From: Bacteroidales bacterium
GTDB taxonomy: Bacteria > Bacteroidota > Bacteroidia > Bacteroidales > UBA932
Reading direction: 5' to 3'
DNA length: 64,000 nt
Assembly: GCA_017437755.1 (NCBI GenBank)
Contig: JAFRXI010000043.1
Location: 62,001-126,000, forward strand
Below the pieces are notes generated by a model. The model was given only the letters and a program-made list of their open reading frames with translations, made no database searches and was not told where the DNA came from. A program made the position numbers and the translations under genes. Below, piece by piece: positions 1 to 64,000 of this stretch (within the stretch, counting starts at the first letter, position 1; every line of letters begins with the position of its first letter).

Positions 1-584
1 CGGCGGCCGTCGGTGTGGACGGTCCGGTAGCGTCCCATATGCGAGGCCACGCAGTTGAAGACCGAGAAGAAAGGCTGGTCCTTTCCGCGGGAAGGACTGT
101 TGTAGCCCGCCTTCCTGTCGCACTCGTCCCAGCAGGAGCCATGGTCCAGGGTCGTATTGTAGTGGGTCTTGTTATTGTTGGTGCAGTAATAACCTGCATC
201 CCTCAGCAACTGCGGGAACAGGATGCCCCCGGGAGTGTCAAACGGACGGGGATGCACATCCATCCCGTAAGTGGGTGCATAGCAACCCGTTATGAGTGAC
301 GAACGCGCCGGAGAGCTCTGCGGCGCCGATGCCCAGGCATTGCTGAACAGGACACCCTCCCTGGCAAGCGAGTCCATGACGGGTGTATGGACCATAGGGT
401 TGCCGTAGCATCCGAACAGGTACCAGCTGGCATCCTCGAAGGTAAGCCAGAGTATGTTCGGACGCGGCTCCTCCACTTTGGGCCGCGAGGGGGCTTTCCC
501 GTCGGCACGGTCAAGAAAAGGACCTGCCCCAAGCAGCAAAGCCACTGTGAGGCAGGTCTTTCCGGAATTCTCCAGACTATTCAT
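1..584 (-). CDS. Sulfatase, N-terminal part (cut by window edge)
   Basis: This is the first 194 codons of a formylglycine-dependent sulfatase; the rest lies left of the window. Residues 1-29 look like a secretion signal (charged start, LTVALLLGAG core). The fold begins at PNILWLTFEDASWYLFGCYG, with the E-D pair in the metal-ligand position. The catalytic motif is S-S-P-A-R followed by SSLITG. The residue to be oxidised is therefore serine, which in this phylum is converted by a radical SAM maturase (family knowledge). The ATG lies inside the end of the susD gene (8-nt overlap), which suggests translational coupling. Its place behind susCD indicates that it trims sulfate from the glycan imported by that pair. 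The substrate cannot be read from the sequence. Confidence 0.9.
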   Translation of the reverse strand, partial: MNSLENSGKTCLTVALLLGAGPFLDRADGKAPSRPKVEEPRPNILWLTFEDASWYLFGCYGNPMVHTPVMDSLAREGVLFSNAWASAPQSSPARSSLITGCYAPTYGMDVHPRPFDTPGGILFPQLLRDAGYYCTNNNKTHYNTTLDHGSCWDECDRKAGYNSPSRGKDQPFFSVFNCVASHMGRYRTVHTDGR

Positions 585-2268
585 AACCTGGATTGTTCTT
601 TCCCTCCAACTTGGGATTGGACTGTACTTCCTTCAAGGGGATGGGGAACAGCTCATGCTTGCCCGAAACGAAGTTGGTTCCGGCAACATACAGTCCGGCG
701 CAACTCTTGGGAAGCTTTGACTCAAACAGTTGCATCGCATCCTTTATGACGCCCCAGCGGATGAGGTCCCACTTGCGCTGGCCCTCGAATGCCAGTTCGA
801 ATCCGCGTTCGTAGTAGAGGGCCGTACGGAACTTCCCTGCATCATCGCTGTCGTCGATGAACGGGAGGTCGTAGACCTTGGGAGCCTTCATGAGGGTGGC
901 GTAATTGTCAGCACCTATGGGCGTGGCGCCGGCACGTGTACGGACGGTGTTGAGGAGGGACCATGCTTCGGTGCTGTTGCCCGTCTCGTTATAGGCTTCG
1001 GCCGCCATCAGGACAACGTCGGCAAACCTCAGGGGGCAGTAGTTCACGTCGGTGGCATTGGGATGGTAGAATCCGGGCTTCATCCATTCGCGGCGCCACT
1101 TGCCGGGATACCAGTTCTTGGGAGCAGAGGTATTGTCTTTTTTCTTGTGGGTCTTGGCCTTGGCATCCCAGTTATACTGGTAGGTGCACACCATGACATC
1201 CCTCCTGGCATCGCCATCCTCGAAGAAATCCTTCCATGCCGGGACGGCCCTGAAGAAGGCGTTAGCACGGCCCATAACCTCGGATGAATTGAAATCGATC
1301 CCGTCAGTACCGTCAGGAGCATTCACGAGCGGACCGTTCCAAGTTCCCCAGAAACCGTCATTCTCGCTGTAGGAACTGCCGATTGGATGGAAAGCGATCT
1401 CCCAAAGGCTTTCCTCCTGGCTGAGCTCTCCCTGGCAGAAACTCTGGAAAAGGCCCGGGAAGCCTCCGGTGCTGAAGAATCCATGGTACCCCTTGGCCTT
1501 GAAAGCCAGCCACTCGGCAATCACCGCATCAAAATAATCCTTGCGGGTATCATCGTCGGGACGGGTTACGGTTCCGTCGAGCTTGAGGCTGTATCCTGCC
1601 CTCTGGAGCAGCACCCTCATCGCCAGCGCATGGGCCGCACCCTGGCAGGGGACCTCGGGACTTGTGGAGGCAGAAGCCATCGGAAGGTTGTCCTTGCAGA
1701 AGTCCAGGTCGGCCAGGATCGTGTCGTAAATCTTCTCCCTGTCCTCGCGGCCGCGGAAAGCATCTTCATACTTCAGGGTGGGCTCGGTGGTGAAAGGCAC
1801 GTCGCCCCAGTACCGGACCAGGTCAAAGGCCAGGAACGCCCTCAGGAACCGGGCCTGGGCGTCAAGGGACTTGAGGGTTTCGTTGGTTTCAAATCCATCC
1901 ATGTGCTCGATTCCGTAGATGGCGTCGTTACAGCGGTTTATGCAGCTGTATTTCAGTCCCCAAATCGTGCCGAGCCAGTTATTGGAAGAGGTAAGCGTAT
2001 TCTTGTAATGCGAAATGTCGCGGCGCGTGTTGTCGGAACCGGTACCGTTGATGTAGTATGTATCGTCGGAAGAAGGAAGGGCCATCTCCCACTGGCCATA
2101 GTGGTTTGAGGTGGACAGGCCGCTGTATGCACCAACCACGGCCATCTTGGCCTTGCTTTCCGTTGTGAAATAGGTTTCCTTGGCGTATTCCGACGAAGGA
2201 TTCTCCTCAAGAGAGCAGGCTGCGACCAAGGCAACGACCGGGAGCGACAGTATATTTATCTTTTTCAT
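577..2268 (-). CDS. SusD/RagB-family glycan-binding lipoprotein
   Basis: 563 residues, the usual size for SusD. It is a surface lipoprotein that binds glycan and caps its SusC partner. A type II signal with lipobox V-A-A-C places the lipidated cysteine at residue 18. Family landmarks are present: the CINRCNDAI helix, AQARFLRAFLAFDLVRYWGD, and near the C-terminus CPLRFADVVLMAAEAYNETG, LLNTVRTRAG and YYERGFELAFEGQRKWDLIRWG. It follows susC by 11 nt and overlaps the sulfatase by 8 nt, so the three form one transcript. The ligand is unknown; the sulfatase neighbour points to a sulfated polysaccharide. Confidence 0.97.
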   Translation of the reverse strand: MKKINILSLPVVALVAACSLEENPSSEYAKETYFTTESKAKMAVVGAYSGLSTSNHYGQWEMALPSSDDTYYINGTGSDNTRRDISHYKNTLTSSNNWLGTIWGLKYSCINRCNDAIYGIEHMDGFETNETLKSLDAQARFLRAFLAFDLVRYWGDVPFTTEPTLKYEDAFRGREDREKIYDTILADLDFCKDNLPMASASTSPEVPCQGAAHALAMRVLLQRAGYSLKLDGTVTRPDDDTRKDYFDAVIAEWLAFKAKGYHGFFSTGGFPGLFQSFCQGELSQEESLWEIAFHPIGSSYSENDGFWGTWNGPLVNAPDGTDGIDFNSSEVMGRANAFFRAVPAWKDFFEDGDARRDVMVCTYQYNWDAKAKTHKKKDNTSAPKNWYPGKWRREWMKPGFYHPNATDVNYCPLRFADVVLMAAEAYNETGNSTEAWSLLNTVRTRAGATPIGADNYATLMKAPKVYDLPFIDDSDDAGKFRTALYYERGFELAFEGQRKWDLIRWGVIKDAMQLFESKLPKSCAGLYVAGTNFVSGKHELFPIPLKEVQSNPKLEGKNNPGYE

Positions 2269-2280
2269 ATCTCGATCTCA

Positions 2281-5200
2281 TTAGAAAGTTAGATTGACAC
2301 CGAATACGACGGAGCGGCTGCGGGGATAGGCACCGAAGTCGACTCCGGGAGTAAGCAGGCTGGACATTGTGGAGACCTCGGGGTCAAGTCCCGTGTACTT
2401 GGTAAGGGTAAGCAGGTTGCTTCCGGTCACATATAGACGCAATGAATTGATACCCACTTTGTTCACTATCTTGGAAGGAAGTGTATAACCGAGGGTGACG
2501 TTGCTGAGTTTCAGGAACGATCCGTCTTCCACACCCCATGAATGGATGTACATTGCCCCGTTGTCGCTGTCATAGACACCGGCATAGGTCTTGCCTTTGT
2601 TTATGCTGGCAAGCTCCTGGGGATCGGTAATCTTGTTTCCGGAGTCGTTCACCCAGGTAAAGCGATGGGCCCGGTCGGTAACGGCGAGGGCGTTCCTATT
2701 CTCCTGTGCCCAGCGGGAATTGGTAAGCTTGGTGGCATTGAGGATCTTGTTGCCGTAGCTGTAGGTCAGGTATATGGAAAGGTCGAATCCATAGAATTGG
2801 AAGGTATTATTGAAACCGCCGTAGATAATGGGCTGGGCGTTTCCTATGACGGTGCGGTCGCTGTCGGTGATAAGGCCGTCCTCGCTGCCGTCCACATTCT
2901 TGAACTTCCAGTTTCCGGGCTTTATGTCTGCCCTGTTGCCGCGGTAGGGTATGCCTTCTTTCAGCAGATATGCGCCGGTCTCGCTGTCGTAATCAAAATC
3001 TTCAACATTGTAGATTCCGTCGGTAACGAAGCCGTAGAACTGGCCAAGGGGCTGGTTCACTCCTATCTGGTGGGTATTCTGGCTGTATCCGAACTTGGCC
3101 TCCCAGTACTGGACGTCCTCGCCGGTGAGCTTGCGGACAGTGTTGCGGTTATGCGACAGGGTAAGCGTACTCCTCCAGGTAAAGTTCCTCTTGGCGATAT
3201 TTATCGTGCTGACCGTGAGGTCGATACCCATATTCTGAGTCTCTCCGGCATTGATCATCATGGTGGCGAAACCGGACGAATCGGGGAGTTTGGCATCAAG
3301 GAGAAGGTTGCTGCTTCGGTTGATATAGAATTCCGGAACGATTACGAGCCTCTGGTTGAATAGGCCTATGTCGAGTCCGGTGTTGAAGGTCTTGTTCGCC
3401 TCCCATTTCAGGTCGGGGTTGGGGATTTGCTTGGATACATATCCGCTCTGGGTACCGTCTCCGATGGGATAGGTGACGGATTCCATCAGGGAAAGGCTCT
3501 TGAAATTGTCGATGCGGTTGTTTCCGGCAAGGCCGTAACCCACCCGGAACTTGAGGTCTGAAATGAATCCGGCACTCTTGACCCAGGGCTCCTCGCTGAT
3601 CCTCCATGCGGCGGATACTGCAGGGAAATAGCCCCATTTATTGTTCTTTCCAAACTTGGACGAGCCGTCGGCCCTGACCGAAGCTGAGAAGATATACTTG
3701 TCGGCGAAGGAGTAGTTGACCCTGGCGAAGAAGGAAAGGAGATTGTCGCCGTAGACAGCCTTGGACTGTCCGGGAGCGGCGGTTCCAAGGCTGAGGTCAT
3801 CGAGGCCGATCTCGTCGTTGGGGAAATTGGTGGCTGAAGCCTTGAACATCTTGTTCCAGGCCGAAACCCATTCCTGACCCACCATGGCGGTGAGGGAATG
3901 CTTCCCCCTTTCCAGATTGTAATTGAGCACGTTGGAAGTCTGGAAAGATCCTATTTCCATATTCTGGATGCTTCCGTTGATGCTGGTGCGCTTTGCGGTG
4001 ATGGACTGGTCCCCGAAGAAGATGTCATACCTGCGGGTCTGATACCTCATGCCGGTGGTATTCTTGAACGAAAGTCCCTTCCAGATGCGGAAAGTGAGAC
4101 CTCCGCTGGCCTGGACGGTTCGGAATAGCTTGTCCTTGGTCTCTTCCGATGCGGATATGAGGGGATTCTGCATGACGTTGCCGCTGTCGTCCATGAGGAC
4201 GGGGTCCTCTCCCTTGAGCAGTTGCTCGTCAGTTCCCTTCACGCCGAAGGTGGGCCTGTACTGCAGGATATGCTGCATCTTGTTGAAACGGTCGCCTGTT
4301 CCGTCGTCGCCGTTGCCGGCGGTTCCCATACCATAGACTTTCCTCTGGTCGTATGTGAACCTGGCCGATATGGTGAGCCTGTCGTTTACGTTATGGTTTA
4401 TGCCGAACGCCACGTTATGCTTGCGGCTGCCGCTGAAGACCATGGCGCCCTGCTCGTCGAAGTATGAGTAGGAAAGGTTGTAACGGATCTTCTCGCTGGT
4501 TCCGTTGATGCCGATCCTGTAATTCTGGACGATCGCATTGCGGCCGAGGGTCTCCTCCTGCCAGTCGATTCCCGCCCTGTTCCGGTAGGACCCGATCTCC
4601 GAGAAGGGACCGTACTTGTTCTCAAACTTGGAGATTTCTGCTGCTGAGTCCATTATTGTCCTCTCATAGTCCGCCCAGACGAACTCATAAGGGGAAAGGA
4701 CATCCAGTTTCCTGGCGATCTTGCGCACGCCCGCATACATGTCGACGGTGACGTCGGTGCGGTTGCGCCTGCTTCCGGACTTAGTGGTCACCACCACTAC
4801 ACCGTTGGCGCCTCGTGCTCCGTAAATGGCGGTCGAGGAAGCATCCTTAAGGACGTCGATAGACTCTATTTCAGCAGGATCCAGGAAGGAAAGTCCGTCC
4901 TCCGAAGGGAACCCGTCGATGATATAAAGAGGTTCATTGCTCTGGGTGATGGAGATACCACCGCGGACACGGATGGAGAGGGATGCATCGGGAGAACCGT
5001 CCGAGGACGAAACCTGGACTCCGGCCATGCGGCCGGCGAGGGCGCCCGTGATGTCGCTGCCGGGAATCTTGGCAAGTTCCTCGCTGCTAACCGAGGCGAC
5101 AGAACCGGTAAGGTCCTTCCTCCTCATGGTGGCATAACCTATGGCCACGACTTCGTCCAGCATGACGGCGTCAGGTTCCATGGTCACGTCGACCGCAAGC

Positions 5201-5469
5201 CTGGAATCCACCTTCACCTCCACGCCCTGCATTCCAAGGCAGGAGAAAAGGAGGACGGCATCGGAAGGATTCGCGACCTCGATGGAATATGTACCGTCCA
5301 TGCCGGTGATCACGCCGCCGGGCAGTCCCTTGACCTGGACGCCTGCGCCGATGAGCGGCTCGCCGTCGTTGTCACGGACAGTTCCGCCCACGCGGACCGA
5401 CTGTGCAAAACTCGCCCAGGCCACGAAGATGAGCATGAGCGACAAGATAATTGGTCTTGAATGTGTCAT
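2281..5469 (-). CDS. SusC/RagA-family TonB-linked outer-membrane transporter
   Basis: 1062 residues. A signal peptide (residues 1-22, ending FAQS) is followed by a carboxypeptidase-like beta-sandwich (about 28-110, VGGTVRDNDGEPLIGAGV). A TonB-box-like DEVVAIGYA comes next, then the plug (about 125-235, containing PLYIIDGFPSEDGLSFLDPAEIESIDVLKDASSTAIYG, read here as successive short motifs). A beta-barrel completes the protein, closing with an aromatic C-terminus (FGVNLTF). It imports oligosaccharide across the outer membrane in an active, TonB-driven way together with SusD. It is first in its operon and has a TAnnTTTG element 28 nt upstream of the ATG. The divergent propeller-AraC gene is the obvious candidate regulator. 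Confidence 0.97.
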   Translation of the reverse strand: MTHSRPIILSLMLIFVAWASFAQSVRVGGTVRDNDGEPLIGAGVQVKGLPGGVITGMDGTYSIEVANPSDAVLLFSCLGMQGVEVKVDSRLAVDVTMEPDAVMLDEVVAIGYATMRRKDLTGSVASVSSEELAKIPGSDITGALAGRMAGVQVSSSDGSPDASLSIRVRGGISITQSNEPLYIIDGFPSEDGLSFLDPAEIESIDVLKDASSTAIYGARGANGVVVVTTKSGSRRNRTDVTVDMYAGVRKIARKLDVLSPYEFVWADYERTIMDSAAEISKFENKYGPFSEIGSYRNRAGIDWQEETLGRNAIVQNYRIGINGTSEKIRYNLSYSYFDEQGAMVFSGSRKHNVAFGINHNVNDRLTISARFTYDQRKVYGMGTAGNGDDGTGDRFNKMQHILQYRPTFGVKGTDEQLLKGEDPVLMDDSGNVMQNPLISASEETKDKLFRTVQASGGLTFRIWKGLSFKNTTGMRYQTRRYDIFFGDQSITAKRTSINGSIQNMEIGSFQTSNVLNYNLERGKHSLTAMVGQEWVSAWNKMFKASATNFPNDEIGLDDLSLGTAAPGQSKAVYGDNLLSFFARVNYSFADKYIFSASVRADGSSKFGKNNKWGYFPAVSAAWRISEEPWVKSAGFISDLKFRVGYGLAGNNRIDNFKSLSLMESVTYPIGDGTQSGYVSKQIPNPDLKWEANKTFNTGLDIGLFNQRLVIVPEFYINRSSNLLLDAKLPDSSGFATMMINAGETQNMGIDLTVSTINIAKRNFTWRSTLTLSHNRNTVRKLTGEDVQYWEAKFGYSQNTHQIGVNQPLGQFYGFVTDGIYNVEDFDYDSETGAYLLKEGIPYRGNRADIKPGNWKFKNVDGSEDGLITDSDRTVIGNAQPIIYGGFNNTFQFYGFDLSIYLTYSYGNKILNATKLTNSRWAQENRNALAVTDRAHRFTWVNDSGNKITDPQELASINKGKTYAGVYDSDNGAMYIHSWGVEDGSFLKLSNVTLGYTLPSKIVNKVGINSLRLYVTGSNLLTLTKYTGLDPEVSTMSSLLTPGVDFGAYPRSRSVVFGVNLTF

Positions 5470-5497
5470 TGTATTATGTTTTGAATACTTGCTTATG

Positions 5498-5505
5498 CAA
5501 ATTTA
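5498..5505 (-). promoter_or_regulatory. -7 element of the susC operon
   Basis: The minus strand reads TAAATTTG, an exact match to the Bacteroidota -7 consensus TAnnTTTG, 28 nt before the susC ATG. I see no clear TTTG -33 element at the usual 19-20 nt, so initiation may need an activator. The AT-rich spacer 5470-5642 holds nothing else I can name. Confidence 0.55.
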
Positions 5506-5642
5506 GCTTTTTAGCGGAATACATATTATAAATTATATATCGGATATTGCCAATTATGAACAATCTTCTTTAGATTTTGTCCAAAAATATTAGTTTATGT
5601 ATAAAATTTTGGATATCATTTGAATAATGGATATATTGCATC

Positions 5643-8420
5643 ATGGTTTTGAAAGTCCTTGCAATCCTCGCCGTCCTCACCGCCACGCAGGTTCCTTCCG
5701 CGCCCAGGGGAGCAGATCCGGAAATGACGTTCCGGCATTTGGGGGTCTCCGACGGCCTCTCCCAGAGCTCGGTCATATCCATCGCCCAGGACCGCCTGGG
5801 TAATATATGGATGGGCACGATGAACGGACTGAACGTATATGACGGATATGGCTTCCATACCTACTACTCTTCCCCTGGAGATGTAAACGCCCTGCAGGAC
5901 AACAGGGTCACCGCCCTCGCGATGGATTCCGGGGAATGCATGTGGATAGGCACCCAGTCGGGCCTTTCATGCTATGAATTCAGCACCGCAAGGTTCATGA
6001 ACTACCCCGAACTCGGCAGGAAGCACATTTTCAACATGGTAGAGAACGAGGGGCAGCTGATCCTGTCTACCGACGACGGACTGTGGTACCTTTCCCTGTC
6101 GGACCATTCGTTCCGCAAGGAAGCGGCGGTTCAAAGCAAACTGGTAAGGTCGGCCTCGTACTCTGAAGGGACATTGCTGATCGCCACCGACAACGGTCTG
6201 ATAAATTTGGAAAACGGAGTGGCAAAAGTAATAGACGTATTCCGTGGAATGGATATTTACTGTGCCGTACAGTCAAGCGGAACCGGCTGGTGGATAGGGA
6301 CTTACGGTCAGGGGTTATACAGGACCGACGCCAACTTCAACATTATCCGGCACTTTGGGAAGCAGGACGGAAGCCTCCCTTCCGATTACATCAGGGCCAT
6401 GAGGACCGACGGGTACGGCAGGCTGTGCGTAGGAACCTACGACGGCCTGGCAGTATACGACGACCTCCAGGGGCACTTCTCCATTTACCGTCACGGCAGG
6501 GAATCCACTTCCCTCAGCCACGACTCCATCCGCTCAATCTTCGTCGACACCCAGAAGGGCGTATGGCTGGGCACCTGGTTCGGAGGCGTAAACTACTGGA
6601 ACCGTCAGGAAGACAAACTGAGGACGGTCCAGATAACCGTCAAGGATGTCTATGGTTTTGTAAGCTGCCTCGCCCCGGATCCGTCCTCAAACCTCATCTG
6701 GGTGGGGACAAACGACGACGGATTATGGCAGTACAACCCCGACAGCGGCAGATTCACACGCCCTGGAATCAACATTAGTTCCGGCAATATAAAGTGCATA
6801 GTTCCCGGTAAAGACGGCCTGCTGTACGTAGGGACGCACCTCGACGGCATGTTCAGGCTCGATTCCGTTACCGGCAAGACCAGCCATTATACCGTAAATG
6901 ACAGGCTGCCGATGTACAACGGATGCTACAGCCTCATGGAAGATGACGGCGGCAATTGGTGGGTCGGCACCCTGGACGGGCTGATGGAGCTTGAACGGGA
7001 TTCCCGTTCACTCAGGCCGCACAAGGTCACTGCAGCGGAGCCGGGGCTGCTTCACGCCCAGATAACATGCCTTGTGAAAGACAGCAAATCCAGGGTATGG
7101 ATAGGAAGCGGATGTGGTCTTTTCATGGTCCCGAGCCCGGATGGGAAGGTTTTGACAATCAGGGATATAGCCCCAGGGCTCGCCCTCGACGACATAAATG
7201 TAAGCCATATCCGCCAGGACCGCTCCGGCAATATCTGGATAGCCTCGGACCAGGGACTGCTGCAATATTCCGATGACGGTGCCGCCAGGTTGTACACCGT
7301 AAACGACGGACTTCCCAACAACTATATCCTGTCCGTCCTCGACGACGATTCCGGAATGATCTGGATGACTACAGGCGAATCCATATGCCGACTGAACCCC
7401 GACAACGGCACCATCTTCCTGGTGAGCCGTCACAGCGGCAACGAATTCAGCAACGGCGCATGCTGCCAGGATTCCCGAGGAGACTTCAACTTCGGCGGAC
7501 TTGGAGGCATCACCAGGTTCCGTCCATCCGACATGTTCACCAACCCCTTCTCGCCCCAGCCATTCTTCCAGGACGTTGAAATAACCGGGAACGCTTCATG
7601 CACTATCAGGAGGGACGGCTCCGGCAACGTCGTGTCGGCCAGGTTCCCCTCCATGACAAGGTCCGTGACCATCCGTTATACGGTGGTCAATCCCCTGTCA
7701 CACTCCGACAATTCCTTTTCCTACATGCTGGAGGGATTCGACCGCACCTGGTACACCACCCAGTCGCGCCAGATGAGCTATTCCAACCTCTCCCCCGGCA
7801 AATACCGCCTCCACCTGAAATCCGCAAACAGCGAGGACAGATGGTGCCGTGACGAATCGGTACTCAATATAACCGTACTCCCCTCCTGGTGGCAGACAGC
7901 CCTGGCAAAGACGATATGGGTGCTTTTCATCCTGGGCGTCATCGCAGCCATGGGATTCCTCATCGTCAACCGGACAAGGATGAAGAAGTCGCTGGAGAAA
8001 GAGAGAATGGAGCGCATGGCGGCCGAGGACAACGTCAGGCACACAAAGGAACTGCTTATCAAGCAGCTCTCCAGCCAGGAGCGGGAGGAAATCATCACAG
8101 CCGACGACGAATTCATCCGCCAGGCCGTGAACGTGGTGAAGGAGAACATGGACAACGAGGCTTTCAATTCCTCGGACTTTGCCCGGAAAATGTTCATGAG
8201 CCGCTCCAACCTCTATCTGAGGCTCACTTCCATCACCGGGGAATCCGCCACCGGATTCATCCGCAGGATACGCCTGGAAAGGGCCTGCCAGCTGCTCAAG
8301 GAGAACAAGAAGCCGGTATCGGAGATAAGCGCCATGGTGGGATTCAGTTCCCCCTCGTACTTCGCCACAAGCTTCAAGAAGTACATAGGCTGCCTGCCTT
8401 CCGAATATTCAAGGAAATAG
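5643..8420 (+). CDS. Membrane propeller sensor fused directly to AraC-type HTH (no kinase or receiver)
   Basis: 925 residues. A signal sequence (1-22) precedes a long periplasmic region of regulator-propeller repeats (about 30-640; recurring DRLGNIWMGT, GVWLGTWFGG, SGNIWIASDQGL). A Y_Y_Y domain (about 675-748, FSYMLEGFDRTWY) comes next, then one membrane helix (about 755-776), a short charged coiled coil (about 778-815) and an AraC HTH (about 825-925, ending SSPSYFATSFKKYIGCLPSEY). Classical hybrid two-component regulators of this phylum have HisKA, HATPase and receiver domains between membrane and HTH. Here only about 50 residues separate them, so signalling cannot be by phosphotransfer. It is divergent from susC and is its likely regulator (inference). 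Confidence 0.93.
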   Translation: MVLKVLAILAVLTATQVPSAPRGADPEMTFRHLGVSDGLSQSSVISIAQDRLGNIWMGTMNGLNVYDGYGFHTYYSSPGDVNALQDNRVTALAMDSGECMWIGTQSGLSCYEFSTARFMNYPELGRKHIFNMVENEGQLILSTDDGLWYLSLSDHSFRKEAAVQSKLVRSASYSEGTLLIATDNGLINLENGVAKVIDVFRGMDIYCAVQSSGTGWWIGTYGQGLYRTDANFNIIRHFGKQDGSLPSDYIRAMRTDGYGRLCVGTYDGLAVYDDLQGHFSIYRHGRESTSLSHDSIRSIFVDTQKGVWLGTWFGGVNYWNRQEDKLRTVQITVKDVYGFVSCLAPDPSSNLIWVGTNDDGLWQYNPDSGRFTRPGINISSGNIKCIVPGKDGLLYVGTHLDGMFRLDSVTGKTSHYTVNDRLPMYNGCYSLMEDDGGNWWVGTLDGLMELERDSRSLRPHKVTAAEPGLLHAQITCLVKDSKSRVWIGSGCGLFMVPSPDGKVLTIRDIAPGLALDDINVSHIRQDRSGNIWIASDQGLLQYSDDGAARLYTVNDGLPNNYILSVLDDDSGMIWMTTGESICRLNPDNGTIFLVSRHSGNEFSNGACCQDSRGDFNFGGLGGITRFRPSDMFTNPFSPQPFFQDVEITGNASCTIRRDGSGNVVSARFPSMTRSVTIRYTVVNPLSHSDNSFSYMLEGFDRTWYTTQSRQMSYSNLSPGKYRLHLKSANSEDRWCRDESVLNITVLPSWWQTALAKTIWVLFILGVIAAMGFLIVNRTRMKKSLEKERMERMAAEDNVRHTKELLIKQLSSQEREEIITADDEFIRQAVNVVKENMDNEAFNSSDFARKMFMSRSNLYLRLTSITGESATGFIRRIRLERACQLLKENKKPVSEISAMVGFSSPSYFATSFKKYIGCLPSEYSRK

Positions 8421-8441
8421 CCCCCTTGGCTATTGGTTTTT
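8416..8441 (+). terminator. Intrinsic terminator of the propeller-AraC gene
   Basis: AATAGCC (8416-8422) pairs with GGCTATT (8428-8434) around a 5-nt loop and is followed by GG and a run of five T. The stem includes the TAG stop codon of the gene, so the terminator is tightly joined to its end. Confidence 0.7.
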
Positions 8442-8466
8442 ACGTATAAGATTACTATTTTTACGT
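8437..8466 (+). repeat. Direct repeat upstream of glpA
   Basis: TTTTTACGT occurs at 8437-8445 and again at 8458-8466, a period of 21 bp or two helical turns, just before glpA. The second copy overlaps TATTTTTA (8456-8463), a one-mismatch version of the -7 box. It could be an operator for the glycerol-phosphate operon, but the first copy also supplies the T-run of the preceding terminator, so chance is possible. Confidence 0.35.
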
Positions 8467-8486
8467 GATTGAAACCAATAATCGAT

Positions 8487-10106
8487 ATGGCCAGAAGCTA
8501 CAAGGAAAACGAATTCGACGTAATCATCATCGGAGGCGGCATCACAGGTGCCGGAACGGCCAGGGACTGCGCCCTCCGGGGAATGAAAGTACTTCTGATT
8601 GAGAGGCACGACATAGCCACCGGGGCCACCGGACGCAACCACGGCCTCCTTCACAGCGGCGCCAGGTATGCCGTCACTGACCGGGAATCCGCAACCGAAT
8701 GCATAGAGGAGAACATGATCCTCAGGAAGATCGCCTCGCACTGCGTTGACGAGACCGACGGCTTTTTCATCACACTCCCGGAAGACGACCTTGCCTACCA
8801 GGCGAAATTCGTGGAATCGTGCCGCGCGGCCGGTATCCGGGCCGACATTATCGATCCGGCCGAGGCCATCCGCCTGGAACCCTCGGTGAACCACAGCCTC
8901 ATCGGTGCGGTAAGGGTGCCTGACGGCAGCGTAGACCCCTTCAGGCTATGCGCCTCAAATATGCTCGACGCTAAGTTACATGGCGCAAAAGTACTTGTAT
9001 ATCACGAGGTTACAGAGATAATTAAGGAGCAGGACACAGTACGTGGGGTAAAGGCGGTGAATACCCTAACCGGCGAAAAGCTGGAATTCTACGCCCCCGT
9101 CACCGTAAACGCCTGCGGCATCTGGGGACATGCAATCGCACAGATGGCCGGCGTCAACATCGGGATGTTCCCCGCAAAGGGAGCCCTGCTGATTTTCGCC
9201 CACAGGGTCAACAACATAGTGATCAACCGCTGCCGCAAACCCGCCAACGCCGACATCCTCGTTCCCGGCGACACAGTCTGCGTCATCGGGACCACTTCCA
9301 CCCATATCCCGTTCGACCAGTGCGACGACATGAGGGTTACCCCTGAAGAGGTCGACCTCCTCATGAGCGAAGGTGCTAAGCTCGCCCCGTCACTCGCCTC
9401 CACCAGGATACTGAGGGCCTACGCAGGTGTCCGTCCGCTGGTCTCGGCCGACAACGACCCTTCCGGCAGGAACATCAGCCGCGGAATCGTCTGCCTGGAC
9501 CATGAGAGCCGCGACGGTCTCAAGGGATTCATTACAATCACCGGCGGCAAACTCATGACTTACAGGCTGATGGCCGAACAGGCCACCGACGCCGTCTGCC
9601 GGAAACTGGGGAATCCCTCGGCTTGCACCACCGCCATCACTCCCCTTCCCGGCTCCGAACTGGGCGGTCTCAAGGAACTTACCCGGAAACTGTGGTCGGA
9701 GCCCACGACAGTCCAGAAGGCTGTTGCCGGAAGGGCTGGCTCCAGGGCCGGCAGCATCCCCCTGGCGGAAAGCCACCAGCAAAGCCTCGTGTGCGAGTGT
9801 GAAGAGGTGTCGGTAAGCGAGGTGACCAACGCCGTGGAGCATCTGGACGTACATAACCTGGTGGACCTCAGGCGCCGCACCCGCGTTGGCATGGGCACCT
9901 GCCAGGGCGAGCTCTGCGCATGCAGGGCGGCCGGACTCCTGGCAAAGGCCCACGGCTGCACCTCCAAGGCCAGGGAAGATCTCAAGAGCTTCATGACTGA
10001 ACGGTGGAAAGGGATGCTCCCCATAGCCTGGGGAGACACCCTGCGCGAGAGCGAGTATACCCAATGGGTTTATAATCATGTACTTGGCCTGAACAATAGC
10101 ATCTGA
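8487..10106 (+). CDS. glpA: Anaerobic glycerol-3-phosphate dehydrogenase, subunit A
   Basis: 539 residues. It oxidises sn-glycerol 3-phosphate to dihydroxyacetone phosphate and passes electrons through GlpB/GlpC to the quinone pool. The N-terminal FAD-binding motif is IIIGGGITGAGTARDCALRG, followed by the DAO fold (GATGRNHGLLHSGARYA). The last 100 residues hold a BFD-like [2Fe-2S] domain with C-E-C and GTCQGELCACR cysteines. I chose ATG 8487; a TTG at 8469 would add six residues but has no support. The operon glpABC is tight (1-nt gap, then a 4-nt overlap). No glpK, glpF or regulator is in view. Confidence 0.95.
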   Translation: MARSYKENEFDVIIIGGGITGAGTARDCALRGMKVLLIERHDIATGATGRNHGLLHSGARYAVTDRESATECIEENMILRKIASHCVDETDGFFITLPEDDLAYQAKFVESCRAAGIRADIIDPAEAIRLEPSVNHSLIGAVRVPDGSVDPFRLCASNMLDAKLHGAKVLVYHEVTEIIKEQDTVRGVKAVNTLTGEKLEFYAPVTVNACGIWGHAIAQMAGVNIGMFPAKGALLIFAHRVNNIVINRCRKPANADILVPGDTVCVIGTTSTHIPFDQCDDMRVTPEEVDLLMSEGAKLAPSLASTRILRAYAGVRPLVSADNDPSGRNISRGIVCLDHESRDGLKGFITITGGKLMTYRLMAEQATDAVCRKLGNPSACTTAITPLPGSELGGLKELTRKLWSEPTTVQKAVAGRAGSRAGSIPLAESHQQSLVCECEEVSVSEVTNAVEHLDVHNLVDLRRRTRVGMGTCQGELCACRAAGLLAKAHGCTSKAREDLKSFMTERWKGMLPIAWGDTLRESEYTQWVYNHVLGLNNSI

Positions 10107-10107
10107 G

Positions 10108-11319
10108 ATGAAATTCAATACCATAATAATCGGAGGCGGGCTTTCCGGACTTACCGCTGCAATACAGCTGCAACTGTCCGGAGAAAGCACCGCAGTTATC
10201 AGCGCGGGACAGAGCGCTCTTCATTTTTCATCCGGGACATTCGGTATCCTCAATTCCGGAGCCGTCCTTCCCGAGGGCCATCCTTACTCCAAGATAGGTC
10301 CCAAGCTCCAGGACTACATCGCCCGGATAAAGCCGTTTTTCGCAAAGGCCGGGGTATCGCTTCACGGGAACGATTCCCGCAACATGCTCAGGCTCACCCC
10401 CACCGGGACCTTCCAGGAATGCCGCTACGCCATGGAAGAAGTGGAACTGTTTGATGCAGGAAACCCCGATATCGGCAACAAGGTGCTGATAGTCAACGTA
10501 CAGGGATTCTTCGACTTCAACACGGCCTTCATAGCCCAAGGGCTTGAGAAAGCCGGAGCGACATGCCGGATAGAATCCGTCAGCCTGCCTGAATTCGGCA
10601 GGGTCCGCGAGAGCCCCAGCGAGATGCGGTCCGTCAACCTTGCCAGGATACTGGAGGGCGGCGGCACCCTGGACGAATTCATTGCTTCGGTAAAGGCCCT
10701 GATCAAAGACGAGGACACCGTGATACTTCCTGAGATTTTCGGTCTCAGGGACTCCTCCCCCGCCCTCAAGGTAAAGGAAAGCCTCGGAGTGCGGTGCATC
10801 TTCGTTGGCACAATGCCTCCCTCCGTTCCGGGAATCCGCTGCCAGATGCAGCTCCGCAGGTATTACGAGAGCCTGGGCGGCATCTTCCTCATGGGCGACG
10901 AGGCCGTGGGCGTCAACATAGCCGACTCCACCGTCAAGGCAGTCTCCACAAAGAACCTCGGCGCGCACTGGCTGATGGCCGACAACTTCATCCTGTCCAC
11001 CGGAAGCTTCTTCAGCAAGGGACTGGCATCTTCGCCGGAAGGTGTCACCGAACCGTTGTTCGGGGTGGATACCAGCTACGACAAAAACCGCCCCGAGTGG
11101 TACAGGAGGGATTTTTTTGAGTCGCAGCCCTACATGGAATTCGGAGTTGCAACCGACGGCGGATTCCACGCCATCAAGGACGGCATCCCCCTTACCAACC
11201 TTTACGCAGCCGGATCCATACTGGCTGGACGCGGTCCCCTCACGCTGGGATGCGGAGCCGGTGTGGCAATCCTTACCGCATTTGCGGTAGCCGATTCAAT
11301 TACAGGAGGTAAAGCATGA
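10108..11319 (+). CDS. glpB: Anaerobic glycerol-3-phosphate dehydrogenase, subunit B
   Basis: 403 residues, the normal size for GlpB. An N-terminal dinucleotide-binding motif (NTIIIGGGLSGLTAAIQLQLSG read as overlapping short elements) and a C-terminal GRGPLTLGCGAGVAILTAF segment mark a flavoprotein of the GlpB family. It links the GlpA dehydrogenase to the iron-sulfur anchor GlpC. It starts 1 nt after glpA and its TGA overlaps the glpC ATG in ATGA, so the three subunits are translationally coupled. Confidence 0.93.
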   Translation: MKFNTIIIGGGLSGLTAAIQLQLSGESTAVISAGQSALHFSSGTFGILNSGAVLPEGHPYSKIGPKLQDYIARIKPFFAKAGVSLHGNDSRNMLRLTPTGTFQECRYAMEEVELFDAGNPDIGNKVLIVNVQGFFDFNTAFIAQGLEKAGATCRIESVSLPEFGRVRESPSEMRSVNLARILEGGGTLDEFIASVKALIKDEDTVILPEIFGLRDSSPALKVKESLGVRCIFVGTMPPSVPGIRCQMQLRRYYESLGGIFLMGDEAVGVNIADSTVKAVSTKNLGAHWLMADNFILSTGSFFSKGLASSPEGVTEPLFGVDTSYDKNRPEWYRRDFFESQPYMEFGVATDGGFHAIKDGIPLTNLYAAGSILAGRGPLTLGCGAGVAILTAFAVADSITGGKA

Positions 11320-12563
11320 AACTACAGGAATTTACATCCAGCGCCCACAATTTCGAGGAGTGCATGAAATGTACGGTTTGCGCCGCATATTGCCCCGTGG
11401 TACAGGTCAATCCCCGCTACCCCGGTCCCAAGCAGGCCGGTCCCGACGGTGAAAGGCTCCGCCTCAAGGATCCAATCTTCTTTGACGAGGCTCTGAAATA
11501 CTGCCTCAACTGCAAACGGTGCGAAGTAGCCTGCCCGTCAGGTGTCAACGTGGCCGACATCATCCAGGAAGCCAGGATGAAATACGGCAAGTCCAAGCCC
11601 AGGCTTCGCGACAGGATACTTGCCAGCACCGACGTCATGGGCCCCCTGGCTGTTCCCTTCGCCCCCGTGGTCAACTTCGCCACAGGGCTGGGCGTCACAA
11701 AGGCTGTGCTTCATGCCACTATGGGGATAGACAGGCACCGTACCTTCCCCAAATACTCCTCCAGGACATTCGAGGCATGGTTCCGCCGCAATGCATTAAA
11801 GGAGCAGCGTAAATATGACAACAGGGTGGCGTTTTTCCACGGATGCTACGTCAATTACAACTATCCGGCCCTGGGAAAGGACTTTGTGAAGATAATGAAC
11901 GCCATCGGCTATGGCGTGGAACTGCTGGACAAGGAGCAGTGCTGCGGAGTCGCCATGATTTCCAACGGGATGTACGACGGCGCAGTCAAACACGCCCGTA
12001 ACAATGTTTCGGCCCTTTCCAAGGCCGTGGACAAGGGGCTGAAGATACTTACCACATCCTCTACCTGCACCTTCACCATGAGGGACGAGTACCCTTCCCT
12101 GCTCAAAGTCGACAACTCAGCCGTGCGTGACAGTATCCTCCTCGCCACCAGGTTCATTTACGAGCAGGTGGAAAGCGGGGCGGTCAAACTTGCCTTCAAG
12201 GACGGATACAAGGCCAGGATAGCCTACCACACGCCCTGCCACATGGAAAAACTGGGCTGGGGGGTGTTCTCCAAAGCCATCCTGGCAAGGATTCCCGGCG
12301 TGGAATTCACCGCCCTGGACTCCAACTGCTGCGGTATTTCCGGCACATACGGGTTCAAGAAGGAAAACTACGGGGTCTCCCAAGCTATCGGGAAACCCCT
12401 GTTCGACCATATTGCATCCGTGAATCCTGATTTCGTGGCCTGCGACTGCGAAACCTGCAAATGGCAGATCGAGATGTCCACGGGTTATAAGGTCCTCAAT
12501 CCCATCAGCGTGCTTGCAGAGGCACTGGACCTTGAAAAGACAGCCCGTATCAACGGGTTCTAG
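11316..12563 (+). CDS. glpC: Anaerobic glycerol-3-phosphate dehydrogenase, subunit C (Fe-S, membrane anchor)
   Basis: 415 residues. Two ferredoxin-type clusters are visible near the N-terminus (CMKCTVCAAYCP and CLNCKRCEVACP). Two CCG-domain motifs follow (EQCCGVAMI about residue 210; NCCGISGTYGF about residue 340), with a late CDCETCKWQ. The arrangement is that of GlpC, which conveys electrons from GlpAB to menaquinone. It is the last gene of the operon. The stop lies 5 nt from the end of the convergent lipoprotein gene, and no terminator hairpin is visible between them. Confidence 0.94.
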   Translation: MKLQEFTSSAHNFEECMKCTVCAAYCPVVQVNPRYPGPKQAGPDGERLRLKDPIFFDEALKYCLNCKRCEVACPSGVNVADIIQEARMKYGKSKPRLRDRILASTDVMGPLAVPFAPVVNFATGLGVTKAVLHATMGIDRHRTFPKYSSRTFEAWFRRNALKEQRKYDNRVAFFHGCYVNYNYPALGKDFVKIMNAIGYGVELLDKEQCCGVAMISNGMYDGAVKHARNNVSALSKAVDKGLKILTTSSTCTFTMRDEYPSLLKVDNSAVRDSILLATRFIYEQVESGAVKLAFKDGYKARIAYHTPCHMEKLGWGVFSKAILARIPGVEFTALDSNCCGISGTYGFKKENYGVSQAIGKPLFDHIASVNPDFVACDCETCKWQIEMSTGYKVLNPISVLAEALDLEKTARINGF

Positions 12564-12568
12564 GGAAA

Positions 12569-13513
12569 CTACTTCTTCCTGGCAAGGATCCTCTTGCGCA
12601 GCTCGGAGGAGAGCGATACCGGGCAATCCTTGTCGGAGGCGTCCAGCCACTTCAGGGCAAGGTCAAGCTGTCCCATCATGAAACATCCCAGCGCCAAGTT
12701 GTATTCGGCGCAGGAGCGTTTTTGCATATTCTTGGTATTCAGGAGTTTCATCCACTCCTTCATGGCATCGGTCCACCTGTATTCCGAGGCGGCCACGGCA
12801 CCGTCGATCCAGGCGTCGTTTCCGTTGTCATAGTAAATGATACTGTACGATTCGGTCTTCCAGGTATTGAGGAAGCGGGAACATGACAGAAGTCCGATCT
12901 TCTCTGCCAGGGGCCTCACCGACGACCAGACCTTTTCCTTAGCCTGCGGATAAGTGAGGGTTCCGTCATTGAAGATCTCCGGCTTGATGGCGTTGCTTCC
13001 GGTGAACGAGTACACCTTGTCATCCTTGTCCATGGAATCATAGGCCCAGAGTTTCACCGTGAACGGTAGCGAAGTGACGCAGGTATAGGCCGAATCGGGA
13101 GTGGAATGGACGGCGGTGCTGCGCTTGTTGTCGCCCAGGCCGAGCTCGCCGAATTCCGGCGTCCCGAAAAGGAATACCACGTCGTCACCGGAGTCAACCA
13201 CCAGGTTCACCAGCGAATCGCGGCTTGAATAGTCGTCACCTGATCCGGTTATCTTATAGGTTGAGACTCCCTGTTCACCGCCAAAGTACTCTTTTTCAAG
13301 TCTTTCCGCGAAACCCTGGACGAGGCCCTCGGAAAAGGTGGAATCAGCCGCGCTGCCGTTGCCGAGGCAGACCACGGCTATGCTCTTACCCGCAAGGTCA
13401 AGACCCGACTTTGACGGATAACGCATTTCTATGTTCATGGTAAACGACTGCGGAGAACATGCCCCGGCAAGGAGCATCACCGCAAGTGCGACAGGTACGA
13501 TACTGTGTTTCAT
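12569..13513 (-). CDS. Lipoprotein of unknown function (possibly DUF6340)
   Basis: 314 residues from ATG 13513; upstream in-frame codons would add a non-secretory extension and are not used. A type II signal peptide ends at LLAGAC (lipidated cysteine about residue 19). The middle carries GKSIAVVCLGNGSAADSTFSEGLVQGF, which looks like an alpha/beta element, and the C-terminal third reads like TPR helices (AAASEYRWTDAMKEW, YNLALGCFMMGQLDLALKWL). The layout recalls DUF6340 lipoproteins of Bacteroidales, though I name the family with limited confidence. It is the last gene of the nusB-rimO run, 4 nt after rimO. Confidence 0.8.
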   Translation of the reverse strand: MKHSIVPVALAVMLLAGACSPQSFTMNIEMRYPSKSGLDLAGKSIAVVCLGNGSAADSTFSEGLVQGFAERLEKEYFGGEQGVSTYKITGSGDDYSSRDSLVNLVVDSGDDVVFLFGTPEFGELGLGDNKRSTAVHSTPDSAYTCVTSLPFTVKLWAYDSMDKDDKVYSFTGSNAIKPEIFNDGTLTYPQAKEKVWSSVRPLAEKIGLLSCSRFLNTWKTESYSIIYYDNGNDAWIDGAVAASEYRWTDAMKEWMKLLNTKNMQKRSCAEYNLALGCFMMGQLDLALKWLDASDKDCPVSLSSELRKRILARKK

Positions 13514-13517
13514 GGCT

Positions 13518-14837
13518 TCAAATAATTTCTGCGGTGAGGTCGTACTCGTCGGCCGCCGTGATCCGAACCCGGAGGAATTCCCCAATCAGGGAATAGGGAT
13601 CCACTCCGTCAAAAGCCGCGGAATCGTACTTGACGAGTATCTCGCCGTCAACCTCCGGACTCTCGAATTCACTCCTGCAGACCAGGATGCCGTCGGTGAA
13701 GTCATCGACCAGCACCTTTTCTTCCTTCCCCACACGTGATGAATTGAATGCAAATGAAATGCCACGCTGCTTTTCCATCAGTCGCTTAAGCCGGGACTGC
13801 TTTGTTGCAGGGGCAACCGAATCCCTGAGATTTGCCGCTCCCCAGGTTCCCTCCTCCTCGGAATAGGCGAACGCTCCCAGCCGCTCGAACCGTGCTTCCT
13901 CCACAAAAGAAAGCAGTTCTGAGAATTCCTTACGGCCCTCTCCAGGATGACCGACTATCATGGTGGTACGCAGCACCACCCCGGGAACCCTCTCCCTCAT
14001 ACGGCGGATAAGGGAGCGCGTCCACTCGCCGTCCACCCCCCTGTGCATGGCCGACAGGACACTGTCGGAAATATGCTGGAGCGGGATGTCCATGTAGCGG
14101 CATACCTTGGGATTGGAGGCCATCTGGTCAAGGACGTCTTCCGGGAAATCGGCCGGATAGGAATAGTGTATCCTGATCCACTGGATGCCGTCGATTCCTG
14201 AAAGCCTTTCCAGAAGGGTGGCAAGGCTGCGCCTGCGATACAGGTCAAGGCCGTAGAAAGTGGTGTCCTGGGCAATCAGGATAAGTTCCCTGATTCCTTT
14301 TGACACAAGCTCACGTGCCTCATCCACAAGTACTTCCATCGGGACGGAACGATGAGCGCCACGGATTGACGGGATTGCGCAGTATGAACAGCGGCGGTCG
14401 CATCCCTCTGAAATCTTGAGGAAGGCATAAGGCCTATTCCCACCGGTAAGTACCCTCCTGTGCATTGTGGACGGATCGGGATTGCCGCCCAGGGCCCTCA
14501 CCACCGGGGCAAGGTCCCGGGCCCCGAACCATCCGTCCACTTCGGGGATGAGTTCCGGGAGGGAATCCATGTATCGCTGCGACAGGCATCCCATCACCAG
14601 GACGGAGCCTGCCTCGCCGCGTTTCTTGGATTCCACCGCCTCCAGGACGGCCTGGATGGACTCCTCCTTTGCATCGCCTATGAATCCGCAGGTGTTTATC
14701 AGGAGCACATCGACTTTCCCCTCCTCCCCTTCCGGGACTATCTCGCAAGCGTCCCGTACCTGGTAGAGGAGATGCTCGGTGTCAACGGTATTCTTTGAGC
14801 AGCCGAGCGTGATAACCCTGATCCGTTTCCTACTCAT
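13518..14837 (-). CDS. rimO: Ribosomal protein S12 methylthiotransferase RimO
   Basis: 439 residues from ATG 14837 (a TTG 30 nt upstream is less likely). It is a radical SAM enzyme that adds a methylthio group to an aspartate of ribosomal protein S12. The N-terminal UPF0004 domain starts ITLGCSKNTVDTE with further cysteines in NTCGFI and MGCLSQ. The radical SAM motif is CDRRCSYC (about residue 150), and a C-terminal TRAM domain follows. RimO rather than MiaB is indicated by the GCSKN start and IPSIRGAHRS. The ATG overlaps the DUF5606 stop by 8 nt. Confidence 0.95.
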   Translation of the reverse strand: MSRKRIRVITLGCSKNTVDTEHLLYQVRDACEIVPEGEEGKVDVLLINTCGFIGDAKEESIQAVLEAVESKKRGEAGSVLVMGCLSQRYMDSLPELIPEVDGWFGARDLAPVVRALGGNPDPSTMHRRVLTGGNRPYAFLKISEGCDRRCSYCAIPSIRGAHRSVPMEVLVDEARELVSKGIRELILIAQDTTFYGLDLYRRRSLATLLERLSGIDGIQWIRIHYSYPADFPEDVLDQMASNPKVCRYMDIPLQHISDSVLSAMHRGVDGEWTRSLIRRMRERVPGVVLRTTMIVGHPGEGRKEFSELLSFVEEARFERLGAFAYSEEEGTWGAANLRDSVAPATKQSRLKRLMEKQRGISFAFNSSRVGKEEKVLVDDFTDGILVCRSEFESPEVDGEILVKYDSAAFDGVDPYSLIGEFLRVRITAADEYDLTAEII

Positions 14838-15252
14838 CGGCAGGGGTTTCCTGCTCGGGATCAACAAAGTCGAAGGAGGCGTAGCGGAGAATCTCGTTAT
14901 ACCATTCCACGACTTTCTTCATGTGCGATACATAGAAGCGGGAGCCGTCATACTCGGGAACAGCCTTGTCGAAGAAGGCCTTGAGTTCATCGGCCGGAGC
15001 CTTGGACGAGGGTGCCTCGCCGTCGCCGAGTATCTCCTTCATCTTCAGGAGGACTTCCTTAAGTTTGAGTTCGCCGCCATCGGTATAGATGGATATGTCG
15101 GCAAGGGAGGTAATCCTGCTCCTTACGTCAAAAAGGGTGCGCTTCCCATCGGCGAGGGCCTGGGCGATAACGCCGCCGCGGGCCTGGGCCACATACTCGA
15201 ACAGGCCGTGCCTGCCGGTAACCGCAAGAATTTTAGAGAGATCTGTCTGCAT
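14830..15252 (-). CDS. DUF5606 protein
   Basis: 140 residues, a conserved small Bacteroidota protein. The N-terminal half, TDLSKILAVTGRHGLFEYVAQARGG, resembles a small beta-barrel domain. The C-terminal part contains DGSRFYVSHMKKVVEWYNEIL, typical of the family. There is no signal peptide and no membrane segment, so it is cytoplasmic. It lies 1 nt after coaE and overlaps rimO by 8 nt. Its biochemical role is unknown; the linkage with coaE, yajC and nusB recurs in the phylum (recollection). Confidence 0.85.
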   Translation of the reverse strand: MQTDLSKILAVTGRHGLFEYVAQARGGVIAQALADGKRTLFDVRSRITSLADISIYTDGGELKLKEVLLKMKEILGDGEAPSSKAPADELKAFFDKAVPEYDGSRFYVSHMKKVVEWYNEILRYASFDFVDPEQETPADE

Positions 15253-15253
15253 A

Positions 15254-15844
15254 CTATAATTTATTAATTTTCAATATATTATCAAATACTATCCCAGCCT
15301 CGGACAAAAGGTCATCAATACTTGACCCGTTGCTGATGACGGCATCCACCCTGGGATAATCCGTCCTCTGGGAGGCAATCCGGGAAACCACTTCATCCCT
15401 ATCAAGCGAATCCCTTTGCATGGTCCTTGAAAGCCTTGCCTCCTCGGGGGCCTCAACTGCCACAACCAGGTCGTAGCTTCCGTCAAAAACCTTCTTGAAA
15501 GGGGCTATGGCCGATTCCAAAACCACCACGGGGGCATCCTGAACGGCCTTCCACCTGAGGAAATCCTCCAGTACGGCCGGATGGACCACATCCTCCAGGG
15601 CCCTGAGGGCATCAGGCTTCCCGAATACCAGTAAGGCCAGTTTCTTCCGGTCCAGGCTGCCGTCCGCCGCCCTCAATCCGGTACCGAAGCGTTCCTCCAG
15701 CAGGTCCACGATACCCGGCTCCCGGTCATAAAGGGACTTTGTCCGGGAATCCGAATCGTAGACCGGTATCCCCCGTCCCGCAAGGAAACGGGCCACGGTA
15801 CTCTTTCCGCTTCCGATCCCACCTGTGAGCAATACCGTGGTCAT
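15254..15844 (-). CDS. coaE: Dephospho-CoA kinase
   Basis: 196 residues. It phosphorylates dephospho-CoA at the 3'-hydroxyl, the last step of coenzyme A synthesis. The Walker A motif is GGIGSGKST at residues 8-16, followed by the conserved Y-D-S-D (GIPVYDSDSRTK). Other family segments are VHPAVLEDF and the RxxRD-like lid (RLSRTMQRDSLDRDEV). Length is normal. It starts 12 nt after the YbbR-like gene. Confidence 0.95.
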   Translation of the reverse strand: MTTVLLTGGIGSGKSTVARFLAGRGIPVYDSDSRTKSLYDREPGIVDLLEERFGTGLRAADGSLDRKKLALLVFGKPDALRALEDVVHPAVLEDFLRWKAVQDAPVVVLESAIAPFKKVFDGSYDLVVAVEAPEEARLSRTMQRDSLDRDEVVSRIASQRTDYPRVDAVISNGSSIDDLLSEAGIVFDNILKINKL

Positions 15845-15856
15845 ACTCCCATAAAT

Positions 15857-16825
15857 CTAATCAACCTCAAGGCAGTCAAATACTTCCGGAGTGATAACAT
15901 AATCGATCACCCCCTGGGGAAGACGGCCCGGACGCGGTATGCACCGGCCGGTCACGGACTGCGCGAAATCGTTGTAATCCACAAAGAAATCCACCGATTC
16001 GGAAGGGTCTGAGGTAAGCGGGAAAACGCAGTGGTACACCACTTCCGCACTGGACGGGTAGACTTGCAGGTGCTTTCCGGCGGGAGCCCCGGACACCTTT
16101 ATCTGTACAGTGGACCGGAGTTCGACGAAACGGGTGACCTGCATGGAGTACCGGACTTCCTCCTCCGACAGCCTTATGCCGGAAATCCGGCTCAGCTTAA
16201 GCATCCCGTGGATGTTCCCATGGATGTTGCCTCCGGTAAGCGGCTGGGTATAAACCCTGTCGATATTGTCCAGATGAAGGGGCTCGCCGTAAACGGTAAC
16301 CGAATCCGGATCGATCCTGATGGGAGCGGCCGCCATGTACTGTGGCCTGAAAGTCAAGAGGTTGACTATCTCCACCGGTACCTTTTTATGGTTTTCCACC
16401 GGAAAGCGGAACATCAGGGTATCCGAAATGAAGGCCTCAAGGGCGGTTCCGTCGCCGAAAATCTGCTGGACATAGCTGTTCTTGGCCGGTCCGGCCAGGA
16501 AGAAATTCTCGCCTCCTGCGGAGTGCAGGTCGGCACGGTCTATCTTCACCCTGACCTCGCGGCGCTCGGCGTAGAAGCGGGACCTCAGGAGGTTGAATCC
16601 GCTGGTGCGGCAGCGGGCCACTGCAGTGACGGCATCCGACGAGAACCGCGAATGCCCCTCAATGCTGCTTTCCGCCACCACCGGAACGCTCACCACCCCT
16701 GAATAATCCAGCGAAAGATTGTGTATCAGCCAGATGCTGAAGGCGAGCAAGAGCGACAGCAGGAACACGATGGTGTCCCTGCCGTTGGCCTTTGAAGCCC
16801 CCCGCAGCCTCCGGAACAGTTTCAT
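15857..16825 (-). CDS. YbbR/CdaR-like membrane-anchored protein
   Basis: 322 residues. One N-terminal membrane helix (about 19-37, TIVFLLSLLLAFSIWLIHNL) is followed by an extracytoplasmic region with YbbR-type beta repeats (for example PVEIVNLLTFRPQYMAAAPIRIDPDSV read as a repeat unit near residue 165). In Firmicutes such proteins regulate the diadenylate cyclase CdaA, but that role is not established here and no cyclase gene is nearby. It sits 6 nt after yajC and 12 nt before coaE. Confidence 0.85.
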   Translation of the reverse strand: MKLFRRLRGASKANGRDTIVFLLSLLLAFSIWLIHNLSLDYSGVVSVPVVAESSIEGHSRFSSDAVTAVARCRTSGFNLLRSRFYAERREVRVKIDRADLHSAGGENFFLAGPAKNSYVQQIFGDGTALEAFISDTLMFRFPVENHKKVPVEIVNLLTFRPQYMAAAPIRIDPDSVTVYGEPLHLDNIDRVYTQPLTGGNIHGNIHGMLKLSRISGIRLSEEEVRYSMQVTRFVELRSTVQIKVSGAPAGKHLQVYPSSAEVVYHCVFPLTSDPSESVDFFVDYNDFAQSVTGRCIPRPGRLPQGVIDYVITPEVFDCLEVD

Positions 16826-16831
16826 CGCGTC

Positions 16832-17161
16832 CTACTGCTGCTGGGTTGAGGAATAGTCCTTTACAAGTCCCTGCTTGTCCACCTTGATCTTAACGTCATG
16901 GTCCACGCGGATGATCGCGGTCCTGTCGTCCACTTCCACGATTTCACCGTAGATACCTCCGACGGTAACCACCTTGTCGCCCTTCTTCAGGCCGCTGCGG
17001 AACTCCTGGAGTTCCTTCTGCTGCTTGCGCTGGGGACGTATCATGAAAAGCCACATGACTGCGAAGATCGCAATCAGCATTATCCACATGGACCAGCTGC
17101 CACCGCCGGCGGGAGCACCCTGCTGGGTAGCCTGCTGTAAAATGATAAACAAAGGATTCAT
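16832..17161 (-). CDS. yajC: Sec translocase accessory subunit YajC
   Basis: 109 residues. One N-terminal membrane helix (about 24-42, MWIMLIAIFAVMWLFMIRP) ends in the hallmark RPQRKQQKELQEF. A small SH3-like domain follows (LKKGDKVVTVGGIYGEIVEVDDRTAIIRV). It associates with SecDF to help protein export. The gene lies 26 nt after nusB in the same direction. Confidence 0.95.
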   Translation of the reverse strand: MNPLFIILQQATQQGAPAGGGSWSMWIMLIAIFAVMWLFMIRPQRKQQKELQEFRSGLKKGDKVVTVGGIYGEIVEVDDRTAIIRVDHDVKIKVDKQGLVKDYSSTQQQ

Positions 17162-17187
17162 AATGACTTATAATTTGATTTTTTTGA

Positions 17188-18153
17188 TTAATTCAGGCCT
17201 CGTCCGGTCTTGACCACCCTGCCCTCGGCCACAAGTTCCTGGATGAGGGTATCCAGAAGTCCGTTCACGAACGACCGGCTCTTGGGAGTGCTGTAATACT
17301 TGGAAATCTCCACGTATTCATTGATGGTGACCTTGACCGGTATCTCAGGGAACGACTCCGCCTCGGCCAGTCCCATGGCGATGAGGACGGTATCGGTGAC
17401 GAATATCCTGTCGGAATCCCAGCGGCTTACCGCGCCGGCAATCATGGAGGAATACCTTTCCATCCCGTTGTAGGCATTTGTAAGCAACCTGGTCACGAAG
17501 CGGCGGTCACTGTCGGCATCCACCCCGCGGGCAGTGAGAATATCGCTCTGGTACAGTGGAGGAAGGGTCCACCTGCCTTCCCTCGCCACTGCCCCGAAGG
17601 ATTTGATGCAGGTACCCAGTACATACGCCAGGTCATCGGTCCAGAATATGGACATGTCCTCGAGGACCTTCTGCAACTGCTCGTTGTCCTCGAATTCCTC
17701 CTCGTACATGCGGGTGAACAGGCGGGCGTCGCTCCTGAGGGATGTGTCCGGGTCGGCCATGTATTCCGCAAAGTAGGCGCTGGAACGCACGCTGTCATAT
17801 ACCTGACGTACGAGAGCGTCGTTCTGGTCCCATGTAAGTTTCTTGCGTTCAAGGAGTTTCACGAAATCGGGATCATCAAGCAACACCCCCGCCATCCTGT
17901 TCCTGACGAACTTCATGTTTGGCGACAGGTCCTCCTCGGTGGGATTGAATTTTCCCCTTGCGGCCTCGATCCTCCTGGAAGCCTCGTCCACCAGGGCTCC
18001 GATAAATGACATCATGAGAAGATACAGGTCCCTGGTGGCCTCGCAGGAAGCATCCAGGATGGCCTGGGCATCTTTCAGGGACATGTTTCCGTCTTCCGCG
18101 GAGGAATACAGGACCTTGAAAGCCTTTATCCTCAGAATTCGCCGGTTGAGCAT
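17188..18153 (-). CDS. nusB: Transcription antitermination factor NusB (long form)
   Basis: 321 residues, about twice the size of E. coli NusB but typical for this phylum, which carries an extra N-terminal part. The start MLNRRILRIKAFKVLYS and the C-terminal NusB fold (VLIAMGLAEAESFPEIPVKVTINEYVEISKYYSTPKSRSFVNGLLDTL seen as consecutive short motifs) identify it. It acts with NusE/S10 at boxA to prevent premature termination in rRNA operons. It heads the operon nusB-yajC-ybbR-coaE-DUF5606-rimO-lipoprotein. A TATATTTG element lies 30 nt upstream. Confidence 0.94.
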   Translation of the reverse strand: MLNRRILRIKAFKVLYSSAEDGNMSLKDAQAILDASCEATRDLYLLMMSFIGALVDEASRRIEAARGKFNPTEEDLSPNMKFVRNRMAGVLLDDPDFVKLLERKKLTWDQNDALVRQVYDSVRSSAYFAEYMADPDTSLRSDARLFTRMYEEEFEDNEQLQKVLEDMSIFWTDDLAYVLGTCIKSFGAVAREGRWTLPPLYQSDILTARGVDADSDRRFVTRLLTNAYNGMERYSSMIAGAVSRWDSDRIFVTDTVLIAMGLAEAESFPEIPVKVTINEYVEISKYYSTPKSRSFVNGLLDTLIQELVAEGRVVKTGRGLN

Positions 18154-18183
18154 ATTTTAAAACAGCTTCTAAAAAAATTTATG

Positions 18184-18191
18184 CAAATATA
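18184..18191 (-). promoter_or_regulatory. -7 element of the nusB operon
   Basis: The minus strand reads TATATTTG, an exact TAnnTTTG, 30 nt before the nusB ATG. The intergenic region is AT-rich and shared with the divergent PUR-domain gene. No good TTTG -33 box was found. Confidence 0.55.
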
Positions 18192-18213
18192 GTTCAAATG
18201 AATTTATTTTCCT

Positions 18214-18221
18214 TACTTTTG
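18214..18221 (+). promoter_or_regulatory. -7 element of the PUR-domain gene
   Basis: TACTTTTG matches TAnnTTTG exactly and lies 25 nt before ATG 18247. It is divergent from the nusB promoter, with 22 bp between the two boxes. Confidence 0.55.
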
Positions 18222-18246
18222 TCAGGATTCAGTAATATTAAATTGT

Positions 18247-18591
18247 ATGTACAACGAGGATTTCGACCGTTATCGCGGCCAGGAACGCAATGCCGAGGAC
18301 GTTTACTCAAAGCCCGTACGCGCCGGCAAACGCACGTACTTCTTTGACGTGAAGTCCACCAAGGGCAACAACGACTTCTACCTGACCATCACAGAGAGCA
18401 AGAGGCGTCAGGAAAGGGACGGCTCATTCTCCTTTGACAAGCACAAGATCTTCCTCTACAAGGAAGACTTTGACAAGTTTGCAGAAGGGCTCCAGGAAGC
18501 CATTGCCTACATCAGGGCAAACTGCCTCAAGGAAGAGGAAGGCACCTCCGGCCAGGAAGGTAACACCAACGTTTCCTTCGACGAACTCTAG
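18247..18591 (+). CDS. PUR-domain (DUF3276) nucleic-acid-binding protein
   Basis: 114 residues. The core VRAGKRTYFFDVKSTKGNNDFYLTITESK and FDKHKIFLYKEDFDKFAEGLQEAI match the PUR repeat found in DUF3276 proteins. Relatives such as Borrelia BpuR bind single-stranded DNA and RNA. The tail is acidic and probably disordered. It is cytoplasmic, has its own promoter, and is monocistronic. Its stop codon shares the palindrome CTAG with the stop of the convergent nadE gene. Confidence 0.88.
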   Translation: MYNEDFDRYRGQERNAEDVYSKPVRAGKRTYFFDVKSTKGNNDFYLTITESKRRQERDGSFSFDKHKIFLYKEDFDKFAEGLQEAIAYIRANCLKEEEGTSGQEGNTNVSFDEL

Positions 18592-20570
18592 CCTTTCCGC
18601 TCCCGTCCGAGGGATGCGATGAAAAGATCCGCATGGGCGTCGGAAGGCATTCTCCAGTCTCCCCTGGGGGATAATGACACGGATCCCACCTTGGGACCGT
18701 CAGGAAGACATGAACGCTTGAACTGTGAGCCGAAGAACCTCCAGACGAACTTCTTCAGCCATTTTTCCAGCGTTTCCTTTTCATAAGAGCCGCCAAAGGC
18801 CTTTTCCGCCAGGAACAGTATCTTTTCCGGCGACGAACCAAACCTGAAGAAGTGATACAGGAAGAAGTCGTGAAGCTCATAAGGCCCCACGAGGTCTTCT
18901 GTCAGCTGTGCTATGTTGCCCTCCTCGTCGGCCGGGGTGAGTTCCGGACTGATGGGCGTATCGACTATGTCCAGCAGCACCTTTCCGGCCTCAGCGAAGA
19001 CATTGGTCGCGGCCCACTTGCACAAGCTCCTCACAAGGGTCTTGGGGACCGAGGCATTGACCCCGTACATCGACATGTGGTCACCGTTGTAGGTGCACCA
19101 GCCAAGGGCCAGTTCCGACAGGTCGCCGGTTCCCACAACCATTCCACCGGTCTGGTTGGCAATGTCCATCAGGATCTGGGTGCGCTCCCTGGCCTGAGCG
19201 TTCTCATAGGTGGTATCCTTTACCGAGGGATCGTGCCCGATGTCGGAGAAATGCTGCTCCACGGCCTTGATGACAGGGACCTCCCTCATGGTGATCCCGA
19301 GTATCTTCATGAGTTCCACCGCATTCCCCTTTGTCCTACCGGAAGTACCGAGTCCGGGCATGGTCACCCCGATTATCCTGTCCCGCGACCATCCCAGGCG
19401 GTCGAAAGCCATTACGGTGACCAGCAGGGCCAGCGTGCTGTCAAGGCCGCCGGAGATGCCGATGACGGCCGTCCTGGCCGATATATGCTCGAGCCTGGTC
19501 ATCAGCCCGGTCACCTGGATGGAGGTAATCTCCCGGCAGCGGCTGTCAATCTCAAGGGTGTCATTCTCCGGGGCGAATGGATGGGCTTCCACGTGGCGGA
19601 AGAACTCTGCGGAGAAATCGGTTGAAGGCCCGCCGCCGAGATCCACCCTGGTGTAGAGACGGGCATAGGCGGCTGCCCCGGTACCGTCTGGGGTGAAATA
19701 GCAGAACGAACTCTGCTTCCGCCTCAGGACCGAAAGCTTCTCCACGTCCACGTCGGCGTAGATGGTTCCCGATTCCCTGGAGAAACGGGGCAGTTCGGCA
19801 AGCAGGGTTCCGTTTTCATACACGAGTGACGGCCCGGAGTACACGAGGTCCTGTGTAGACTCGCCGTAACCTGCTGAACAATAGATATATCCCGACAGGG
19901 TATGGGCGCTCTGCTCGCATACCAGGTTCTTCCTGTACACATGCTTCATCAGCACTTCGTTGCTGGCGGAAAGGTTCACTATGATGTCGGCCCCCGCCAC
20001 GCTGTGGAAGGACGACGGCGGGATAGGGGTCCACAGGTCCTCGCATATCTCTATGGCAAACGTGGCTTCCCCTATGCGGAAAAGCATGTTCGGGGACATG
20101 TTCACGGAATTCTGCCCTGCATAGCCTATGATGTCACCTCCCTGCATGGTAGGTGAAAGGAAATCGGCCCCGGATGCGAACCAGCGGGATTCGTAGAACT
20201 CGTTGTAGGACGGTGGATAGAGTTTGGGCACAATGCCCCTGATCTCTCCGTTGCGTATCACCACCGCCGAGTTGTACAGCTTGTGATGGCACCTCACCGG
20301 CGCCCCCACGACTATGGCCGCTTCCTTCCCCCGCGAGAATTTCCGGATCCTGGAAATGCCATCCTCGGCACCCTCGACAAGCAGGTTGTTGCCAAAGAGG
20401 TCGCCGCAGGTATATCCGGTTACGGAAAGCTCCGGAAAAACCACGATGGACGCCTTCTTCTCCTCGGCCTCGAGGACAAGGCGGCAAATCTCTGAAACGT
20501 TATACTCCACGTCGGCCACCTTCACCCTCGGGGTAATGGCGGCAACCCTCGTGAAACCGAAATTCTTCAT
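18588..20570 (-). CDS. nadE: Glutamine-dependent NAD+ synthetase
   Basis: 660 residues, the two-domain form. The N-terminal nitrilase domain (1-270) releases ammonia from glutamine; it has FPELSVTGY with the catalytic Glu, and IEICEDLW with the catalytic Cys near residue 175. The C-terminal synthetase (about 330-640) holds the P-loop GISGGLDSTLALLV and GTGDLSELALGWCTYNGDHMSMY. It converts nicotinic acid adenine dinucleotide to NAD+. The ATG overlaps the upstream stop by one base (TAATG), so it is co-transcribed with the small secreted protein before it. Confidence 0.96.
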   Translation of the reverse strand: MKNFGFTRVAAITPRVKVADVEYNVSEICRLVLEAEEKKASIVVFPELSVTGYTCGDLFGNNLLVEGAEDGISRIRKFSRGKEAAIVVGAPVRCHHKLYNSAVVIRNGEIRGIVPKLYPPSYNEFYESRWFASGADFLSPTMQGGDIIGYAGQNSVNMSPNMLFRIGEATFAIEICEDLWTPIPPSSFHSVAGADIIVNLSASNEVLMKHVYRKNLVCEQSAHTLSGYIYCSAGYGESTQDLVYSGPSLVYENGTLLAELPRFSRESGTIYADVDVEKLSVLRRKQSSFCYFTPDGTGAAAYARLYTRVDLGGGPSTDFSAEFFRHVEAHPFAPENDTLEIDSRCREITSIQVTGLMTRLEHISARTAVIGISGGLDSTLALLVTVMAFDRLGWSRDRIIGVTMPGLGTSGRTKGNAVELMKILGITMREVPVIKAVEQHFSDIGHDPSVKDTTYENAQARERTQILMDIANQTGGMVVGTGDLSELALGWCTYNGDHMSMYGVNASVPKTLVRSLCKWAATNVFAEAGKVLLDIVDTPISPELTPADEEGNIAQLTEDLVGPYELHDFFLYHFFRFGSSPEKILFLAEKAFGGSYEKETLEKWLKKFVWRFFGSQFKRSCLPDGPKVGSVSLSPRGDWRMPSDAHADLFIASLGRERKG

Positions 20571-21079
20571 TATTCGGAAGTTTTTGTCAGATAATCCTTT
20601 ATGGATGCAAGCACCGCCTTTGAGACGTGGCCGGTGAGATCCAGCACCATCAGCCTGTCCTCGAGGTAGACCACGGCCTCGGTGATTTCACCGTAACGCT
20701 GGCGAACCATGACATGGGCGGTGTCGTCGCGGGTCTCCCACGTTTCAACCTCCCTGTAACCGATGGAGAGCTTGCGCATGAGTCCCCTCCTGAAATCCCT
20801 GCGGCTGTAGTAGTCGGCATCCAGCCTGGGCATGGCCACCGTAACGTTCTCCACATCCCTCAAGAGACTCCTAAGCGCCCTGTCGGGTATCATGAAGGCC
20901 GCGTAACCGGCCGAGGCGGCACTTACCGAATTTGCCGCTATCCCGCTGGCGGGACGGCTGCCCTGCCTAAGCAGGTATCTTTCCACGGGATGGTACCTGC
21001 CGGAGCAGGCAGAGGCATCGTATATGCCCGTTGCAACCAGCAAAACGGCGATTGCAATAATTGCTCTTATGTGTCTCAT
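20570..21079 (-). CDS. Small secreted protein, DUF4252-like
   Basis: 169 residues with an N-terminal signal (IRAIIAIAVLLVATGIYDASAC). Processing may be by signal peptidase I; the cysteine at ASAC is a weak lipobox. The region from residue 75 (LLRDVENVTVAMPRLDADYYSRRDF ... ITEAVVYLEDRLMVLDLTGHVSKAVLASI) has the pattern of DUF4252 proteins. That assignment is tentative and no function is known. It leads nadE by a one-base overlap. A perfect -7 box ends only 4 nt before the ATG, so the mRNA may be leaderless. Confidence 0.75.
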   Translation of the reverse strand: MRHIRAIIAIAVLLVATGIYDASACSGRYHPVERYLLRQGSRPASGIAANSVSAASAGYAAFMIPDRALRSLLRDVENVTVAMPRLDADYYSRRDFRRGLMRKLSIGYREVETWETRDDTAHVMVRQRYGEITEAVVYLEDRLMVLDLTGHVSKAVLASIKDYLTKTSE

Positions 21080-21083
21080 ACCG

Positions 21084-21091
21084 CAAAAATA
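21084..21091 (-). promoter_or_regulatory. -7 element of the DUF4252-like/nadE operon
   Basis: The minus strand reads TATTTTTG (TAnnTTTG). Its last base is separated from ATG 21079 by only four bases, which puts the expected start of transcription at or next to the start codon. Confidence 0.5.
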
Positions 21092-21152
21092 ATGTTTTTC
21101 GCTTTTACACCCTAAAAATTCAGTGAATTTTCCTGTTTCATATTTTTTTTAT

Positions 21153-21160
21153 TAATTTTG
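21153..21160 (+). promoter_or_regulatory. -7 element of the zap/6S transcript
   Basis: TAATTTTG matches TAnnTTTG exactly, 28 nt before ATG 21189. It lies in an AT-rich tract and probably drives the coiled-coil gene, zapA and perhaps the RNA that follows. Confidence 0.55.
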
Positions 21161-21188
21161 TAGCCGAACAGGTTTTATGTAACGACCG

Positions 21189-21464
21189 ATGCTTGAAGAC
21201 ATAAAGAAACAGTTTGAAAAGCTGATTGCCCTCTATGAGGCCGCCAAGGCGGAGAACGAATCCCTTCGTGCGGCACTTCAGGAGAGCAGGGCCGGGACGG
21301 AAACCTGCAGGAACCGGATTACGGAGCTTGAACAACAGATAGACACGCTGAAACTAAAAGAAGCGTTCAACCCCGGCGCATCTTCAGGTGCTGCCGCCAA
21401 GGAAAAGATTGACAAGATGATCAGGGAGATCGACAAATGCATCTCCTTCCTGGAGAAAGAGTAG
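21189..21464 (+). CDS. Short coiled-coil protein upstream of zapA (ZapB-like position)
   Basis: 91 residues, nearly all heptad-rich helix from residue 3 to about 60 (IKKQFEKLIALYEAAKAENESLRAAL; RNRITELEQQIDTLKL). A short Ala/Gly linker and a final helix KIDKMIREIDKCISFLEKE follow. There is no signal peptide. It precedes zapA by 2 nt. The size, the coiled coil and the neighbour suggest a divisome-associated factor comparable to ZapB, but that is inference from position. Confidence 0.8.
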   Translation: MLEDIKKQFEKLIALYEAAKAENESLRAALQESRAGTETCRNRITELEQQIDTLKLKEAFNPGASSGAAAKEKIDKMIREIDKCISFLEKE

Positions 21465-21466
21465 CC

Positions 21467-21757
21467 ATGGCACAGAAAATCACCATAAAGCTTGCTGAGC
21501 GGGAATACGTGCTGAAGGCTGACACCGAGGAAAAGGAGGAGATTATCCGGATGGCCGCAACAGTCATCAACAAGAGACTGTCGGACTTTTCGGCGTCATT
21601 TCCCGGAAAGAGCGCTCAGGACCTCATTTCCTTCGTGGCCATCAACGAATGCGTAGGCAGGCTTTCGATGCAGCGCAGGCTCGAGGCGGTGCAGGCCGAG
21701 GCGGACAAACTTCTGGACGACACGCTGTCCTATCTGGGAAACATTGAAAAGAAATAG
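21467..21757 (+). CDS. zapA: Cell division protein ZapA
   Basis: 96 residues from ATG 21467. The N-terminal beta strand region (ITIKLAEREYVLKADTEEKEEIIRMAATVINKRL in short consecutive motifs) and the C-terminal coiled coil fit ZapA, which crosslinks FtsZ filaments at midcell. The adjacent coiled-coil gene and the RNA just downstream give the same order as zapA-6S RNA in proteobacteria. The stop codon is immediately followed by the first base of the predicted RNA stem. Confidence 0.88.
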   Translation: MAQKITIKLAEREYVLKADTEEKEEIIRMAATVINKRLSDFSASFPGKSAQDLISFVAINECVGRLSMQRRLEAVQAEADKLLDDTLSYLGNIEKK

Positions 21758-21934
21758 CCGTCAGATCCTCTTGCTGAAAACAACACGTACTAACGTACCG
21801 GGTTTTCTTTGATCAGGGATGACAGGCCCCAAGTTACCTCAGGGAATTCCGCCGCAAGGCGGGACATGGGATTTCAGGAACTGGTCGGAACCCAAATCTT
21901 ACTTGCTAAGATTTTCTGACACAGATGCTGACGG
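21758..21934 (+). ncRNA. ssrS: Probable 6S RNA
   Basis: About 177 nt between zapA and rny. The ends form a closing stem: CCGTCAG-ATC (21758-21767) with GAT-(g)-CTGACGG (21924-21934). Inside is a long irregular hairpin: CCAAGTTACCT pairs with AGGAACTGG, and CCGCC-GCAA-GGCGG forms the apical tetraloop stem (about 21850-21863). A rod closed by a terminal stem with an internal bubble, of this length and next to zapA, fits 6S RNA, which binds RNA polymerase holoenzyme. A T-rich tract (CTTCTTTTTC) follows the closing stem. The call rests on fold and synteny, without a covariance search. Confidence 0.72.
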
Positions 21935-21947
21935 CTTCTTTTTCAAA

Positions 21948-21991
21948 GCGCCGGACGGTTTCCACACAGTGGACGTCCGGCGCATTTTTTA
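21948..21991 (+). terminator. Strong intrinsic terminator after the 6S RNA
   Basis: GCGCCGGACG (21948-21957) pairs perfectly with CGTCCGGCGC (21974-21983). An inner TCCAC/GTGGA stem lies around ACA, and the hairpin is followed by ATTTTTTA. It should end the zapA/6S transcript before rny. Confidence 0.88.
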
Positions 21992-22018
21992 TGGATTGTT
22001 GTACTAAAATATATTGAA

Positions 22019-23560
22019 ATGGATTTGACAAGCTTAATCATCGGATTGGTCATAGGGGCCATAATCGCCATAGCGGTATACGCAATCGCAAGGAGGGCAA
22101 TGCTAAAGGGAAAGAAGGAGGAAATCCTTGAGAAAGCGGAACTTGAAGGTGAGAAAATCAAGAATGAGAAGATCCTTCAGGCAAAGGAGAAATTCCTCTC
22201 CCTCAAAAGCGAGCACGAACAGTATGTGAACGAGAAGAACGCCCAGCTCAGGGAGGCTGAACAGAGGATCCGCCAGAAGGAGAACAGCCTCAACCAGCAG
22301 ACCGGGGAACTCCAGCGCAAGAACAAGGAGGTGGAGAATCTCAAGAACTCCCTCAAGGGACAGAACGAGGCCCTGCAGCGCAAGGGCGAGGAGTACGACA
22401 GGCTCCGCGCCGAGGCCAACCGCCAGATAGAGAACATCGCCGGGATGTCGGCCTCAGAAGCCAAGAACATCCTCATGGAGAACATGAAGGCCGAGGCGCG
22501 CACCGAGGCCCAGGCCTACATCAACGATACCATCGACGAGGCCAGGCTGAATGCCGCAAAGGAGGCCAAACGCATAGTAATCAATACCATACAGAGGACC
22601 GCAACGGAAACTGCCATCGAGAATGCCGTCACCGCCTTCCCCATCGACAGCGATGAGATAAAGGGCCGCATAATCGGCCGTGAAGGCCGCAACATCCGTG
22701 CCCTGGAAGCTGCCACAGGCGTGGAGATAGTGGTGGACGACACCCCCGACGCCATCCTGCTTTCGGCCTTCGACCCCGTCCGCCGCGAGGTGGCCAGGCT
22801 CGCCCTTCACCAGCTGGTGGTGGACGGCCGCATCCATCCCGCCCGCATCGAGGAAGTGGTGGCCAAGGTACAGAAACAGCTGGAAGAGGAGATACTGGAA
22901 ACCGGAAAACGCACCTGCATCGACCTCGGAATCCACGGAATGAGCATGGAACTGGTAAGGATGATAGGGCGCATGAAATACCGTTCGTCCTACGGACAGA
23001 ACCTGCTCCAGCACTCCCGGGAAGTTGCAAACATCTGTGCCATAATGGCTTCCGAGCTCGGGCTCAATCCCAAGGTGGCAAAGAGGGCCGGCCTGCTCCA
23101 TGACATCGGAAAGGTGTCGGAGGAAGATCCCGAACTGCCTCACGCCATAATGGGAATGAAGCTCGCCGAGCAGTACAAGGAGAAGCCCGAGATATGCAAC
23201 GCCATCGGCGCCCACCATGAGGAGATAGAGATGACTTCCCTCATCGCCCCCATCGTAATGGTTGGAGACGCCATTTCCGGAGCCCGTCCCGGTGCCCGCC
23301 GCGAGGTTATCGAGTCCTACATCAAGAGGCTAAAGGGGATGGAAGACCTAGCCCAGGAATACCAGGGAGTCACAAAGGCATACGCCATCCAGGCCGGCCG
23401 CGAACTCCGGGTTATAGTCGGTGCCGACCAGGTGACCGACGACCAGGCCGCCGTCCTCTCCACCGACATCGCCAAGAAGATCCAGGACGAGATGACATAT
23501 CCCGGCCAGGTGAAGGTTACCGTAATCCGTGAAACCAGGTCGGTGGCTTATGCCAAGTAA
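22019..23560 (+). CDS. rny: Ribonuclease Y
   Basis: 513 residues. An N-terminal membrane helix (about 5-23) is followed by a long coiled coil (about 35-200, rich in E/K/Q). The KH domain comes next ([31 protein letters not shown] from about 218, seen as adjacent motifs), then the HD phosphohydrolase domain ([18 protein letters not shown]). It is a membrane-bound endoribonuclease that starts mRNA decay. It begins 27 nt beyond the terminator; I see no clear promoter box. The dsbD-like gene follows 1 nt after its stop. Confidence 0.96.
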
Positions 23561-23561
23561 G

Positions 23562-25442
23562 ATGTCCAGAAGGATTGCCGCCATATTCTTCCTGGCCCTT
23601 TCCTGCCTGCTTTCAGCGGCGCAGGTACCGTCGGTCAGATGGAGCGTATCGGCCCGGAAGGCCGGAGCCGACTCGGTGGTCCTCACCTTCAGCGGGAAGA
23701 TCGGCAAGGGGCAGCACATCTACCCCCCCTCCCACCCGGTCAATCCAACGGAAGTAACTTACGCAGAGGGCGTTACAATTCTCACTCCTCTGTCCTGCAA
23801 CACTCCTTCCACTTCATTCAAGGGTGAGGATGTACTGTTCTCGAACGCGGAGTTCTCCCAAACGGTATCCGCTCCTTCCGGGTCTGTGGAGGGCACCGTC
23901 TCATGGCAGGCTTGCCGGGAAGAGGAGTGCGGGATGGTGGAAGACTGGGACTTCAAGGCAACCGTCCCGGTCACAATTGAGCAGGCGCCTCCCGTGGAGA
24001 CTCCCCGTGAGTCCGCCGGCTCGATATGGGCCCTCATACTGGAAGCCATCCTGTGGGGATTCGCGATGCTGCTGACGCCCTGCGTCTTCCCCATGGTGCC
24101 GATGACGGTGTCGTTCTTCCTCAAAGGTTCTTCAACACCTGCCGCAGGACGGTTCAAGGCTTTCATGTACGGCATTTTCATAGTGCTGCTATACACCGTC
24201 CCGATATCGCTTATCATTCTCATTACCAGGATTTTAGGTGGGGAAACCGTAACGGCCGACATATTCAACTGGCTGGCGACGCACTGGCTGCCCAACCTGA
24301 TATTCTTCATAGTGTTCATGGTGTTTGCGGCCTCCTTCTTCGGGGCATTCGAGATTACCCTCCCCTCGTCCTGGACCAACGGAGCCGACCGCAAATCCGA
24401 CCGCAAAGGACTTGCAGGTGTGTTTTTCATGGCACTCACCCTGGTGCTGGTGTCATTCTCCTGCACGGGGCCCATCGTCGGGACCGTACTCATCAAGTCC
24501 ACCGCGGGCGAATTCTGGGCTCCGATGGCCACCATGCTGGCCTTTTCCGCCGCTTTCGCACTGCCTTTCACCATACTGGCCCTATTCCCCTCGCTCCTCA
24601 AGAAACTCAAGAGCGGGAGCTGGCTGGGCAGCGTCAAGATAGTCCTGGGCTTCATCGAAGTTGCGCTCGGGCTCAAGTTCCTCAGCGTAGCCGACCAGAC
24701 CTACCACTGGGGAATACTTGACAGGGAAGTTTACCTGGCCATATGGATTGCCGTATTCACACTGCTCGGGCTGTATCTGATTGGAGTGCTCAGGTTCAAG
24801 GACGAGGGACCGTTCAAGGGAGTGGGAGTCTTCCGTCTCACCCTGGCAATCATCGACCTGGCATTTGTGGCCTACCTGATACCGGGAATGTTCGGAGCGC
24901 CCCTAAAGGCCCTTTCTGGATATCTTCCACCCCTGGAGACCCAGGACTTCATCCTTGGTCAGGAACAGCCTTCCGCACCGGCCGCCACAGTCAGTTACAG
25001 CAGCGGCCCGGACCTGGCCCTGGCCCACGGGCTCAGGGGTTACTCCACCATAGAAGCCGCCCTTGAAGCATCCAGGGCATCCGGAAAACCCGTTTTCGTG
25101 GACATAACCGGACATGGCTGTGTCAACTGCAGGGAGATGGAAGCCAGGGTATGGAGCAACCCGGAGGTCCTTCCGCTGCTCAGGGACTCCCTCGTGATAC
25201 TGGCGTTGTACACCGACGACAAGACACGCCTTCCCGAGTCCCGCTGGATCACCGGAGAAAACGGAAAGGTTCTCAAGGATGTGGGACGGGTCAATTCATA
25301 CATAGCCAGGACCAGGTTCGGGGTAAATGCGCAGCCCAACTACACCATCCTGGACGCAGACGGCAACCAGAAGGTCCCTGTAAGGGGATACAACCTGGAT
25401 GCCGCAGATTTTGCCCGATTCCTACGTGACGGAATAAGATAA
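23562..25442 (+). CDS. DsbD-like transmembrane thiol:disulfide reductant transporter
   Basis: 626 residues from ATG 23562. A signal peptide (ending SAAQ) leads an N-terminal DsbD-alpha-like domain with CREEECG. Eight or so membrane helices (about 155-440) carry the paired cysteines LTPCVFPMVPM and FSCTGPIVG. The C-terminal thioredoxin domain has GHGCVNCREME as its active-site C-V-N-C. It carries electrons from cytoplasmic thioredoxin to periplasmic oxidised proteins. The N-terminal and central parts also resemble CcdA-type proteins, but all three DsbD domains are present. It is the second gene of the rny operon. Confidence 0.92.
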   Translation: MSRRIAAIFFLALSCLLSAAQVPSVRWSVSARKAGADSVVLTFSGKIGKGQHIYPPSHPVNPTEVTYAEGVTILTPLSCNTPSTSFKGEDVLFSNAEFSQTVSAPSGSVEGTVSWQACREEECGMVEDWDFKATVPVTIEQAPPVETPRESAGSIWALILEAILWGFAMLLTPCVFPMVPMTVSFFLKGSSTPAAGRFKAFMYGIFIVLLYTVPISLIILITRILGGETVTADIFNWLATHWLPNLIFFIVFMVFAASFFGAFEITLPSSWTNGADRKSDRKGLAGVFFMALTLVLVSFSCTGPIVGTVLIKSTAGEFWAPMATMLAFSAAFALPFTILALFPSLLKKLKSGSWLGSVKIVLGFIEVALGLKFLSVADQTYHWGILDREVYLAIWIAVFTLLGLYLIGVLRFKDEGPFKGVGVFRLTLAIIDLAFVAYLIPGMFGAPLKALSGYLPPLETQDFILGQEQPSAPAATVSYSSGPDLALAHGLRGYSTIEAALEASRASGKPVFVDITGHGCVNCREMEARVWSNPEVLPLLRDSLVILALYTDDKTRLPESRWITGENGKVLKDVGRVNSYIARTRFGVNAQPNYTILDADGNQKVPVRGYNLDAADFARFLRDGIR

Positions 25443-25446
25443 CAAT

Positions 25447-27204
25447 ATGAAAATCAAGAACTTACTCCTTATCGCAGCATTATTTGCAGCGTTCTTGTCA
25501 TGCAACCGCCTGCAAGACGGAGAGCATACCCTCACCCTGCTTACCACAAACGACGTACACGGCCGTTTCTTCGATTCCACCTACGTGGGAGGCCGACTGG
25601 GAAAATCTCTGCTGGCCGTAAACCGCCTCGTGGACAGCGTAAGGACCGCCGACGGGGCCGGGAACGTGATCCTCATCGACGCCGGCGACTGCCTTCAGGG
25701 CGACAACGCCGCATACTATTTCAACTATGTGGATACCGTCAGCAGGCACATCTATCCGCGCATGGCCGGATACATGGGCTACGATGCCATTGCCTGGGGA
25801 AACCACGATGTGGAAACCGGCCACAGGGTATATGACCGGGTGGCCGCCGAACTGAAGGATGAGGGGATTCCCCTGCTCGCCGGAAACGCCATCCGCAACG
25901 ATGACGGAAAGCCTTATTTCCAGCTCTATACCATCCTCAGGAAGGCCGGACTGAAAGTCGCTGTCCTCGGCTACAACAACGCCAATATCAAGGGGTGGCT
26001 GAACGAGAGCGTCTGGAGCGGGATGCACTTCGTCCCGATCATGTCCAGGATCCAGGCCGACGTTGACATGGTGCGCTCCAAGGAACGTCCCGACGTGGTC
26101 ATCGCCGCCGTCCACAGCGCCACCGGCAAGGGCGATGGAAGCGTCCCCGAGGCAGAGGGCATGGATGTTTTCAGGAACGTCAGGGGCGTGGATTTCGTGA
26201 TATGTTCGCATGACCACAGGCCATTCACCACCCAGAACGACAGCATGGCCCTGATAAACTCCGGAAGCCACTGCAGGTTCCTGGGTGAGGGCAGGCTCAA
26301 AGTCACCGTGAAGGACGGAAAGATCGTTTCCAGGGAGTACTCGGCAGGTCTTATTCCCGTAGACGCCGCAACTGTGGACGAAGCCATGAGGACGCGGTTC
26401 CACGACGACTACACTGCCGTCAAGCAGTTCACCTGCACCCCGGTAGGCACCCTGAAGGAGGACCTGAGGACCATCGACGCCTACCGCGGCATGAGCGGTT
26501 ACATAAACCTCATACATACCCTGCAGATCAGCTGCGCCCCGGCCATGATATCATTCGCCGCTCCCCTCACATACAACGGTACGGTGAAGGCAGGTCCGCT
26601 CATCTACAACGACCTCTTCACCATTTATCCGTTCGAGAACCAGCTTTATGTCGTGCGAATGACCGGCAAGGAAATCCGCAACTATCTGGAATTCAGCTAC
26701 GACAATTGGATAAATACCATGCCTTCACCCGACGGGCACATCCTGAAGATTCGCTCCGCCGACGATCCCAGGACATCCCAGAAGGGATGGTCGTTCGTAA
26801 ACCGTTCGTACAATTTCGATTCGGCTGCCGGACTGAACTACACCGTTGATGTAACCAGGCCGTTCGGCTCCAGGGTTGCCATAACTACCCTGGCGGGAGG
26901 ACAGCCGTTCCGGGAGGATGCCGAGTATCCCGTTGCAATGACTTCTTACCGGGCCAGCGGCGGAGGCGGACTGATGCATGACGGGGCCGGAATCGACACC
27001 GACGACATCGACGGCAGGGTTATTTCCCGCTATCCCGAAGTCCGCGACATACTTTACAATTACCTGAAGGAAACCGGGGCGATAGACCCGGCCGTGACAT
27101 CAGACCCCCAAAGGATCGGTTCATGGAAATTTGTTCCGGAAAAACTTGCCGCCAAGGCACTTGAAAGCGACATGAACCTTCTTTTCCCCGTCAGAGGAAA
27201 ATAG
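25447..27204 (+). CDS. 5'-nucleotidase/UshA-like metallophosphoesterase lipoprotein
   Basis: 585 residues. Lipobox FLSC puts the lipidated cysteine at residue 19. The metallophosphatase domain (about 28-290) has TTNDVHGRF, DAGDCLQGD, WGNHDVETG and CSHDHRPF. The C-terminal nucleotidase domain (about 320-560) includes NDLFTIYPFENQLYVVRMTGKEI and ASGGGG. It probably removes phosphate from nucleotides or nucleotide sugars in the periplasm or at the cell surface. It follows dsbD by 4 nt. Its last 14 bases overlap the convergent outer-membrane protein gene. Confidence 0.92.
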   Translation: MKIKNLLLIAALFAAFLSCNRLQDGEHTLTLLTTNDVHGRFFDSTYVGGRLGKSLLAVNRLVDSVRTADGAGNVILIDAGDCLQGDNAAYYFNYVDTVSRHIYPRMAGYMGYDAIAWGNHDVETGHRVYDRVAAELKDEGIPLLAGNAIRNDDGKPYFQLYTILRKAGLKVAVLGYNNANIKGWLNESVWSGMHFVPIMSRIQADVDMVRSKERPDVVIAAVHSATGKGDGSVPEAEGMDVFRNVRGVDFVICSHDHRPFTTQNDSMALINSGSHCRFLGEGRLKVTVKDGKIVSREYSAGLIPVDAATVDEAMRTRFHDDYTAVKQFTCTPVGTLKEDLRTIDAYRGMSGYINLIHTLQISCAPAMISFAAPLTYNGTVKAGPLIYNDLFTIYPFENQLYVVRMTGKEIRNYLEFSYDNWINTMPSPDGHILKIRSADDPRTSQKGWSFVNRSYNFDSAAGLNYTVDVTRPFGSRVAITTLAGGQPFREDAEYPVAMTSYRASGGGGLMHDGAGIDTDDIDGRVISRYPEVRDILYNYLKETGAIDPAVTSDPQRIGSWKFVPEKLAAKALESDMNLLFPVRGK

Positions 27205-28435
27205 AAGGGACCTCGCGGACAACCTCGGCCTCCTTCCTGCGGGGGTGCCTCAGGGCATCCAGGTCGAATATCAGAGTGGCAATCTGCTGCCATCCGAAGT
27301 AAGCGTCTCCAAAATGGAATACGGCGCTTACTTTCGCTCTCAGGAAATCGGTGATGCGGGGCGTCCAGTATACCTCCAGCCTGTCATAGAAAGGAATGCT
27401 GTCCATCCGCCAGAAGGTACTGCGGTAATATAGGTCGGGCCCGTACATGTTCCCCGCAGCGTCAGTATCGAACCAGAACGGAAGAAGCCCCTTTCCATAA
27501 TAGGCCTCGTTCCTGACGCCAACGCCCCAGTTGCGCACGTCCAGGACCACGTCAGCGCCCAATGGAAAGACCGGGGAACCACCCGTCCTGCGGTCAAACT
27601 GGTAAGCCGCAAATGCCCCTGTCTGCAGGGAGAACTCCTGCAGGGGCACATACGGGGTAAAGTCGAACTTCAGCCAGGGATTCAGGAAGTGGTCGTCCAC
27701 CACTCCCTTGACGTTCACAGATCCGGCGTAATGCTGGAACATGGCCTGCCATCCGAAATGCAGCCACTTGGCCAGGTACACGTCGCCGTAGGAGAAGATG
27801 TTGAACCTTTCACGACGGTCGGTGCCGTATTTCCCGTTCCAGTCGGCGCCCACTTCATAGTAGGACCTGGGGCGGCGGAATTTCAGCAGCAGACCCTCGA
27901 GGTTGTTGTCGTAGAACCGGACCTTGTCGGAAAGTATCGCGGTGGTGTATTTCCCCTCCGTAAGATACCGGGGATAGGCTCCGGCAACTCCGGTGAAGGA
28001 GGTCTTGCCCCAGCCGCCGGAGAACTGGTAAAAGAGGGTAATCTCCCTGAATATGTCCCAGTTTTCCTGCCTGACAGACGACTCCGCTCCCCTTCCGACC
28101 GGATTGGCCCCGAATTCCTTGAGCAGGTCGATCCCTCCCATAAGGCGGTGCACCCCGGCCTTATGCGTGTAGCGGAGACCCAGCGAAGGGGTCACCCTGA
28201 TCCCTGTCATGGTACGGGACGGGTCGTATGATTCATCCGATGCGCCGTACTCGTTATTCACGAAGAACCAGTCCGCATGTACGTTGTAGTCGAATTCCAG
28301 CGGCTGCTTGGCACGCCTTGTCTCCACTTGTTCCCGGGAGCCGAAAAGACCGTCGAAAAAAGAACGGGGAAACTGTGCGGCGGCGTGCAGCGGCAGCGCC
28401 GCCATGACCGCGATTGCGAATAACCTCCTGATCAT
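27191..28435 (-). CDS. Predicted outer-membrane beta-barrel protein, unknown
   Basis: 414 residues from ATG 28435, which shares its A with the TGA of the gene before it (TGATG). A signal peptide (MIRRLFAIAVMAALPLHAAAQ in two parts) is followed by alternating hydrophobic and aromatic strands throughout (HADWFFVNNEYG, LHFGWQAMFQHYAG, SAVFHFGDAYFGWQQIATLIF), as expected of a barrel. There is no TonB plug. I do not recognise the family. It is coupled with the GSCFA gene and ffh in one leftward run. Confidence 0.75.
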   Translation of the reverse strand: MIRRLFAIAVMAALPLHAAAQFPRSFFDGLFGSREQVETRRAKQPLEFDYNVHADWFFVNNEYGASDESYDPSRTMTGIRVTPSLGLRYTHKAGVHRLMGGIDLLKEFGANPVGRGAESSVRQENWDIFREITLFYQFSGGWGKTSFTGVAGAYPRYLTEGKYTTAILSDKVRFYDNNLEGLLLKFRRPRSYYEVGADWNGKYGTDRRERFNIFSYGDVYLAKWLHFGWQAMFQHYAGSVNVKGVVDDHFLNPWLKFDFTPYVPLQEFSLQTGAFAAYQFDRRTGGSPVFPLGADVVLDVRNWGVGVRNEAYYGKGLLPFWFDTDAAGNMYGPDLYYRSTFWRMDSIPFYDRLEVYWTPRITDFLRAKVSAVFHFGDAYFGWQQIATLIFDLDALRHPRRKEAEVVREVPSIFL

Positions 28436-29316
28436 CACAAATTCCGTTTTTCCCGCCACGAAGGGTCGTGACGGGATTGCCTGAACGCCTTGAGATTCGC
28501 TTCCAGGGTGGATCGCTCCCCATCCTGAAGCGCGGCGTCCATGAGGCGTGTAAAAATATATTCCTCGGCCTTGGACGAAGGATGGACCATGTCGTCGGCA
28601 TAGAAACGGTAGTCCCTCAGTTCGTCCATAAGTATCTCATACGAAGGGAAATAGCAGCATCTGCCGGGGCGGCGGGAGCAGACCTCGTCCACGGCGAGCA
28701 GAAGCGATGCCTTGCTTACAGCATTCCTGTGCGCACCGTCGGCAAGATGCCTTACGGGACTTACCGTAAAAATGAACTCCTTATCCGGATACCGGTCCGC
28801 CATACGGCCGGTGAGGGCCGCGGTCTCCGAAGCCTCCAGCTTGTACCGTTCAAATTCGACAGACGGACGCTTCAGGCAGTTGGCTACGGTCTCCCCGGTG
28901 CTGCGATTCCTAAAACACCATGACGTGCCCAGGGTGACAATCACTTTATTGCAACTGCTCCAAAAAGCGGAAGCCCTTGACAAAGAATTGTTTGCGACTT
29001 CCAGGAAGGCTTCCTCCGATTCCCTTGCGAAGGCCGTGTGGTGGCTGAAGGAACATACCAGGCCGGCTCCGGCACCCATTTCCACGCAGTCCTCCCTCCC
29101 GAAAGGGACACCGGAGGCCATACGGGAAACGGCGTTGCTTACCGATACCGGATTGTACAGGGTGCCGAAAGGATTGACCATTGCGTCAAACCCCGCATCG
29201 CAGAGCCTCCTGCCGACGGAATCGGCAAAACAGCTGCCCAGGACCATTATCCTGTCGCCGAAAGACAACCCCACGGACAGGGTTTCAACAGCCACCTCTG
29301 TCTGAAGTCCTTTCAT
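28435..29316 (-). CDS. GSCFA-domain protein (SGNH-hydrolase-like)
   Basis: 293 residues. The family-naming motif is visible as MVLGSCFADSVGRRL near residue 25, followed by NPFGTLYNPVS. The later VTLGTSWCF, FTVSPVRHL and YFPSYEILMDELRDYRFYADDMVHPS (short motifs in order) are also typical. Proteins of this kind are thought to be esterases or acyl hydrolases related to SGNH enzymes, but no substrate is known. No signal peptide is visible. It overlaps ffh by 4 nt (ATGA) and the barrel gene by 1 nt. Confidence 0.9.
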   Translation of the reverse strand: MKGLQTEVAVETLSVGLSFGDRIMVLGSCFADSVGRRLCDAGFDAMVNPFGTLYNPVSVSNAVSRMASGVPFGREDCVEMGAGAGLVCSFSHHTAFARESEEAFLEVANNSLSRASAFWSSCNKVIVTLGTSWCFRNRSTGETVANCLKRPSVEFERYKLEASETAALTGRMADRYPDKEFIFTVSPVRHLADGAHRNAVSKASLLLAVDEVCSRRPGRCCYFPSYEILMDELRDYRFYADDMVHPSSKAEEYIFTRLMDAALQDGERSTLEANLKAFRQSRHDPSWREKRNL

Positions 29317-30638
29317 CTGCGGCGCATCCCCCTCATCTGCTGCATGAGGTTTCCGGTCATGGCACCTTTCATAACCTTGCGGGTGCCTTCAAACTGCTTG
29401 AGCAGGCGGTTCACTTCCTGGAGCGAAGTGCCGCTTCCGTCGGCTATCCTCTTGCGGCGGCTGCCGTTGATTATCTCGGGATGCTCCCTTTCCGCGGGAG
29501 TCATGGAAAGGATTATGGCCTCGGTCCCTTTGAACGAACTGTTGTCTATGTCCACGTCCTTCATGGCCTTGCCCATTCCGGGGATCATGGAAGCAAGGTC
29601 CTTGATGTTGCCCATCTTCTTGACCTGCTGGATCTGGTTGTAGAAATCCCAGAGGGTGAACTGGTCCCTGGCAAGTTTCTTCTTGAGTTCACGGGCCTGC
29701 TTCTCGTCAAACTGCTCCTGGGCCTTTTCAACCAGGGAGACCACGTCGCCCATTCCCAGTATCCTGTCGGCAATCCTTTCCGGATGGAACACGTCCAGGG
29801 CTTCCATCTTCTCGCCGGACGATACGAATTTTATGGGCTTGCCCACCACCGCCTTAATTGAGAGCGCGGCGCCTCCGCGGGTGTCACCGTCCATCTTCGT
29901 GAGGACCACACCGTCGAAATCGAGCCTGTCGTTGAACACCCTGGCGGTATCCACGGCATCCTGACCGGTCATGGCGTCCACCACGAAAAGGGTTTCGGTA
30001 GGGTTCAGGGCCTTGTGAAGGGCGGATATCTCGTCCATCAGCCTGTCATCCACCGAAAGGCGGCCGGCGGTATCCACAATCACCACCGAATAGCCTTCCT
30101 TCCTTGCCAGGGCAACGGCGTTGCGGGCAATCCTGATGGGATCTTTCTCCCCTTCCTCGGTATAGACGGGGACCTGAACCTGTTCACCCAGGACCTTCAA
30201 CTGCTCTATGGCGGCGGGACGGAAGGTGTCGCATGCCGCCAGAAGCACCTTCATCCCCTTCTTGCTCTTTATATGCAGGGCCAGCTTGCCGGAAAAGGAG
30301 GTCTTGCCGGAACCGTTGAGACCGGCCACCAGGACTATTCCCGGATTGCCCTTTACGTTTATATCCTGGGAGGTGCTGCCCATGAAATCGGCCAGTTCGT
30401 CATGGACTATCTTGACCATCATCTGCTGCGGCTTGACCGCGGTGAGCACATTCTGGCCTATCGCCTTGTCCTTCACCCTGTTGCAGAAATCCTTGGCCAC
30501 ACGGTAGCTCACGTCAGCGTCGAGCAGGGCCTTGCGGATATCCTTCACCGTCTCGGCCACGTTGATCTCGGTGATCCTGCCTTCTCCCTTAAGTATCTTG
30601 AAAGACCTTTCCAGCCTTTCGGTCAAATTCTCAAACAT
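29313..30638 (-). CDS. ffh: Signal recognition particle protein Ffh
   Basis: 441 residues. The N domain (1-90) and the GTPase G domain have GLNGSGKTSFSGKLA, DTAGRLSVDDRL and TKMDGDTRGG. The methionine-rich M domain (from about 300) contains MIPGMGKAMKDVD and RRKRIADGSGTSLQEVNRLLKQF and ends MMQQ-type MRGMRRR. It binds signal sequences and 4.5S RNA and delivers ribosomes to the membrane. A TACTTTTG promoter element is 25 nt upstream. Confidence 0.97.
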   Translation of the reverse strand: MFENLTERLERSFKILKGEGRITEINVAETVKDIRKALLDADVSYRVAKDFCNRVKDKAIGQNVLTAVKPQQMMVKIVHDELADFMGSTSQDINVKGNPGIVLVAGLNGSGKTSFSGKLALHIKSKKGMKVLLAACDTFRPAAIEQLKVLGEQVQVPVYTEEGEKDPIRIARNAVALARKEGYSVVIVDTAGRLSVDDRLMDEISALHKALNPTETLFVVDAMTGQDAVDTARVFNDRLDFDGVVLTKMDGDTRGGAALSIKAVVGKPIKFVSSGEKMEALDVFHPERIADRILGMGDVVSLVEKAQEQFDEKQARELKKKLARDQFTLWDFYNQIQQVKKMGNIKDLASMIPGMGKAMKDVDIDNSSFKGTEAIILSMTPAEREHPEIINGSRRKRIADGSGTSLQEVNRLLKQFEGTRKVMKGAMTGNLMQQMRGMRRR

Positions 30639-30663
30639 ATCCTGCTATTTCAGATTGGAATTA

Positions 30664-30671
30664 CAAAAGTA
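30664..30671 (-). promoter_or_regulatory. -7 element of ffh
   Basis: The minus strand reads TACTTTTG (exact TAnnTTTG), 25 nt before ATG 30638. The 61-nt gap to the divergent AraC gene shows no equally good box on the plus strand. Confidence 0.55.
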
Positions 30672-30699
30672 AGAACTTTTTTTGTAACTTGCGGTCACT

Positions 30700-31107
30700 A
30701 TGAGACTACTTCGGACAAAAGGGTTCCTCCGCGGCTTCTTCAGGAGGGACCGTACGCGGAAACCGCCGTTGCGTTACCCCGCCGACATTGAGGAGAGGAT
30801 AGACAAGTGGGTCAGGGAAATGAATTACAGGAAACCCTGCAGGACAAACCGGGAAACCGCCCGGGACTTCGGGATGGATCCGGGCGTGCTGGCCTCCTAT
30901 TTCAAATATGTAAGGGGCGAGGATATCCGTTCCTGGAGGACCAGGCTGAGGATCGACGATGCAAAGGAACTTCTCAAGACCAGGAAGAACCTGTCTGTCA
31001 GTTCAATAGCATGGACGGTAGGGTTCAGCGACAATTCCAATTTCTCAAGGCAGTTCCGCAAGTATACCGGCCTTACCCCCAGCGAGTGGCGCTCGGTCAA
31101 CACCTAG
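30700..31107 (+). CDS. Small AraC-family DNA-binding protein
   Basis: 135 residues consisting of a basic N-terminus (RTKGFLRGFFRRDRTRK), a linker helix and the two HTH motifs of the AraC family. The second HTH reads SVSSIAWTVGFSDNSNFSRQFRKYTGLTPSEW. There is no ligand-binding or receiver domain, so it must respond to level, to a partner, or be constitutive. It is divergent from ffh. Its stop shares a CTAG palindrome with the convergent lipoprotein gene. Targets are unknown. Confidence 0.88.
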   Translation: MRLLRTKGFLRGFFRRDRTRKPPLRYPADIEERIDKWVREMNYRKPCRTNRETARDFGMDPGVLASYFKYVRGEDIRSWRTRLRIDDAKELLKTRKNLSVSSIAWTVGFSDNSNFSRQFRKYTGLTPSEWRSVNT

Positions 31108-31562
31108 CGTTCTCTGGACATATATATTGCCAGGCCACCGAGCATGTAGGCCTCCGTCTCGGCGGAGAAGATAGCGGCCTGTTTCCAGCCTATCTCCAGA
31201 GTCATCATGGACTGGTGATATGTGCCGCCGTTCTCCTCGCCGTCGATATCGGACGCGATTATGACATACGACAGGTCGGGATCCCCGCTTCCGCGGACGA
31301 TATCCATGTCAAAGGCAAATCCTCCGCGTGAATTGGTATATACGGTATCGGTCTGGCGGGGGACCTTGAAACCCCTGGTTTGAGGATCATAACAGTTGAA
31401 AACCATCTTTATCCCCTTGAGAGGGGCCGCCGTGGCCACATCCATGGCCGTACCGGTTATCCTGAGCGGCATTACGTCATCGCCGTCAGGACCGTTGTCA
31501 TGCACGGAGCATGACCACAGGGAGGCCAGGAAAAACAGGAAAAGGAATAAGATTCTATTCAT
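31104..31562 (-). CDS. Small lipoprotein with carboxypeptidase-like beta domain
   Basis: 152 residues from ATG 31562. Lipobox LWSC gives the lipidated cysteine at residue 18. The body has PLRITGTAMDVATAAPLKGIKMVF, VYTNSRGGFAFDMD and SDIDGEENGGTYHQ, the pattern of a transthyretin-like or regulatory carboxypeptidase fold. The build, and the D-I-D-G-E-E-N-G segment, resemble what I recall of the putative lipoproteins that pair with radical SAM enzymes (TIGR04134-like), but no such enzyme is adjacent. A near-ideal promoter and a perfect hairpin precede it. Confidence 0.8.
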   Translation of the reverse strand: MNRILFLFLFFLASLWSCSVHDNGPDGDDVMPLRITGTAMDVATAAPLKGIKMVFNCYDPQTRGFKVPRQTDTVYTNSRGGFAFDMDIVRGSGDPDLSYVIIASDIDGEENGGTYHQSMMTLEIGWKQAAIFSAETEAYMLGGLAIYMSRER

Positions 31563-31582
31563 ACCGGTAAACAATTACCGGT
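31563..31582 (-). repeat. Perfect inverted repeat abutting the lipoprotein start codon
   Basis: ACCGGTAA (31563-31570) and TTACCGGT (31575-31582) form an 8-bp perfect inverted repeat around a 4-nt loop. The last base touches ATG 31562. In RNA it would bury the ribosome-binding region; in DNA it could be an operator. It has no T-run, so it is not a terminator. Confidence 0.7.
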
Positions 31583-31618
31583 TCAGGTGTTAGCACGCGA
31601 CCCGTAAGGATCACGCCG

Positions 31619-31650
31619 CAAATGTAGGAACTATTTGCCTGATTTGCAAA
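31619..31650 (-). promoter_or_regulatory. Promoter of the 31562 lipoprotein gene
   Basis: On the minus strand TTTG (31650-31647), 20 nt, then TACATTTG (31626-31619): both Bacteroidota boxes at standard spacing. The predicted 5' leader is about 50 nt and contains the hairpin 31563-31582. The -33 box lies inside a 12-bp palindrome (GATTTGCAAATC, 31641-31652) that touches the stop codon of the upstream gene. Confidence 0.65.
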
Positions 31651-31651
31651 T

Positions 31652-33172
31652 CTATCCCTGATGGGCCGGTCTCAGCAGGTCCAGCACCACCTTCACCGGG
31701 TTGAAGGTCTCGAGGGGAACCTCCACGAAAGCGGTGTTCCAGTCGCTCATGGCACCGTTCCAGAGTCCGGGCAGTTCAAGCGCTTTCAGTTCCCTGCCCT
31801 GATAGCTCTTTGAAGAAATGAATCCGGCCTCCTGGTCCACATGGGCGGGGAGGTCGAAACGGCGCCCCTTGTAGTCCTTCAGGCAGCAGACTATGTCCAC
31901 CGGATTGAAGTGGGTGGCCTTGGACAGCGACTCGCACGCCACCGCGTCGTCCTTGTCGATCTGGACGCTCTCAAGGATCTGAAGCGATGTGGTGCCGTCG
32001 CGTCCGGCGATTATGAACGGTCCTCCGCCGGGTTCACCCTGGTTCCTCACCATGCCGCATACCCTGATGGGACGGTTGAGCTTGCTCCTGAGGAGGGCTG
32101 CCCTTTCCTCCGGAGTGCGCGAAAGCGGTATCTGGATGCAGAGTTCCCTGTCGAGGAAGTCCTCCACCTCGTTGCAGAGGCGGTGGCACTCGGGCGAAGA
32201 AGGATCCCCGCAGGAATCGAAGCGCCTCAGGAACGAGAATATACTGTCGCGCAGCATCAGCGCCCTTCCCATCAGCACCTGCTTGTAGAAAGCCGTCACA
32301 GACGCGAGCGACTCGGCTGAAACATTGTCTATATTCTTGATGGAAACCAGTTCTGACTCCACGGCAGCCAGGTTGCCGATCAGGGCGCCGTGACCAGCCG
32401 GACGGAAGAGCAGTGAGCCTTCGTCGGTGCGGAACGGACGGTTCTTCCCGTCCACGGCGATGGTGTCGGTAGCCTTGTCCTGATAGGTAAAAACCACGTT
32501 ATACCTTACTCCATAGCGTTTTTCGTAAGTATCCTTCACCTCGGCGAAAGCCTCCTCGAACAGAGTCCTGTGTTCCGGTGATATGGTCACCACCAGGTTG
32601 CAGCTTCCGTCGGGATTCTTCATGTACCTGGCAGCCTCCACCAGATGCTCGGCAAAGGCGGTGCGCACCTCTCCGGACGGATAGCGGTGGAAACGGATCA
32701 CGCCCTTGGGCTTGGAACCGTATCCCAGTCCCTTGCCGGTAAGGACTTTTGAAAGTGTATCCTTCCGGTATTCCGCAGAATCGGCTGGTTCGCCGAAAAG
32801 GGCTGGATCCCAGAAGGCAAAGTCCCTGATCCTTTCCGCCAACACCCTTCCGGGAGCGCCTTCAGGCAGGTCTTCCCCCTTTTCCAGGGTGGAGAGGCCG
32901 GCAAAGATGTCCTTGAACATCCTTGACGCCGCACCCGAGGCGGGGACGAACTTGCACTTGCCGTCGACGGAAGCTCCCTCGAGATAACCCACAGCTTCCT
33001 GTGCCTCTTTGTCCGAAAGGACCTTGATCCCCCTGCGGGGAGTTGCAGGCCCCACTATCTTCATCCAGGGGAACCCCTTCCTGAAACAATCTATCTGCCG
33101 GTTTACGGCCTTGACTGATGAACCGCGACTCTCGATCTGTTCGATGTCGGCTTGACTGAAGATGGTTTTCAT
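31652..33172 (-). CDS. DUF4301 protein
   Basis: 506 residues without signal peptide. The segment KFVPASGAASRMFKDIF near residue 75 is the signature I associate with DUF4301, with LTGKGLGYGSKPKGVIRFHRY and FRPAGHGALIGNLAAV further on. The phosphate-binding look of the G-A-A-S-R-M segment and the later GHGA hint at a nucleotidyltransferase-like fold, but that is inference. It is the last gene of recF-DUF721-pdxB-DUF4301 and overlaps pdxB by 4 nt (ATGA). Function unknown. Confidence 0.88.
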   Translation of the reverse strand: MKTIFSQADIEQIESRGSSVKAVNRQIDCFRKGFPWMKIVGPATPRRGIKVLSDKEAQEAVGYLEGASVDGKCKFVPASGAASRMFKDIFAGLSTLEKGEDLPEGAPGRVLAERIRDFAFWDPALFGEPADSAEYRKDTLSKVLTGKGLGYGSKPKGVIRFHRYPSGEVRTAFAEHLVEAARYMKNPDGSCNLVVTISPEHRTLFEEAFAEVKDTYEKRYGVRYNVVFTYQDKATDTIAVDGKNRPFRTDEGSLLFRPAGHGALIGNLAAVESELVSIKNIDNVSAESLASVTAFYKQVLMGRALMLRDSIFSFLRRFDSCGDPSSPECHRLCNEVEDFLDRELCIQIPLSRTPEERAALLRSKLNRPIRVCGMVRNQGEPGGGPFIIAGRDGTTSLQILESVQIDKDDAVACESLSKATHFNPVDIVCCLKDYKGRRFDLPAHVDQEAGFISSKSYQGRELKALELPGLWNGAMSDWNTAFVEVPLETFNPVKVVLDLLRPAHQG

Positions 33173-34200
33173 ATGTAAAATTCTCGTCTGTAGTTATATT
33201 CCGACCGCATTTTCTCAAAATTGGACGGATCCATCCTGAAGAGGAAGTCGTCCGTGAAGATAGGATAGTTGTACTGGAAGAGGGACGCCACCTCACCCTG
33301 GGTCCTGCCCTCCACGTCAAGGACAATGGGTTTCAGCGACTCATGCTCCGCATCGGGGTAGAAATCAAGTAGTTCCGTTATCCCGAAATGTGCGGCGACG
33401 GCCCTAACGGCAGCTGCAGTACCGTTCTGCTTGCCCTGGTAGGTATAACCGGCTATATGCGGCGTGGCGATATCCACCTGCGCAATCAGGTTGGGGTTTA
33501 TGTCGGGCTCGTTGCACCAGGTGTCGATAATCACCGGCCCCAGCTTGGGGATGGCATGGAGCAGTGCGATCTCATCCACCACCTCCCCCCTGGATGCGTT
33601 GATGAAGAAAGCGCCGGTCCTGATCTTGGAAAAGAACTCCTCACCGGCGAGACCCCTGGTGGTTTCGTCCAGCGGGACGTGAAGGCTGACGATCCCGGAA
33701 TACTCCAGGAGATAGTCCAGCGTGCAGAAATTCCCGGGCCCTTCCGACACCGCCCTGGGAGGGTCGCAGAGGAGCACCTTGAACCCCAGTTTCCTGGCCA
33801 TAGACTCAACTTTCCGCCCCACATGGCCGACTCCCACTATTCCGAAAGTCTCGCCCTGGAGGGATATCGCCCGCCTTGCCGCGGTCCCGTAAAGGGCGGA
33901 GAAGACATAATCGGCCACGCCCCATGCATTGCAGCCCTCGGCGTTGTGTACCTCGATCCCGTGGGACTGGCAGTAGTCAAAGTCCACATGGTCGGTTCCT
34001 ATGGTGGCGGTGGAGATCATCCTCACCCGGGTTCCGTCAAGCAGGGCAGCATTGCATCTTGTCCTCGTCCTAATTATAAGGGCATCGGCGTCGAGCACAT
34101 CCTCCCTGCGGATAGCCCGGCCATCCTTGTAGACCACCTCGGCCCAGGGCTCGAACACCCCCTTGAGGAAAGGTATATTGGTATCGGCTACTATCTTCAT
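33169..34200 (-). CDS. pdxB: Erythronate-4-phosphate dehydrogenase
   Basis: 343 residues. A D-2-hydroxyacid dehydrogenase fold with NAD-binding GIVGVGHVGRKVESMARKLG (about 118-137) and catalytic region NASRGEVVDE. The N-terminal ADTNIPFLKGVFEPWAEVVY and the C-terminal dimerisation extension are PdxB features not found in SerA. It acts in the DXP-dependent pyridoxal phosphate pathway. It overlaps both neighbours by 4 nt (ATGA junctions). Confidence 0.93.
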   Translation of the reverse strand: MKIVADTNIPFLKGVFEPWAEVVYKDGRAIRREDVLDADALIIRTRTRCNAALLDGTRVRMISTATIGTDHVDFDYCQSHGIEVHNAEGCNAWGVADYVFSALYGTAARRAISLQGETFGIVGVGHVGRKVESMARKLGFKVLLCDPPRAVSEGPGNFCTLDYLLEYSGIVSLHVPLDETTRGLAGEEFFSKIRTGAFFINASRGEVVDEIALLHAIPKLGPVIIDTWCNEPDINPNLIAQVDIATPHIAGYTYQGKQNGTAAAVRAVAAHFGITELLDFYPDAEHESLKPIVLDVEGRTQGEVASLFQYNYPIFTDDFLFRMDPSNFEKMRSEYNYRREFYI

Positions 34201-34541
34201 CTTAGAACCAAATTGCTGACGTATCCGGTTGCAGGATCGTCACTTGTGAACGTACTGTCTGAGGCAAGGGCGGCATTGATCTTTTCCAGGAGAAGGTCCC
34301 GCTGGAAATACAGCTGGCTCCTCACCACCGACGAAGAGAGGGTTATGTAGAGTGTCCCGTTGCGGAAATACTTCTTCAGGGTGAAGGGGCCCGCCCCGGA
34401 AACCTGGTCCCAGGCGGCATATACCCTCCTGGTATTCAGCCCCGAAGTAAGCCTCATGGACTTGACGTACTCCTTTACGAGAGCCTCCATGGTGACAGGG
34501 CCTTTCCGGGAAAAGCCGTCGTATCCTTCCTTCCTGTCCAT
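34197..34541 (-). CDS. DUF721 (DciA-like) protein
   Basis: 114 residues. The core TMEALVKEYVKSMRLTSGLNTRRVYAAWDQVSG, followed by FRNGTLYITLSSSVVRSQLYFQRDLLLEKIN (short motifs in order), is the DUF721 domain. This domain occurs in DciA, the loader of replicative helicase in many bacteria without DnaC. The position 1 nt after recF supports a role in DNA replication or repair. It overlaps pdxB by 4 nt. Confidence 0.88.
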   Translation of the reverse strand: MDRKEGYDGFSRKGPVTMEALVKEYVKSMRLTSGLNTRRVYAAWDQVSGAGPFTLKKYFRNGTLYITLSSSVVRSQLYFQRDLLLEKINAALASDSTFTSDDPATGYVSNLVLR

Positions 34542-34542
34542 G

Positions 34543-35640
34543 TCATTCCTTAGTGAAAACGCCTCCGGCGGTATTGAAATAAGTCCTGTCGTCGGTGATG
34601 GAATCCACCACCCCCCTGAGCCTGGACTTGTTGCTGTCAGTGATGAATATCTGGCCGAACCCGTTCCCTGCCACCATGGAGATTAGGTTGGCCACCCGCT
34701 TCATGTCCAGCTTGTCGAAAACGTCGTCCAAAAGCAGGGTGGGGGCAAAGCCGTAGCGCTTCCTCATGACCTCGTACTGGGCGAACTTCAGGGCCACCAG
34801 GAATGACTTCTGCTGTCCCTGGGAGCCGCACTGGCGGACCGGATAGCCGTCCATGGTGAAGGCGAAATCGTCCCGCTGGACCCCGGACGTGGTGAAGCCC
34901 ATGGCCCTGTCCTTTTCCAGCGATTCCCTGAAGACCTCGGTAAGGGAAGCTTCCCCCAGGTCGGGCCGATACTCCAGAGAAACCTCCTCAGCCCCTCCGG
35001 AAATCATTGAATAATAATTACTTATTACAGGTCTCAAGTCCTCTGCCAGACGCTTTCGGCCGCTCTGGACGACCTTTGCAAACACCTCCATCCTGCCGTC
35101 TATCACCTCCAGCAGGGAAAGGTCGGATGACCTGTCTTTCAGAAGGACGTTACGCTGGAGAAGCAGGCGGTTGTACTGCTGGAGGGCAGAAAGGTATTCC
35201 CTGTCCATCTGCGACAGTACGGCATTGGAGAAGCGCCTCCTTAGGTCTCCGGAATCGGTCACCAGCGCGCCGTCGGAAGGCGAGATCATCACCACGGGGA
35301 GCACTCCAATATGGGAGGCCAGGCGGGTATATGGCTTGTCGTCCCTGACAAGCTTCTTTTCCGATTCCGACGACACCTTCACCGAGAAACGGGATACCGT
35401 TCCGTCCTCCATCGCATATGTGCCGGCAATAACGAACGCCGGAGTCCCCCACCGCCTGTTGAAGCGGTCAGGGACCGGGAATGCGCTCTTTGTCATGCTC
35501 AGGTAATGGATGGCATCCAGCAGGTTTGTCTTTCCCTCCCCGTTGTTACCGCTGATGCAGTTTATCTTGGGAGAGAAATCAAGTTCCTGGAAAGCTATGT
35601 TCCGGTAATCCTGGACTACTATTCTTTTCAGTACTGGCAT
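34543..35640 (-). CDS. recF: DNA replication and repair protein RecF
   Basis: 365 residues. Walker A is GNNGEGKTNLLDAIHYL near residue 32. The ABC signature region is GSQGQQKSFLVALKFAQ, and Walker B is LLLDDVFDKLD near residue 310. RecF binds single/double-strand DNA junctions and helps load RecA at gaps. It heads a four-gene leftward operon. A TATCTTTG box ends only 4 nt before the ATG, suggesting little or no 5' leader. Confidence 0.95.
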   Translation of the reverse strand: MPVLKRIVVQDYRNIAFQELDFSPKINCISGNNGEGKTNLLDAIHYLSMTKSAFPVPDRFNRRWGTPAFVIAGTYAMEDGTVSRFSVKVSSESEKKLVRDDKPYTRLASHIGVLPVVMISPSDGALVTDSGDLRRRFSNAVLSQMDREYLSALQQYNRLLLQRNVLLKDRSSDLSLLEVIDGRMEVFAKVVQSGRKRLAEDLRPVISNYYSMISGGAEEVSLEYRPDLGEASLTEVFRESLEKDRAMGFTTSGVQRDDFAFTMDGYPVRQCGSQGQQKSFLVALKFAQYEVMRKRYGFAPTLLLDDVFDKLDMKRVANLISMVAGNGFGQIFITDSNKSRLRGVVDSITDDRTYFNTAGGVFTKE

Positions 35641-35644
35641 ACTA

Positions 35645-35652
35645 CAAAGATA
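35645..35652 (-). promoter_or_regulatory. -7 element of recF
   Basis: The minus strand reads TATCTTTG. Only four bases separate it from ATG 35640, so a leaderless transcript is predicted. Confidence 0.5.
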
Positions 35653-35693
35653 GGCATTTTTAGAAACAATTCGGGCTTTTCTGAAATAATTAC

Positions 35694-35701
35694 TATATTT
35701 G
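35694..35701 (+). promoter_or_regulatory. -7 element of the TPR-protein gene
   Basis: TATATTTG, an exact TAnnTTTG, 32 nt before ATG 35734 and divergent from the recF promoter. The TTTG -33 box is not evident at 19 nt. Confidence 0.55.
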
Positions 35702-35733
35702 CAGTCTGATTAAGAATCAACAAAACACAAAAT

Positions 35734-36411
35734 ATGGCAAATCAGAATTTGAAAGAGCCGCAGGCACAGCAGAATGTAGTGGAAGCGGTATCAAGGACGG
35801 AAGAGTTCTTCAATGAAAACAAAAAGGCCATTTACGGATGCCTCATCGCCCTCGTGGTCATCGGCCTCGGAATACTGGCCTATTCAAAGTTCTATGCTCA
35901 GCCCCGCAAGGCGGAAGCCGCCGCGCAGATGTTCCGCGCCGAGCAGAACTTTGCCGAAGGGAACTATGAACTCGCCCTCAACGGCGACGACAACTATCCC
36001 GGATTCACCGAGATAGCTTCCCGCTACGGCAAGATGGCAGGCAAGGCCGTCTATCTGTATGAGGGCATCAGCAACCTCCAGACCGGCAACTTCGAGGAAG
36101 CCATCAAGGCCCTGAAGAAGTACAACGGCAAGGACAACATCCTCCTCGGACGCGCCCAGGCCTGCATAGGCGACGCCTACGTCGGGCTCGAGGACTATAA
36201 GAGCGCCCTCGGCTGGTTCCAGAAGGCGGCCAAGACCTCAGGCAACATGTTCTCCGCAACCTATCTCCTCAAGGCCGGCGTCACCGCCGAGGCTCTCGAG
36301 GACAACCAGACCGCCCTTTCCTGCTACAAGCAGATCAAGGACGCCTATCCCCAGTCGCCCGAGGCGATGGACATCGACAAGTACATTTCCAGGATAGAGA
36401 CCGCCGAATAA
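35734..36411 (+). CDS. Membrane-anchored TPR protein (YfgM-like)
   Basis: 225 residues. A cytoplasmic start (about 1-32) is followed by one membrane helix (about 33-53, AIYGCLIALVVIGLGILAYS) and four or so TPR helical pairs (for example LYEGISNLQTGNFEEAIKAL, CIGDAYVGLEDYKSALGWFQ, LEDNQTALSCYKQIKDAYPQ). In E. coli a similar protein, YfgM, assists SecYEG-linked chaperone traffic. Whether that holds here is unknown. It precedes yebC by 12 nt. Confidence 0.87.
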   Translation: MANQNLKEPQAQQNVVEAVSRTEEFFNENKKAIYGCLIALVVIGLGILAYSKFYAQPRKAEAAAQMFRAEQNFAEGNYELALNGDDNYPGFTEIASRYGKMAGKAVYLYEGISNLQTGNFEEAIKALKKYNGKDNILLGRAQACIGDAYVGLEDYKSALGWFQKAAKTSGNMFSATYLLKAGVTAEALEDNQTALSCYKQIKDAYPQSPEAMDIDKYISRIETAE

Positions 36412-36423
36412 AACCGCAACGCC

Positions 36424-37182
36424 ATGGGAAGAGCATTTGAATTCCGCAAAGAAAGGAAGATGAAGCGCTGGGGCCACATGGCACGCGTTTTCACCAAACT
36501 CGGAAAGGAAATCACCATCGCCGTCAAGCAGGGCGGTCCCGACGTGGTCGGCAATCCCCGCCTCCGCGCCCTCATGGCCGAGGCCAGGAGCGAATCCATG
36601 CCCAAGGAAAACATCGAGAGGGCCATCAAGAAGGCCACCGACAAGTCCCTGGGTGACTACAAGGAAGTGATCTACGAGGGCTACGGTCCCTTTGGTATCG
36701 CCTACCTTGTGGAGACGGCAACCGACAACACCACCCGTACCGTGGCAAATGTCCGCAGCTATTTCACAAAATGCGGCGGTTCCCTCGGAACCAGCGGCAG
36801 CGTGTCTTTCATGTTCGACCACAAGTGCGTGTTCCGCATCAAGGAAGACCCGGCAAAGCCCCTGGACCTGGACGAACTTGAACTCGAGCTCATCGACTAT
36901 GGTGCCGACGAGGTTTTCCGCCAGGAAGTGGAAGACGAGGACGAGAACGTCACCAGCGAAATCATGATCTACGGAGACTACACCTCCTACGGAGCCATCC
37001 AGAAGTTCATCGAGGACGGTGGTTACGAGCTTATCTCCGGAGGCTTTGAGCAGATTCCCAACGTGGACCTCAAGGACGTGACCCCTGAACAGAGGGCAAC
37101 GCTTGAGAAGCTCACCGGCCTTCTGGAAGACGACGAGGACGTTACCAACGTCTATACCACCATGAAGCCTGCCGAGGAATAA
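36424..37182 (+). CDS. yebC: YebC/PmpR-family protein
   Basis: 252 residues, full length. The start [30 protein letters not shown], together with [28 protein letters not shown] and [14 protein letters not shown] (short motifs in order), is diagnostic. Members act as transcription regulators or, as shown for some, relieve ribosome stalling at polyproline stretches. The C-terminal half is strongly acidic ([12 protein letters not shown]). It is followed by a terminator. Confidence 0.95.
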
Positions 37183-37203
37183 TCCCCCGCGACTTCGGGA
37201 ATC

Positions 37204-37231
37204 AAGACCGGAAGGAAAGCCGGTCTTTTTT
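37204..37231 (+). terminator. Intrinsic terminator after yebC
   Basis: AAGACCGG (37204-37211) pairs with CCGGTCTT (37220-37227) around an 8-nt purine loop and runs into six T. It separates the TPR-yebC unit from mmdA, whose ATG is 13 nt downstream. Confidence 0.88.
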
Positions 37232-37243
37232 AACTTATTTACC

Positions 37244-38800
37244 ATGAGCATCCAGCAGGAAAAGATAACCGAACTCGTCGGACGCAGGGAAAAGGCCCGG
37301 CTCGGCGGAGGTGCAAAGCGCATCGACGCGCAGCACGCCAAGGGCAAACTCACCGCCCGCGAAAGGATTGCGCTGCTGGTGGACGAAGGCAGTTTCGAGG
37401 AATTCGACATGTTCGTCCATCACCGCTGCACCAATTTCGGGATGGAGAAGGAGCACTTTGACGGCGACGGAGTGGTCACCGGCCATGCAACAATCGACGG
37501 CCGCCCGGTCTATTTATTCGCCCAGGACTTCACCGTCTCGGGAGGATCCCTTTCAAAGACCATGTCGGAAAAAATCTGCAAGGTAATGGACATGGCACTC
37601 CGCGGCGGAGTCCCCGTAATAGGCCTCAACGATTCCGGAGGAGCCCGCATACAGGAAGGCGTGGACGCCCTTGCCGGTTACGGTGAGATATTCGAGCGCA
37701 ACATCCTCGCTTCCGGCGTAATTCCGCAGATATCAGGCATTTTCGGTCCCTGTGCAGGCGGTGCCGTCTACTCCCCCGCCCTCACCGACTTCACCCTCAT
37801 GGTAAAGGACACTTCCTATATGTTCCTTACCGGACCTGCCGTGGTGAAGAGCGTGACCGGAGAGGTTGTCACCCAGGAACAGCTGGGCGGAGCCGCCGTG
37901 CACGCCTCCAAGAGCGGGGTGGCCCATTTTGCCGCCGCCTCCGAGGAGGAAGGTCTTTCCACGATCAGGGAACTGATCGGATATCTTCCGCTCAACAACC
38001 GGGAGCAGGCTCCGGAGGTCCCCACTACCGATCCGGTGAGCCGGGTTGACGACAGCCTCAACGACATGGTTCCCGACAATCCCAACAAGGCCTACGACAT
38101 GTACGCCGTGGTCAGGAGCATAGTTGACGACGGACGGTTCCTGGAGATCCACAGGGACTTTGCAAAGAACATAATAGTCGGATTCGCACGCATGGGCGGC
38201 AGGACCGTTGGCGTGGTGGCCAACCAGCCCGCAGTGCTGGCCGGAGTGCTGGACATAAACGCCTCCCGCAAGGGCGCCCGTTTCGTCCGCTTCTGCGACG
38301 CCTTCAACATTCCCCTGGTGACCCTCGTGGACGTTCCGGGATTCCTTCCCGGCACCCAGCAGGAATACGGGGCCATAATAACCAACGGCGCAAAGCTGCT
38401 GTATGCCTACGGCGAAGCCACCGTGCCCAAGGTTACCGTCACCCTCCGCAAGTCCTACGGAGGGGCCCACATAGTCATGAGCTGCAAACAGCTCAGGGGC
38501 GACATCAACTACGCCTGGCCCACCGCAAACATCGCGGTCATGGGTGCCGACGGTGCCGTGAACGTGCTCTATGCCAAGGATATAAAGGCCGACCCCGAGC
38601 ATGCATCCGAGATATTCGAAGCCAGGAAGAAGGAATACGAAGACCTTTTCTCCAATCCTTACAGGGCTGCCGAAAAAGGCTATATCGACGATGTCATCGA
38701 GCCGAGGAACACCCGTTTCCGCGTCATCCGGGCCCTCGCGCAGCTCTCGGCCAAACAGCAGGACATCCCGGCAAAGAAGCACGATAACCTACCTCTGTGA
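37244..38800 (+). CDS. mmdA: Methylmalonyl-CoA decarboxylase carboxyltransferase (alpha) subunit
   Basis: 518 residues of the biotin-dependent carboxyltransferase family. The N-terminal half has the acyl-CoA-binding and oxyanion segment [23 protein letters not shown] and [16 protein letters not shown]. The C-terminal half has [20 protein letters not shown] and [18 protein letters not shown]. The same fold is found in propionyl-CoA carboxylase. Decarboxylase function is inferred from the following OadG, biotin-carrier and OadB genes, with no biotin carboxylase present. It moves the carboxyl of methylmalonyl-CoA to biotin, giving propionyl-CoA. Confidence 0.93.
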
Positions 38801-38801
38801 C

Positions 38802-39665
38802 ATGCATCTGATCCGGAAAGTTTCATCGGCCGCAGCGGCCATCCTCTTATCGACGGGAGCACTGGCGCAGAATGCGTCGGACCTCATCATATCCGAGGCC
38901 CTGGTCGAGAACGTCAGTTCCGTCGTGGACGGCTACGGCCGCAGGACCGCCTGGCTGGAACTTTTCAACACCTCCCAGGGAACGGTCAATTTCGGAGGAT
39001 GCTTCATTTCGGCCGGGGACAGCCTGTACATGATCCCCCGGGGAGACCTCCGCACCAAGCTGGGCCCAAGGCAGAGCGTGGTCATCTACTGCGGCGGAAA
39101 GGAAGGCGACGGAACCTTCTTCACCGGATTCTCCCTTAAAAAGGGAAGCGCAGTACGTCTTCTGAGCAACGACGGGAAAACCGTAATCGATTCTTTGTCA
39201 ATCCCTTCCGACCTTCCGGCCGACATGTCGGCAAGGAAGATCGCCCTGGATGCCAAGGCCATGGACTGGCAGGCCGACCCGCTTCCCGCGGAACCTTCGC
39301 CGGGCGCCATGAACATACACGCCCCCATGCAGTCCGGAGCCGAAAGGATGGCTGCCACCGACCCGCACGGATGGATCCTCACAGTCACTTCGATAACTGT
39401 GGTCTTCACCGCGCTGCTCATACTCTGGTTCATATTCTCCATCTCCGGAAGGTTTGCGGTAAAGGCCGGGAAGAAGCTCGGCAGGCAAACCTCCGCCGCG
39501 GAAGATGACCGGGAAGCGACAGCGGCTGTAATTGCCCTTGCCCTCGACGATTACCTGGGCTCCTCGATACACGACACGGAAAGTTACACAATCACCATAA
39601 ATCCCACGGACAGGTCCGCATGGGCCGCCCCGGGCCGGAATTTCAGAAACAAGCCATCGCGATGA
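38802..39665 (+). CDS. OadG-like subunit with extracytoplasmic lamin-tail-like domain
   Basis: 287 residues from ATG 38802. A signal peptide (ending GALAQ) leads a beta-sandwich-like part (about 24-170: LIISEALVENVS, AWLELFNTSQGTVNFGGCFIS, GFSLKKGSAVRLLSNDG) that reads as a lamin-tail domain. One membrane helix (about 190-212, WILTVTSITVVFTALLILWFIFS) and a cytoplasmic tail follow in the manner of OadG/MmdD gamma subunits, which hold the decarboxylase on the membrane. Classical gamma subunits are about 80-120 residues, so the extra domain is notable. It overlaps the next gene by 4 nt. Confidence 0.82.
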   Translation: MHLIRKVSSAAAAILLSTGALAQNASDLIISEALVENVSSVVDGYGRRTAWLELFNTSQGTVNFGGCFISAGDSLYMIPRGDLRTKLGPRQSVVIYCGGKEGDGTFFTGFSLKKGSAVRLLSNDGKTVIDSLSIPSDLPADMSARKIALDAKAMDWQADPLPAEPSPGAMNIHAPMQSGAERMAATDPHGWILTVTSITVVFTALLILWFIFSISGRFAVKAGKKLGRQTSAAEDDREATAAVIALALDDYLGSSIHDTESYTITINPTDRSAWAAPGRNFRNKPSR

Positions 39666-40087
39666 AACGATATTCCTTCAAGGTAAACGGAAAGCAATAC
39701 GACGTAAACGTCAACTCGGTTGAAGGCGGAGTTGCCGACGTAACCGTCAACGGGACCTCTTACCGGGTTGAACTGGGCGGTGAAACCGGTTCCGCCCCTG
39801 CCGCCGTACCCGAAACAGCAACCGCCCAGGCCCGGGCGGCAACGGCAAAGAGCCCCGACGCACCTTCCGCCGGCAGCCAAAAGGTAACCGCGCCGCTGCC
39901 CGGAGTCATAATCGAGGTTTCCGTAAAGGAAGGCCAGGCCGTCAAAGCGGGCGAAAAGGTCGCAGTGCTGGAAGCCATGAAAATGGAGAACGAAATCGCC
40001 GCTCCAGTATCCGGCACCGTCACGGCTATCCACGTTTCAAAGGGAGACTCGGTACTCGAGGGAGACCCGGTAGTAACATTGGCATAA
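39662..40087 (+). CDS. mmdC: Biotin carboxyl carrier subunit
   Basis: 141 residues from ATG 39662. A small N-terminal beta region is followed by an Ala/Pro-rich linker (about 40-72) and the biotinyl domain, whose biotinylated lysine sits in LEAMKMENEIAAPVSG. It carries CO2 from MmdA to the membrane subunit MmdB. It starts within the stop of the OadG gene (ATGA) and ends 3 nt before mmdB, so all four subunits are one transcript. Confidence 0.94.
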   Translation: MKRYSFKVNGKQYDVNVNSVEGGVADVTVNGTSYRVELGGETGSAPAAVPETATAQARAATAKSPDAPSAGSQKVTAPLPGVIIEVSVKEGQAVKAGEKVAVLEAMKMENEIAAPVSGTVTAIHVSKGDSVLEGDPVVTLA

Positions 40088-40090
40088 AGA

Positions 40091-41233
40091 ATGGGCAACA
40101 TCATCGACAGCCTCCAGCAGTTCTGGCAGTTCACGGGCTTTGCAAATTGCACGTGGCAGAACCTGGTGATGATACTCATCGGCATATTCTTCATCACCAT
40201 CGCCATACTTAAGGAATGGGAGCCGCTGCTGCTGGTCCCGATCGGCTTTGGCATGATAGTGGGGAACATCCCCATGTTTCCCGGCCTGAACATCGGGATT
40301 TATGAAGACGGTTCGGTCCTGAACATCCTGTACCAGGGCGTCAGGCAGGGCTGGTACCCTCCCCTGATCTTCCTGGGCATCGGAGCCATGACGGACTTCT
40401 CCGCCCTTATCTCGCAACCCCGGCTGGTCCTCATAGGTGCAGCCGCCCAGATGGGGATATTCGGTGCCTACCTCCTTGCCCTGCTCCTGGGCTTCGCCCC
40501 AAACGAAGCCGGCGCCATCGGCATTATCGGCGGTGCAGACGGTCCCACGGCCATTTTCCTGTCGTCCAAACTGGCTCCCGACCTGATGGGAGCGATCGCG
40601 GTTTCGGCCTACTCCTACATGGCCCTGGTACCCGTTATCCAAAGGCCCATAATGCTGGCCCTCACGTCCAGGAAGGAAAGGCTTATCCGGATGGAGAAGC
40701 CACGAGAGGTCAGCCAGAGGGAAAAGATAATCTTCCCTGTGGTCGGGTTCCTCATCACCGCCTTCATAGTTCCTTCGGGACTGCCGCTGCTGGGAATGCT
40801 CTTCTTCGGCAACCTCCTGAAGGAGAGCGGAGTAACCCGCCGCCTGGCCGAGACCGCAAGGGGACCGCTCATCGACGTGGTCACTACCCTGATAGGCCTC
40901 ACCGTGGGAGCGTCCACCCAGGCCGACAAGTTCCTGAGCGGAAAATCCCTGATGATATTCGGACTGGGACTGCTGTCGTTCGTGATAGCCACCGCGTCAG
41001 GGGTGCTTTTCGTCAAATTCATCAACCTGTTCAGGCCGGAAGGCAGGAAGATTAATCCGCTGATCGGCAACGCCGGAGTATCGGCCGTTCCCGACAGCGC
41101 CCGCGTCTCGGAAGTCGTGGGACGCGAAGCCGACCCCGACAACCATCTGCTCATGCAGGCCATGGCTCCCAACGTGGCTGGCGTCATCGGATCGGCCGTC
41201 GCAGCCGGAATTCTGCTGGGATTCCTCGGATAA
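40091..41233 (+). CDS. mmdB: Sodium-translocating decarboxylase beta subunit
   Basis: 380 residues with about nine to eleven membrane helices. The OadB/MmdB family segments are clear: FLGIGAMTDFSALISQP, LGFAPNEAGAIGIIGGADGPTAIFLSSKLAP and the last helices with ANVAGVIGSAVAAGILLGFLG-like text (MAPNVAGVIGSAVAAG). The D of GGADGPT is the family's Na+-coupling aspartate. It releases CO2 from carboxybiotin while exporting Na+. Last gene of the mmd operon. A T-run (ATTTTTTCC) follows about 15 nt later but without a convincing stem. Confidence 0.95.
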   Translation: MGNIIDSLQQFWQFTGFANCTWQNLVMILIGIFFITIAILKEWEPLLLVPIGFGMIVGNIPMFPGLNIGIYEDGSVLNILYQGVRQGWYPPLIFLGIGAMTDFSALISQPRLVLIGAAAQMGIFGAYLLALLLGFAPNEAGAIGIIGGADGPTAIFLSSKLAPDLMGAIAVSAYSYMALVPVIQRPIMLALTSRKERLIRMEKPREVSQREKIIFPVVGFLITAFIVPSGLPLLGMLFFGNLLKESGVTRRLAETARGPLIDVVTTLIGLTVGASTQADKFLSGKSLMIFGLGLLSFVIATASGVLFVKFINLFRPEGRKINPLIGNAGVSAVPDSARVSEVVGREADPDNHLLMQAMAPNVAGVIGSAVAAGILLGFLG

Positions 41234-41266
41234 ACGCCCCTCGGAGCCTATTTTTTCCCCATATCT

Positions 41267-41297
41267 TTTGGTTTATCGGATTTCTTGACTATTTTTG
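41267..41297 (+). promoter_or_regulatory. Promoter of the arginine biosynthesis operon
   Basis: TTTG (41267-41270), 19 nt, then TATTTTTG (41290-41297). Both boxes match the Bacteroidota consensus at the ideal spacing, making this the best promoter in the window. Transcription should start near 41303, leaving a leader of about 170 nt before the first enzyme gene. Confidence 0.75.
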
Positions 41298-41305
41298 TAT
41301 CCGGT

Positions 41306-41350
41306 ATGGGGCTGTTTTTCCCACATATTTCCAAGCGAGTCCGAAGATAG
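41306..41350 (+). CDS. Candidate arginine leader peptide
   Basis: A 14-codon ORF, MGLFFPHISKRVRR, begins within a few bases of the predicted transcription start and ends TAG at 41348-41350. Three of its last four residues are arginine, encoded CGA, CGA and AGA, codons that appear seldom in the neighbouring GC-rich genes. It stands before eight arginine pathway genes, and no arginine repressor gene is in the window. The arrangement is that of a ribosome-stalling leader that senses charged arginyl-tRNA. No ribosome-binding site is possible, so translation would be leaderless. Role inferred, not shown. Confidence 0.5.
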   Translation: MGLFFPHISKRVRR

Positions 41351-41456
41351 GAGGCGTAGAACCCTCCCACAATCTCCGGAAAAATTCCTTTACGACCATA
41401 GTTTTTCCGCCCGGCAATAGCAATTGACAATCACGGTTTGTCTTGCCATTAGGGGC
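41315..41456 (+). promoter_or_regulatory. Alternative RNA structures in the arginine leader
   Basis: TTTTTCC occurs inside the leader-peptide ORF (41315-41321) and again at 41402-41408. GGAAAAA (41378-41384) can pair with either copy, so the two helices exclude each other. A further hairpin, GCCCGGCAA (41409-41417) plus GACAA (41426-41430) with TTGTC, TTGCC (41438-41447) and GGGC (41453-41456), ends 14 nt before the GNAT start codon. GGAGG/CCTCC (41350-41367) forms a small stem just after the ORF. No terminator T-run follows the last hairpin, so control of translation is more likely than termination. The rest of 41234-41470 holds nothing else I can identify. Confidence 0.42.
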
Positions 41457-41470
41457 ATTGTAGCATCAAT

Positions 41471-42031
41471 ATGAATATTGAAGTCAAAGTGGCCGACAGC
41501 AGCCACACCATATATGCTGAAACCATCTGCCAGGAGATTTACGTCTCCTCCCTGGAGCGCAAGACAGGCATAGCAAAGAGGTCGCCCGATTACATCCGGG
41601 AGAAAATGCTGGCCGGGAAAGCTGTCATCGCCATCGCCGACGGAGGCGAGTTCGCAGGGTTCTCATACATCGAATCCTGGGGCGGAAAGAGTTTCGTGGC
41701 CAATTCCGGCCTGATAGTCGCCCACAAGTTCAGGGGGATGGGGATAGCCAGAAGGATCAAGGAACAGACCTTCATCCTGTCCAGGAAACTGTTCCCGGAT
41801 GCCAAGATCTTCTCCATCACCACCGGGGCCGCCGTCATGAAGATGAATTACGAATTCGGCTTCCGTCCCGTCCCCTACACCGAACTTACCGACGACCCCG
41901 AGTTCTGGAAAGGCTGCGAAGGCTGCCGCCATTTTGATATTCTCAAGGAGCATGAATACCGCATGTGCATATGCACCGGACTGCTCTATGACCCGAAGGA
42001 ACACCTTGAAATCCACCACCCTGGAGAATAA
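41471..42031 (+). CDS. GNAT acyltransferase of the arginine cluster (candidate N-acylglutamate synthase)
   Basis: 186 residues. The GNAT acetyl-CoA-binding motif is SGLIVAHKFRGMGIARRIKEQ (about 77-97 in short motifs), and the C-terminal half has a fourth strand TTGAAVMKMNYEFGFRPV. The end carries CEGCRHF ... CICTG, four cysteines that could hold a metal. It is the first gene behind the arginine leader, 4 nt before argG. No other acylglutamate synthase is present, so it is the natural candidate for making N-acetyl- or N-succinylglutamate. That is inference from position. Confidence 0.85.
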   Translation: MNIEVKVADSSHTIYAETICQEIYVSSLERKTGIAKRSPDYIREKMLAGKAVIAIADGGEFAGFSYIESWGGKSFVANSGLIVAHKFRGMGIARRIKEQTFILSRKLFPDAKIFSITTGAAVMKMNYEFGFRPVPYTELTDDPEFWKGCEGCRHFDILKEHEYRMCICTGLLYDPKEHLEIHHPGE

Positions 42032-42035
42032 TGCC

Positions 42036-43241
42036 ATGAAAAAGAAAGTAGTAGTAGCGTTCAGCGGAGGCCTTGACACCTCCTATACAGTAATGTACCT
42101 CGCCAAGGAAAAGGGGTACGACGTCTATGCGGCCTGTGCCGACACCGGCGGCTTCAGCGCAGCCCAGCTCAAAGCCAACGAGGAAAACGCCATCGCCCTC
42201 GGCGCCAAGAGCTACGTAACCCTGGACGTAACCGGGGAATATTACAGCAAAAGCCTGAAATACATGATTTTCGGGAATGTCCTCAGGAACGGGACATACC
42301 CCGTTTCAGTATCGTCGGAACGGATTTTCCAGGGAATCGCAATCGCCCGGTACGCCCGTGAGATAGGTGCCGACGCCATTGCCCACGGATCCACCGGCGC
42401 CGGGAACGACCAGGTCAGGTTTGACATGACCTTCCTCACCATGTGCCCCGAGATGGAGATAATAACCCTCACCAGGGACGGCAACCTCTCCAGGAAAGAG
42501 GAGGTCGACTACCTCAACGCACATGGCTTCAAGGCCGATTTCACCCGCCTGAAATACTCGTACAACGTGGGTATCTGGGGAACATCCATCTGCGGCGGCG
42601 AAATACTCGACTCCACAAAGGGCCTGCCGGAAAGCGCTTACCTCAAGCAGGTTACGCGTCAAGGCTCGGAAATCATCTCGCTGGGATTCACCAACGGCGA
42701 GCTCACCTCGGTAAACGGGGAGGAGTTCAACAGCCGCATCGATGCCATAAGGGCGGTTGAGGCGATTGGCTCAGCATACGGCATCGGAAGGGACATGCAC
42801 GTGGGAGACACCATCATCGGAATCAAGGGCAGGGTTGGATTCGAGGCCGCGGCCCCGATGATGATAATCGCCGCCCACAAGTTCCTGGAGAAATTCACCC
42901 TTTCCAAGTGGCAGCAGTACTGGAAGGACCAGGTTGCCAACTGGTACGGGATGTTCCTGCACGAGAGCCAGTACCTCGAGCCGGTGATGAGGGATATAGA
43001 GGCGATGCTGGAAAGCAGCCAGAGGAACGTAACCGGTACCGTAACCCTGGAACTCCGGCCCTACGGCTTCTCAACCGTGGGCGTGGACGCTCCCGGCGAC
43101 CTGCTCAAATCCAAACTCGGCGAGTACGGCGAAAGCCAGAAGGGATGGACTTCCGACGAGGCCAAGGGCTTCATAAAGATCAGCGCCACTCCCCTCAGGG
43201 TTTACTACGGCGCCCATCCGGAGGAACTGCCCCATGATTAG
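42036..43241 (+). CDS. argG: Argininosuccinate synthase
   Basis: 401 residues from ATG 42036. The ATP pyrophosphatase P-loop is VAFSGGLDTSYTV at residues 7-19. Other family motifs are AHGSTGAGNDQVRFD, YNVGIWGTSICGGEI and YGIGRDMHVGDTIIGIKGRVGFEAA (short elements in order). It joins citrulline and aspartate to give argininosuccinate. Its last 8 nt overlap argC (ATGATTAG). An earlier in-frame start exists but would lie inside the GNAT gene and lacks conservation. Confidence 0.96.
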   Translation: MKKKVVVAFSGGLDTSYTVMYLAKEKGYDVYAACADTGGFSAAQLKANEENAIALGAKSYVTLDVTGEYYSKSLKYMIFGNVLRNGTYPVSVSSERIFQGIAIARYAREIGADAIAHGSTGAGNDQVRFDMTFLTMCPEMEIITLTRDGNLSRKEEVDYLNAHGFKADFTRLKYSYNVGIWGTSICGGEILDSTKGLPESAYLKQVTRQGSEIISLGFTNGELTSVNGEEFNSRIDAIRAVEAIGSAYGIGRDMHVGDTIIGIKGRVGFEAAAPMMIIAAHKFLEKFTLSKWQQYWKDQVANWYGMFLHESQYLEPVMRDIEAMLESSQRNVTGTVTLELRPYGFSTVGVDAPGDLLKSKLGEYGESQKGWTSDEAKGFIKISATPLRVYYGAHPEELPHD

Positions 43242-44196
43242 GGCAGGAATCATAGGCGGGGCAGGATATACCGCCGGCGAACTGATCCGCATCCTGTTGA
43301 ACCATTCGGAGGTGGAACTGTCGTTCGTGCAGTCCGGCAGCAGCGCCGGGAAACACCTATGGGAGGTACACGAGGGCATTTTTGGGGAAACGGACCTGAC
43401 CTTTTCCGAGGGTTACGACCTGGATTCGGCAGATGTGCTTTTCCTCTGCTCGGCCCATGGCAGGAGCCGGGAATTCTGGCAGGAAAACGTCCGCCCGGAA
43501 GGGCTCAGGGTGGTTGACCTGGCCCAGGATTACAGGGACCAGAGCGACGGCTATGTCTACGGGCTTCCCGAACTTCAGCGCACCCGGATAGCATCCGCCA
43601 TGAAGGTGGCCAACCCCGGCTGCTTTGCCACGGCAATCCAGCTTTCCCTGCTGCCGCTGGCTGCCGCTTCCCTGCTGGAGGGGGACATCGCTGTCAACGC
43701 CGTCACCGGTTCCACCGGAGCTGGCGTAAAGCCTTCAGCCACAACCCATTTTAGCTGGAGGAACAACAATATCTCGGCATACAAGGTATTCACCCACCAG
43801 CATCTGCTGGAAATCGACAGGAACCTCCGCGGCCTCCAGCCTGAAAACTGGGGCTCGATAGGTTTCGTTCCCCTGAGGGGCGATTTCGCAAGGGGCATAT
43901 TTGCCACCGCTGTCCTCTCCTGCCCTCTTGGCGAGGAGGAACTGACCTCGCTCTACCGGGACTTCTATGCCGATGCCTCATTCACCTTCCACTGTCCCTT
44001 CCCCGTGGACCTCAAGCAGGTCGTAAACACCAACAAATGCCTTGTGCATGCGGAAAAACACGGATCCAAGGCAGTGATCACGGCTGCCATCGACAACCTT
44101 TTGAAGGGAGCGTCGGGGCAGGCCGTCCAGAACATGAACATAATGTTCGGCCTTGACGAGAAGGCCGGACTCCGTCTCAAATCATCCGCCTTCTGA
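43234..44196 (+). CDS. argC: N-acyl-gamma-glutamyl-phosphate reductase
   Basis: 320 residues. NADP-binding GIIGGAGYTAGELIRILLNH at the N-terminus; catalytic cysteine in VANPGCFATAIQLSLLPL (about residue 130); conserved GVKPSATTHFSWRNNN. It reduces N-acylglutamyl phosphate to the semialdehyde. Overlaps argG by 8 nt and ends 1 nt before argD. In a succinyl-type pathway it would use the succinylated substrate (inference from the argF' product). Confidence 0.95.
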   Translation: MIRAGIIGGAGYTAGELIRILLNHSEVELSFVQSGSSAGKHLWEVHEGIFGETDLTFSEGYDLDSADVLFLCSAHGRSREFWQENVRPEGLRVVDLAQDYRDQSDGYVYGLPELQRTRIASAMKVANPGCFATAIQLSLLPLAAASLLEGDIAVNAVTGSTGAGVKPSATTHFSWRNNNISAYKVFTHQHLLEIDRNLRGLQPENWGSIGFVPLRGDFARGIFATAVLSCPLGEEELTSLYRDFYADASFTFHCPFPVDLKQVVNTNKCLVHAEKHGSKAVITAAIDNLLKGASGQAVQNMNIMFGLDEKAGLRLKSSAF

Positions 44197-44197
44197 C

Positions 44198-45325
44198 ATG
44201 AAACTCTTTGACGTATATTCCTTGTTCGACGTTGCCCCGGAACGGGCTTCCGGCTGCAGGGTATGGGACAGTGAAGGTACCGAGTACCTGGACCTTTACG
44301 GCGGTCATGCCGTAATATCCATCGGACACTCCCACCCCGCCTATGTTGCCGCGCTGACAGAACAGGTACAAAAGATAGGATTCTATTCCAACAGTGTCCG
44401 CAGCCCCCTCCAGGAACAACTGGCATGGCGGCTCGGAGAGATTTCCGGCTACCCCGACTATTCCCTTTTCCTGGACAACAGCGGGGCCGAATCAAACGAG
44501 AACGCCGCTAAACTGGCTTCTTTCCATACCGGGAAAGACAGGATAGTGGCCTTCCGGAAAAGCTTCCACGGCAGGACCTCCGGAGCCGTTGCCCTGACCG
44601 ACAATCCCTCGATAGTATCGCCGTTCAATTCCCATCACAAGGTCAGTTTCTGCAACCTTGGGGACCTGGAAGAAGTTGAAAAGGTCCTGACGGGAGGCGA
44701 TGTGGCGGCTGTCATAACGGAAGGGATACAGGGCTGCGGCGGAATCAACATCCCCCCGGAGGGCTTCCTTCAGGGGCTCAGCCTCCTGTGCCGGAAATAC
44801 GGTTCAGTACTCATCCTGGACGAGGTCCAGAGCGGATACGGAAGGACCGGTAAGTTCTTCGCCCACCAGTGGGACGGCATACGGCCCGACATCATTACCA
44901 TGGGCAAGGGCATAGCCAACGGTTTCCCCTGCGGCGGAATACTGATTTCGCCTGCATTCCGTGCCGTAAAGGGTATGCTCGGAACCACCTTCGGGGGCAA
45001 TCACCTGGCCATGGCGGCCGCCCTGGCCGTTTTGGAAGTAATTGAAAAAGAAGGGCTTATAGATAACGCCCTGAAGGTCGGGAACTTCCTTATGGAAAAC
45101 ATGCCCCGGCATTCCTCCATATCCGACGTCCGCGGACGGGGCCTCATGATAGGGATTGAATTCAACACGGAAGTATCCCCTGTCAGGCTCAGGCTGCTCA
45201 AGGAGGAACACATTTTCACCGGCGTATCCGGAAAACGGATGATACGCCTGCTGCCCCCTCTCTGCCTGGGCATCCCCGAGGCTGAAAGATTCATCAGTTC
45301 ATTCAAAAAAGTACTTGGATCATGA
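44198..45325 (+). CDS. argD: N-acylornithine aminotransferase
   Basis: 375 residues from ATG 44198. A class III PLP aminotransferase: YGGHAVISIGHSHPAY, LDNSGAESNENAAKLA, and LDEVQSGYGRTGKFFAHQ. The PLP lysine is in TMGKGIANGFPCGGIL near residue 235. It transfers an amino group from glutamate to the N-acylglutamate semialdehyde. Ends in a 4-nt overlap with argF'. Confidence 0.95.
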   Translation: MKLFDVYSLFDVAPERASGCRVWDSEGTEYLDLYGGHAVISIGHSHPAYVAALTEQVQKIGFYSNSVRSPLQEQLAWRLGEISGYPDYSLFLDNSGAESNENAAKLASFHTGKDRIVAFRKSFHGRTSGAVALTDNPSIVSPFNSHHKVSFCNLGDLEEVEKVLTGGDVAAVITEGIQGCGGINIPPEGFLQGLSLLCRKYGSVLILDEVQSGYGRTGKFFAHQWDGIRPDIITMGKGIANGFPCGGILISPAFRAVKGMLGTTFGGNHLAMAAALAVLEVIEKEGLIDNALKVGNFLMENMPRHSSISDVRGRGLMIGIEFNTEVSPVRLRLLKEEHIFTGVSGKRMIRLLPPLCLGIPEAERFISSFKKVLGS

Positions 45326-46284
45326 GGAAGTTTTTCAATCCCTGCGACATAGGCCCCATCGACAAGGCCCTGGAGGAAGCGTTTGCCGTAAAGGCCGATC
45401 CCATGGGCTGGAAGCACCTGGGAGCCGGCAAGACCATAATGCTGGTATTCTTCAACAGCAGCCTCCGCACCAGGCTCAGCAGCCAGAAGGCCGCACTCAA
45501 CCTGGGCATGAATCCCATCGTCCTCAACATAGGCCAGGAAAGCTGGAAGCTTGAAACCGAACTTGGAGTGGTGATGGACGGGGACAAGGGAGAGCACATC
45601 AGGGAGGCCATCCCGGTGATGGGCTGCTACTGCGACATCATCGCCGTCCGCTCGTTTGCCGGCCTCACCGACCGGGATTACGACTATGCCGAAACCCTCC
45701 TCAACCAGTTCGTGGAGTATTCTGGCCGGCCGGTAATCAGCCTCGAATCAGGCACCGTCCATCCGTGCCAGGCCTTTGCCGACCTCATAACGATAGAGGA
45801 ATACAAGACAAAGCCGAGGCCAAAGGTGGTACTCACATGGGCTCCGCATCCCAAAGCCCTTCCGCAGGCAGTTCCCAACTCATTTGCGGAATGGATGGTA
45901 TATGCGGGCCTGGACCTTGTCATAGCAAACCCCGAGGGCTATGACCTGGATCCCAAATACACCATGGGCGCGCCCGTGCTTCACAACCAGATGGAGGCCC
46001 TGGAAGGAGCCGACTTCGTCTATGCCAAGAACTGGAGCTGCCCCGGTGTAAACAATCCTGCCGATTACGGGAAAGTCCTCTGCAAGGACATGGGCTGGAC
46101 CATTGATGCAGCACACATGGCCGTTACAGATAACGCCCGGTTCATGCACTGCCTCCCGGTCAGAAGGAATATGATTGTGACCGACGAGGTAATCGACTCC
46201 CCCAGGAGCATCGTGATACCGGAAGCCGCAAACCGGGTTGTTTCCGCACAGGTGGTAATGAAGAGGATGCTGGAATCACTATGA
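45322..46284 (+). CDS. argF': N-succinylornithine-type carbamoyltransferase
   Basis: 320 residues. Carbamoyl phosphate binding: FFNSSLRTRLSSQ (43-55), with HPCQ near residue 150. The acylornithine-specific loops WAPHPKALPQAVPNSFAEW and MHCLPVRRNMIVTDEVIDSP match the Bacteroides fragilis enzyme closely as I recall it. It carbamoylates N-succinyl- (or N-acetyl-) ornithine, not free ornithine. The residue known to set acyl preference (Pro90 in B. fragilis, Glu92 in Xanthomonas) aligns with Gly90 here, in MDGDKGEH. Acyl specificity is therefore probable, not certain. Overlaps both neighbours by 4 nt. Confidence 0.93.
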   Translation: MRKFFNPCDIGPIDKALEEAFAVKADPMGWKHLGAGKTIMLVFFNSSLRTRLSSQKAALNLGMNPIVLNIGQESWKLETELGVVMDGDKGEHIREAIPVMGCYCDIIAVRSFAGLTDRDYDYAETLLNQFVEYSGRPVISLESGTVHPCQAFADLITIEEYKTKPRPKVVLTWAPHPKALPQAVPNSFAEWMVYAGLDLVIANPEGYDLDPKYTMGAPVLHNQMEALEGADFVYAKNWSCPGVNNPADYGKVLCKDMGWTIDAAHMAVTDNARFMHCLPVRRNMIVTDEVIDSPRSIVIPEAANRVVSAQVVMKRMLESL

Positions 46285-47030
46285 TAACGGTTGTCAAAAT
46301 AGGCGGGAACGTAATTGATTCAGAAGAACTTACAGAGAGTTTCTGCAAGGATTTCGCAGCAATGGAAGGGCCCAGGGTGCTGATTCACGGCGGCGGTGTA
46401 ATGGCCACCAGGCTGCACAAGGCCCTCGGCGGGGAACCGAAGTTCATCGACGGAAGGCGGATTACCGATGCCGAAGCCCTCAAGGCGGCGGTGATGGTTT
46501 ATGCCGGATGGTGCAACAAGTCCCTGGTGGCCATGCTCCAGAAAATGGGCTGCAATGCAATGGGCCTTTCCGGATGCGACGCCGGAGCAATCACTGCGCG
46601 GCGCCGTCCCCCGCTTGGAGGCGTGGATTACGGCCTGGTTGGCGACGTAACCCCTGAAAGCGTAAATAAGCAATTGATAACCAGCCTTTTAAATGCAGGC
46701 ATAACTCCCGTTTTTTCAGCCATCAACCACGACGGGCAGGGGCAGCTTCTCAACACCAATGCCGACACCATGGCCTCGTCGATCGCTTCCGCACTTGAAG
46801 CGGAACTGGTAATCTGCTTTGAGAAGCCCGGGGTGCTGGGGCCCGACGGAGTGATACCTTCGATTTCGGAAAGCGGGTTCACCGCCCTCAAGGAGGCGGG
46901 GACAGTATCGGGTGGTATGGTCCCCAAGATTGAGAATGCCATCAAAGCCCTTAAAAGCGGTGCTACCAGCGTCAGGATAACTTCCAGCTCTGACCTCCTT
47001 TCCGGAGGCGGAACAATAATCAGCCTATGA
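46281..47030 (+). CDS. argB: N-acylglutamate kinase
   Basis: 249 residues, the amino-acid kinase fold. KIGGNVID at the N-terminus, the glycine loop LIHGGGVMATRLHKALG, GLSGCDAGAITARRR, NINAD-like LNTNADTMASSIASAL and SGGMVPKIENAIKAL are all present. It phosphorylates N-acetyl- or N-succinylglutamate. There is no N-terminal extension of the arginine-inhibited type, which suggests it is not feedback-inhibited in the usual way. Joined to its neighbours by ATGA overlaps on both sides. Confidence 0.94.
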   Translation: MITVVKIGGNVIDSEELTESFCKDFAAMEGPRVLIHGGGVMATRLHKALGGEPKFIDGRRITDAEALKAAVMVYAGWCNKSLVAMLQKMGCNAMGLSGCDAGAITARRRPPLGGVDYGLVGDVTPESVNKQLITSLLNAGITPVFSAINHDGQGQLLNTNADTMASSIASALEAELVICFEKPGVLGPDGVIPSISESGFTALKEAGTVSGGMVPKIENAIKALKSGATSVRITSSSDLLSGGGTIISL

Positions 47031-48115
47031 ACTGCCTGAAATACACAGACTTGCTCAAACGGATGGTAGCCGTACCCTCCCCTTCTTTCCAGGAAGAGGC
47101 GGTGGCCGGGCTGATCTGCTCCGAACTGGAAAAGGACGGGATTGAAGTCAGTCGCCCGGGAGGGAATATCCTGGCCGTCAAGCCCGGATATGACCCGCAC
47201 AGGCGCACTCTGGCCCTTATCGCCCACATGGATACCGTAGCCCCGAACAAGGGTTACACCAGGGACCCTTACGACCCGGGCGACGACACCGGCATCATAT
47301 ACGGACTGGGATCGAACGACGACGGAGGCTGTGTGGTGAGCATGATTGCCGCATTCACCCATTTCATGGATATTCCCCTGAATATCAACCTGATACTTAT
47401 TATTTCCAGGGAAGAGGAGCGCTCCGGTCCGGATGGCAGTTCCTTCCTGTTCGGCAAGGGGGGATTCTTTGAGACGTCGGCAGAATACCGTATGCCCGAC
47501 TGGGTGATAGTGGGAGAACCCACCGGACTGAGGGCTGCCAGCAGCGAGCGCGGGCTCCTGGTCCTGGACGCACTGGCAAAGGGGAAAGCCGGCCATGCCG
47601 CAAGGGACGAAGGGGTCAATGCCCTGTACATCGCCATGGAAGACATCGCCGCCCTCAGGGGGTACGACTTTGGAAGAATCTCAAAATCAATGGGCAAGGT
47701 CCATCTGGCGGTAACCATGATAAGTGCCGGAGAGGCCCACAACGTGGTTCCCGCGGAATGCCGCTTCACCGTGGACATACGCCCTACCGACGTTTACTCG
47801 AACGAGGAGATAGTTTCATCCCTCCAGGCAATCTGCAAGAGCACCCTGACCCCCAGGAGCCTTCACAACCGTTCTTCGGCCACTCCGGAAGGGTCTCTGC
47901 TCCTGAGGGCCGTAAGGGACTCGGGCATAGAGACTTTCTCCTCCCCCACCACCTCCGACTGGATGAGCATACCGGTGGACGCAATCAAGATAGGTCCGGG
48001 AGAATCCTCCCGCTCACACAAGGCCGACGAATTCATCCTGGTGGAAGAGATACGTCAGGCCATATCAACTTACATCAAACTCATAGGCTGCATCGATGAA
48101 TACTCTCTGGAATAA
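47027..48115 (+). CDS. argE: M20 deacylase, N-acylcitrulline/ornithine type
   Basis: 362 residues. Zn-peptidase motifs: LIAHMDTVAP (His-x-Asp), GLGSNDDGGCVVSMI (bridging Asp) and ISREEERSGPDG (catalytic Glu). The dimerisation domain follows (about 180-290). It removes the acyl group late in the pathway; after an N-acylornithine carbamoyltransferase the substrate would be N-acylcitrulline. Overlaps argB by 4 nt and argH by 20 nt. Confidence 0.9.
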   Translation: MNCLKYTDLLKRMVAVPSPSFQEEAVAGLICSELEKDGIEVSRPGGNILAVKPGYDPHRRTLALIAHMDTVAPNKGYTRDPYDPGDDTGIIYGLGSNDDGGCVVSMIAAFTHFMDIPLNINLILIISREEERSGPDGSSFLFGKGGFFETSAEYRMPDWVIVGEPTGLRAASSERGLLVLDALAKGKAGHAARDEGVNALYIAMEDIAALRGYDFGRISKSMGKVHLAVTMISAGEAHNVVPAECRFTVDIRPTDVYSNEEIVSSLQAICKSTLTPRSLHNRSSATPEGSLLLRAVRDSGIETFSSPTTSDWMSIPVDAIKIGPGESSRSHKADEFILVEEIRQAISTYIKLIGCIDEYSLE

Positions 48116-49433
48116 AGGAACTTCCGCAACGGAAATGGTGGAGAACTTCACCGTAGGGAACGACAGGGTGCTGGACCTGGCCCTTGCAAAGTACGACGTA
48201 GAAGGCTCAAAGGCACATATCGCCATGCTGTGCAGCATAGGGCTGCTCACACCCGACGAGTTCAATGCCCTGGACGCCGGACTCGACCGGATTGCGCAGA
48301 GCATCGGGCAGGACACTTTCAGGCTGGAAGACGACGTGGAGGACATCCACTCGCAGGTGGAACTGCTCCTGACCAGGGAACTCGGCGACCTTGGCAAGAA
48401 GATCCATTCCGGACGTTCCAGGAACGACCAGGTCCTGGTGGATATCAAGCTCTTCCTGCGCAGCCAGCTCACCCTGATCAGGGAAGAGGTCCTGGGACTT
48501 TTCAGCACCCTGCAGGGCCTGAGCGATAAATACCGCGAGGTCCTCCTGCCCGGATACACCCACCTTCAGATCGCCATGCCATCGTCGTTCGGACTCTGGT
48601 TCGGAGCCTATGCCGAGGCCCTGGTGGACGATATGCATTGCCTTGGTGCCGCCTACCGGATAGTCAACCGGAATCCGCTGGGTTCAGCCGCCGGATACGG
48701 TAATTCCTTCCCCCTTGACAGGGAGATGACCACCTCCCTGCTCGGGTTCGACAGCCCGGTTTACAACAGCGTCGCCGCCCAGATGCAGAGGGGGCGTACG
48801 GAAAGGGCCGTAGCCTCGGCCCTTGGGGGCATTGCGCTCACACTCAATAAGTTCGCCTCCGATTGCTGCCTTTACATGTGCCCGAATTTCGGCTTCATCC
48901 GCTTCCCCGACAACCTCACCACCGGTTCAAGCATAATGCCTCACAAGAAGAATCCCGACGTCTGGGAGATGGTCAGGGGCAAGTGCAACCGGATAATCGC
49001 TGCGGAAAACGAGATCTCCATGCTCTGCAGCAACATGCCTCACGGATACCACAGGGACTACCAGCTGCTCAAGGATATCCTTTTCCCCGTACTCGAAATG
49101 ATGCACGGCTGCCTCTCCATGACGGACTATATGCTGCAGCACATCATCGTCAACACGGAAATACTGGATTCGGATATATATACCCACATGTTCACGGTTG
49201 AGGAAGTCAACCGCAGGACCCTTTCCGGCGTCCCGTTCAGGGAAGCGTACAGGCAGGTGGGGATAGAGGCCGGCGAAGGCCGCTTCCGCTACCACACAAA
49301 CGGCCTCAAGGCTTCCGACCTGGGACATACGCATATAGGAAGCATCGGCAACCTTTGCAACGACCGCATCGCCTCCCTGATGCAGTCTGCCGCCGATTTT
49401 ATCTCTCCGGGTTGCAAGACTCCCGGGAAATGA
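48096..49433 (+). CDS. argH: Argininosuccinate lyase
   Basis: 445 residues. The fumarase-family signature TGSSIMPHKKNPDVWEMV lies near residue 275. Other landmarks are EDDVEDIHSQVELLLT, GKKIHSGRSRNDQVLVD and GYTHLQIAMPSSFGLW. It cleaves argininosuccinate to arginine and fumarate, the last step. It starts 20 nt inside the argE gene. The RND adaptor gene follows only 13 nt later, with TAACTTGG just before it as a weak possible -7 element. Confidence 0.96.
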   Translation: MNTLWNKGTSATEMVENFTVGNDRVLDLALAKYDVEGSKAHIAMLCSIGLLTPDEFNALDAGLDRIAQSIGQDTFRLEDDVEDIHSQVELLLTRELGDLGKKIHSGRSRNDQVLVDIKLFLRSQLTLIREEVLGLFSTLQGLSDKYREVLLPGYTHLQIAMPSSFGLWFGAYAEALVDDMHCLGAAYRIVNRNPLGSAAGYGNSFPLDREMTTSLLGFDSPVYNSVAAQMQRGRTERAVASALGGIALTLNKFASDCCLYMCPNFGFIRFPDNLTTGSSIMPHKKNPDVWEMVRGKCNRIIAAENEISMLCSNMPHGYHRDYQLLKDILFPVLEMMHGCLSMTDYMLQHIIVNTEILDSDIYTHMFTVEEVNRRTLSGVPFREAYRQVGIEAGEGRFRYHTNGLKASDLGHTHIGSIGNLCNDRIASLMQSAADFISPGCKTPGK

Positions 49434-49446
49434 GTAACTTGGCGCC

Positions 49447-50460
49447 ATGAAAAGTGGAGCCCTCATTCCAATACTGCTGATTGCCGTCTCATGTGGCGGC
49501 AGGAGCGTCATACGCCAGAACAATACGGTCCAGACCCCGGTTACGGTCAGGGTTGTCCCTGCAGGCGCCGACAGCCTTACCCTTCACTGCGGCTACGTTG
49601 GAACTGTAACATCTTCAAGGACAGCCACTTTGACATCTCCCGCAGCCGGAACTCTCTCATACCTCGGAACGGCCGAAGGCCGGAGGGTGTCGCGCGGTAC
49701 CGTGCTCGCCAGGGTCGAGTCGCAGATCACCAGGAGCGCTTATGATGCCGCAAAATCCAGACTCGACCAGGCCGAAGACGGCTGGAACAGGGCGCAGAAG
49801 GTCCATGATGGAGGAGTGGTTTCAGAGGCTGAATTCATAAAGGTCAAGACAATGGTCGAGGAGGCCAGGGCTGCCTACAAGGCAGCCGAGAAGGCCCTTC
49901 AGGACTGTGAGATAAAGGCTCCGTTCAACGGCGTGGCCGATGCCGTGTTCGTGTCGGAAGGGGTTGAGACCCGCCTTGCCGAACCGGTCATGAGAATCGT
50001 GGACATCAGCAGCATCGAGATACGCTTTCCCCTGCCGGAAAACGAGTACCGCAATTTCAGCGTGGGAACAAAGGCCCGTATCGAGGTCCCTGCCCTGGGC
50101 AGGACCTTCGACGGCAGCCTGGCCTCAAAGGGAGTGACCGCATCTCCCCTCTCGCACAGTTACGACTGTACCCTGTCCGTACATGGGGACAAGGGAGGAC
50201 TCATGCCGGGAATGGTCTGCAAGGTCTTCATGGAAACACCCGGCACCGGGCAGGTCACCGTACCCTCGCATGCGGTAATGACCGACTCCGAGGGGCACTA
50301 CGTCTGGACGGTCAGCGACGGCAGGGCCCTCATGGTAAGGGTCGGGGTGGGAGGTTATTCCGGCGACGGCGTAATAATAACCCGGGGGCTTGAGAAGGGC
50401 ACTCCGGTAATCGTGGACGGAGCCCGGAAAGTATCTTCGGGGATGATAGTGAAGGAGTAA
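49447..50460 (+). CDS. RND efflux periplasmic adaptor lipoprotein
   Basis: 337 residues. Lipobox IAVSC (cysteine about residue 16). HlyD-type order: a barrel-sandwich half (ATLTSPAAGTLSYLGTAEGRRV), an alpha hairpin (about 95-145, RLDQAEDGWNRAQKVHDGG), the second half (CEIKAPFNGVADAVFVSEG) and a beta-barrel region. It bridges the inner-membrane pump and an outer-membrane channel, which is not encoded here. It precedes the pump gene by 4 nt. Confidence 0.94.
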   Translation: MKSGALIPILLIAVSCGGRSVIRQNNTVQTPVTVRVVPAGADSLTLHCGYVGTVTSSRTATLTSPAAGTLSYLGTAEGRRVSRGTVLARVESQITRSAYDAAKSRLDQAEDGWNRAQKVHDGGVVSEAEFIKVKTMVEEARAAYKAAEKALQDCEIKAPFNGVADAVFVSEGVETRLAEPVMRIVDISSIEIRFPLPENEYRNFSVGTKARIEVPALGRTFDGSLASKGVTASPLSHSYDCTLSVHGDKGGLMPGMVCKVFMETPGTGQVTVPSHAVMTDSEGHYVWTVSDGRALMVRVGVGGYSGDGVIITRGLEKGTPVIVDGARKVSSGMIVKE

Positions 50461-50464
50461 CCCG

Positions 50465-53400
50465 ATGGATATCAGTTCGCTGAAAGGAAGGCGCGGTATC
50501 GGTGCCTGGGTTCGATGGGCGGTACGGGAAAAAGGCCTGGTGGCCTTTTTCATCATCGCCCTGCTGGCTGCGGGCATCTTCGGGCTTACCCGGATGAACA
50601 AGGACGAATTCCCCACATTCGAGATAAAGCAGGGGCTCGTGGCAGGCATCTATCCCGGTGCCACCGCCGCCCAGGTGGAAGAAAGGCTCACCCGGCCACT
50701 TGAGGAATTCCTCTTCACTTTCAGGGAGATAGACCGCTCATCCATCCACAGCGTCACCAGGGACGGAATATGCTATATCTATGTGGACATGAGGATTTCC
50801 GTCCCCCAGTCAAAGAAAGACGAGATATGGTCAAAGATCAAGCTGGGCCTGCAGAACCGGAAGCTCACACTGCCCTCGGGGGTGCTTGCGGTCGCGGTTC
50901 TGGATGACTTCAGCAACACCAGTTCCCTTCTCGTCGCCATGGAGTCTCCCGACAAGAGCTACACCGAACTCGAGTATTACGCCACCAGCCTGGCCGACAG
51001 GCTGAGGGAGATTCCGCAGCTGGCAAAGGCGGAAATCCTGGGGAGCAACACCCAGGAAATAGCCGTCACGCTGGACAGGGAGAAACTCTCGGCCTACGGC
51101 ATCGACCCGGCCGCACTGATGCTGGAATACAGGGCATCCACCATCGGACTGCCATCCGGCACATACACTTCCCCGGACGGCACCGAACCGGTCCACGTAA
51201 AGGACGCCATATCCTCGGAAAGGGAGATCTCGGAAAGGATAATTTGGTCGGATCCCGATGGTAACGTGGTGAGACTCAAGGATGTAGCCACAATTCAAAG
51301 AAGGTATGCATCCCCTGCCCCGGGAGTATCGTACAACGGTCATTCCTGCCTGGTCCTCAACATTGAGATGAGGCCCGACAACGATATAACCGCCTTCGGA
51401 CGCAAGGTCGACAAGATACTGTCGGACTTTTCCTCCACCCTTCCCCCAAGCATAACCCTCAGCCGGATCTGCGACCAGCCCAAGGTCGTTTCCCGAAGTG
51501 TATGGTCCTTCCTCAGGGACCTTCTGATATCCATGCTGGTGGTGATCGTGGTGATGCTGATGCTGTTTCCCCTCCGTCCGGCCCTGATTGCCAGTTCCGG
51601 CGTTCCGGTCTGCACCGGGGTGGCCATCGCCCTGATGTACATTACGGGGATGCCGCTCAACACGGTTACCCTCGCTGCGCTGATTGTCTGCCTTGGAATG
51701 ATAGTGGACGACTCCATCATCACTATGGACGGCTACATGGACAAGAGTCTCAAAGGGCTCAAGGGCGTGGACGCCGCTGCATCCAGCGCCTCTGAACTGT
51801 TCATGCCCACCTTCATCGCCACGGCTGCCATCTGCCTGATGTTCTTTCCCATAAAGGTAATCATCTCCGGCTATCTGGGCGACTTTGTAAAACTCTTCCC
51901 TTGGGTGATCCTATTTGCCCTTATGACTTCACTGCTGTACGCGGTAACCGTTGTCCCGTCGCTCGAGGTACGGTTCATAAGAGGCGATGAGAACGAGAGG
52001 AAAAACTTCATTTCAAGGGCCCAGGACAAGTTTTTCAGGGTACTTCAGACTATCTATGAGGGAGCGCTGAAAGCCTGCTTCCGGCATCCGGTGGCAACCA
52101 TCCTTTTCGGCTTTGTAACCATCGCCTTGGGGATAGCGATGTTCATGCAGCTGAATTTCCAGATGATTCCCAAGGCAGCCCGTGACTTCTTTGTGGTGGA
52201 GATGTACCTTGAACCCGGGAAGGGGCTCCAGAAGACCAAAGAAAGGGCGGACTCGCTTTCCGCCATACTCCTTTCCGACAGCCGTACGGTCTCGGTCACA
52301 TCATTCTACGGCATGGGGGCGCCCAGGTTCGCGGCCACTTACACTCCTATCCTTCCTTCGTCGGAAACTGCCCAGCTCATAGTCAACACCCGCTCCACAA
52401 AGGCAACGGAAGAAATGCTCAAGGACTACTGTCCAAGGTACGAGCACATCTTCCCCGATGTCACCCTTCGCTTCAAGCAAATGGACTACCAACCGGTTGA
52501 ATCCCCTATCTGCGTCAATATCAAGGGGAACGACAGGATGGCTATGCTCTCCACCGCCCAAAGGATAGCCGGATACCTGCGCTCGCTCCAGTCGGAGACA
52601 CAGTGGGTGCACAGCGATGCGGAACAGTTCGGACCTGAGGTTTCCATAAATCTCAACAAGGACGAGGCTGCCAGGCTGGGGGTATCCAAGGCGGTGGTCT
52701 CCCTGTCGCTGGCAGGCAGCTTCGGTGCGACGGAAATCGCATCGCTGTGGGAAGACGGCCACGAGATTCCCGTCAACCTTTACAGCGAGGAATCGGAGCC
52801 GGGCTACATCGGGATCGGCGACAGGATGATCCAGACCAGGATTCCAGGGGTAAGCGTTCCGCTAAGGCAGATCGCCGACCTGGTTCCCGAATGGAACCTG
52901 GCCACCCTTTTCAGGGACAACGGCAGCATGACTTTCAGGGTGGCATGCGACCTCAAATACGGGGTCAGCCAGCCGGCTGTGGAGAAAAAGGTAAAGGATT
53001 TTGTCAGGACACAGATCGCCCCGGACCTTCCCGACGGGGTCAGGGTTGAATTCGGCGGCCTTTCCTCAATCAATCAGAAGGTAATCCCCGAAATAGGCAT
53101 TTCTTTTGCCGTGGCATGCTTCATACTGTTCCTGTCGCTGCTCATCCATTTCCGCAAGACCAGCATCGCCCTCCTGACCATGGCAACAAGTACGCTCTGC
53201 CTGTTCGGGGCGTCCCTCGGACTCTGGCTGTTCGGTCTTGACTTTACCATCACGGCGGTCCTCGGGCTCATTTCACTGGTGGGAATAATCGTCCGTAACG
53301 GTATCCTCATGTTTGAATATGCCGAGGACGAAAGGTTCAAACGGGGAGAGAGCGTCATGGATGCAGCCATCCATGCAGGTCAGAGGCGTATGAGGCCCAT

Positions 53401-53581
53401 TTTCCTCACGTCCTGCACCACAGCGCTCGGAGTGCTTCCGATGATTCTGAGCGGAGACCTTCTCTGGATGCCGATGGGTGTGACCATCTGCTTTGGAACC
53501 CTCCTCAGCATATTCCTGATCACCCTCATAATGCCGGTTACCTACTGGCAGATCTACAAGAGGGCCGACAAGGAATCGTAA
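50465..53581 (+). CDS. RND-family efflux transporter, inner-membrane pump
   Basis: 1038 residues, full length. Twelve predicted membrane helices in two halves with two large periplasmic loops (about 60-340 and 570-860). TM4 carries the proton-relay pair in CLGMIVDDSIITMDGYMD. Repeats of the second half include GLISLVGIIVRNGILMFEYAED and LTSCTTALGVLPMILSGDLLW. Substrate not predictable; the acidic relay fits a drug/lipid (HAE1-like) pump. Its last 28 nt overlap the convergent lytTR gene. Confidence 0.96.
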   Translation: MDISSLKGRRGIGAWVRWAVREKGLVAFFIIALLAAGIFGLTRMNKDEFPTFEIKQGLVAGIYPGATAAQVEERLTRPLEEFLFTFREIDRSSIHSVTRDGICYIYVDMRISVPQSKKDEIWSKIKLGLQNRKLTLPSGVLAVAVLDDFSNTSSLLVAMESPDKSYTELEYYATSLADRLREIPQLAKAEILGSNTQEIAVTLDREKLSAYGIDPAALMLEYRASTIGLPSGTYTSPDGTEPVHVKDAISSEREISERIIWSDPDGNVVRLKDVATIQRRYASPAPGVSYNGHSCLVLNIEMRPDNDITAFGRKVDKILSDFSSTLPPSITLSRICDQPKVVSRSVWSFLRDLLISMLVVIVVMLMLFPLRPALIASSGVPVCTGVAIALMYITGMPLNTVTLAALIVCLGMIVDDSIITMDGYMDKSLKGLKGVDAAASSASELFMPTFIATAAICLMFFPIKVIISGYLGDFVKLFPWVILFALMTSLLYAVTVVPSLEVRFIRGDENERKNFISRAQDKFFRVLQTIYEGALKACFRHPVATILFGFVTIALGIAMFMQLNFQMIPKAARDFFVVEMYLEPGKGLQKTKERADSLSAILLSDSRTVSVTSFYGMGAPRFAATYTPILPSSETAQLIVNTRSTKATEEMLKDYCPRYEHIFPDVTLRFKQMDYQPVESPICVNIKGNDRMAMLSTAQRIAGYLRSLQSETQWVHSDAEQFGPEVSINLNKDEAARLGVSKAVVSLSLAGSFGATEIASLWEDGHEIPVNLYSEESEPGYIGIGDRMIQTRIPGVSVPLRQIADLVPEWNLATLFRDNGSMTFRVACDLKYGVSQPAVEKKVKDFVRTQIAPDLPDGVRVEFGGLSSINQKVIPEIGISFAVACFILFLSLLIHFRKTSIALLTMATSTLCLFGASLGLWLFGLDFTITAVLGLISLVGIIVRNGILMFEYAEDERFKRGESVMDAAIHAGQRRMRPIFLTSCTTALGVLPMILSGDLLWMPMGVTICFGTLLSIFLITLIMPVTYWQIYKRADKES

Positions 53582-54366
53582 TATCTCCTGGAAACCGGTA
53601 TCGCCTTCTGCCCTCCCACCTTCAACTGGGCCAGGGCAAAGCCTTTCTCGTCCTTCCTCACCAATGAAACCTGAGAAGGGTTGATGAAATACGACCTGTG
53701 GCAGCGTACCAGGCCATGCCTGGAAAGGGTACTCTCAAGGGCATGCATCGACGAGCGCAGGGTATAGTCCTTAACCTGTGCCCCGTCCAGATGGACTATA
53801 TGCACATAGTTCTCTTCCGCCTCTATATAAAGAATCGCAGGGGAAGCGATTATGAATTTCACTCGCTTCTGCTCGTCCTGGAACCGTACAAGGGTCTTTT
53901 CGTCCTGGACAACCGCCCCGGAGCTTCTTCTGGACAGTATGTACAACTGTACCCCCATGGTAATTATCGAGTATGGATATACCAGGATGGCCGCCGTATA
54001 CAGTATGCACCTGGTCATCACCCAGAGATAGGGATGCACTCCCTTCCAGCCAATTCCCAGCAATATCGAGAGCATCATGCCGGCGAGCACGACCTCCCCA
54101 ACGCACCAGGTTACATACAGCGTCCAATTGAGGGAGATGACCTTGCGGAGTATGAACAGGAGCATCCTCATCAAGGTCACGGACCCCAGGATTATCAAGG
54201 TGGAGAGGATCAGGTTCAGGGTATACCTCCCTTTTCCCAAAGAGAGGAAATCAACTATCCCGAACGGTTCGTATGAGAGCACGAACAGGAAAAAGAACAG
54301 CGGAATTCCAACGAAAAAGATGCAGTTGACACCCATCTTGTAAAAAGTTCCCGATATAGCCTTCAT
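53554..54366 (-). CDS. Membrane-bound LytTR-family transcription regulator
   Basis: 270 residues. Four membrane helices occupy residues about 12-145 (IFFVGIPLFFFLFVL, LILSTLIILGSVTLMRMLLFIL, VLAGMMLSILLGIGW, CILYTAAILVYPYSIITMGVQL). The LytTR DNA-binding domain covers about 165-270: ILYIEAEENYVHIVHLDG, LRSSMHALESTLSRHGLVRCHRSYFINP, AIPVSRRYYDSL. It has no receiver domain, so it should sense something in or at the membrane directly. It converges on the RND operon, a plausible target. A perfect inverted repeat brackets its own promoter. Confidence 0.93.
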   Translation of the reverse strand: MKAISGTFYKMGVNCIFFVGIPLFFFLFVLSYEPFGIVDFLSLGKGRYTLNLILSTLIILGSVTLMRMLLFILRKVISLNWTLYVTWCVGEVVLAGMMLSILLGIGWKGVHPYLWVMTRCILYTAAILVYPYSIITMGVQLYILSRRSSGAVVQDEKTLVRFQDEQKRVKFIIASPAILYIEAEENYVHIVHLDGAQVKDYTLRSSMHALESTLSRHGLVRCHRSYFINPSQVSLVRKDEKGFALAQLKVGGQKAIPVSRRYYDSLSALL

Positions 54367-54385
54367 TTCTTAGTCACTGTTTTGA

Positions 54386-54421
54386 TGGGACGAATATAGC
54401 AAATTTAATCCATTCGTCCCA
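54386..54421. promoter_or_regulatory. 10-bp perfect inverted repeat around the lytTR promoter
   Basis: TGGGACGAAT (54386-54395) and ATTCGTCCCA (54412-54421) are exact inverted copies, 26 bp centre to centre. The -7 box of the lytTR gene (minus-strand TAAATTTG, 54407-54400) lies between them. This is the geometry of a dimeric regulator binding across a promoter. The likeliest ligand is the LytTR protein itself (inference). Confidence 0.7.
54400..54407 (-). promoter_or_regulatory. -7 element of the lytTR gene
   Basis: The minus strand reads TAAATTTG, 33 nt before ATG 54366, in the centre of the inverted repeat 54386-54421. No TTTG box lies at the normal distance. Confidence 0.6.
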
Positions 54422-54511
54422 AAAACGGCACTTTTATCCCCGAAAGGGCATATTTAGTCACTTGGGACTTCCCATGCATGACATTTTTTTTTCGGCATGA
54501 GGGCACTAGGG

Positions 54512-54519
54512 TAATTTTG
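54512..54519 (+). promoter_or_regulatory. -7 element of the GT8/acyltransferase/lipoprotein/rSAM operon
   Basis: TAATTTTG, exact TAnnTTTG, 22 nt before ATG 54542. A T-tract (54484-54492) occupies the -33 position instead of TTTG. Between this and the lytTR promoter lies a small CCC-GAAA-GGG hairpin near 54440; nothing else is recognisable. Confidence 0.6.
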
Positions 54520-54541
54520 CCTTCGAGAAAAACAAACCGAC

Positions 54542-55513
54542 ATGAAACAGCTTATCCCTATTTTCTTTTCGGTGAACGACGCTTACGCACCGTATCTCGC
54601 CGTAGCCCTCAGTTCCATAAGGGCAAATGCCTCTGCTGCATATGATTACAAGGTTCACATCCTGGGCGATGACATATCCCATGAGAACCGCCGCAGGCTT
54701 TCGGCCATGGAGACTGGCAATTTTGCCATTGAATTCATCCCGCTCAGCGAAAAGCTGCGCACACTTATACCGTCCGGAAGGCTCGAAAGGCACAGTTTCG
54801 GGGCTTTCTCCTCACTTACCATATATTTCAGGCTGTTCATCCCGGCCCTGTTCCCGCAGTATGACAAGGGTATCTACCTCGATTCCGACATAGTGGTCCC
54901 GGGCGACATCTCCGAATTGTGGGAGGAACCCATAGGAATGAACCTGATAGGAGCCTGTGCCGACTATTCCATCCAGCACATAGCTCCCTTCATTAAGTAT
55001 ATCGACAGGTATGTGGGAGTAGACCACCGCAGCTATGTGAATTCCGGGGTGCTTCTGCTAAACATGAAGCGCCTGAGGGAGGCCGACATGGCCGGGAGGT
55101 TCCTCCACTGGATCAGGGAATACTCCTTGGAAACCGTTGCCCCAGACCAGGACTACCTTAATGCACTTTGCTGGAATTCAATACATTACCTTGATCCCAC
55201 CTGGAATTCAATGCCTTCCGGCAGATTTTCCGGGATAGTGGGCCCGCAGATAATCCATTTCAACCTCGATACCAAGCCGTGGCTCAATGAAAGCGTTCCC
55301 TTCGACGAAATATTCTGGCGATATGCCCTTGAAAGCGGCTACTATGACGATATCCGTGCCGCAAGGCAGTCCTTCCTCCAGGACGGCAGCGCGGTAGAAA
55401 GATACCGTCGGGGCATCGAATCCCTGATCCGGATGGCCTCCGTCCTTTCCCGTAAGGGGACGTCGTTCCGCAGCCTGATTTCCAAGAGAAAGGAATTCCG
55501 GCTATGCTCCTAG
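54542..55513 (+). CDS. Glycosyltransferase family 8 protein
   Basis: 323 residues. GT-A fold of the LPS galactosyl/glucosyltransferase type: IPIFFSVNDAYAPYLAVALSSI at the start, the metal-binding D-S-D in KGIYLDSDIVVPGDI (about residue 115), then YVNSGVLLLNMKRLREAD, APDQDYLNALCW and IIHFNLDTKPW. It uses a nucleotide sugar and a retaining mechanism (family knowledge). The acceptor is unknown. First gene of a four-gene operon; its end overlaps the acyltransferase by 10 nt. Confidence 0.95.
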   Translation: MKQLIPIFFSVNDAYAPYLAVALSSIRANASAAYDYKVHILGDDISHENRRRLSAMETGNFAIEFIPLSEKLRTLIPSGRLERHSFGAFSSLTIYFRLFIPALFPQYDKGIYLDSDIVVPGDISELWEEPIGMNLIGACADYSIQHIAPFIKYIDRYVGVDHRSYVNSGVLLLNMKRLREADMAGRFLHWIREYSLETVAPDQDYLNALCWNSIHYLDPTWNSMPSGRFSGIVGPQIIHFNLDTKPWLNESVPFDEIFWRYALESGYYDDIRAARQSFLQDGSAVERYRRGIESLIRMASVLSRKGTSFRSLISKRKEFRLCS

Positions 55514-56364
55514 TAACACCCGGCCGCGACAAGGCCATTGAGAACATCCGCCTCTGTGCCGCAGAAGGCCGGTTCAACGACAAGACCGAGCCCTACGACC
55601 CCAAGACCGATCCGGCAATCCTCAAGGAAAACATCCTGAGGTATGTAAAGGATCTGGACACCCCGGGGTTCAAGATAAGGAACGCAATCGCCAGGGCCGT
55701 GGTCGACAAGTGGATACGGCAGTGGAGCGATGGAGTCAACCGGATAAAGGGGATGGAAAAACTGTCCTCAGTGAAGGGGGCGGCCTTCATTACCTGCAAC
55801 CATTTCAACCCCTTTGACAACGGGATAATCCGGACCATGGCCAAACAGGCCGGACGGGGAAGGCTGTGGGCGGTAAGCCAGGGTACCAACTTCATGATGG
55901 ACGGACTGAACGGATTCGTACTCAGGAACATAGATGTCATTCCCCTGATCGGTGACCCGTCGTACATGAACGGGGAGTTCAGGGAACTTATGGGACGTGC
56001 AGTCGACCAGGGCAGGTTTATCCTGATCTATCCGGAGCAGGAGATGTGGTTCAATTACCGCAAGCCGCGCCCGGGCAAAAGAGGGGCTTTCCTGTTTGCT
56101 GCCGAATACGGGATACCGGTTGTTCCCTGCTTCATGGAAATGATTGACCTTCCGGAAGTTATCCAGCAAGGATTCCACGACGTGAAACTGGTCCTGCACA
56201 TCCTGGACCCCATTTTTCCCGATCCGTCAAAAAACTCCAGGCAGAACAGTTTTGACATGTGCGAGGCCGATTACCTGGCAAAGAAGGCCGCATACGAATC
56301 CGTTTACGGCATTCCCCTGGACTACACATTCACGCCACGGGACATTGCCGGCTGGATACCCTGA
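55504..56364 (+). CDS. PlsC-like acyltransferase
   Basis: 286 residues. The catalytic H-x4-D motif is in TCNHFNPFDNGI (about residue 99). Block II, GTNFMMDGLNGFVLRNIDVIP, and the substrate-binding IYPEQEMWFNYRKPRPGKRGAF (short motifs) follow the 1-acylglycerol-3-phosphate acyltransferase pattern with E-Q-E-M-W in the EGTR position. A helical N-terminal extension of about 80 residues precedes the domain. There is no membrane segment, so it is a peripheral cytoplasmic enzyme. The GT8 gene overlaps its start; a 36-nt gap separates it from the lipoprotein gene. Confidence 0.9.
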   Translation: MLLVTPGRDKAIENIRLCAAEGRFNDKTEPYDPKTDPAILKENILRYVKDLDTPGFKIRNAIARAVVDKWIRQWSDGVNRIKGMEKLSSVKGAAFITCNHFNPFDNGIIRTMAKQAGRGRLWAVSQGTNFMMDGLNGFVLRNIDVIPLIGDPSYMNGEFRELMGRAVDQGRFILIYPEQEMWFNYRKPRPGKRGAFLFAAEYGIPVVPCFMEMIDLPEVIQQGFHDVKLVLHILDPIFPDPSKNSRQNSFDMCEADYLAKKAAYESVYGIPLDYTFTPRDIAGWIP

Positions 56365-56400
56365 TTTTGAAAATTGACCGATATTCATTATAATAGCGGC

Positions 56401-56766
56401 ATGAAAGCTCTCCACAACCTGCTAAAGGGCATGTCGCTTACCACAGCCCTGTTCGTTTTCCAGTCGTGCTACGGTATGCCCCAGGGGCTCCGGAACGATC
56501 TTTTTGAAGCCAACCTGAAACTGGAAGACAGCCGTGGGAACGCCCTCGACGGCGTCAGGGTGTCGGTAAGGAACGACTGGACATCCGACTGGGTGGAACA
56601 GGCCAGGAGCGACGGCTCCGGCAATGCAGGCATACTGATACCGTACAACCCCCAAAACGCCTTTGTCGACATAAGGCTGGAAGCCGAGGGATTCGCCACC
56701 AAGGATACCACGATCACCGACATGTCCGGCGGCGATATTAAGATAGTCCTTAAGGACGCCAGGTGA
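56401..56766 (+). CDS. Small lipoprotein paired with a radical SAM enzyme
   Basis: 121 residues from ATG 56401. Signal peptide KALHNLLKGMSLTTALFVFQSC with lipobox F-Q-S-C; mature start C-Y-G-M-P-Q. The rest is a small beta-sandwich pattern: LKLEDSRGNALDGVRVSV, RSDGSGNAGILIPY, FVDIRLEAEGFATKDTTI. Its stop TGA shares a base with the ATG of the radical SAM gene (TGATG). The C-Y-G start, the size and the neighbour match the rSAM/lipoprotein pairs of Bacteroidota as I recall them (TIGR04134 with TIGR04133). It is the likely partner or substrate of that enzyme; no chemistry is known. Confidence 0.82.
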   Translation: MKALHNLLKGMSLTTALFVFQSCYGMPQGLRNDLFEANLKLEDSRGNALDGVRVSVRNDWTSDWVEQARSDGSGNAGILIPYNPQNAFVDIRLEAEGFATKDTTITDMSGGDIKIVLKDAR

Positions 56767-57815
56767 TGGGTAAGGCCCTGTTCCGCATCTTCAGGGACTA
56801 CGAGACCCGGATTCACGAACTCAATTACCTGTTCTGGGAATGCACCACCAGGTGCAATCTCCACTGCAGGCACTGCGGAAGCGACTGCACAGTAAATTCC
56901 AGGGAAAAAGACATGCCTCTGGACGACTTCCTCCGGGCCGTCGACACAATCCCTGCCGGCCATCGCCCGGAAGGGTTTTCAGTGGTCCTTACTGGAGGCG
57001 AGCCTCTCCTGAGGCCGGACATCACGGAAATCGGGAAAGCCCTTATGAAAAGGAACATGCCCTGGGGGATGGTCTCCAACGGCTATTTCTATGACCGCGC
57101 TGCTCAGGACAGGCTGCTCCTAGCCGGGATGAGCGCCCTCACGATCAGCCTCGACGGCCTGGAGGAATCCCACAACTGGATGCGGGGCAGTGGAAACAGT
57201 TTCCAAAGGGCCGTAAGCGCCGTCAGGACGGCAGCATCCTGCAACAGGCTTAATTTTGACGTGGTTACCTGCGTAAACAGGAGGAACTACCACGAACTGG
57301 AAGGGATCAGGGTCCTTCTGGAAAGCCTGGGAGTAAAGCAATGGAGACTGTTCACCATAATACCCATCGGCCGGGCGGCAAATGATCCCATGATGAAGTT
57401 GGAACCATCTGAGCTGAAGGGTCTTATGGATTTCATCGAGGGATGCCGGGGCTCCGGCAGGCCCATGGCTGTGACTTTCAGCTGCGAAGGCTATCTTGGC
57501 CGTTACGACAACACTGTCCGCCGGAACCGGTTCTTCTGCAGGGCGGGGATCAACATTGCATCCGTCCTAATAGACGGCCGGATCTGCGCCTGCCCCAACG
57601 TAGACAGGGACACCTTCTCCGAAGGCAGCGTTTATACAGACAATTTCTACGAGGTCTGGAACAGCGGATTCTCCCGTTTCAGGGACCGTTCATGGGCCAG
57701 AAAGGGCATCTGCGCCGGGTGCCGGGAGTTCAGGAACTGCCTCGGAGGCGGAATGCACAACTGGCACGCCGCCTCCGAAGGTCCTCTTACCTGTCACTAC
57801 AGGGATATTTCCTAA
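56766..57815 (+). CDS. Radical SAM/SPASM enzyme of an rSAM-lipoprotein system
   Basis: 349 residues from ATG 56766 (GTG one codon earlier is less likely). The [4Fe-4S]-SAM motif is RCNLHCRHC (Cys 30, 34, 37), flanked by extra cysteines 26 and 41. TGGEPLLRPD follows near residue 80. The C-terminal part is SPASM-like: RFFCRAG, ICACPN, KGICAGCREFRNCLGGG and a last TCHYRD. It is shorter than sulfatase maturases and ends with the C-L-G-G-G-M-H pattern I associate with TIGR04133. It probably modifies a peptide or protein, most simply the adjacent lipoprotein before export. Convergent with the DUF4988 gene, sharing 4 nt. Confidence 0.88.
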   Translation: MGKALFRIFRDYETRIHELNYLFWECTTRCNLHCRHCGSDCTVNSREKDMPLDDFLRAVDTIPAGHRPEGFSVVLTGGEPLLRPDITEIGKALMKRNMPWGMVSNGYFYDRAAQDRLLLAGMSALTISLDGLEESHNWMRGSGNSFQRAVSAVRTAASCNRLNFDVVTCVNRRNYHELEGIRVLLESLGVKQWRLFTIIPIGRAANDPMMKLEPSELKGLMDFIEGCRGSGRPMAVTFSCEGYLGRYDNTVRRNRFFCRAGINIASVLIDGRICACPNVDRDTFSEGSVYTDNFYEVWNSGFSRFRDRSWARKGICAGCREFRNCLGGGMHNWHAASEGPLTCHYRDIS

Positions 57816-60046
57816 TTCCTCGGGCCGTACGAGGCGTAAGCAGCCTTAAGGGTGTAGTCACCGGTTCCGGTATTGAACGACTCGAACGGATCCTCCTCGA
57901 GCTTGGCCATAGTATTGCCTTCGGGCACCACCGTCGAGTTGGTGTGCGCCAGCAGCCAGTTTTTCCCTTCCGCAAGTCCGTACGCAATATTCCCGGTGGC
58001 ATCTACGGCCGTCGCCGCCTGGGAAGCACTGTACAGGATGAATCCGTACGAGGCCAGAGTCGACGAAGGATCGCCCCAGAAGATATTCCCGTTCATATTG
58101 AGGGATGCCAGCTGGTAGAACTTGAAGTAACCGTTGGCCGAAGGACAGTTGTAGAAGATATTGTTCCTGGCATTGAGCGTACACTCCCAGGGCGAACCCG
58201 CCTGGGCGATGTTCTGGTCATACTGGAACACCTGCACTGCCGTGCATGTGGCATTGAATACGATGTTGTTCTCAAAGACCAGCTCCTTGTAGGTATGGAG
58301 CACGGTTGACTTATAGAAGTTGAACAACTGGACATTTCCGCTGGTATAGGCAAGCTGGAACAGGCATCCCCTGACAATCACGCTCTTGAAGCCCGTATCG
58401 GCCTTGCTTGCATAAAGCAATGACCTTGTATCCCCAAGGAAGCGGCAGTCCTCGAAATGCAGCCTATCGAGGTCTGCCGTGGAATTGGCATTGTTGAACG
58501 CATAGGTCGCGTTTGTTCCGCCGTTTATCCCGCTCATGTCGCAGGTTATGTTCTTCATGACCAGGCTTCCGCTCTTCAGCTTGAAGCACATAAGCTGTTT
58601 CAGGGTAGCAGGCTTGTCCGCATAGCGGCTTATAAGTACCACGTCGGAAGTTATTTCAGTAATGGTGGGTGTTTCAAAGAATGCACCGTCGGAGCACTCC
58701 AGGAAGAACACCCCGCCTTTCTGGTGGATGGTGGTCCTGAAATTGGTGGAAGCCTCGGTAGCGCTTACAAGCACAGCTTCCCCGTTGGTGGCCTTGTTGT
58801 AGGTTACACCGCAGATAACGATGTCCTTGCCGGCATTGTATGCCTCGTAGTAGTCGCTGATGGCCGCAACCTTGGTGGTCATGCTTACCTTTGCCAGGGA
58901 ACCTGATACCGCACCGTTGAGAGGAAGGACGTATACGACATACTCCGTACCCTCCTCAAGTCCGCTGACAGTTGCCCCGGAGCCTTCCCCGGCGATACCG
59001 GATTCATTCACGTATTCCGCCGACGGAGCGGCCTCGGAGGCCTTGCGTACCAGATACTTCCATGCCGAGGCGTCGGACAGCGTTACGGTGAATGAAACCG
59101 AAGTCTCCCCCGCTTCGCCTGCCGTGACGGCAGCTATGGGCGTCACGGGGATCGGCGCATCGTCCAGAGCCACCTTCACCTTGGCCACAGCGGCATGGCC
59201 CGACGCTGAAAGCGCCAGTATGGAAACGTCGGTCCGGCTGTCGGCCAGGGTCGCTTTTGTGACGGTGAGGGGCGCAGTAACCGAGAGGATACTCTCGTTC
59301 AACGCAGCCTTCCAGCCATCAGGTGCGGTCAACACTGTCTCGGCAACACCTTCCATGGTCACGGCAAAGGTCCTGGTCTCCCCAAGCGAGAAGGTCTGGA
59401 TGGATTCCGCTCCTGCTATAGAACATAGGAAACCTGCCACCACGGGGACTTCCAGGGAGGTACCGTCCTTAAGCACCAGGGTGAAAAGTCCGCCTTCGTA
59501 CTTGACCTCCTTGAAATAAGGGTCGGAGACCTCGCCTCCGCCAGGAAGGGCGCTGACCGGTTTTCCGGAAGGATCCTTCACTTCCTGGAAAGTGGTTCCG
59601 CCGTCGTAACTGACTGTCCAGTTGCCTGTTGCGTTGACTCCGAACACCGGAGTGACTCCGTCGGCACCTTTGGCCTTCACCTTTTCAGTGCCGTTCATGA
59701 CGTAATTCTTTCCGGTACCGTAATCCACCATCCAGTAACCGTCCTTGTCCACCGACATGACCGGGGCGTTGCCCACACCGATGCTGCCCTGGGTAAGGGT
59801 TACGGATGTCCCGTCGGAAAGCAACAGGGTATAGACCCCGTCCTTCTCGGTAACTGAATTGATGGTTCCGGCCTCGAGAAGTGACGATGTGGCCGCAACG
59901 TTCTTGTTCAGGGCCTCGACCTGGGTCTCAAGCGCCTTGACGCGGCTTTCCAGAGAATCCATCCTGGACTCGAGATCGGAAAGGTCGGCACAGGCAACCG
60001 TCATCGCAGCGGCTGCCAACAATCCGGGAATAAAAAACTTTTTCAT
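57812..60046 (-). CDS. DUF4988 lipoprotein with C-terminal beta-helix (DUF4957/DUF5123-like)
   Basis: 744 residues. Lipobox VAC (cysteine about residue 19) is followed directly by a coiled coil (LSDLESRMDSLESRVKALETQVEAL) of the DUF4988 type. Tandem beta segments with G-x-W-x-V (KDGYWMVDYGTG, TGNWTVSYDGGTTFQEV) come next. A fibronectin-III-like part lies near 290-395 (TSVSFTVTLSDASAWKYLV). From about 400 it has a right-handed beta-helix look (ITCDMSGINGG, LHFEDCRFLG, FENNIVFNATCT, LNMNGNIFWGD). It probably binds or cuts polysaccharide at the surface. The first 330 residues are paralogous to those of the next gene. Confidence 0.82.
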   Translation of the reverse strand: MKKFFIPGLLAAAAMTVACADLSDLESRMDSLESRVKALETQVEALNKNVAATSSLLEAGTINSVTEKDGVYTLLLSDGTSVTLTQGSIGVGNAPVMSVDKDGYWMVDYGTGKNYVMNGTEKVKAKGADGVTPVFGVNATGNWTVSYDGGTTFQEVKDPSGKPVSALPGGGEVSDPYFKEVKYEGGLFTLVLKDGTSLEVPVVAGFLCSIAGAESIQTFSLGETRTFAVTMEGVAETVLTAPDGWKAALNESILSVTAPLTVTKATLADSRTDVSILALSASGHAAVAKVKVALDDAPIPVTPIAAVTAGEAGETSVSFTVTLSDASAWKYLVRKASEAAPSAEYVNESGIAGEGSGATVSGLEEGTEYVVYVLPLNGAVSGSLAKVSMTTKVAAISDYYEAYNAGKDIVICGVTYNKATNGEAVLVSATEASTNFRTTIHQKGGVFFLECSDGAFFETPTITEITSDVVLISRYADKPATLKQLMCFKLKSGSLVMKNITCDMSGINGGTNATYAFNNANSTADLDRLHFEDCRFLGDTRSLLYASKADTGFKSVIVRGCLFQLAYTSGNVQLFNFYKSTVLHTYKELVFENNIVFNATCTAVQVFQYDQNIAQAGSPWECTLNARNNIFYNCPSANGYFKFYQLASLNMNGNIFWGDPSSTLASYGFILYSASQAATAVDATGNIAYGLAEGKNWLLAHTNSTVVPEGNTMAKLEEDPFESFNTGTGDYTLKAAYASYGPRN

Positions 60047-60059
60047 ATCGTATATATTT

Positions 60060-62525
60060 TTATTTCAACAAATTAAGCCATGAAGGAACTGTACCCAGGC
60101 GCTTTTTGAGCTGGGCTTCGTAAAGGGATTCGGGTTCCACCGCAGTGCCGTGGGACTCATCCACCTTGGTCTGGGAAGAGAGGAAGTCGCATGCCTCCCC
60201 GTGGAATCCCACCACAACCGGAGGAAGCATCTTCCACCACTTGCTGGAGGTCTTCCACCAATCCCACGTCCCGCTGAATGGAGTGGTGGAATTGAAATTC
60301 CATATCACCAGGTCGCCAAGGTGGTTGGGAACCTGCGCCTCGTCACCGCCCTGGCGGAATTGCATCCAGCCTCCGGTGCAGCAGTCCACAAGGGTGGCCC
60401 TGGGCTGGGTTGCATGGGCCTCGAAGCAGGAATCGTTGCCCCATATGTTCCTCCAGAGCACGGTTCCCATGCTGGGCTTGGAAACGCCGGTAGCATGGTA
60501 CTGTCCGGTTCCTTCCCTCCAGGTGGAGGTGCCGGTGAGATTCCCGCTGGAATGGTCATAAACCTTTCCGATGAAAACCCTGGAAGACTGCTGGGCACGT
60601 ATGGATGAATGGCCGCGGTTGCCGTTTATCTCCAAGTCATAGGCTGAGACGCAGGCCGAATTGGTTATGGTACACGCCTCGCTGACAGAAGTGAAACGGA
60701 CCCTGCGGAGCCAGCCGTCGGTGATGCGCGTCATGGCAAGCGGCTTGTAAGCCCCGTCGTCCTGCCATGATCCGTGATGCACGAAATTGTCCTTTGCGTT
60801 CCCCTTGAAAGTCAGGTCCTCGACTCCGACCCTCTCATAATGGGGATATTTCTGTATGGTCCATCCCCACCTGCTCTCAACGGCGTGCATGATGGGTTCC
60901 TTGAAAGTCACGGTGCTGCCGCTCACCGACACCACCTTGTGATAGTCGTACACCTGCACGCCCGTCTGGATAATGTTTGTCATGGTGGACTCGGCGCTGT
61001 AGGGCGAGAGTTCCTGCGCAACGAATGCGGCGTCGTTGTTCACCACCGAGAGGCATACCCAGTCGCCCGGAGCGATTCCGGAAGCGGAAGCCACTTCCAC
61101 GCTGAAAGCCCCCCTGGCGGCATCGGCCGTAACCTTGGTGAGTTCCGAAAGGCCCGAGTTGTGCTTGAGTTCCAGCATTACCGGGGAACTGTACAGGGCG
61201 TCGCTGGCGGGAAGGTTGGGCGCAGCCATCACCAGGGTGGTCTTGTCCACCCCGGCCCCCTTCACCACAAAGTCTCCGGCCCTCATCAGTATGGAACTGC
61301 TCTTTCCGTCCGTATCGTCGTCGGAAGTATGGAGGATGAACTCACCTTCAGGGAAATACAGTATCGCCCTGGCGGAAGGATTGTGGACGGCTCCGGCGCC
61401 TATCGCTGCCTGGTAAGCCTTTATCACGGCCTCCCTGTCGGACTTGCCGTCATTGGGCACGGCGCCGTAATCCATCACGTTGTAAACCGTATAACCAAGC
61501 TCAAAGGCATCGGCCGGCACGCTCTCGCCGTGATTGAAACCGGCATAGGAATAATCCAGGAGCATTTCATTGCTGCCGTCGAGCCAGTCGTCCCAGGTCT
61601 TGCATCCGGTCTTGCCGTCATTCGCCGCGGTCGAGAGTACAAATCCGAGCGAAACCTTCCTCATGTATCCCTTGGTGGAGACGGCCAGGATAACGACCTC
61701 TCCGGCAGAACCGTCCTCCCCGGCCGACGGGGCCGTAATCGACAGTTCGCTGTCGGTAAGCGTGACGATCCAGCCCTCAGGGGCGCGGATTATGGCATCC
61801 GAAACCTCGGAAAGCACTGCTGGAAACACCTGGGTCTCACCAAGATGGATTGTCTGTCCCTCCTTGAACCCCTTGATCTCAAGGAAGAAGGAATTGAGTA
61901 CCGGAACCTTTACCGTACGGCCGTCCTGAAGGGTAAACGTCATTTCCGACGACAATGCGTCATACACTACATTCTTGAAAAAAGAGGAGGTTCCGGCCAC
62001 GGAAGCTCCGTCGGTGGCGCTGATCGGCTTACCTGCCGAATCAGTCACAGCCTCCCAGGAGGAACCGCCGTCCATGGATACCTCCCAGAAACCGTCGGAA
62101 GATATCCTTACCTGAGGCGTGGCCCCGTCGTGGTTTCCCACCGGTGCGGCACCGCTAATCAGGTCGAAAGTGGTTCCCCCGTCCACCGAGATTACCCAGC
62201 GTCCGTCCTTGTCCACACCGATTACCGGGACAATGGCAGCGGCATCCTTCCCGAAGGTTACCTTGACGGTTGTCCCGTCGCTGAGTTCCAGCTCATAACC
62301 ATGCTCGACACTCTTGTGGCCCACGATGATTATATTCCCTTCCCGGAGGAATTTTCCGGCAGCTATGGCATTGGAATTCGCCGATGCCACCGCATCCTCC
62401 AGCTGGTCGAGGCTTGCCGAAAGCTTGTCCATGCGGTCCTCCAGCGAGGAGGTGTCAACGCAGGAAAGCACCGTGCAAAGCATCGTCGCAGCCGCGAGGA
62501 ATGATTTGATTCTGAATACTTTCAT
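60060..62525 (-). CDS. DUF4988 lipoprotein, candidate polysaccharide lyase (DUF4955/PL29-like)
   Basis: 821 residues. Lipobox VLSC (cysteine about residue 22), then the DUF4988 coiled coil (SLEDRMDKLSASLDQLEDAV). Repeats like those of its neighbour follow (VDKDGRWVISVDGGTTFDL; SSDGFWEVSMDGGSSWEAV). The catalytic-looking half begins about 340: YTVYNVMDYGAVPNDGKSDREAVIKAYQAA is the start of a pectate-lyase-type beta-helix, then GAGVDKTTLVM, EDLTFKGNAKDNFVHHGSW, RRVRFTSVSEACTI. As I recall, the founding PL29 chondroitin lyase of B. thetaiotaomicron shares this architecture. Its ATG overlaps the sulfatase stop (ATGA), tying lyase and sulfatase into one glycan pathway. Confidence 0.83.
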   Translation of the reverse strand: MKVFRIKSFLAAATMLCTVLSCVDTSSLEDRMDKLSASLDQLEDAVASANSNAIAAGKFLREGNIIIVGHKSVEHGYELELSDGTTVKVTFGKDAAAIVPVIGVDKDGRWVISVDGGTTFDLISGAAPVGNHDGATPQVRISSDGFWEVSMDGGSSWEAVTDSAGKPISATDGASVAGTSSFFKNVVYDALSSEMTFTLQDGRTVKVPVLNSFFLEIKGFKEGQTIHLGETQVFPAVLSEVSDAIIRAPEGWIVTLTDSELSITAPSAGEDGSAGEVVILAVSTKGYMRKVSLGFVLSTAANDGKTGCKTWDDWLDGSNEMLLDYSYAGFNHGESVPADAFELGYTVYNVMDYGAVPNDGKSDREAVIKAYQAAIGAGAVHNPSARAILYFPEGEFILHTSDDDTDGKSSSILMRAGDFVVKGAGVDKTTLVMAAPNLPASDALYSSPVMLELKHNSGLSELTKVTADAARGAFSVEVASASGIAPGDWVCLSVVNNDAAFVAQELSPYSAESTMTNIIQTGVQVYDYHKVVSVSGSTVTFKEPIMHAVESRWGWTIQKYPHYERVGVEDLTFKGNAKDNFVHHGSWQDDGAYKPLAMTRITDGWLRRVRFTSVSEACTITNSACVSAYDLEINGNRGHSSIRAQQSSRVFIGKVYDHSSGNLTGTSTWREGTGQYHATGVSKPSMGTVLWRNIWGNDSCFEAHATQPRATLVDCCTGGWMQFRQGGDEAQVPNHLGDLVIWNFNSTTPFSGTWDWWKTSSKWWKMLPPVVVGFHGEACDFLSSQTKVDESHGTAVEPESLYEAQLKKRLGTVPSWLNLLK

Positions 62526-64000
62526 ATCTGTTCCAATATTTTATCCAATATATTGTCCCTGTACCAGGGGTCATTGCTTTCCTCAAGCTTTTTCCGGAGC
62601 TGGGCGCAAAGCGTCTGGAAAAGCTCCGGGTTCTCCTCCCTCGGGAGGGGATGCATCTGATAAGGATCGGCCAGGTCGTCGAAAATCATTATTCCGTCCA
62701 GGCTGAAATCCCTTTTTACGGATATCTCCATCGTATGTCCGGCCGTCCTTATTCCCCTCGCCACCGGGAAGAAGCTCCTGTAAAGGCCGTCGGCATCCGG
62801 TTCCCCGTTGACATTGCGGAGGTACAGCGCAGCCTCAGGACGCTCCCCTTCCCCACTCATGAACACAGCGGAAAGGTCCTGTCCTTCAACCGTTTCCGGA
62901 ACCCTGGCACCGGCAAGGGACAGAAGGGTGGGCATTATGTCCACCGACGACAGCAGCACCGGATCGGTCCTGTGCGACAGCCGGCCGGGATACCTTATGA
63001 TGAAAGGTACGTTGAACGACTCGGTCCAGATTGAATTCTTGGGATCGTCCACGGAATGGCTGCACATAGTCTCACCATGGTCCGAGGTGAAGACCACTAT
63101 CGTATTCCGGTCGAGTCCCTGTGCCCGGAGTTCTTCCAGTATCCGGCCGAAGCCCCTGTCAACCGCGGTTACATTGGCAAAGTATTCCCTTGCCGACGGC
63201 GCCTTGGACATTGTTGTATCGGCATTCGGCCTTCGGTAGAGTTCAGTCAGCGACATTCCGGAATAAAGTGCGTAATCCTCTGCCACACAGTCGGTTTCGG
63301 GATTGGAGTACGGGCTGTGGGGAGGATTGTAGGCCACGCAGAGGAAGAACGGGCGCTTCCTGTCACGCGTACGTAGGAATTCCAGGGCCTTGCCGGTCTC
63401 ATGTTCAACCGAGAATTCATGCGGATCGTGGCGGACGCCGTCCGTATCCCAGTAATGGGGATTCCTGTGCTCGTCGAAGGTCCCATAGGAATACCACCAG
63501 GAAAAGCCGTGGCGGCGCTCCGGCGGGGTATATGCGTCCCACTCAGGGTTGCGGGAACTGACATAGCTTCCCGGATTGGCCGGATCGTTCTTCATGGGGA
63601 CCTCGGCATGGAGCTTACCTATATAGGCGCACTCGTATCCTTCGGAAGACAGCACGTCGGATATGCATACGGCATCGGGACGGAGGGTATTCTCCGGTCT
63701 CAGCGCCATGCAGTTGGAGTAAATCCCGTTGCGGCCGGGATACATTCCGGTGAGGAACATCCCCCTGTAGGGACTGGAAAGGGGACAGGTGGACATGGCC
63801 CTTGTCAGCACCAGAGATTCCCGGGCGAAAGCGTCCAGATTCGGTGTTACAACCGGATCGGCCACCCAAGGCTGTGCGCCGGCGAACTCCGGAGAATCCC
63901 AGAAAGCCATGGCGCTGCAACGGAACTGGTCGGGAAAAACGTAAACTATATTGGGACGTTTCTCCTGCCCCGTGCACGATACGGCAAGCAGTCCGATCGA
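62522..64000 (-). CDS. Sulfatase lipoprotein (start lies beyond the window)
   Basis: 493 codons are present; the frame stays open to the window edge. The visible 5' end encodes LLAVSCTGQEKRPNIVYVFPDQFRCSAMAF (in short motifs), so the true N-terminus is a lipoprotein signal just to the right. Catalytic motif S-S-P-Y-R in CPLSSPYRGMFLTG; metal ligands D-Q in FPDQFR and D-H in VFTSDHGETMCSH. The residue to be oxidised is serine. It removes sulfate from a glycan; position with a PL29-like lyase suggests a glycosaminoglycan-type substrate. An internal ATG at 63910 would delete the first metal site and is rejected. Confidence 0.94.
   Translation of the reverse strand, partial: SIGLLAVSCTGQEKRPNIVYVFPDQFRCSAMAFWDSPEFAGAQPWVADPVVTPNLDAFARESLVLTRAMSTCPLSSPYRGMFLTGMYPGRNGIYSNCMALRPENTLRPDAVCISDVLSSEGYECAYIGKLHAEVPMKNDPANPGSYVSSRNPEWDAYTPPERRHGFSWWYSYGTFDEHRNPHYWDTDGVRHDPHEFSVEHETGKALEFLRTRDRKRPFFLCVAYNPPHSPYSNPETDCVAEDYALYSGMSLTELYRRPNADTTMSKAPSAREYFANVTAVDRGFGRILEELRAQGLDRNTIVVFTSDHGETMCSHSVDDPKNSIWTESFNVPFIIRYPGRLSHRTDPVLLSSVDIMPTLLSLAGARVPETVEGQDLSAVFMSGEGERPEAALYLRNVNGEPDADGLYRSFFPVARGIRTAGHTMEISVKRDFSLDGIMIFDDLADPYQMHPLPREENPELFQTLCAQLRKKLEESNDPWYRDNILDKILEQI

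Follow-up and report, generated by a model that had tools for sequence, protein, structure and literature searches.

The window (the whole 64,000-nt stretch of DNA that we analyzed) comes from a Bacteroidales genome (G000; 2.88 Mb and 84.9% complete) and contains an arginine biosynthesis operon on the + strand. The first gene of the operon (41471..42031) encodes an argA-like GNAT acyltransferase, with a Pfam match below the cut-off and no match in NCBIfam. It is followed on the + strand, at 42036..49433, by argG, argC, argD, argF (of the N-acetylornithine type), argB, an argE-like gene, and argH. The products of argC, argF, argB, and argH score above the curated NCBIfam cut-off; argG, argD, and argE were assigned from their best NCBIfam matches, which are below it. 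The gene upstream (40091-41233, on the same strand as the leader) encodes the beta subunit of a sodium-pump decarboxylase, and 237 nt separate its end at 41233 from argA at 41471.

A first-pass annotation had placed an ideal promoter and an arginine leader peptide in this gap. Although a scan for sigma70 promoters found none on the + strand of 40800-41700, there is a promoter pair of the Bacteroidota type upstream of the leader ORF. A -33 element, TTTG (41267..41270, +), lies 19 nt before a -7 element, TATTTTTG (41290..41297, +), and TTTG/TANNTTTG is given as the promoter consensus of Bacteroidota in PMC6847099. In the register of that paper, the transcript is predicted to begin at 41302 and the leader ORF (41306..41350, +) to start at +5. 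That is, the ORF would start about 4 nt into the transcript and be nearly leaderless. (According to the same paper, Bacteroidota mRNAs lack Shine-Dalgarno sequences.) The ORF has 14 codons, encodes MGLFFPHISKRVRR, and ends with CGA GTC CGA AGA TAG, which contains the three arginine codons that had been pointed out. Its penultimate sense codon, CGA (41342-41344), is part of a CCGA anchor (41341..41344, +), and the relatives have CGA NNN stop here. CGA is the rarest arginine codon in the window's genes (3 of the 270 arginine codons in 15 ORFs).

The most conserved part of the leader lies further downstream and was not singled out by the first-pass annotation. It is a nearly invariant 27-nt core hairpin, GCAA-UN-GACAA-UCNNGGU-UUGUC-UUGC (41420..41446, +), with a bulge at 41424-41425 and a loop at 41431-41437. 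The pairing is extended by AAT (41416-41418) with ATT (41448-41450), or AAU/RUU in general form. A structure closed by GCCC/GGGGC ends at 41456, and the ATG of the first gene is at 41471; this is the hairpin that had been described as ending 14 nt before that gene. The raw folding energy is ordinary both for the whole leader (z -0.03) and for the window's core (z -0.30).

Leader peptides in related genomes

From two collections, we assembled 117 distinct loci that carry the core motif. (Among the matches listed, the titles are mostly those of Bacteroidales, Bacteroidia, or Candidatus Cryptobacteroides MAGs.) Two loci, from a Deltaproteobacterium MAG and a Eubacterium MAG (L138 and L157), lack argA and the 5' arm of the core's lower stem and are chance matches. 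Dropping them from the leader-frame count left 115 leaders; the 115 rows in which we tabulated the bulge and loop still include them.

We considered a leader to be testable if it had both a CCGA-N3-stop anchor and a promoter-like box followed by an ATG at a distance of 5-11 nt. The anchor is present in 104 of the 115 leaders, and 97 have the box and ATG as well, which leaves out 11 leaders without the anchor and 7 without the box and ATG. The -7 box TANNTTTG is present in 92 of the 97 testable leaders, with the ATG 6-11 nt behind it (mostly 7 or 8). The CGA is in frame with the promoter-proximal ATG in 95 of the 97, across 15 ORF lengths, and the span from ATG to CGA, with 8 to 29 codons between, is free of stops in 94 of these 95. 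In L012, one of the two exceptions, the wrong box was apparently picked; an in-frame MRNNGIIFKRVRI followed by a stop can be read by eye nearby.

The CGA codon is constant while the residues on both sides of it vary. The preceding codon is GTC, GAC, GCC, TGC, GGC, ATC, CCC, or ACC; the following codon encodes arginine, leucine, isoleucine, or other residues; and the stop codon is TAG in 91 of 95. The leaders are of three types: R (34 leaders, ending like SRRDRR; this is the window's kind), S (29 leaders, ending like IFVRL), and L (31 leaders, mostly longer, ending like LVRI). Arginine accounts for 293 of the 1603 residues of the leader peptides (198 of 1508 without the anchor), and many S-type peptides contain a single arginine. 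A leader ORF is also present in L208, L210, and L211, from genomes that were chosen independently of the motif. With the ORF, its frame, and its terminal CGA kept in about 100 related loci, sequence comparison suggests that a translated ORF with codons for the regulated amino acid precedes the arginine operon, as the first-pass annotation had proposed; the alignment of relatives that it called for bears out both the ORF and the CGA.

The leaders without the anchor are varied. One is cut by the end of its contig (L036), and two end with CGA CGA CGA TAA (L040 and L087). L044, L045, and L047 keep the core hairpin and have a diverged leader ORF; their leaders are much shortened (MIAxGV...), with an AGGGG/CCCTC hairpin in place of the usual anchor and AAGTGAGGCTCCC as the 3' flank of the core. 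L005, L064, and L068 also keep the core hairpin and have no leader ORF of the CGA kind. The core hairpin of L005 and L068 lies close to the predicted 5' end, starting about 8 nt away, and itself reads as a nearly leaderless ORF that opens with MQLTISVCLA. In L064, the hairpin is at the same place, but the ATG of MQLTISVCLA is missing. In L097 and L126, the core hairpin is present and we did not recognize a leader ORF.

How is the CGA codon decoded? In a member of the genus (G254), 35 of the 37 tRNA matches could be typed by ARAGORN, and among those 35 the arginine tRNAs have anticodons ACG, CCG, TCT, and CCT, with no TCG. Presumably, then, inosine allows the ACG tRNA to decode CGA. In a his-leader reporter in Salmonella, CGA was decoded more slowly than CGU and CGC (PMC4046918).

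Alternative hairpins and a model for attenuation

In the relatives, the end of the leader ORF (NNC-CGA-NNN-stop) falls right at the 5' arm of a hairpin formed by GGAGG and CCTCC. In the window, this hairpin (P1; 41350..41367, +) pairs GGAGG at 41350-41354, which overlaps the leader's stop codon, with CCTCC at 41363-41367. Both arms are present in 29 of 29 S leaders and in 32 of 32 aligned R leaders (the R alignment took in 32 of the 34 and left out 2). In R leaders, the base of P1 pairs CCG of the CGA anchor (41341-41343) with CGG (41377-41379), and these pairs are present in 30 of 32, counting G-U. A second hairpin in R leaders, P1b (41377..41409, +), pairs CGGAAAAAT (41377-41385) with GTTTTTCCG (41401-41409). 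At least 7 of its 9 pairs are present in 31 of 34 R leaders, as compared to 17% of shuffles, and all 9 are present in 26 of 34, as compared to 0% of shuffles. P1b also covaries, with exchanges of A-U to U-A at two pairs, and one leader (L085) has no recognizable P1b arm. The first three bases of P1b would compete with the base of the hairpin that holds the CGA: because the base of P1 and P1b share this CGG, they should be mutually exclusive in R-type leaders.

The first-pass annotation had proposed another competition, in which GGAAAAA (41378-41384) pairs with either of two copies of TTTTTCC, one within the ORF (41315-41321) and one downstream (41402-41408). The downstream pairing holds up, as it is conserved and covaries, but the copy within the ORF is present in just 1 of 33 R leaders (that of the window), so the competition among three segments is not supported.

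From these comparisons, we think it probable that the leader is a ribosome-mediated arginine attenuator. If arginyl-tRNA is scarce, the ribosome would wait at CGA, the rarest arginine codon of the window's genes, and would cover CCGA and GGAGG. P1 could then not close, so the next hairpin (P1b in the window's type) could form fully. If arginine is plentiful, the ribosome would terminate at UAG and leave, and P1 would close down to CCGA. The choice between P1 and P1b would be relayed to argA via the conserved core hairpin. On the + strand between 41302 and 41471, we found no terminator-like site and no U-run terminator, and the output is most likely translation or the fate of the transcript rather than an intrinsic terminator; both the step and its direction are our conjecture. 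A caveat to the decoding model is that CCGA is invariant at the nucleotide level, even at the C that belongs to the preceding codon, so part of the constraint may reflect RNA pairing instead of decoding.

To look for the control by translation access that the first-pass annotation had considered, we folded 90 leaders with and without the footprint of the stalled ribosome. Masking the footprint shifts the accessibility of the argA start without a common direction (means of 0.455 free and 0.459 stalled for S, 0.524 and 0.554 for R, and 0.564 and 0.545 for L). From the free to the stalled state, the probability of the core's upper stem goes from 0.55 to 0.78 in R leaders, from 0.70 to 0.71 in S leaders, and from 0.64 to 0.63 in L leaders.

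Conservation of the core hairpin and what it might bind

In a sample of the order, the core is present in 2 of 247 genomes, both from the window's genus, and in 0 of the 245 others. Within the genus, a scan that allowed three mismatches found 118 matches in 117 of 400 genomes, and all but one of the 117 (116) have a single copy. The exception, G370, carries two core motifs on two contigs (L039 and the contig of L067), with a different argA orthologue behind each, and this MAG is probably a mixed bin. The 118 matches vary only at the second base of the bulge, at two loop bases, and once at one further loop base. A later scan used an exact pattern that fixes most letters of the core, so the invariance of those matches proves less. 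In the alignment, the cells of the core are 98.2% paired, as compared to 27-43% when the pairing is slid; 9 of the 12 pairs never vary (most are fixed by the scan), and a double change occurs once at each of two outer pairs. An argA orthologue is the next gene in 111 of the 117 core loci, starting 44-175 nt past the GACAAT of the core. The other six are the two chance matches, three sequences that end too soon, and L062, where a metallophosphoesterase-like gene directly follows the leader (L062 and genome G645:C1:14316-14873) and the argA orthologue is about 1.5 kb further along on the same strand.

No Rfam covariance model reached its gathering score in the 64-kb window, none (T-box included) matched 41250-41500 at E up to 10, and nothing credible was found in five relatives. 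We rejected two other ideas about the core. It is not a conserved peptide (QLTISVCLA), because that frame holds a TAG in several species and the frame upstream is not the same in all loci. And kissing of the CCGA with a UCGG loop cannot be general, since the loop is NAGG in 43 of 115 rows.

We looked for partners that could switch with the core. An outer helix around it shows weak covariation (permutation p = 0.049 overall across 101 loci; 0.017 for L, 0.57 for S, 0.11 for R, and 0.86 for the rest). Downstream of the core, at +50 to +55, 28 of 29 S leaders have G[AG]CA[AT]TCC, which can pair with the 3' arm of the core and may be its switch partner. For R leaders, the best downstream partner is slightly better than shuffles (-11.2 as compared to -10.2 kcal/mol) and lies mostly inside the argA coding region; for L leaders, the best partner is no better than shuffles (-9.6 in both cases). 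Two loci, L208 and L211, are a natural deletion experiment. Upstream of argA (on the reverse strand), they keep the leader ORF and the 3' half of the core but are missing its 5' half, GCAATTGACAATC, and they keep the downstream GACAATCC, which is complementary to the remaining half.

Could the core be a natural arginine aptamer? Arginine would be sandwiched at the U-N bulge, which would stabilize the hairpin and lower expression of the arginine operon. This is compatible with an attenuator, and the leader ORF would be a second sensor, at the level of tRNA. In the sandwich, the bulged U would lie over the A-U pair two above, with the G-C pair just above and the A below. This layout (A-U, bulged U and N, G-C, A-U) equals that of the arginine sandwiches in TAR and 7SK (PMC6189040, PMC11885821). 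The variation at the bulge also follows the rule reported for binding of Tat: all 115 rows have T as the first base, and the second is T in 105, C in 6, and G in 4 (two of the rows are the chance matches). As reported in those papers, the first U of the TAR bulge is essential for binding Tat, the next base can be any, and the third can be deleted (PMC6189040, PMC11885821). Also, the 5' arm of the lower stem (GCAA), which is outside the scan pattern, is intact in 113 of 115 rows, with L138 and L157 as the exceptions. A conserved domain that is able to fold into a hairpin and has no match in Rfam lies ahead of the genes of the ligand's pathway, and we infer that it acts as RNA.

Several observations argue against an aptamer, however. 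There is no double change at the nine inner pairs in 59 distinct rows, although most of these letters are fixed by the scan pattern, and there is none among the 118 three-mismatch matches either; the stem of an aptamer would be expected to drift. The hairpin or its 5' half is missing from L208, L210, and L211, even though these loci retain the leader ORF. With G as the second base of the bulge, the predicted bulge shifts. The folding energy of the window's core is ordinary, as noted above, and we noticed the likeness to TAR after the fact. Overall, an aptamer is possible but unlikely, and we are just as tentative about its fuller form, in which the core would be a bacterial arginine riboswitch with a TAR/7SK-like sandwich bulge in series with the rare-codon leader peptide.

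Another possibility is that the core is a DNA operator, with the dyad GACAA-N7-TTGTC bound by an unknown transcription factor within the transcribed leader. The 27-mer forms a dyad around a variable center, its stem is unchanged in the 118 matches, and 116 of 117 genomes have a single copy. But for the outer arms, GCAA and TTGC, to be complementary, two bases must bulge out, which is in keeping with an RNA and not with a symmetric DNA site. Wherever we recognized a promoter and start, the -7 box starts between 25 and about 200 nt ahead of the motif, and in 111 of 117 loci argA follows the core and points the same way. Furthermore, L208 and L211 lose the left half of the dyad and keep the right half along with the distant complementary strand, GACAATCC. 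We consider an operator to be quite unlikely.

Arginine can also be sensed by arrest of the nascent chain, as in the fungal AAP and the bacterial SpeFL. If the leader worked in this way, it would respond to arginine itself and not to the supply of charged tRNA. The conserved end of the peptides (VRL, VRI, or RRxRR), which adjoins the stop codon, fits with this, but the N-terminal part varies, the peptides come in 15 lengths, and many of the S type are just 11 residues long, which makes arrest very unlikely. Finally, we think it very unlikely that the core is a site for an RNA-binding protein such as arginyl-tRNA synthetase, which might mistake the stem-loop (5 pairs and a 7-nt loop) for an anticodon arm: the loop, UCNNGGU, reads N-C-G, the arginine anticodon pattern, in 72 of 115 rows, but it reads N-A-G in the other 43 (two of which are chance matches), and the equivalent of tRNA position 33, which is U in tRNAs, is C in all 115 rows (mostly fixed by the scan) and T just once in the three-mismatch scan.

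Relationship to ArgR and to other leaders

The control of arginine biosynthesis in bacteria is usually explained by the repressor ArgR. The first-pass annotation found no argR in the window, and this extends to the genome assembly: we found no match to ArgR (PF02863) in G000, which is 84.9% complete. Among the 400 genomes of the genus, 142 have PF02863, 117 have the motif, and 2 (G178 and G393) have both. If we consider the 259 genomes that have argC, then 2 have both, 109 have the motif only, 112 have ArgR only, and 36 have neither. Fisher tests of this exclusion give 1.6e-24 and 3.4e-38, ignoring kinship. On a tree of argA with 71 rows from a chosen part of the loci (34 with the motif, 12 with ArgR, 22 with neither, and 3 from outside), the motif requires 12 changes and ArgR requires 6. 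Nine of the 12 ArgR rows are in one clade without the motif, and the other three are among the motif rows. Because the ArgR rows are clustered, only a handful of events underlie the exclusion, which is partly phylogenetic.

ArgR does the same job as is proposed for the leader, namely arginine control of the arg genes, and argR is directly before argA in G030 and G018. In contrast, 115 of the 117 genomes with the motif, and the window's genome, have no ArgR match. In the 36 genomes with argC and neither ArgR nor the pattern, a search for diverged hairpins gave matches at E up to 1 in 15 (the best E was 0.014). Many of these genomes seem to have short, plain leaders, as judged by eye (28 of the 36 were searched, and 25 have argA), so the leader element is dispensable. 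In one genome (G397; L204), a tRNA-like gene, found by eye, is directly upstream of argA and has a promoter-like box ahead of it.

In the classical attenuators of his, trp, and leu operons, as in the window, codons for the regulated amino acid are in a leader before the biosynthetic operon, and mutually exclusive hairpins, like those proposed here, decide the outcome. Unlike these, the window's leader shows no U-run terminator. To our knowledge, a nearly leaderless start and an additional, near-invariant hairpin are not features of classical his, trp, or leu attenuators.

Two other leaders are instructive. First, as in Salmonella orf34/speF (PMC6386406), a short ORF contains arginine codons, the position of the ribosome would pick the RNA structure, and a hairpin lies directly past the stop codon. 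However, the speF leader controls an ornithine decarboxylase, is about 500 nt long, and according to that paper senses arginine at early, consecutive AGG-CGG codons, with the arginine codon next to the stop being dispensable. Rare and frequent arginine codons worked alike there (PMC6386406), which is a caution for our CGA model. Second, in rbfL/rbf of Staphylococcus aureus, rare arginine codons in a small upstream ORF likewise report scarcity by pausing, but the ORF is led by a Shine-Dalgarno sequence, and pausing is described as blocking an overlapping ribosome-binding site and lowering a biofilm regulator (PMC13009471).

As for the sandwich, the core shares the secondary layout around the bulge with TAR and 7SK. 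Those RNAs bind the arginine side chains of proteins, and TAR also binds argininamide (PMC6189040, PMC11885821); the likeness of the core is in layout only. A claim of a fungal arginine riboswitch was judged to be insufficiently supported by a 2022 review (PMC10043782). In the CC-licensed part of PMC, we found the phrase "arginine riboswitch" in one paper, in passing (PMC5984629), and no report of a bacterial arginine riboswitch or of an arginine-codon leader before an arginine biosynthetic operon in Bacteroidota.

Binding of arginine by the hairpin would make it a natural arginine riboswitch and would link the arginine sandwiches of viral and host RNAs to a metabolite sensor. In species that lack ArgR, one short RNA would then respond to charged tRNA-Arg as well as to free arginine. 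Aside from the aptamer, the leader combines a nearly leaderless ORF, a fixed codon that is the rarest for arginine, and an uncatalogued hairpin, and it offers a compact system for testing ribosome-mediated control where mRNAs have no Shine-Dalgarno sequences, as is the case in this phylum (PMC6847099). More broadly, a large and mostly uncultured genus of gut bacteria seems to use RNA-based control of its arginine operon.
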